This document shows positions 1-26,478 of a stretch of 26,478 bases of DNA, piece by piece (the first letter of the stretch is position 1; every line of letters starts with the position of its first letter). Source of the stretch: Chromera velia (taxonomy: Eukaryota > Sar > Chromeraceae); the NCBI GenBank assembly GCA_018398765.1, contig JAHBMJ010000732.1:9253-35730 (forward strand). The letters run 5' to 3'. The position numbers and the translations under genes were made by a program. Under the pieces are notes generated by a model that worked only from the letters and a program-made list of their open reading frames with translations, was not told the DNA's origin and did not search any database.

Positions 1-533
1 GGAGGGAGGGAGGGAGGGAAGGAGAGAAGGAGAGAAGGAGGGAAGGGGGGAAGGAAGGGAGGAAGAAAGGAAGGGAAGGAGCTAGGGAAGGCAGAAAGGA
101 AGGAGGGGAGGGAGGAAGGAAGGAAGGAAAGGAAGAAAGGAAGGAAGGAAGAAAGGGAGGGAGGGAGGAAGGAAGGGAGGGAAGGAAGGAAGGAAGGAGG
201 GAGGGAGGGAGGGAGGGAGAGAGGAAGGAAGGGAGGGAGGGAAGGAAGGAAGGAAGGAAGAAAGGAAGGAAGAAAGGAAGGGAGAAAGGAAGGGAGAAAG
301 GAAGGGAGAGAGGGAGGAAAGAAGGAAGGGAGGAAGGCAGGGAGGGAGGAAAGAGGGAGGGAGGAGGGAAGGGAGGAGGTAAGAAAGGAAGGAAGGAAGG
401 AAGGAAGGAAAGAAGGAAGGAAGGAAGGAAGGAAAGAAGGAAGGAAGAAAAGAAGGAAGGAAGGAAGGAAGGAAGGAAGGAAAGAAAACAGAAAAGAGGG
501 GAAGAAAGGGATGGGGAGGGAAGGGAAGGAACT
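1..533. repeat. GGAA/GGGA homopurine microsatellite tract
   Basis: Almost uninterrupted purines on the plus strand, built from GGAA, GGGA, GAAA and GGAG units with only scattered pyrimidines. Purity is highest from about 360 to 480. Such tracts can form triplex (H-DNA) or G-quadruplex structures and are slippage-prone. Open frames here are products of composition and are not genes. The tract touches the window edge, so its full length is unknown. Confidence 0.95.
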
Positions 534-1475
534 TTAGGAAGGAAGAGAAAAACCTTTAAGTGAGTTTTGAGTGAAAACGGAAGGAAGGAAGAAAGGAAAG
601 AAGTGAGAGAAGGAGAAAGGGGAAAGGGGGAGAAGGAGGAGGGAAACTAGAGAAGAGCAGAAGCAGGGAGGGAAGTGAGGACGGAAAGGACTTAAAGGAG
701 GGAGACATAGGGAGGCGACCAGTGGGATGAAGGAGAGAAGAAGGGGAGAGAGAGAGGGGAGGGAAAAATTATTGAAGAAGAGAAGCAAGGAAAAGAACGA
801 GGAAGAAAGGAAGGGAGGTCAGAGGGGGGGGAGACGGCCAAGCGGGGGGGAAAGGGGAAGCGGAGGAGGCCCGGAAGGAGGGGAAGAGGGGAGGAAAGGA
901 GGAGAGGGAAGAGGGGGGGGGGGAAGCGCGGAGCGGCCGAAGAGATGGGAGTTGAGTACGGGAGGAGAAGGAAGACGTGTTGAGGGCGGTTGGAAAGGGG
1001 GGTGCATGGGATGGAGGAGAACCGAGGAAAACACTTCGGGGAATTGCGAGAATGAGTCCCACCTGCACAGAAAAACACAAACGGCGAGACGACTTGCATG
1101 CATAGTCCCCAGCTGTCCGCGGTGCGACGTTGTACATAGAGGCGGGGGGGGGTCACTGGCCCCCTCCCTGCCTGGGAAGCGATCTGCACTAGGATTTGCA
1201 TTCATTTTCATAACGCAGAGAATACAGTCCCCTGCTATGGTGGTGGGAGACGGGAATAGGAATTGGAAGACAGGGCAATAATCTTTCCCCGCGAACGCCC
1301 GCGGAATCCCCGACTTACCGGCAGCTATCGTATGCCGGGTGCACGGACGGTTGCCCGTGGACTCCTGCTGGGCGACGGTAAGGAGGACGTCCCCTACCTG
1401 TCTGACGAAGGGTCGCCCGACGGTGAAGAGGAACTAGGATATGACACTAAAAAATTAAAAAAATAAAAATTAATT
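534..1475. other. Purine-rich decayed repeat grading into GC-rich spacer
   Basis: The purine bias continues to about 1030 with G runs (for example 913-922), then gives way to mixed GC-rich sequence. Reading frames on both strands across 690-1280 are low-complexity Pro/Ser/Phe or Arg/Gly/Glu strings that follow the bias. A 67-codon plus frame at 1263-1466 ends in an acidic stretch but has no recognisable domain and no splice support. I see no gene here. Confidence 0.6.
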
Positions 1476-1835
1476 ATAACCTCTCCCCCTTTGGGTTTTA
1501 AACAAAAACCTACACTCTAAAAGTATATTTTTGTGGTTCTGAGCCAAAAAAAACCACATTGCAACATAAATAGAATCACTAGCTTGTAAATCTTTTCAGT
1601 TCTGGCAAGAAAACTGCTAGGTGCCAGGTAAAGTTCCAAAATGTCTAGAAGGGTGGTTCAGGAACTCAAAACAGAACTCATCTGAACTGGCTGAAACCGA
1701 CAAGAACCAACTTTCTGTGCACTTTCTATGCATTTAGCTGTCATCAGACTGCTCTTTTGACTCTTGAAAGGCTGTTTCAAGACGTACAAGCTCTTCAATC
1801 TCAACTCTCAGACCATCTTCAACCACAACGGCCTC
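1476..1835. other. AT-rich intergenic stretch
   Basis: AT-rich DNA with A runs and no coding frame of note. It lies just downstream of the minus-strand decayed gene and would hold its 3' flank. No clear terminator or RNA gene is seen. Confidence 0.5.
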
Positions 1836-2905
1836 CTAAACCCAAAAAAAAATGCTACTGATCGGAATGTCGTCTAATTGAGGCATACATGAATGGTGCA
1901 TTGTCAAAGGAGAAAAAACAACAGCATTGGAATTTTTACTTGCTGAAATGGCAGTCGATTCATATGAAATTACATGGGCAGACAGATGCTTGTTTTCGAC
2001 AATGTGTGCAACTCGAGACAACCCAATACTCCTCCCTTTTTTTGTAACAGGATGTTTGTCACTTGAGTTAACTAGGTCAATGACTTTTGAAATGTACTAT
2101 TCATTCTTGTCTCTCCCCTCCCACTTGCATGCAACGACATCACCAATGCCGATGCTGTATTCACCTCCATGGGGCACAGCATGCTTCAAGAGAGGACGTC
2201 TTGTGATTCGAGTTTGTCTGTCTGCTGCCAACTTTTCATCTCTTAGAAGCATACAAACAGAAGACAATAAAATGCATCCACGATGAGGATACAGAACGCT
2301 CACTCTTCCGTTTTTCTTTCCTTCTTTCTGTTCTTCTGGAGTCGGAGTGTGACTTTCAATCTGCTCATACAAAGCATTCTCTCCTTTGAAAATATTGCAT
2401 TGGCTTCCAGAACCACAGCGGCACCACGCATTTCTTTTTCCTCTTCTTCACTCTCGCTGTTACCTTTCAAAGAACTAGCAGCTGCAGAGCTGCTCGATGA
2501 CAGCTGAACACCTTCCTGACTTATACCTGACTCACTGTTGCTCCTGACACTGCTGTCTACAACCTTAACAACATCATCGTCATCCTTCAAGTCAATATAA
2601 CCGACTCTTTGCAAATTAATAAGAGCTGACCAGCCGTTGTAGCTCAGCAGATTCATGTGGTCAAGCGGCTGTTTTCTGTTCCCCCCTCTAGGACCTCCTC
2701 CAGAAATTGCCACCTTAACCTTGCTTCCCAGGTTAGTCCAGATAGAAGTGTCAAGCTTGTTGATCAACTCACACGCTTTTGCATGGCCGGTATCCATCGC
2801 AGCCTTGATCTTCTTGTCTGTGAAGCGAAAGCAGGTCTTTCCCTTCACCCAGAGTTTTGGAAGATCCCCTCTCGACTTGCGGATCGTATGGCTCTTTTCA
2901 TATGA
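1836..2905 (-). pseudogene. Decayed gene with a Tudor-like segment; one frame change and one in-frame TAG
   Basis: On the minus strand a protein-like frame runs from about 2905 (Lys-rich, then a possible Met at 2797) through an aspartate run (DDDD), a Ser-rich stretch and an acidic EEEEKE patch near 2440. A second frame takes over near 2400-2440 with NIFKGENALYEQIES and continues to GIGDVVACKWEGRDKNE, where TAG (2097-2099) interrupts it. The same frame resumes at once with YISKVIDLVNSS and runs 86 codons to a stop at 1836-1838. A GD-VxAxWEG-x-YxxxVxxI pattern is typical of Tudor/Agenet folds, which bind methylated Lys/Arg; that assignment is tentative. Protein-like sequence on both sides of the stop suggests a gene inactivated by few changes. 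An intron could explain the frame change but not the TAG. Partners and function are unknown. Confidence 0.45.
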
Positions 2906-2993
2906 AGTGCTGCCCCCCTTTTCATTTTTATACTCCTCCCGCCTCTCGCCTCCTCTAATAGAGACTGCTGCAGGACAGGTGCATTCCATAGGT

Positions 2994-3290
2994 GGGCGAC
3001 GTGGGAGGGGCGGCGACCAGCATGAGACGACCGACACCAGGATCATAGTCCCAAAGAAGAAGGTGGTTGAGGATATGATTGCAAAGAATATTAGCAACCT
3101 CAAGCCCCTAAAGAAATCCCAGAAAGTTTCTTTTGACCCCGCAAAGGACTGCGAGATTGTAGAGCTCCATGCGTACGATGAAAGAGAGGATCCAACCTCT
3201 TCAAAGGGGTGGTGTCTGGTCAGAGTCAAGTGCGGTGTCTGCACTCTGGCCTCCGAGTCAGAGAACGACTGCGTATGGAAGTGTTGGTAG
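2994..3290 (+). CDS. Unassigned plus-strand reading frame, possibly a gene fragment
   Basis: This frame gives a charged, complex sequence (for example VPKKKVVEDMIAKNISNL and KSQKVSFDPAKDCEIVEL) unlike the low-complexity shadows nearby, ending at TAG 3288-3290. The frame is open from 2655, but only the part after about 3030 looks protein-like. A following frame (3303-3503) also has mixed composition, so a frameshifted or spliced gene is possible. I recognise no domain. The opposite strand here is also open but reads as a Phe/Ser-rich string. It may belong to the same decayed element as the neighbouring minus-strand pseudogene. Confidence 0.22.
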   Translation, partial: GRRGRGGDQHETTDTRIIVPKKKVVEDMIAKNISNLKPLKKSQKVSFDPAKDCEIVELHAYDEREDPTSSKGWCLVRVKCGVCTLASESENDCVWKCW

Positions 3291-4680
3291 ACCGGAAAGG
3301 CAATGAGGATGCAGAAATTCGAGGGACACATCCTCTTCACACATGCAAAGGACGTAGCCCAGCAGACCCTGCCCTCAAAGGGTGTGTCCAAGGCAAAGAA
3401 TGATACTCCACCTAACTCCAGCCGGGGGGTCCGGGAGGAAGGGGTTGATGCAGACAAACGAGAATACGTCTCCCAAGTCTGCGAAGGCTGTACTCAAGGA
3501 TGACACCAAGGGCTACGGCAAGTGAAGTTTGTTTCCTAGTTTGTTTCTCTCAGTTTCTCTCTTTTGTTTATGTATTAAGAGGGCATCAAAGGCAAAGAAT
3601 TGTTTTCTGTATCTCTCACTGTCTTATGACAAGCCGTTCTTCATCTGCTTTTGCCTTTAACAAAGCTTAGCCTTTCATTCATTTTGTGTCCGCCTCATTG
3701 CATACATACCCCTTTGTTGCATCGATCATTAACAAAAGATAGATCCCTATTGCCCTGAGCTAAGCCCCCACCTCGTTCCATCTGTTTAGCCTTTGTTTTT
3801 ACGTTTGCGCAGGGACTGGTTCGATTCATTCTGCTTCATTTAACCGTCTGAGACTGACTGAGATCATTTATGTCATTTGTCTGGTCATGCATAACTCTGA
3901 TTGACCGTTACACATGAGTCTGATCGATCATGGAGAGATGCATCATCAGTTGAGAGCTTGGTTTGGATGGTTCAAGCCCGGTTCTCACGGTTTTGATTGG
4001 GTTCCTTCTGGTTCAGAAAAGTTCAAATAGTTCTTATCTCTGTTCATTCGGTTCATGAACCAATGACCAGAACCGGAAGTGACACCGACCTCAGACCTAA
4101 CTATAACCACTTAGAACTTACTTAAACCTTAGACTTATACTCTAATTAATGGTCCTTTAGGGTTTTTTTACTTTTTAAAGTTTATAAATTGAGTTAAAGT
4201 TTTATTTTTTCATCAAAAAAGTTGTAGGAACCACACATGTAGTTAGGGATTGTCCGTAGAGTGTCATACCCTAGAAGAGGAACATGGACGTGAAACAAGA
4301 GAAAGAGGACGCGAGGATAAGTCCTGCCGCACTGCGATGACCTAACATGTGACCTAGCCTTCAACACAGACACAGTGGGAACGCAGCTGCCTGGTCTGTC
4401 GGCTGAGTGTTTCATGGTTCTTACTGCAAATCTTGCAGAAATGCTTTCGGTTTGGCTTGGAATTGTTTGGAGATCCGGAGGCCACGGCACGAGAGGTGGC
4501 TTTGCACGGTGGGAGAGGCCCCGGCACGTGTCCATATTTTTGCAGCGTTGGGCCGCGCGCGGCATGCCGTGACCCCCATGAGTTCCAACAAACTTTATGG
4601 TTTCATACTTGGCAAGATGATGTCTGAACTCTGATAATTTGAACGGTACCCTTCATATTTGCCTGCGATTTTTTTGGATT
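3291..4680. other. Non-coding stretch with GGTTC-type short repeats
   Basis: No supported gene. From 3960 to 4075 the hexamer GGTTCA and close variants recur every 10-25 bases and end in the perfect 12-bp palindrome GGTTCATGAACC (4050-4061). Isolated GGTTCGATTC (3818) and GGTTCAAGCC look like tRNA B boxes but have no matching acceptor stem or A box. 4081-4200 is AT-rich. Frames at 4194-4634 exist on both strands but resemble no protein I know. Confidence 0.45.
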
Positions 4681-4739
4681 TTTCGGTTTGAATTCGCTCT
4701 CTCATCCCAGAACAGCAGGAGTTAGAGCAGGGCTACTCG

Positions 4740-4761
4740 GACCCGGGGCCTCACCCGGGTC
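4740..4761. repeat. 8-bp perfect inverted repeat (GACCCGGG / CCCGGGTC)
   Basis: GACCCGGG (4740-4747) and CCCGGGTC (4754-4761) are exact reverse complements around a 6-base loop, giving a very stable GC hairpin. It follows GAGCAGGGCTACTCG, which resembles the CAGGG start of some hAT-type transposon ends. I could not find a matching opposite end, so a transposon terminus is only a suggestion. Confidence 0.6.
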
Positions 4762-6405
4762 TTCTAGAGGGAAAATAGTCCGGCATAGCCTCAGGCAGCT
4801 TTTCCATATATATGCAATCCACGACTACCAGCACCGTGTCTGCAACTTACTGCTCACACTAGCCTCATTCTTATATTGCTTTCATCTCACTGCGTGCTCT
4901 TAATGCCTCTCATTCGTTTGCTTTATCCCACTGCACTCCATTCTCTCCTTCCCGCTTGTGTGTGTTATTGCACGATCCTCGTTATTTGCATGCATCCTGC
5001 AGCTCTCCAACTGCCCAAAATGATACGGTCGTGTTAGCTTACTGCGTTGATATGTTCACTTATGTAGGTCTGTTGCTCGCATTCGATCATGCATTCACTC
5101 AACGTGTATATATCAATCTCTATTCATCTTATCACCGCTTGATCCCAGAATAATCGGTTTCACTACGTGCTTTTGTATGATAATCCACTGCTTTGCCCAT
5201 TTTGTTTCACTGTTCTCATTACACCTTTGTACACCACATCTCTCCCACTATCATCTAAGTTGCCTCTTTGCTAAGCTTTTCACACACACGTCAGCTTTAA
5301 TTAAATCTCAGTGCCCACAGCTGACTCTCTCATCATCTCAACGTCTTCTCTGTTCAGTGCTCTAAATCAGATTTCAATGCAATGCCATGGCCTCTTCCCA
5401 CTGTATTCTCTCTCATGTTTGGTTCTCGCTTTTTTCTGTCCATAGCCATCAACTCATTGCTCTTATACCCCAGCTATCACCCAGCGCAGACAGGTGGGCA
5501 TATAGACAGGCAGGTAGGCAGGCAGGCAGGCAGATATGCCAAACCATAGAATAGGCAGACCCATAAAATGAGAGAATGGCACTGGCAAAATAGCAGAAAG
5601 GCAGAGAGACATGCAAATACGCACTCATAGGCACTGCCAGGCTAGACTGCCAGGCAGGCAAGCAGGCAGGTGGGTAGACAGACAGACAGACACACAGGCT
5701 ACTCTCTCGGTGACCCTGTTTGCTCACATCTCATCTCTTCACTTACATTTCACTTTTCTTATCTTGCCTGTCTCATGCCATTTCTCTCAATTCTGACATC
5801 TTATCTGACCTCTCAGCTGTACATATCTCTACATGCTACCTCACAAACAAACTGTGAGATTCAGAAGTCACAATCCCACTCTGCTTCCGTCTTGATGTTT
5901 CTTTCCGGCATGACTCAGCGTATTCCTGCCTACCTGCCCGTTGGCTGTCATGTAGGGATGCCTTCCTGTGTGTGTGACCGTATTCCTAATTTTGTCTTCT
6001 TTTCTGAGTGTGCTCAAAGTTCTGCCTCCCTGTCTGTTTGACTGCTTTCTCATCATCCCAGCTAGGTACCCATTCTGTCTGCCTGACTTAGTCTACTTCC
6101 CGAATTTTGATCTTTCTGTTAAACTTTGCCTATGTTCACTGAAAAGTTCTGACTGGGCCGCTCTATCCAAGGACTGCCTTTAATAACTTGCTATCCTAAT
6201 AACCTTCCAAATTTCGCTTTTCCGCTCTTCTATCTTTTCTCCTATCACCTCTTTTATCCTTTTTATCTGTTCTGTGTTTCTTCTTTCTTTCTGTCACTGC
6301 TTTTTTCATTCTCTTCCCCTCTTTCGTCTCTCTCTCCAGATGTATACCTCTTATTTTACATGTTTTTTCATAATAGTGCCTGAAAGTTAATTATTTCAGG
6401 ATAAG
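4762..6405. repeat. Pyrimidine-rich spacer with GGCA/GACA microsatellites
   Basis: Mostly C/T-rich plus-strand DNA. Two microsatellite clusters interrupt it: AGGC/GGCA repeats at 5505-5533 and GGCA followed by GACA repeats at 5649-5697. The long open frames here (for example 5670-6041) are Ser/Leu/Phe/Cys-rich products of the bias and lack splice or domain support. No gene is called. Confidence 0.55.
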
Positions 6406-6457
6406 TTTTCTCGACACGATCATACTCGATCGTCAACATCGACCGCCATTTATTGAA
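6406..6457 (+). repeat. Left copy of a diverged direct repeat flanking the retroelement
   Basis: Contains ATCATACT, the 15-mer GATCGTCAACATCGA (6428-6442) and TTTATTGAA (6449-6457), in the same order as the copy at 8071-8125. It lies just upstream of the truncated retrotransposon. Too long and diverged to be an ordinary target-site duplication. Confidence 0.7.
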
Positions 6458-6478
6458 CATCGCTCTTTTATACATAGA

Positions 6479-7894
6479 ATGGGGGAGGGCAGCGTCGAGG
6501 AGCCCGAGAGAGAGCCCGAACCTATCCTCCTTGACAACTGCATCTTAGGCAGTCTAGGGTATGCGGATGATCTCTGTTTCCTTGCTCATTCCGTCTCAGA
6601 TCTGCAAAAGAAGTTCTCAGCCTTGGAAGGGTATTCCAAGGAATGGGGATTGAGTGTGAACTTAAAGAAAACGAAAATCTTGCGTCTGTCTGCCTTGGCT
6701 CTGGGGCAATCTGCAGGTAGAGTCATGTATAGTGGGAGGGAAGTTGAATAGACATCCGAATACAAATATCTGGGGTGTGTTTTCTTTGAAAGGGGGTGCT
6801 TGAACAAGACAATTGAGTCCCGTATTGCTTCTGCTTCGCGGGCTCTGGGAGGGGTAATTAGATTGATTGCAAGCATGGGCCCGCTCAGCATTGACGCGCA
6901 GGTAATAGTCTTTAGAGCTTGCTAGACCCCCGTAGCGCTCTACTACCTTGAATGTCTGCCAGTACAGGATGCAGACCTGCTCGTTCTTGATGCTTTGCAG
7001 CTTCGGTTTACCCGTTGGTGTGGTTATTTATCTGCTTGCAGCCTCCGCCTGCCCTCTCTTTGCATCCTTGGTCTTCTTCCCTGCAAAGCCCTTCTCTGCT
7101 CCCATGTGGCTGACTGATGGCACTCTCTTTCCATCACAACACACACTATTCCTGCAGCCATGTTGCGTACCTGGAAGAATAACTGCTACCAACAATTCAC
7201 AAGATCTATAAACAGGCTGCTTCGTTGGGTTGATTTGATATCTGTCCGCTTGCTGAGGGTCGAGCCCGATCTGTCTTCCCAACGCGGGCAGAATGGTCGT
7301 AGGGCACAAGGCACCGGCTCACTTTTCTTTAAGGGCAAGGTGAGACAGACAGTTGTAAAGGAATGCATGAAGGCTTCTGAGGATCATGGGCAATCTTCCT
7401 CTCACTTTCCCCTCCTTGCTAGACTCACCCCTCTGCAGCGCGACTTCCCGTCCTCCCACCGTATGTTTGTCTTCCTCCTGTGCAGCAAGTCATCCTCCAG
7501 TGTTCCTTCCGTCTCTGTCCTTCCCCGTTCTGCCCTGTCGGTTACGGATGGCTCGATCTTTTCTTTTTTGCACATGCTGACATATAACCCAATGGGCGGG
7601 TAAGGTGGGCTGCCTGTTGGTTGCTCTGATAAAAAGCTGTGCACCTATGAAGCCTGCTACCGGTGTGTAGATGATTTTATTCATCGGCTCTCTGTCTGCC
7701 CCCGATGGACTGCCGAACAAGGCTTTTTGCAGTGGTTGGCATTAATTCAATCAGACTGCTTCACTCGTTGTGACTCACCCTTTGCATCTGCCTCCTTTTC
7801 TGATCTGGGGGTTCACAAGTTCATCACATCGCTCTTACGCTCTCAACCTTCTCTCCTCTTTATGATTTCTCATCATATTATAGTAAATGATTAA
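6479..7894 (+). pseudogene. Non-LTR retrotransposon reverse transcriptase, C-terminal part, with four internal stops
   Basis: One frame of 472 codons encodes the end of a LINE-type ORF2. It has SLGYADDLCFLAHS (the YADD catalytic motif of RVT_1 reverse transcriptases), then EWGLSVNLKKTKIL (the KTK palm/thumb motif), then EYKYLGCVFFERG, then RIASASRALGGVIRLI and PVALYYLECLPVQDADLLVLDAL, the usual post-RT order. Near the end LCTYEACYRCVDDFIHRLSVC gives the C-x(3)-C ... H-x(4)-C cluster found at the C-terminus of many LINEs. Stops interrupt the frame at TAG 6749, TAG 6923, TGA 7115 and TAA 7601, but no frameshift is seen. The N-terminal RT motifs, endonuclease and ORF1 are absent, as expected of 5' truncation. 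The copy is dead; the ATG at 6479 is simply the first in frame. Confidence 0.85.
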
Positions 7895-7994
7895 TTAGAT
7901 TAACTATCGTCCACTTAGCTTGCAGCTGGCATAATTGAACAGATTCATGTATGTATGCGCCGCCCGGGAGTTCTAACTCCACCTAGGGTTTGGC

Positions 7995-8014
7995 ATCAAT
8001 CAATCAATCAATCA
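7995..8014 (+). repeat. (ATCA)5 tail of the retrotransposon
   Basis: Five perfect ATCA units directly after a conserved-looking 3' end with a 6-bp hairpin. Read as the simple-repeat 3' tail of the LINE copy. Confidence 0.75.
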
Positions 8015-8070
8015 ACATTTTTTTTATGATGGCGCCTAAATGGTATTGCATGGTAAGTTTACTTGACTTA

Positions 8071-8125
8071 ATCATACTTGATCCATAAGTTGATCGTCAA
8101 CATCGATTGGCATTAATTTATTGAA
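8071..8125 (+). repeat. Right copy of the diverged direct repeat flanking the retroelement
   Basis: Carries ATCATACT (8071-8078), GATCGTCAACATCGA (8092-8106) and TTTATTGAA (8117-8125). Compared with the left copy it has an extra 13 bases or so between the first two blocks. Confidence 0.7.
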
Positions 8126-9372
8126 TACAATTATAAAAAGCTTTTATAATTAAGCTGCTTGAGAAAATTTAGGAAAATTTATATCAGATTACAAAACTTT
8201 TTTGACTGACTATTGATTGATCGATGAGTTTCATAGTTGGTACACAAAGCATTTATCAAAAAGTATCCTCTAAAAAAGGTTACAGAATGTGTTTAGCCAT
8301 AAGTCTAACAAATTTTAGAACATTTTATGACATAGCTCTTATTTAATTGACTAGTTGATTGATTGAATGCGTAATTTTTTAAAGTCATAATGATGTTAAA
8401 TGCATTCGGTTTTAAATTAGTGAATATGTAATTGATAGATTTGGATACCAATAGTAGTTCAGCAAAAAATTTAGTAATCAGACCGTAATACTGCATGCTT
8501 ATATTTTTTAACGTTTTCCTTTAGCCCGTACGTCATAATTAACACACTCACAAGAGTCGGGTGATAAGACCTTAATCACTTTGCACGCGCACTCACTTGT
8601 TAATTAAAATTTTATAACGCAAAAAAAAAACTGCAAATTGTGCATGGGCTGCAAATTTTGCAATATATATATATGATGTGTGCGTCTTTCATTGCATAAA
8701 ATTAAGCTTTCGATGCATGGCGACCTTCTGATAATACTTGACGACTCCTGTTATAGTGATAAGAAGATTCCTTGCTGCTTCTGTGGGGTTTCTTGCTCCG
8801 ATTGACGGTGTGCAAACCGCTATCTGTAGAATGTTTGCGTTGCCAATTTCACTGTTGCACGAGTCGTTTATCCTCTCGTCTGATGTCTTGTCGGCGTTTC
8901 AGAAGACGTTGTCACCCTTTTGTCTTGGCCTCCTCCTTAGGAGTGCTCTTTTCGAGTTCTTGGGAAGTGATGGATTTTGGAATTTGCACGTGTTTGTCTC
9001 CTGAGAGATGTGAAATGAGATCTTCAGGGCAAATCGATTAGAATCCTTGATCTCTGTCCCTCACAGCCGAAGAGTCGCCCTTTGGCTGCTTTCTGGGGTC
9101 AGGGTTGAGTGTCTTTTTCGGAAGTTGGGCGGTCTGTGGAAGCCCCCCAATTTTGTCTCTCTCGCTGCGCTTCGTAGTGACTGTGCTGTAGAGAGCCCTG
9201 GCCCGTCTACGCCTCTTCAGAGTTCCTCTGCTGTTCTGAACGTTGTGTCTCTGTGCAACCTGTTGGCAGTGGCTGATGGTACGACTACAGCAGGCAATGT
9301 GAGAACCTTCCGTTGGGCCTTGCAGCGTCTTTGAAGGCCGTCTTTGGGGGCCCTAGCCTGACGCCGCATGAC
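8126..9372. other. AT-rich spacer, then a T/G-skewed stretch without a supported gene
   Basis: 8126-8700 is AT-rich with A/T runs and a short (AT)n at 8663-8673. From 8738 to 9334 one plus-strand frame is open apart from stops near 9002 and 9012. Its product is Leu/Ser/Val-rich with no domain I recognise, while the opposite strand gives Lys/Arg-rich sequence with stops. It could be an old gene relic on either strand. Confidence 0.4.
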
Positions 9373-9377
9373 GCACT

Positions 9378-9749
9378 ACAACAACTTCACACAATCTGCA
9401 GATGGCTAGGCAGATGGGCAGAGACGGGACTGTATACTCAACGGAAGAGCTTAGAGACAAAGGCAGCTCCACCTGCCTGACAAAGCACAAGAAGAGTTCC
9501 AAATTCCACGTATACACACGCCAGAAGTAGAGGACAAAGCGCATTAACATTCAGCAAGTGGCATCCTTTTTTGACATAATGCAACAACTTCACACAATCT
9601 GTACATCTGCAGATCGAGACGACCAGACTTACCGGAAGAGGGAGTCACCAAGGTAGTTCCCGCTCCCCGACAAAGCATAACAGAAGTTTCAACACACGCG
9701 ATCGAAGTAAGTACGAATAAGGGGATAAAGCGCATAAGCATTCAGCAAG
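9378..9749. repeat. Diverged tandem duplication, about 190-200 bp per copy
   Basis: Copy 1 (9378-9558) and copy 2 (9581-9749) share the same opening, CAACAACTTCACACAATCTG, and the same ending, AAAGCGCAT(T/A)A(A/G)CATTCAGCAAG. Between them the shared blocks CTGCAGAT, CGGAAGAG and GACAAAGCA keep the same order with substitutions and indels. The reverse strand of both copies opens with codons for MLMRF, a consequence of the duplication and not good evidence of coding. Confidence 0.8.
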
Positions 9750-9882
9750 GCGGATCTGATGTAATGACGACTTACACACACAGCCAATTAATGAAAAAAG
9801 CATGCAGGGCTTCGGTATGAAAAGCTGGATAATCGGTTCTGATGCGAGCAGCCATAATTAAGCGCACCGCGGCACGGCCGGC

Positions 9883-9922
9883 GCATGGCATGCACGCGGA
9901 TCCTACGCCGTGCGCGCCATGC
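9883..9922. repeat. Imperfect 14-bp hairpin, GC-rich
   Basis: GCATGGCATGCACG (9883-9896) pairs with CGTGCGCGCCATGC (9909-9922) with two mismatches around a 12-base loop. It sits in a local GC-rich island inside AT-rich DNA. Confidence 0.6.
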
Positions 9923-10376
9923 AGGCAAATGAAATATAAATGTCAGACTTCAGCATAAAGGTCAGTTTTTGAGCATAGGGACTTCGTTGCTTGCATGCAA
10001 CTCCGATGCGTGTGTGTTTGGGCTTTAGGAAGTGTGGGTTGAGGCAACACTCAGGCGGGGGCATTGGCATATTTGGGGGTTTGTTGTAGAAACCCTCCTG
10101 ACGGTCAAAAAGCCCCTTCTCAAAAGCCGTTGGTATGCTGACGGCGCTCCTTGGGATCCGAGCCCTGAAGATATGGAGAAAAGGTTAGAGAAGGAGATGG
10201 GAGGGGGGGGATTCAAACACTTGTTGTAGGGAGACTCATATATTGACTCAGCAGAAGCACAGAGCGTCGGGGTCACTCCTGAGCCACAACTGCAGTGGTT
10301 GGTTGAAGAGAAAGACTTCGGTCGAGCCATTCCATCCAACCTTCTCCCTGTCTTCTCCCAAACCACAACAGCAGCA
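9923..10376. other. Spacer with no supported gene
   Basis: Mixed composition with a G run near 10,203. A 195-codon minus frame (10,025-10,612) covers this stretch and the G/C-run repeats beyond it. Its Pro/Ser/Gly-rich product follows the repeats and lacks any domain. Confidence 0.4.
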
Positions 10377-10509
10377 TTATTTGACAACATAAGGGGGTGA
10401 TATTGGGGGGAGGGAGGTCCCAGTCTGCGCAGCTGGAGCATCATTTGACAACATAGGGGGGTGATATCGGGGGAGGTGGGTCCCAGTCCGCGTGGCTGGC
10501 TTGCCAGCC
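10377..10509. repeat. 64-bp tandem duplication with G runs
   Basis: Two adjacent copies share AT(T/C)ATTTGACAACATA, then GGGGGTGATAT, then G-rich sequence and GGTCCCAGTC. The offset is 64 bases (TTGACAACATA at 10,381 and 10,445). The copies differ by scattered substitutions. Confidence 0.8.
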
Positions 10510-10537
10510 GCACGGGACCCCCCCCCGGGCCACGCGG
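10488..10537. repeat. Nested inverted repeats (CCGCGTGGC / GCCACGCGG)
   Basis: CCGCGTGGC (10,488-10,496) is the exact reverse complement of GCCACGCGG (10,529-10,537). An overlapping second hairpin, GGCTGGC-TT-GCCAGCC, occupies 10,494-10,509. A run of nine C lies between them. Confidence 0.7.
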
Positions 10538-11310
10538 AGCATGGTCCGGGCTCGTAGCACAAGGGGGGGCCGTGCCGCGCGGTAAACCATTAAATAACAT
10601 ACTAGATAACATAAGTTAAACTCGGTCTCAACGTCGTCTCCTCGCGTTGCCTCCCCCCTTTCTTCTTGCCAACGGCGGCCAACCGGTCAACGTCTAGGTA
10701 TGTCTAGGTCAACGTCAGTATCTGGATGCTGAAAAAGATACTGAGAGAGGAATAAAGAGGAGAGCAGGGCAGTTGAGTACTATTGAGTGCCTCTTCCACC
10801 AGCCAGGAGTTGAAAGCCTAACGCATACTAGAGAAAATCTTGCTGCCCTTTCTGCTCTCTCGTATACGTTTCACGGATATTTTATGCTATTTATGGCTCT
10901 TGGCATATTTTTATTGTTTTTTAAATCTGGTGTTTTCTTCTTTTTGTTTTTGTCTTTTATTACCTGGTGTAACCTGGTGTTTTCTTCTTTCCGTTTGTAT
11001 CTTTTTCTGCCATCACATATCATAAGCGTAGGATGCATGTATAGGCCAGTCGGCATGGACCATATGTAACTAGCTAAGCCGTGGGCCTGCATGTGTCGTG
11101 CATGTACTCTGCATGCATGCATCGAACGCATGCGGCACGCAAACGTGCGAACAACCTCGGAAATTAAGCGTGAAATTCATCTTTTTTCAAATAAACTAGC
11201 AAACAGACATATATTGGCATGTGAACGCCCCCAAAACTGTTAGAAACTTTCCGTCAAAGTTTTTTTTAGGTGTGATCTGTAAAGTTTTAAAGTAAAATAA
11301 AGTTTAAAGT
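10538..11310. other. Spacer with a short direct duplication
   Basis: CTGGTGTTTTCTTCTTT is repeated exactly at 10,927-10,943 and 10,974-10,990. Two overlapping TGCATGCA words lie at 11,110-11,121. The open plus frames at 10,773-11,069 are Phe/Leu-rich and follow the T-rich sequence. No gene is supported. Confidence 0.5.
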
Positions 11311-13475
11311 CTGTCCCCTAATATATTGGGGGATAATGGGGGAAAATGGGCCCCCCATATACCCTATTTCTGAAAAATTGGCCACATATTTTATGAGGGG
11401 TACATAAGTGATATAGAGCTCAAATTTAGTCCAAAAATTAGTTTTAAACTTCTTCTAATCATACTTGCTGCTTAGAAGCCAAAGAATAATTTTGAATACA
11501 TAAAAAATATATATACAAAAATGGGGGGAAAATGGGGTACCCCATTTTCTAATACCCCGTTATACCCCATTTATACCCTATTATACCCTATTTCAAAATT
11601 ATAGCATTTTTTTAATATTTTTAAAGCCTAAAACAAGCTTTAATAGGTTTTTAAACACTTGAACATGCATTATCAATATTTCTAAATAACCCTTTGGTCA
11701 TCTCAACTATTAATAGGCTGCGATTCTAATTCTATCTTCAGGGATGCAAAAAATTCATCCGCAAAATCATAGTCACCACACCATTTTCCATCCGTGAGAC
11801 CATCTGTCTTCCCCTCAACCCCCTTGACACTCTAGTCTGTCTTGAAATGGTTTTTTTAATGCTAGCCACACCTGCGGCGCGGTTCTTTCAAGACTGTCTG
11901 CACCTTCCACAAAATATTTCAAGTGTACTTTATTTTGGCCGCGCCTGCAGCGCAGGCGTTTCAAGTCTGGCCGCGCCTATGGCATGGCGTTTCAAGTTTA
12001 CTGGAGTGTCAGGGGGGTTTTCCCCTCAAACCTGGCCTTATACTTGCTTTCCGCTTCCCCACTAAAAGCGAAAACTTCCGGTGTTTCTTCAACATTGGAC
12101 CAGCGAATCCAAATCTTCATCTCTTCATGTTTCTGGAAGAATGCCCTTTTTGTGACTGAGCCAACCAGGACGATCCCTGGCCAGTCGATAAAGATCAGAC
12201 GTACAATATCATTCTGCCTCATCTGAAGGAAAGTGTTTGGAATCACTTCCCCATATCTGCGAGGTCCTCCTCGGGTGATCTTCAGAACTCTCTCTAGTTT
12301 CCGCTTGTACAGAAAAAGCTGCTGGTGCAGGAGCTCCCACTCAGACTTTGCTCAGAGTCTCCTGCCCTGTTGCAAGGAGCGCCGATAAAGGTCGATCTCT
12401 GCCTCCAGTTTCTGTATCATACAATACAAAGATAAATAAACTTGCAAATAGATCTGAAAATTCTGTGAAAGCAAGCCAAAATAGATATGCAACTTTTTCA
12501 CTACTTCTTTTGAGGTCTTCTCCAGACTGATGTTAAGGCGCTCATCCTTCAATAAGTTTTCCGTCTTCATCTTTGTCAGCTTCTTCAGCTTAATTCTTTT
12601 CGTCAAGAGGCCCTTCTGTTTTTCCATCTGCATGTATGCAATACGTGAGAGATACATTCAACGAAATTCAATTGTGAAGAAAAAAGTGTATGCAGAGGCT
12701 GATTGCAAAACCCAAACGCCAAACAGAGCCAAATGAGACAGCATCGCTGCCACCACAGCACTTTGAGACCGGCTGACCTTTCTGTTGAAAAACGGGCACC
12801 TCCTGCTCAAGGAGTGTCTCCTTCACTAAAGGTTCAAGCCAGGGGATGTCGTCAAAGAGATGGCAGTAAACAAATATTTTCAATCCCTTGCAAAAGATGA
12901 CTGATGCGAAGAATTGTGCAGAAACTGTGTGTAGTGAGTCAATTTCTCAGTCAAAACATGTCATATTCACTACTATTCTTTAAACTTATATTTCTCTCTA
13001 TAGTTTAGCAACGGGATGCAAGGGGAAACATAGTGAAAATAAAAGTTTGAGAGTTAATAAACCTTCTAATACCGTTTTAGAAGTTGTTTTGATGTTCTAA
13101 CATTAACTTGAAAAAAAGAATAATTCTAAAGTCCCCCATTTTTTCCCCATTTCACCCCATTTTGTCCTCATTTTTTACTTAAGGAAATTTGCCTAAAATT
13201 TTAGGCTGAAAAATGGGCCCCTCATTTCCCTCTATTTTTCAGTTAACTTTATAATTTTTGAAATATGTTACATGTGTCAAATAGTGTTTTAAGTTAGTGT
13301 TTAAGAGTCTAGAAGCCTCAAAGTTCTTGAAACACACCTTTTTTTAGCCTCTAAACATGTTTTTTACCACAAAAAATAGGATCTCGTTTTTTAGAAATAG
13401 GCCATAATAGGACCTATTTCCTCCCCATTTCCCCCATTTATCCCCCAATACGTTAGGGTGATTTCAGACCCTTGA
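11311..13475. mobile_element. Inverted-repeat-bounded element, about 2.2 kb
   Basis: The left end (11,310-11,385) reads GTCTGT-CCCCTAA-ATATTGGGGGATA-ATGGGGGAAAATGGG-CCTATTTCTGAAAAA. The reverse complement of the right end (13,385-13,470) reads GTCTGA-ACCCTAA-GTATTGGGGGATA-AATGGGGGAAATGGGG-CCTATTTCTAAAAAA. Order and spacing match apart from small indels. Inner G-run blocks (11,521-11,580 and 13,131-13,175) are also inverted relative to each other. Between the arms lies a decayed minus-strand gene. This looks like an old DNA transposon or foldback element. No transposase motif is recognisable and the exact outer ends and target duplications are unclear. Confidence 0.6.
11998..12890 (-). pseudogene. 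Decayed intron-containing coiled-coil gene inside the inverted-repeat element
   Basis: Reading the minus strand, a first exon-like part (about 12,890 to 12,700) contains KIFVYCHLFDDIPWLEPLVK. Then CATGCAG precedes ATGGAAAAACAG (MEKQKGLLTKRIKLKKLTK...), a Lys-rich helical stretch ending LEKTSKE at a GTAGTG donor. A 93-base intron (12,412-12,504) would end in GATACAG and continue in phase with KLEAEIDLYRRSLQQGRRL. Here TGA (12,352-12,354) interrupts, and the same frame resumes with AKSEWELLHQQLFLYKRKL, RRYGEVIPNTFLQMRQNDIV and EMKIWIRWSNVEE, stopping at TAA 11,998-12,000. Heptad-like spacing indicates a coiled coil. I do not recognise the family. It may be cargo or the element's own protein. 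The single in-frame TGA with intact flanks suggests recent loss of function. Confidence 0.45.
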
Positions 13476-14528
13476 TTGTGAAATATAACTTTTGAAATTT
13501 ATTATAAAAATTTATGGGTATAGATTTTGTAAGGTTTTAAAAAGTGAAAGAAAATAAAAAAACCATCTTGAAGATAAGACTTCTCAGTTCTAATTTCTAA
13601 AGTTATAAAATTAAAAAAGTTTTAAAATTTAAAGTTTGGGGTCGGGCTTTATTATAAAAAAAACAATTCTGAGGTTTTTTTTCAGAAAATGCATGTCCCA
13701 GTATGTACGTGCTCTCTTGTGTGCAGCAGTCTTAATTTAAAGCGCAGTTCAGCAATGAAAACGAATGAAAAAGCCCTGTATAACTTTATGGTGGAAGTGT
13801 TTTTGCACTATCTTGCACATAACATAATATAACGTTGATATCTCTTCCTCAAGATTTCAAAATATAATTCACATATTCACGTTCATTTTTTTTTTTGCGA
13901 CAGCTAGGTTTCAGTGCACTCAAGCACAAAAGTTAAATTAACCGTGATGTTCTTTTTAATTTCTTTCGTGATTTGGTTGCTTTTTCTCTGTTGCCCATTT
14001 CTGGAGGATGGTCGTCTTTTCCTAACCTACCTTCACTTCGTAGAGTGCGTTTGATGCATGCTTTCTCCTGTGTTCCTTCTGTCTCGGCCAAGAAGGGCCT
14101 AATATCCTCTCATCTTATCCGGACACTTCTTTCTTGTAATGCACCTGCGGTTGTCCTGGTTGACGAACTTACTTTTCTGTTTTTGGAGTTGTATATTTTG
14201 AGATGGCCTGTTTCGTTTTTGCTTGATTTGTTCATGTCTGCAGTCCGTCGGACTGGTGATGATGGTCTTCGTTCTCTTTGGAAGGCGCGTTTGTCCTTTC
14301 TTTGTTTTGTTCTAAAATAATCTACATATGACTAATTTTCAATGTTACGGCCTTTTGTTGTCGTTTGCTTCCGCAAGTACACCTGAGAACCGTCAGCGAT
14401 AAACAAAAGACAGCGGTAGGGATACGGAGGGGCGTCGCGCGCAGGACACTACGTGTGTTCTCTAATCATGCCTACGGTCTATCCATCGGCTTGCAAGGAT
14501 CGACGTAATACTGCGATTAATTGGCATG
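13476..14528. other. AT-rich spacer and an unassigned 115-codon frame
   Basis: 13,476-13,960 is AT-rich without features. A plus frame at 13,973-14,320 encodes 115 residues rich in Leu, Ser and Phe with no recognisable domain and no good splice context. The opposite strand gives a Lys/Arg/Ser-rich sequence with one stop. Neither is convincing. Confidence 0.4.
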
Positions 14529-14781
14529 NNNNNNNNNNNNNNNNNNNNNNNNNNNNNNNNNNNNNNNNNNNNNNNNNNNNNNNNNNNNNNNNNNNNNNNN
14601 NNNNNNNNNNNNNNNNNNNNNNNNNNNNNNNNNNNNNNNNNNNNNNNNNNNNNNNNNNNNNNNNNNNNNNNNNNNNNNNNNNNNNNNNNNNNNNNNNNNN
14701 NNNNNNNNNNNNNNNNNNNNNNNNNNNNNNNNNNNNNNNNNNNNNNNNNNNNNNNNNNNNNNNNNNNNNNNNNNNNNNNNN
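14529..14781. other. Assembly gap (253 N)
   Basis: A run of 253 undetermined bases. It is flanked by GGCATG on the left and GCATGT on the right. Frames spanning it are meaningless. Confidence 1.
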
Positions 14782-16680
14782 GCATGTATTCGATAAATTC
14801 CAATTGAATCAGACAGCAGCCTGTTGGATTGTACTGGATTATGGTAGATTGACCGTGTGCTCCTACCGACACATTTGTGCACAGACAACATAGGATCTCA
14901 GCTGTTGGAAGAGACTTTCAATTTTGTAGAATCTCCATTATAAATGTATCATAACTCTGATTCATGAGACTTTTGTCTCCTATACGTGGCACTTGCCCAT
15001 ATTGAGCTGTTTTGTAAGTACTCTCTGCTACGTTTTCCAAGGTCATGCTTGGGGCCTGCGCAATACATATTGCACACTAGTTAAAAAAACAACAATATCT
15101 ACCACTAAAAACTACTGAAAACACTACAAAAAACTTTACAAAAAAAAACTATAAGAAAATCTGAAAGGTGCACTTTGATTGACAAATTGATAACAAATTG
15201 TGGGCAAAAACCTTCCAAAAATTTGTGAAAATAGATTTAAATAGATTTAATGACTTAATCTTTCAGAATCATATAAGAAAACATTTGTTGTTTGGCATCT
15301 GGTACGCCTGAAATTCCAAATCGATCTACCATCTACCTGCAGAAACTGAAAGAAACTGTACAGGTCAACTCAGCCACCCAGCCGTCCTTAGGCTTCTTGG
15401 CTGTTCCATTTCAACATGCAACCATAAACTTTAGGTGAGGTGCATCGCTTGATCTGCACTCTCAGCCACCCCTTCACCCCACTTTCAGCGCCGCGAGCCA
15501 AGTGCCTCATGCACACATTTGAACCACTTGACTGAACAGCTCAACTAAAAAAACTATCAGGACTCTTCAAGCCAACGCCAGCAAAAAAATGACAAACACA
15601 CGCGTTGCCCGAATGATCGATCGATCGAGAGATTGAATCGAGTGAAACAGCATAAGAGAGGAGACAACAGCGAGGAAATTATGAATTCTTTGTGCTCACT
15701 CAGTCCCTCGAGAAACACATGAGATATTTCCCTTTCGCTATGCAGGCTGACCGGAGAGCGACTAAATCTTTCTTCTTGCATCCATCGAGAGGTGCGAGAG
15801 GAAAAGCAAGCTGTCGCTTCTCTTTCTGGTCAGAACGAACAAATTCTGGACGAGAACCCTGAATGCCCTTCAGATAAGACGAATACTATAAAACTTTTGA
15901 GAACCGGGCGTGCAGTTGGACACTCACCCTTCTTTATTCCAGCAACCCGAAAATTTCCCCCCTTTCGCTCCCTTGACCAGAGCTCTTCCGACTTTTCAGC
16001 ATCCGTCCCTCCGCTCTGAGATGGATGCACGCTTTGACAGAATTTCATGCTCAGCCAGTACTCTCTTGTATTTCGTCAACGTGAATGAAAGATGCATGGG
16101 AAAATCGCTGTCCTTCAATTTGCAGTTTGGCGACGATTTGAATCGCTCGTTTTGTTTTCAAACACAAAAAAGACTCATCCCTTCCTGTCTGAAGGTCATC
16201 TTTCAAACCAACACCTGCTGCTCTCTTCCTTTCGCTTTCCCTTGCAAATCAGCTCGCCTGCTTACCAGGCTCTGGATTCTGACTCACTATAGACTTTCGT
16301 GCTGCTGCTTCCTCTTCTGCATGACTTATGCGTTTCTACTTATACGACTGTAAAGACTCAGACATGTGCGAGGACTGGTCGAAGAATGAGGACTGGGTCT
16401 CTGAGATCTCCCCCCCCGAGGATGAGAGATCGCCTTTCTTTTTGCCCACACTCTTCCGAATGTGCCGCATCTGCAGCACAACGAAAACATGATGACATAT
16501 GCACTAAGTGGCAGGATGCAGAGTCATTCATTCTGAATCAGGAGGAATCAAAGCAGTCAAAACAACATATACATGTGCAAGGATGCTGCGTGCGTATCTG
16601 CGAGTCTTGAGACTCCCGTCCAAGCGCACAAAACAAACGCCCTTTGCCCGTCTCCACTACCTAATTTTCCCACTTAAGCA

Positions 16681-16731
<51 letters not shown>

Positions 16732-17101
16732 GGTGACATAACCCGCTTTCACCGTCCCTCACGCCATTCAGAGAGGTCTGAAAGGGGTGAGTGCACGCCG
16801 GTCTACAAATCTACCTCACAAGTATGCATTCGATCATTTCTGACACTTTGGTTCCTACAATGACCTGCTGCAGCCCCCCCCCGCACTTCCAGATTCATCA
16901 GTGACACGTGCCACCATTTATCATTTCGAGTGATCTGTGCACGTGACAGTCATCAATCAGAGATCATCCGTTTCGTTTCTGACAGAACCTCTGGGCAAAC
17001 TCATTTTTCTTAAGACGCGAAGAAGACTTCTGGTAGAACGGAGACATTGCTTTACCTAGGGCACCAATTAAATCACTGTCACTATCTCCTGCCCAACCCG
17101 C
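14782..17101. other. Intergenic region downstream of the channel gene
   Basis: 14,782-15,300 is AT-rich, then the composition becomes mixed. GATC-type repeats occur at 15,617-15,629. Several plus frames of 60-147 codons (15,792-16,741) have no domain, are Ser/Leu/Cys-rich and lack convincing splice sites. The 3' untranslated part of the minus-strand channel gene should lie just below 17,101. No RNA gene or further exon could be established. Confidence 0.45.
16679..16730 (+). repeat. Compound (CA)n(GA)n microsatellite
   Basis: About ten CA units (16,679-16,698) pass directly into about sixteen GA units (16,699-16,730). Confidence 0.97.
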
Positions 17102-17416
17102 TCACTGACGCACGCACCCCCCCTTCAAATGCCCTAGCTGCCTGACCAGTCGTGTGACTTTTGTGGTTCCCTGGAGGACGTTGCCTGTCTGCTTCTCCAG
17201 AGACAGAAGGGCACTCGTGAGGAGGTCCTCAGACGACAGCTCTGCCGGTCCGCTCCCGTTCTTGCCGCCACCCCCCGTCTCCCCCCCTGAGGGCTCAGAG
17301 GGCCAGGCCACCTCAGGGCCTTCCTCGGAGTCGTAAAACTCCAAACGGCCCGGACGGAGACGTCCCGCCTGCAATTCAGGAAGGCCAAACGACGTTGTCT
17401 GTCGGGATTCGCATGA
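17102..17416 (-). CDS. C-terminal exon and stop
   Basis: 315 bp after CCATGCAG, phase 0, ending TGA at 17,102-17,104. It encodes 104 residues: a Gly-rich linker (GGETGGGGKNGSG) between two segments, RLRPGRLEFYDSEEGPEVAW and ELSSEDLLTSALLSLEKQTG, then TTKVTRLVRQLGHLKGG. The last 40 residues have leucine spacing that could form a short coiled coil, as polycystin tails often do for oligomerisation. A GTGCGTGCGTCAGTGAGC string overlaps the stop and could act as a donor, so a further exon is not excluded. Confidence 0.62.
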   Translation of the reverse strand, partial: SCESRQTTSFGLPELQAGRLRPGRLEFYDSEEGPEVAWPSEPSGGETGGGGKNGSGPAELSSEDLLTSALLSLEKQTGNVLQGTTKVTRLVRQLGHLKGGCVRQ

Positions 17417-17815
17417 CTGCATGGCACCACTAGTGAGTGTATCTTCGCTATCAATGTAATGCATTTCCAAGCGTTATATCAAACGGAAGCGGATGGCTCC
17501 GTCAAGAAGTCTCCCACACCTTCCACCCACAAGAGAGGAAGGTGAGGGGCTGATGGAGGGAAAAGAAGGAGCGATTGATGAGAGACACAGGAGAACACCA
17601 GAGCTTGTCATCTGCTCCGACGCAACAATTTGTGCATTGAGGATCGACTGATGGAAACATGAACAGCCAAACACAAGGGGGAGCATCATCTTTGAAGCAA
17701 AGTCAACCAGAGCACCAAAATCCCTGGCATGATCACCAATAGCAAGTGTCTTTGGACAGGAGTAAATGCTCTGAATTTTCTTCACACTAGCCCAGGCCCC
17801 ATCATGAAAGCATGC

Positions 17816-17851
<36 letters not shown>

Positions 17852-20800
17852 GCCGGACCTGCCAGTCCAGGGGGAAGTAGGCCCTCAATGCTCTGTCTGG
17901 TGCCGCCAGTCTGCTGCTGTCGAAGCACTTGGGCTCTCCGAAAGGCAGGCTGCGGTGGAGGGCGTTGAGCCTCGAGGGACTCATCGCAAATTCTGCATCC
18001 ACAACCTGCAGTGAGTGATCAAATAGATCGGTCGAATCATTGGGTTCTGTCGGATGGCAGCCTGAGATGATGGATGCTTCATGGAGAATGCTTCCAAAAC
18101 AGCTAGGTGGTATGGTGTAAGCACCGCAGGATTGTCCGCCCCCAAGGAGTCTCCCCCCCTGACGAAATGACATCACCGCCGGCTCTTCCCGACGAAATAT
18201 ATCGACGTCTTATCATGCATCAGCAAAGTAAGCTCTCGATTCCATAAATCAGGTAACACAATTGAATGAAATGGACTGTTCATCTTCCTGACCGACCTAC
18301 CTTCGCAACCTTGGACAGGAAGACTGCGTGATCCGCCTGCTCGAACGCGGAGGGCAGAACAGCGACGTATACAGCAGCCACGGCGGAGAGCAGGAGAATG
18401 CAGGCGATGAAGACGAACACCAGCAGAGTGATGTGCACAGAGAGGTCCAAATACCTCCACTCAGGCTCCCAAGCGCCACCTGCATCCAGAAGACTTGGAA
18501 AGAGGTAAGGAATGATAGGTGCATGGATGATTTTCATCTCGCTTTTTCTGTTTTTGTGGGATCCAGTTGCTTGCTTAACTTGGGTTGTGCTCTTCCACCA
18601 CACATCAAGAAAATCCTCCTTTGAAAGAAGTCCACCGCAAAATGAAGGTTGCTAAAAACAAAGAAAGAACCCATGCGACACACCGAACATGCATGCGCAA
18701 AATGTGAGCATGGCCTGCTGATCGGACAAACAAGGTCTTTATCCCCTCAAGGAATGACATGAACCCCCCTCAAAGAACTAGAAAGATCTCAACTGACAGA
18801 GCAAGGCCAGGAGACGGACGGAGGTGTCCCCAAAGTGTTGGAACTCCTCTGAATTTGTGTCCCTCGCAAAGAATGTCACCGTATGGGCGAAGGCCAAAAC
18901 CAAAAGCAGCTGCGTACACTAGCACACATGTCTGAGGTATCATCCAGGGTTTCACAGAAAGAATTTGACGCCATGTCATAACCACACAAAGAGCAACCAA
19001 ACGGATGAACGAACAAGAAACAGAAAAATAAACGAACGAACACGCGAATGAATGAAAGAGAGAGAAAAAAAAAAAGGCGAATGACGAAGAAGACAGAGAC
19101 AAAGGAAGGAAGGTTTGCCGTATAGTCCTGCGCTCTGCACACGCACACGCCTACCGTCCCCCTCCAGCACGCGAACTCCTTCTATCACATGCAGGCCCGT
19201 CTGAACTGACCACCAGCGGGATGAATTGGCTCATTTGAGATGCCAACGCCGCCACAGTCTGTGCAATCCTCCGACCCTGCCTCGAGGCAGTGACCGCATC
19301 CACAGAAGCAAACCAGAGGATCACTCCGGTGATCGCCACTTCGATGACCTCAAAGTTATAAGCCCTCTTTACACCCTCAGTCTCCTCAGTTGCATCTTGG
19401 CCTACATGTCCGTGTGAAAGTTCCACCGCTGCCTTTGCCAGGACCAAAATGACTCCCACAAGGCGCAGGCTGTTAAGAGGCCAACTGAGGTGAAATGGGA
19501 TCCCGAAGGGCAGAGGCAGGCTCCCCGCTTTCCGGGTGGTGAATCCTCCTCTCAGCTGGATCACGCACCGGCAGCCAATGGCAACAAAGAGGACCAAGGC
19601 AGACCCCCACGCTCCGGCACGGCTTGCGAAGGCAATCCAGGGACTACCAGCGCCAACCAACCAGAGGTGGCCAGCAGAGAAGCACAAGGCCTGCAAATCC
19701 AATCGAAAAAAAACGACAAAGGAGATCAAGCATCTTCATTTCACAATTGAGACAGCACGATCGATTACAGAGTGGACTGCTTTCTGTGTGCAAGCCTGTA
19801 AAGAGACGATGACAAAACCTCTCATGAAAGTGTTTGTTTGCTCTTTCTTTCTACCTTTCGACTCCGGAACCCCTTTTCTAGAAGAGCATCAAAGAAAGGG
19901 GTGTGCTTTCTGATTCTACTCTTCCCTAACCGACCATGATTGCTGTCAATGACTGGAGGAGGAGCTCGCTCTTCCATGCGAACATGTTCCATTTCTTCGT
20001 CTGCAGAAAGGGAGAAGAGCACGAATTGCAAGAACCCTATCATTGTTCCGAACGTCAGAGGGGCAGGGGCGGCTTTCCCGACAGGGCAGATTGTCAGACC
20101 ACACACATGAAGAAAGAGGAAAGCAAACAGGCAGAAAAAAAGATGGACAGAAAGACAGACACGCACGTACACTTACATACACACAGAGGGGGGGGGGAGG
20201 GAACAAAGAGAAACAGATACACAGGGGGTAGGCAAGCACACTACCAGGCAGAAAGACAATCAGTCAGACGGAGAGACAAAACGAAAGATCTGTGGGTAGA
20301 GGCACAGGCACTCACACGTAGCGGACTGATGAACAGAGATACAGGGGACGATGATAGAAAGCAGGAAATGCAAGCAAAGAGAAAAGCACATAGAGAGCAT
20401 TCAAAAATGTGATGGACTATTGAGAGAAACACCATCTTTTTGACTGAGCAGAAACACATCACTGACAAGCCAAAAGTGACTGACTGCCTGCCTGACTACC
20501 TGCGTGACTGCCCGACTGACGGTAATAAAGTCCACTACTGGGTGTGCTGCCAGCTCATGATGTCCAGCGAGAGCGATTTGAGGCAGGAGTGTGTCCTTCA
20601 AGGAAGCATGAAGAAGGAGTTCCTCTGCATGCGTCTTTGAGGCCGCCTCTCCAAGGCCCGCCATGACAGCTCCAGACCCGGCAGGCAGTCCCCCCCCCGT
20701 CCTCCTGTCGTCAGTCCGCTCGTTGTTTTCTTGGAGTGGATTGCCCCAGAGTTCCTCTACGAAGAAGAGAAGCTTGCGGCGTCCGTTTGCTGTCTGCATG

Positions 20801-23800
20801 CACTCCGCAAATACTTGAGACTTACATAAGGGAGTGGAAGAGGATCGGCATGCAGTACAACAGAAGAAGGGAAGGGAAGGACGCTAAACAGTACAAGAAG
20901 AAAGTCGAAAGCAAAAAGAAAACTCCCCTTACTAGTCTGTTTGTCTGCTGAATTTGAACGATTACGCAATCCGTCCCAAAATCTTGGTAGGTCAATACTG
21001 TTGTTGTTTTGCTCTGCGCTTCTCTCTGTCCACCTTCTGTCTGCCTGTCTTCCTGTCTACGTACCTACCTGTGCGCTTACCAGACCGCTCGTCCTTCTGT
21101 TTCGCTCTCTTGTGTTGTCCGTCTGCACATATCTAACTTACGTGACTAAGGAGGGGAAAACAGAATATATTCCATGCATTGTCGCATTTTCAACTCCTAT
21201 CTGACGCACTGCGGGCGGACTGACCACTGTGGAAGCCCAGTAGTGTCCGTCCAGCATCGCCCAGAGGACGGCGGAAGACATCCTGATCAGTTTGGGAATC
21301 AGCAGGACGTTGTGAGAGTTCCACAGAGCGTCCCTGCCAAAGTAGAGACGGGATCTGTTCGTTCGAAGAGTCAGAATGTCCGTCACCTGCAGACATAAAT
21401 ACGGTTTTGTCAGCATTTGTCAGCTTTGTTCGGGTACCCATTTGGATGAAGAACCAAACGTCATCGTATGGAGATTTAAGATGTCCACAACGAACAATCC
21501 AGAAACAAAGAGTCGTAGAGAGAAAGCATTCCTCATTTGTCAGATCACGGTCGGTCTTGAAAACACTCTATCCATGTGTCCCTCTCATATTGAAGAATCG
21601 AGGCCACTGGTCAGGACTCACAAAAAACGCTATAATGCATTTCCGGCTGGGGAAAACAATGCCATCCTGACATTTACAGGACGCTTGTAAGTGAACGCAG
21701 GGCAAGACACTTACTTTTGTGGAAGGACACCGCGGTGGGTACGAAAGAGCTCAAAACAATGATAGAGCAGAGACGAACACGGATCAAAAATCAACTGACG
21801 AGCAGCTTTGCGAGATCAGGATCCCCGCTGTCGAGCATCCTGCAGAGGACGAAATAGATCGAGCAAAAGAAGAGGAAGTGGAGGGGCGATCGAAAGAGAA
21901 ACAAAGGATACATGCCGACACACCAAAGAATTGCAAACACCTGGAACAGAAACAGGAGAGGATCGGGATAAGGGGTGCATAAAATCGTTCTGCGCTTCGC
22001 ATGAAAAAGTGTAGGGAACACACAAAAAAAGAGCTATCAAATGTGCATCGTTTTTGCCGTTCAACTGACAACGGAACTCTTCGACTCTCTCTCTCTCTCT
22101 CTCGTTCAATCACCGCACAGATTTACATGGAGGCGATTGCACCTCTCTGGCCTACTGACCAAAAGATTGCAGATCTCTTCTCTCCCTTGATGGTCACCTC
22201 ACAGGCAGCAGAAGCCCTCTCCCCCCTTGGAATGTCCTTCAGAGCCTGCCGGAGGTCCCTGTGGCTCCTCACCAACAGGGCCCGAATCAACGGGTTCCCT
22301 GCCGCAGCGATCACCTCACTCAGGCCCTGTGCGGCCTGCAGGAAGGAAGGAAGGAAGGAAAGAAGGAAGGAAGGAAGGAAGGAAGGAAGGTGTCTTGTCC
22401 ATATGCATGCATGTGCTTTCATTTCCTTTCAGGAATTAAGACTCTACACAAGCATGCAATCAGAGTGGTGTGCATGCATCTCGGAGCCTTGATGTGCCTT
22501 TTGGATGTTTTGATTGTTTTTTGCTCCGAAATGAATAAGTTTTTCAATCCAGAACAACCCACTTTCACTCCTGTATACATCTTGTCTCTCCCCCTTTTGG
22601 CTCTTATTTCGTTCCGCTGTTCTCCGGGTGCGCTTTCCTGATGCAGTTTTGGCTAAATGTTTCTGGCCGGCTGGAATGCTGGCTGATCGACCCACTTACT
22701 GGCTGACCAGGCTCCAGTATTTGGTCCATGCGAGTTTGAAGGGAAGGGTCCATCTGTGCTTCCCGCAGAGTCTCTGGAGCGTGGAGAGAAGGACGGTCCC
22801 TGCAACGATCGTATGTTAAGTATTGAAGAAGCATGTACTTCTTGACTTGAACAGCTGATGCTGAGAGAGTGTCGGAAAAAAGACGAACAAGGGAAGAAAG
22901 AGGAGGGTACATTAATTACAGACGCGCATCGTACGAATCATGACGGCTGAAGTAGAGAAAAAAGCCTAAATTAAAATCAGAAAACAGTCGACCCATCAAA
23001 TAAGAATTGACAGACGGATCGACATGAATCGCGGCCTGCCTACCCTCGCCGCGTGACTGCCTGATTGAGGACCTTGCAATCTCACTGACTGACCGAACAT
23101 CGGCAGATCTACCGGAGTCACTCCGAACGCCACGCTGCACATAATTATACATTGGGAAAGTGCTTGAGAATTGCTTCTTGAACAATGACCACTCTCTGTG
23201 TTAATCAGTGTCGCGGTTGCTGCCTGTTTCAGGATACCTTCGACGCAGGACATGCTGAGGATCTCGGGGCTCTCAATCAATGGCCTTTGTGAACCTGCGT
23301 CCATTCCTTTGTAGGCAGTCCCATTCCTCCTTCCCGCTACTCCGCCGTCCTTACTCCCTTTCGCATGTGTATGCAGCAAAGCTACGGGAAACAAATGAAA
23401 ACAGCAAGAAACCTTCGACTCACTGACTGCCTGACTGACTGTTCGAGGGCGAGGTCGGGGTCATCTGCCCAGAGCTGCAGGGGATTGTCCCAGTAGGCGA
23501 GGATCCTGTGGATCTGGTTAAAGAACACCCTACAGACAGGCAGGCAGGCGTGCATACATGGACAAACAGTAGATGCGTTTGACGCACACACAAAAGCACT
23601 GGAAAGGAAAAAGGCATCGAGGGTATGCAGGTTTCACGAAAGCTGGGGACCACCTAGTAACAGCAGTTGATCTAATTTTGTGCTGAGTCAGGCGATGGCA
23701 TGTGCGTCTTTCGCAAGACCAGGCAGGATTTGACGTTGAACATGCACTTTGTCTTCAAAATGTAAACTCACGTTTGATAGCACTTATCGGACTTGACCCA

Positions 23801-25783
23801 GATCGCCTTCTGGCTGGGCGCCCTCTCGAGGAGAAACTGCATGAAGCTCTTCATGATTGTGTCTCTCACTGAGCGGGAGGTTTTGGGTCCCTTCTTCAGG
23901 CGCTCTGCGACTCTGCGTCTCCTGAGGGTAATGTCCTCGTCACTCTCTGCTGCATCTGAGGGCAGAGACTCCAGGGAGGAGGAAGCTCTCTTGACGAAAC
24001 TCCGACCCACAAAGGTTTTGCTGAGGAAACCCATCCATCCTTTTCTGTTTTTGGGAGCAGAGACGCTCTCTGCTTCCTGCTGTCCCTCCGATTCCTCTTC
24101 TGTTTCTTCTTTCTTGACCTGGACCGTTGCTTTCGGTGTGAAGTCCTCGGCTTTTTCTCCCTTTTCGTCCGCTTTGGGGCTCCCTGGGGACTCTTCTGAA
24201 GAGTCGGGGGAGCTTTGTCTTTCTTGCAGACGCACAACGCTCCCCCTTCGACCTGCTGTGCTGTTTCCCTGACCTATCAGACTGCTCCGTCGTCCTGTCA
24301 GGCTGTTTTTCCTACCCGGTAGCTCCTTCTTCTCCTGCTCTTTTTCGTTTTCCTTCGCATTCTCTTTTTTTTCTTTGTCCAACTCTTCGTCTAGGTATCC
24401 GTAGATCCCTTCCCCCTCTTCCGCTTCCTCCCCGTCAGAGTTTGCTTTCGCAATGCACTCCTCCACCGTTTTCCAAGAGTCAATAAAAATTCTCCCGTCG
24501 CTGCAGGTGAAATGCAACACCACAAGAAACAAACATAGAGAGTCAGATGGATGTACAGTTGGATTCTCTTTTGTGCAGAGTGCATGGGAGTGCTGTTTGG
24601 ACCAATTTGCAGAAGGAAAATCAGACATGACATTGCGCTGTTCTGCACGTGTGTTTCGAAATTTTGACTCACTGTCATCATGCGTCTGTTCTTCCGATTC
24701 TCAAAGGACTTTCACCATCTCACCTCTCAAATGCGTGAAGAATGTTACCGAGGATTCCCCTGTACACAGGGAGTCACAACAATAAAAACAAACAAAGGCT
24801 GATGGAGGTTTTTCCAGGCAAGGAAGGAAGGAAGCGACCGACTGACTCCTCTGTCCATCGCCCATCGTTCTCATCGACAGCCAGCTGCCACAGCCACCCC
24901 CATGCGTCCTCATGAGTCTGGTCCCACCGACGACCCACGATCTCCTGCATACACGCGACAACCGAAGCCTTGAACTGAGCTCTTGCAGCGAAGGCAGCTT
25001 GAAAGAGTTCCGCCTCCCTCCCTTCCCCTCCTCTTCTTCACATTCTTCCTCACTCATTGAGTGAGTTTCTCAGTCATCGATTCACTCATCCCCTCGTGTG
25101 CTCATTACCGTAACCATTTACACACGCACTCATTCCCGCGCTCACTGACAAACCTCCCAACAATCAGACATACCAGACACTGGCGACCAGCGCAGTGCAT
25201 ATCCAAAGCGTGAGAAAGCAACAAGGCAGGGAGGGAGGAAGTGAGGGAGGGACGGAGGGAGGGAGAAAACGTACCTGAAGTGTCTGCATCACGACTGGAG
25301 TCACCTGCAGACATAAATCCAGCACGAACACAGGACCTCACTCAAATCGCGTCTGATGAATTTGACCGCCAAACGGAAAGGGTTCCTAGGCCTGGAAAAC
25401 GGATGTTGGTGTTGGGATTGCGCAATCGGGAAAATGTGAACTGCTCTGCGGCCTTTATCGTATCCGTTCAAAACGGGACATGGATTTGATGTCGAAGGCG
25501 GTTGGTCAGCACAGATATGGATATGGTCTGATAATGGAAGGAGAGTTCTTTTCAGATGGGTCTGCACGTCTCTCCCTTTCATTGCGGCAATTCTTGTGAG
25601 GTCAAAATACTCGATGTACGCATTGAAAGAGGATGATATGATTCGAGTCTGCTGAGATGCCACAGAGGTTGCATGGTGTCTGGCTGCCCGATCATCCCGT
25701 CTCTGGGAAAGGGGATGACGCACGCACCTGGTCAAACTTGGGTATGGCCTGGTAATCCTCAAAGACCTCAGGCCAGGGGATGC
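17102..25783 (-). CDS. Polycystin-type (TRPP) cation channel with two N-terminal globin-like modules, 5' end not found
   Basis: Seventeen exons can be joined on the minus strand into about 1,060 codons ending at TGA 17,102-17,104. Proposed exons: 25,728-25,783; 25,275-25,304; 24,847-24,944; 23,772-24,500; 23,424-23,529; about 23,238-23,294; 22,700-22,799; 22,198-22,335; 21,800-21,940; 21,225-21,386; 20,521-20,793; 19,935-20,000; 19,211-19,690; about 18,794-18,931; 18,301-18,479; 17,859-18,005; 17,102-17,416. What is seen: two globin G/H-helix signatures, a charged linker, a hydrophobic S1 candidate, then S3, an S4-S5 linker, S5, pore and S6 in polycystin order. TRPP channels pass Ca2+ and other cations across plasma, ciliary or ER membranes; here globins could act as a cytosolic sensor (inference). 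The first globin lacks its N-terminal helices, so more exons lie upstream, perhaps beyond the window. A few junctions are phase-ambiguous. Confidence 0.7.
17819..17849. repeat. (GA)n microsatellite in the last intron
   Basis: About fifteen GA units on the plus strand, i.e. a pure CT tract on the coding strand. It begins 9 bases after the 5' splice site of the post-S6 exon. Confidence 0.97.
17859..18005 (-). CDS. Post-S6 cytosolic exon
   Basis: 147 bp, phase 0, acceptor CACTGCAG, donor CAG|GTCCGG. Forty-nine residues, VVDAEFAMSPSRLNALHRSL and later RALRAYFPLDWQ, hydrophilic and cytosolic by position. A GA/CT microsatellite starts 9 bases past the donor on the coding strand. Confidence 0.68.
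18301..18479 (-). CDS. Channel exon: S6 pore-lining helix
   Basis: After GATGCAG (or a slightly later AG) the frame gives WEPEWRYLDLSVHITL, LVFVFIACILLLSAVAAVYV and AVLPSAFEQADHAVFLSKVAK, ending at AAG|GTAGGT. A long hydrophobic helix with LLLSA/N-like small residues followed by an acidic turn fits S6. The acceptor at GATGCAG implies phase 1, which no strong donor of the previous exon supplies. Either an AG a few codons later is used, or a small exon is missing between 18,480 and 18,790. Confidence 0.68.
18794..18931 (-). CDS. Channel exon: S5 and pore region
   Basis: After CCTCAG the exon opens in phase 0 with TCVLVYAAAFGFGLRPYGDI, which joins the preceding MSQFIPLV into a continuous S5. 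HKFRGVPTLWGHLRPSPGLAL follows at the place of the pore helix and filter (pattern F-x-S/T...FRxxxGD in TRPP channels). The usual acidic residue after the filter Gly is absent: the sequence reads SPGLA. The 3' limit is uncertain. A GTCAGT donor would end the exon at 18,798 in phase 2, and GTTGAG at 18,794 in phase 0. Confidence 0.68.
19211..20000 (-). CDS. Channel exons: S2, S3, S4 and S4-S5 linker
   Basis: A 66-bp exon (19,935-20,000, acceptor TTTCTGCAG, donor GTCGGT) gives KKWNMFAWKSELLLQSLTAI. The 480-bp exon (19,211-19,690, donor GTCAGT) carries hydrophobic stretches around GHLWLVGAG and GSALVLFVAIGCRCVIQL, then WPLNSLRLVGVILVLAKAAV in the place of the S3 W-x-LLD motif. It ends with ITGVILWFASVDAVTASRQG and RRIAQTVAALASQMSQFIPL. 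That segment matches the PKD2 S4 to S4-S5 pattern (FxWxKxxxYxxxxxxxxxLxxTxxxxxxxxxxF). S4 has few positive charges, as in polycystins, so strong voltage sensing is unlikely. All junctions are phase 0. Confidence 0.75.
20521..21386 (-). CDS. Two exons between S1 and S2, position of the polycystin luminal (TOP) domain
   Basis: Exon 21,225-21,386 (162 bp) encodes VTDILTLRTNRSRLYFGRDA and later LLIPKLIRMSSAVLWAMLDG. Exon 20,521-20,793 (273 bp, acceptor GCATGCAG) encodes GRRKLLFFVEELWGNPLQEN, a Gly/Asp-rich turn, and AHPVVDFIT. Both are phase 0 and both use GTCAGT donors. In TRPP channels a large luminal domain sits between S1 and S2. These 145 residues occupy that place, but I cannot see the family's conserved residues, so the domain call is positional. 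The first exon also contains an amphipathic basic helix that could be intracellular. Confidence 0.6.
21800..21940 (-). CDS. Channel exon: first transmembrane region (S1 candidate)
   Basis: 141 bp, phase 0 at both ends, after a strong pyrimidine tract ending TTCCAG; donor GTCAGT. Forty-seven residues, VFAILWCVGMYPLFLF then PLHFLFFCSIYFVLC, are hydrophobic with only one internal Arg, enough for one long or two short membrane helices. DSGDPDLAKLL follows. By order it would supply S1 of the polycystin fold. Confidence 0.68.
22085..22103. repeat. (CT)n microsatellite, intronic
   Basis: About nine CT units on the plus strand (GA on the coding strand) within the intron before the S1 exon. It is the one intronic dinucleotide tract here with the opposite orientation. 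Confidence 0.95.
22198..22335 (-). CDS. Helical linker exon between globin 2 and the membrane region
   Basis: 138 bp, phase 0, after a CTGCAG acceptor whose pyrimidine tract is a TTCC microsatellite; donor GAG|GTGACC. It encodes 46 residues, including GLSEVIAAAGNPLIRALLV and DLRQALKDIPRGERASA, likely helical and cytosolic. The frame is open further and an alternative donor (TCA|GTAGGC) would add about 12 residues. Joining in phase 0 requires the weaker GTCAGC donor on the preceding exon; the stronger GTAAGT donor would need a different acceptor here. Confidence 0.55.
22341..22390. repeat. (GGAA)n microsatellite forming a 3' splice-site pyrimidine tract
   Basis: Twelve or so GGAA units with one GAAA interruption. 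On the coding strand this is TTCC repeated up to the CTGCAG acceptor of the helical-linker exon, so the repeat itself serves as the polypyrimidine tract. Confidence 0.95.
22700..23529 (-). CDS. Exons for globin-like module 2 (E to H helices)
   Basis: Exon 23,424-23,529 (acceptor CTGTAG) completes the previous codon and gives VFFNQIHRILAYWDNPLQL and ADDPDLALEQ, an E-helix-like stretch. The short exon near 23,238-23,294 gives ESPEILSMSCVEG, matching the PE-x(n) start of helix G, with donor GTATCC in phase 1. Exon 22,700-22,799 (acceptor TTGCAG, donor GTAAGT or GTCAGC) gives TVLLSTLQRLCGKHRW, then TLPFKLAWTKYW, a clear globin G/H match: LLxTLxxLxGxxWTxxxxxAW. The 3' limit of the first exon and the 5' limit of the second are ambiguous because overlapping GTCAGT/GTGAGT donors and three AG acceptors fit in different phases. 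No F8 His appears in any of these joins. Confidence 0.62.
23772..24500 (-). CDS. Large linker exon: charged, Ser-rich, leading into globin module 2
   Basis: 729 bp after CCTGCAG, entered in phase 2 (GA+C gives Asp) and leaving in phase 2 at donor GTGAGT. It encodes 243 residues: RIFIDSWKTVEECIAKA, then a Glu/Lys-rich stretch, then four tandem 7-residue repeats (24,233-24,316) of pattern G-(R/Q)-x-x-S: GRKNSLT, GRRSSLI, GQGNSTA, GRRGSVV. Ser/Pro/Glu/Lys-rich disorder follows, and the end, SVRDTIMKSFMQFLLERAPSQ..IW, resembles helices A-C of a globin. Two or three repeats fit the RRxS/RxxS consensus of basophilic kinases (PKA/PKG family), suggesting phosphoregulation (inference). Confidence 0.75.
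24847..25783 (-). CDS. Exons for globin-like module 1 (F to H helices)
   Basis: Three exons: 56 bp (25,728-25,783, after GCATGCAG, donor GTGCGT), 30 bp (25,275-25,304, after CTGCAG, donor GTACGT) and 98 bp (24,847-24,944, after ATGCAG, donor GTCAGT). They give IPWPEVFEDYQAIPKFDQ, VTPVVMQTLQ and EIVGRRWDQTHEDAWGWLWQ. The run xTLQEIVGxxW-x(6)-EDAW matches the G/H region of flavohemoglobin- and protoglobin-like single-domain globins (ETLxExLGxxW...EEAW), and AIPKF matches the GVxPE stretch before helix G. Counting back from that Pro, the proximal F8 His position holds Phe, so heme binding is doubtful. Helices A-E are not identified in the window. Introns are phase 0. Confidence 0.65.
25229..25265. 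repeat. GGGA-type purine repeat, intronic
   Basis: GGGA/GGAA units on the plus strand, CCCT on the coding strand, beginning about 10 bases after the 5' splice site of the 30-bp globin exon. Confidence 0.85.
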
Positions 25784-25832
25784 CTGCATGCATTCGTCCA
25801 AACAACGAAATCAAACAGTCAGCGAGGAACCA

Positions 25833-25860
25833 GTGTGTGTTTGTGTGTGTGAGAGAGAGA
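25833..25860. repeat. (GT)n(GA)n microsatellite
   Basis: GT units with one TT interruption pass into GA units. It lies upstream (coding sense) of the first recognised exon of the channel gene. Confidence 0.9.
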
Positions 25861-25920
25861 GAAGGCGTCATTGTCGGGAAAGACGAAACCTCCTGAGTTC
25901 CCCGGGCTTTCTCAGCCGTC

Positions 25921-26175
25921 CCTTTCCCCAACGCCGAAAAGCACTGCATGTGCAGAGAGGCACCGCTTTCCCCTTTCCCCAACGCCGAAAAGCACTGCAT
26001 GTGCAGAGAGGCACCGCTTTCCCCTTTCCCCAACGCTGAAAAGCACTGCATGTGCAGAGAGGCACCGCTTTCCCCTTTCCCCAACGCCGAAAAGCACTGC
26101 ATGTGCAGAGAGGCACCGCTTTCCCCTTTCCCCAACGCCGAAAAGCACTGCATGTGCAGAGAGGCACCGCTTTCC
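25921..26175. repeat. 51-bp minisatellite, five exact-length copies
   Basis: Five units at 25,921, 25,972, 26,023, 26,074 and 26,125. They are identical except for C to T at 26,037 in copy 3. The period is a multiple of three and the unit has no stop in any frame, so all six frames stay open across the array. It lies upstream of the first recognised exon, in a likely intron. A coding role (17-residue repeats) cannot be excluded, but no splice signals favour it. Confidence 0.97.
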
Positions 26176-26478
26176 CCTCAAACAAAACGGCAAGAGAGAA
26201 AACAGAAGAGAGATCTCCACAAGTGTAGAAAGGAAAGACGGGCAGCTGTGCGAAGAGGCGCTCACTGACTCACCCAGACTATTGACCACTCCCTGCACGA
26301 AGAAGAGCACACACGCAGCGCAGAAAATGGAAAAACAGAGAACTAGATGAGAGGAGTGTCATCCAAACGGCCTGTAGATGCTGTGCAATGGAGTGGAAAC
26401 ATCCGTGGAACACTCTACGATCCATGCCTGGAGACGCTCGGAGAAGAAATTCCCCATGCAGACACACACGCCCCCCCC
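26176..26478. other. Window end, probably intron or upstream part of the channel gene
   Basis: A minus frame (26,279-26,467) contains RRVFHGCFHSIAQHLQAVW and another frame contains NFFSERLQAWIVE. Either could be an upstream globin helix, but neither has a clear acceptor/donor pair. The missing helices A-E of the first globin must lie in this stretch or beyond the window. Confidence 0.35.

Follow-up and report, generated by a model that had tools for sequence, protein, structure and literature searches.

A predicted fusion of tandem globins to a TRP(V)-like channel in a paralog family of a photosynthetic alveolate

Many globins occur joined to enzymes or chemoreceptors, as is well established. 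The bacterial and archaeal globin-coupled sensors, among them HemAT and the globin-coupled diguanylate cyclases, join an N-terminal globin sensor to a signalling output. Nematode GLB-33 carries a single globin. A 2026 article describes GLB-33 as a globin-coupled transmembrane receptor and names it, besides androglobin, as the exception among metazoan globin chimeras (PMC13331133). The gene described here resembles it in fusing a globin to a eukaryotic membrane protein and differs in that GLB-33 is a receptor of unknown function, not a channel. From the globin-coupled sensors the gene differs in its output, an ion channel, and in a globin that is not of the protoglobin type (13 members compared). 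Among the open-licence PMC papers that our searches listed, we found no fusion of a globin with a TRP or any other channel. Both parts belong to known families; the combination and its output are new.

The gene lies on the window, the whole stretch of 26,478 nucleotides analysed here (contig C731, 9253-35730, the right end being the contig end), in a genome of 177.8 Mb and 4,040 contigs. The minus strand of the window was spliced by hand, and a splice-aware protein-to-DNA aligner, self-tested on the window, was then run on the paralogous contigs; the window model was corrected from the paralogs, and the paralog models were rebuilt with the corrected protein. The queries for the Pfam scan of the window protein and for both genome-wide half searches still contained early-model errors or the first exon, which is doubtful. 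In its final form the model extends from 26414 to 17102, comprises 19 exons separated by 18 GT-AG introns, and reads 1,036 residues without interruption to a stop at 17102 (Table 1), which bears out the single spliced minus-strand frame of the original prediction; without the doubtful exon the frame has 1,021 residues. That exon is doubted because the paralogs have another E-helix exon before GVVNTLG (LAKDVVALIEYLMNTVNSKARLR in C2153). The gene runs from 26292 to 17102 with its 5' end cut off by the contig end, so that the limit of 25783 once given for the locus is too narrow, the exon at 26292-26274 also belonging to it. From N to C terminus, the predicted order is globin G1, a charged linker, globin G2, an ankyrin-like stretch and a six-helix channel (about 1,020 residues).

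Each of the 18 window junctions has a counterpart of equal phase, no more than one residue away, in one or more of 13 paralog models, and three junctions are common to the window and one paralog only; this comparison is not fully independent because the paralog models came from a window-based profile. A C-terminal YDSEEGPEVAWPSE motif was found with changes in paralogs C2153, C1217, C189 and C2621. A 20-exon first model, with one GC donor (after 24889), proved wrong at four exons when compared with the paralogs. The exon with the GC donor really runs to 24847, an extra exon at 24759-24724 (GILGNILHAFER) was dropped, and an exon end at 22198 was too early; a hydrophobic stretch at 21940-21840 was ruled out as coding, since the paralogs have an intron there, ahead of the ankyrin-like exon.

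Table 1. Features of the predicted globin-channel gene, in window positions
Feature	Position	Strand	Exons and remarks
Doubtful first exon (VFHGCFHSIAQHLQA)	26369..26414	minus	Probably not coding
Globin G1, F to H helices	24847..26292	minus	Exons 26292-26274, 25783-25728, 25304-25275, 24944-24847; TLQ/EIVGRRW..EDAW across the last two
G1 end, K/E- and RxxS-rich linker, G2 A to C helices (SFMQFLLERAPSQKAIW; CD1 Trp)	23772..24500	minus	One exon
Globin G2, E and F helices	23094..23529	minus	Exons 23529-23440, 23134-23094
Globin G2, G and H helices (TVLLSTLQRLCGKHRW..LAW)	22708..22799	minus	One exon
G2 H-helix end and ankyrin-like stretch (GEKRSAIFWMLDSGDPDLAKLL)	21225..22335	minus	Exons 22335-22160, 21839-21800, 21386-21225
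Linker and pre-S1 helix (AAHPVVDFITTKKWNMF) to first half of S1	19935..20793	minus	Exons 20793-20521, 20000-19935
S1 end, S2, S3, S4, S4-S5 linker	19211..19690	minus	One exon; hydropathy, AlphaFold2 model, structural matches
S5 and pore helix	18798..18918	minus	Channel profiles
Selectivity-filter region (CGAWEPEW), S6, TRP-helix-like segment	18301..18479	minus	Channel profiles
Cytosolic C-terminus	17102..18005	minus	Exons 18005-17859, 17368-17102 (stop)

Within an intron of the gene, a 51-bp tandem repeat extends over 25920-26178 in five near-identical copies (99% matches). Elsewhere in the window, a reverse transcriptase fragment on the plus strand at 6377-6748 (YADD motif; Pfam RVT_1 at 1.4e-6 and 28.6 bits, slightly below the cut-off of 29.6) is probably a retrotransposon remnant. 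Positions 1-486 form a long GGAA repeat with a very strong purine skew, and a run of N, either a gap or withheld sequence and read as X in translations, lies at roughly 14527-14781.

The second globin, G2, has the 3/3 alpha-helical globin fold. A profile of 13 G2 sequences matched PDB globins at 1.2e-10. Pfam Globin matched window G2 at 22.0 bits, a score at the 22-bit cut-off that agrees with the globin originally proposed here, and at E up to 1 it matched nine of the 13 G2 members (best 3.1e-8); the Protoglobin family was not among the four Pfam families matched in these 13. The alignment (A1) holds 13 of the 16 G2 sequences, with C132, C3460 and C2203 left out. At positions F8, CD1 and E7, all 16 splice models (window and 15 paralogs) have His, an aromatic residue and Tyr, respectively. 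When the models of the 15 paralogs were rerun with those columns neutralised, the F8 His and the CD1 aromatic were recovered in 15/15 and the E7 Tyr in 14/15. At B10, Phe stands in ten of the 16 models, Met in the window and Tyr in none. A phase-2 intron interrupts the F8 His codon (CA/C) of the window gene, and likewise that of C2153, C1217 and C132. G2 resembles Hell's Gate globin I (3s1i) and Vitreoscilla hemoglobin in the 3/3 fold, F8 His spacing, CD1 aromatic, C-helix Pro and G/H Trp; it differs from 3s1i at E7, its Tyr being aligned there with a Gln of 3s1i. From the bacterial single-domain globins and flavohemoglobins, the globins of this family differ in standing in tandem within a membrane channel. 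Judged by its pocket residues, G2 probably binds heme.

Both G/H signatures are where the original prediction had placed them, and its two globins hold, although the paralogs add a third upstream and the ankyrin-like stretch between globins and channel had been missed. In G1 the G/H helices are still globin-like (a ten-copy profile reached leghemoglobin at 5e-4), but none of the ten aligned copies has His at the F8 position, as placed by alignment with G2; C1217 and C3646 (2/10) have a His three residues past it. A heme-less globin serving as a regulatory fold, one of the options first raised, may fit G1, which lacks the F8 His, and is unlikely for G2, which has the F8 His, an aromatic residue at CD1 and the E7 Tyr. 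The third globin, G0, was placed upstream of G1 by genome search on nine contigs (C2153, C132, C2176, C2033, C3489, C1946, C1217, C2621 and C3646). Its F to H helices matched Pfam Globin in C2153 (1.5e-7), C2621 (2.5e-6) and C132 (3.1e-4, just under the cut-off), and F8 is His in all four copies with the F helix read (C2153, C2621, C132, C3489). In C3489 one open frame holds the G0 F to H helices and the G1 A helix. We infer that G0 of the paralogs may bind heme through its F8 His. A G0 of the window gene would fall past the contig end, and a genome search with a G0/G1 query did not find the missing 5' end on other contigs. The same query matched C3641 (121120-121401, minus strand, 3.5e-6), a contig with no match to either the globin-half or the second-half query, in a stretch with two internal stops that is possibly a decayed copy. 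Alignments A4 and A10 hold ten sequences each; MAFFT alignments A5 and A7 were excluded because exon fragments were misplaced.

A single-sequence PDB search with the window channel gave no matches. Profiles were built from alignments of four (A2) and seven (A3) channel sequences, hand-trimmed at doubtful stretches. The four-sequence profile matched YVC1 (3.6e-4) and TRPV1 (0.23), with unrelated flavivirus envelope proteins at about 0.3 as noise. The seven-sequence profile, whose matches cover the S4-S5 linker, S5, pore, S6 and TRP helix, found TRPV1 (1.5e-5), YVC1 (4.2e-5) and TRPV2 (4.6e-5), then TRPV3, Inactive, OSM-9 and TRPV5/6; each of the best 60 among its 92 matches (E up to 0.048) is a TRP channel, belonging to the TRPV kind except in the case of YVC1, and none is a polycystin or PKD chain. 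Neither PKD_channel nor Ion_trans appeared in Pfam scans of four and of seven channel members, the seven at E up to 10. AlphaFold2 gave a helical model of the window S1-S4 exon (pLDDT 76.6). Foldseek with this model reached a best E of 0.55, which is not significant, with TRP-superfamily channels as 37 of the 50 matches listed; after VIA re-alignment of the Foldseek candidates, all 50 matches listed were TRP channels, with TRPV2 (9.1) and PKD2 (8.9) tied. With its some 6 to 10 residues, the S1-S2 loop of the window model cannot accommodate the TOP domain of a polycystin.

From these sequence comparisons the channel is very probably of the TRP type. The polycystin-like identity first proposed for it gives way to TRPV1, YVC1 and TRPV2 as the closest solved channels by profile. 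With TRPV1, TRPV2, Nanchung-Inactive, OSM-9 and YVC1 (TRPY1) the family shares a six-helix channel matched by profile from S4-S5 linker to TRP helix, a KW-type pre-S1 helix, a short S1-S2 loop and ankyrin-like sequence before S1. It differs from them in its CGAWEPEW-like filter region, in low sequence identity and in having N-terminal globins in place of the full TRPV ankyrin domain, which has six repeats. Polycystins are likewise six-helix channels of the TRP superfamily with comparable S1-S4 fold scores. Elsewhere in the genome, a 757-residue open frame with a PKD_channel match (L006, 604-2877, minus strand), unrelated to the globin-TRP family, looks on inspection like a multi-repeat voltage-gated-type cation channel.

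The conserved stretch between globins and channel has at least one ankyrin-like repeat, with one clear repeat, not six; Pfam Ank_2 was detected in 3/10 members (best 0.0016) and not in the window member itself. In C2153 the ankyrin-like exon was matched three times in tandem (6395-6616, 7350-7571 and 8183-8404; L020, L021, L022), possibly as alternative exons or an assembly duplication. The G1-G2 linker carries RKNS, RRSS and RRGS in a row (minus strand, about 24318-24240). These RxxS motifs resemble basophilic-kinase sites, so phosphorylation may also tune the channel.

We searched the whole genome with each half of the gene and obtained 60 matches for the second half (G2 end, ankyrin-like stretch and channel) and 52 for the globin half. 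Twenty contigs, the window's included, matched both halves, in every case on the same strand with the globin upstream; 13 of them did so at E up to 0.01 for both halves. The second-half matches go past S1 on ten of the 20 (C731, C2153, C1217, C2621, C2033, C2176, C2536, C1929, C3646 and C3489) and end at or before S1 on the other ten; splice models extend C3948 and C289 to about S3 and C132 into S1-S2. Second-half matches alone were found on C189 and C2259 (on the latter one, weak) and globin matches alone on C2669. C189 carries a channel, with no globin-half match and no credible globin modelled in its 91,501-97,000 stretch. Among viral contigs, 15 pattern matches yielded none confirmed by tblastn. 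For the window, C2153 and C1217, the models are complete between G1 and the C-terminus. In C2621, a single open frame of 373 residues takes in G2 from its A helix on, then the ankyrin-like stretch, the pre-S1 KKKWEMF and hydrophobic sequence at the position of S1; past it lie 2,500 N, with a weak S6 match (E 0.48) downstream on the same strand. The globin-TRP gene is under purifying selection: between the window and C2153, pN/pS was 0.22 for G1, 0.29 for G2, 0.24 for the ankyrin-like stretch, 0.49 for the channel and 0.41 for the C-terminus, in one protein-guided pair whose synonymous sites are near saturation.

Taken together, the sequence profiles, the predicted folds, the paralog in which one exon forms the bridge and the order kept on 20 contigs argue for the fusion foreseen by the original prediction, its polycystin part apart, and the modelled globin and TRP channel almost certainly form one predicted protein. 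One might suppose instead that two adjacent genes were wrongly joined by exon guessing or by the assembly. The model was built from genomic sequence across introns of hundreds of bases that permit many exon choices, its first version erred, and half of the 20 contigs have second-half matches that do not pass S1. Such a join is nevertheless strongly disfavoured, since it would have to account for the C2621 frame that bridges G2 to pre-S1, for the constant order and strand, for intron positions and phases common to paralogs and for the models complete to the C-terminus. A polycystin (TRPP) channel is likewise very improbable: the profile from S4 to the TRP helix finds TRPV channels and YVC1, and neither a PKD chain nor PKD2 stands among the best 60 of 92 matches, the S1-S2 loop lacks the length for a TOP domain, and ankyrin-like sequence lies upstream. 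The sequences are best read as an expanded family, with about 20 paralogs in this genome, of TRP(V)-like channels that carry putative heme-globin modules on the cytosolic side.

As to function, the explanation that we favour, by a modest measure, is a fused globin sensor-channel in which a heme-ligand or redox signal gates the pore. Tandem cytosolic globins, three in several paralogs, would be the sensor and the TRP(V)-like six-helix cation channel the output. G2, with G0 in paralogs, would hold heme via the F8 His; binding of O2, NO, CO or H2S, or a redox change at the heme, would shift the globin; and the ankyrin-like stretch, followed by the pre-S1 helix, would relay this shift to the TRP helix, opening or closing the pore of a tetrameric channel. 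G1, conserved and lacking the F8 His, would act as a heme-less coupling or packing module. The heme, signal, transfer and tetramer steps draw on established globin and TRP biology, and for gating by heme ligand or heme redox itself we see an even chance. Gating by O2, NO, CO, redox state or lipid, as the original prediction suggested, is thus far a hypothesis.

Two other roles for the globins have to be weighed against heme gating. They might be heme-less or structural, tethering partners or packing the tetramer, with the channel gated by heat, stretch, lipid, calcium or phosphorylation of the RxxS linker. G1 would suit such a role, being conserved (pN/pS 0.22) with a His at the inferred F8 in 0/10 copies, and TRP channels in general often respond to stimuli of other kinds. 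We consider it unlikely, as the retention of F8 His, an aromatic CD1 and E7 Tyr in 16/16 G2 models is not easily understood unless there is a heme pocket, and F8 is His in every G0 copy read. Alternatively, the globins might work as NO dioxygenase or peroxidase-like enzymes, or as scavengers, and shield the channel or what surrounds it without gating it. Their closest solved relatives do include flavohemoglobins and single-domain bacterial globins, but neither Pfam nor inspection revealed a reductase domain in the window protein, and the genome has a separate flavohemoglobin-like gene with an apparent reductase of its own, so that this role appears improbable. That gene (L010, 1252-2616, plus strand) is a single exon that reads as a flavohemoglobin (globin 1.1e-13), its C-terminus being reductase-like by inspection.

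Whether the fused globin sensor-channel counts as a new functional class depends on its gating; should heme ligands gate it, it would represent a new class of channel, one gated by gas or redox state. Tentatively, with odds somewhat short of even, it may be the first ion-channel family gated directly by heme globins, with tandem globins, an unusual Tyr-E7 pocket, sensing of O2, NO, CO, sulfide or redox state, and an expansion to about 20 genes in a single photosynthetic alveolate. The family is large and has globins with and without the F8 His side by side in the same proteins, which makes the gating question testable and offers a natural comparison. If true, such gating would link O2 or NO directly to the entry of calcium or sodium into the cells of an organism probably related to the apicomplexans, and might provide a template for genetically encoded gas-controlled channels.
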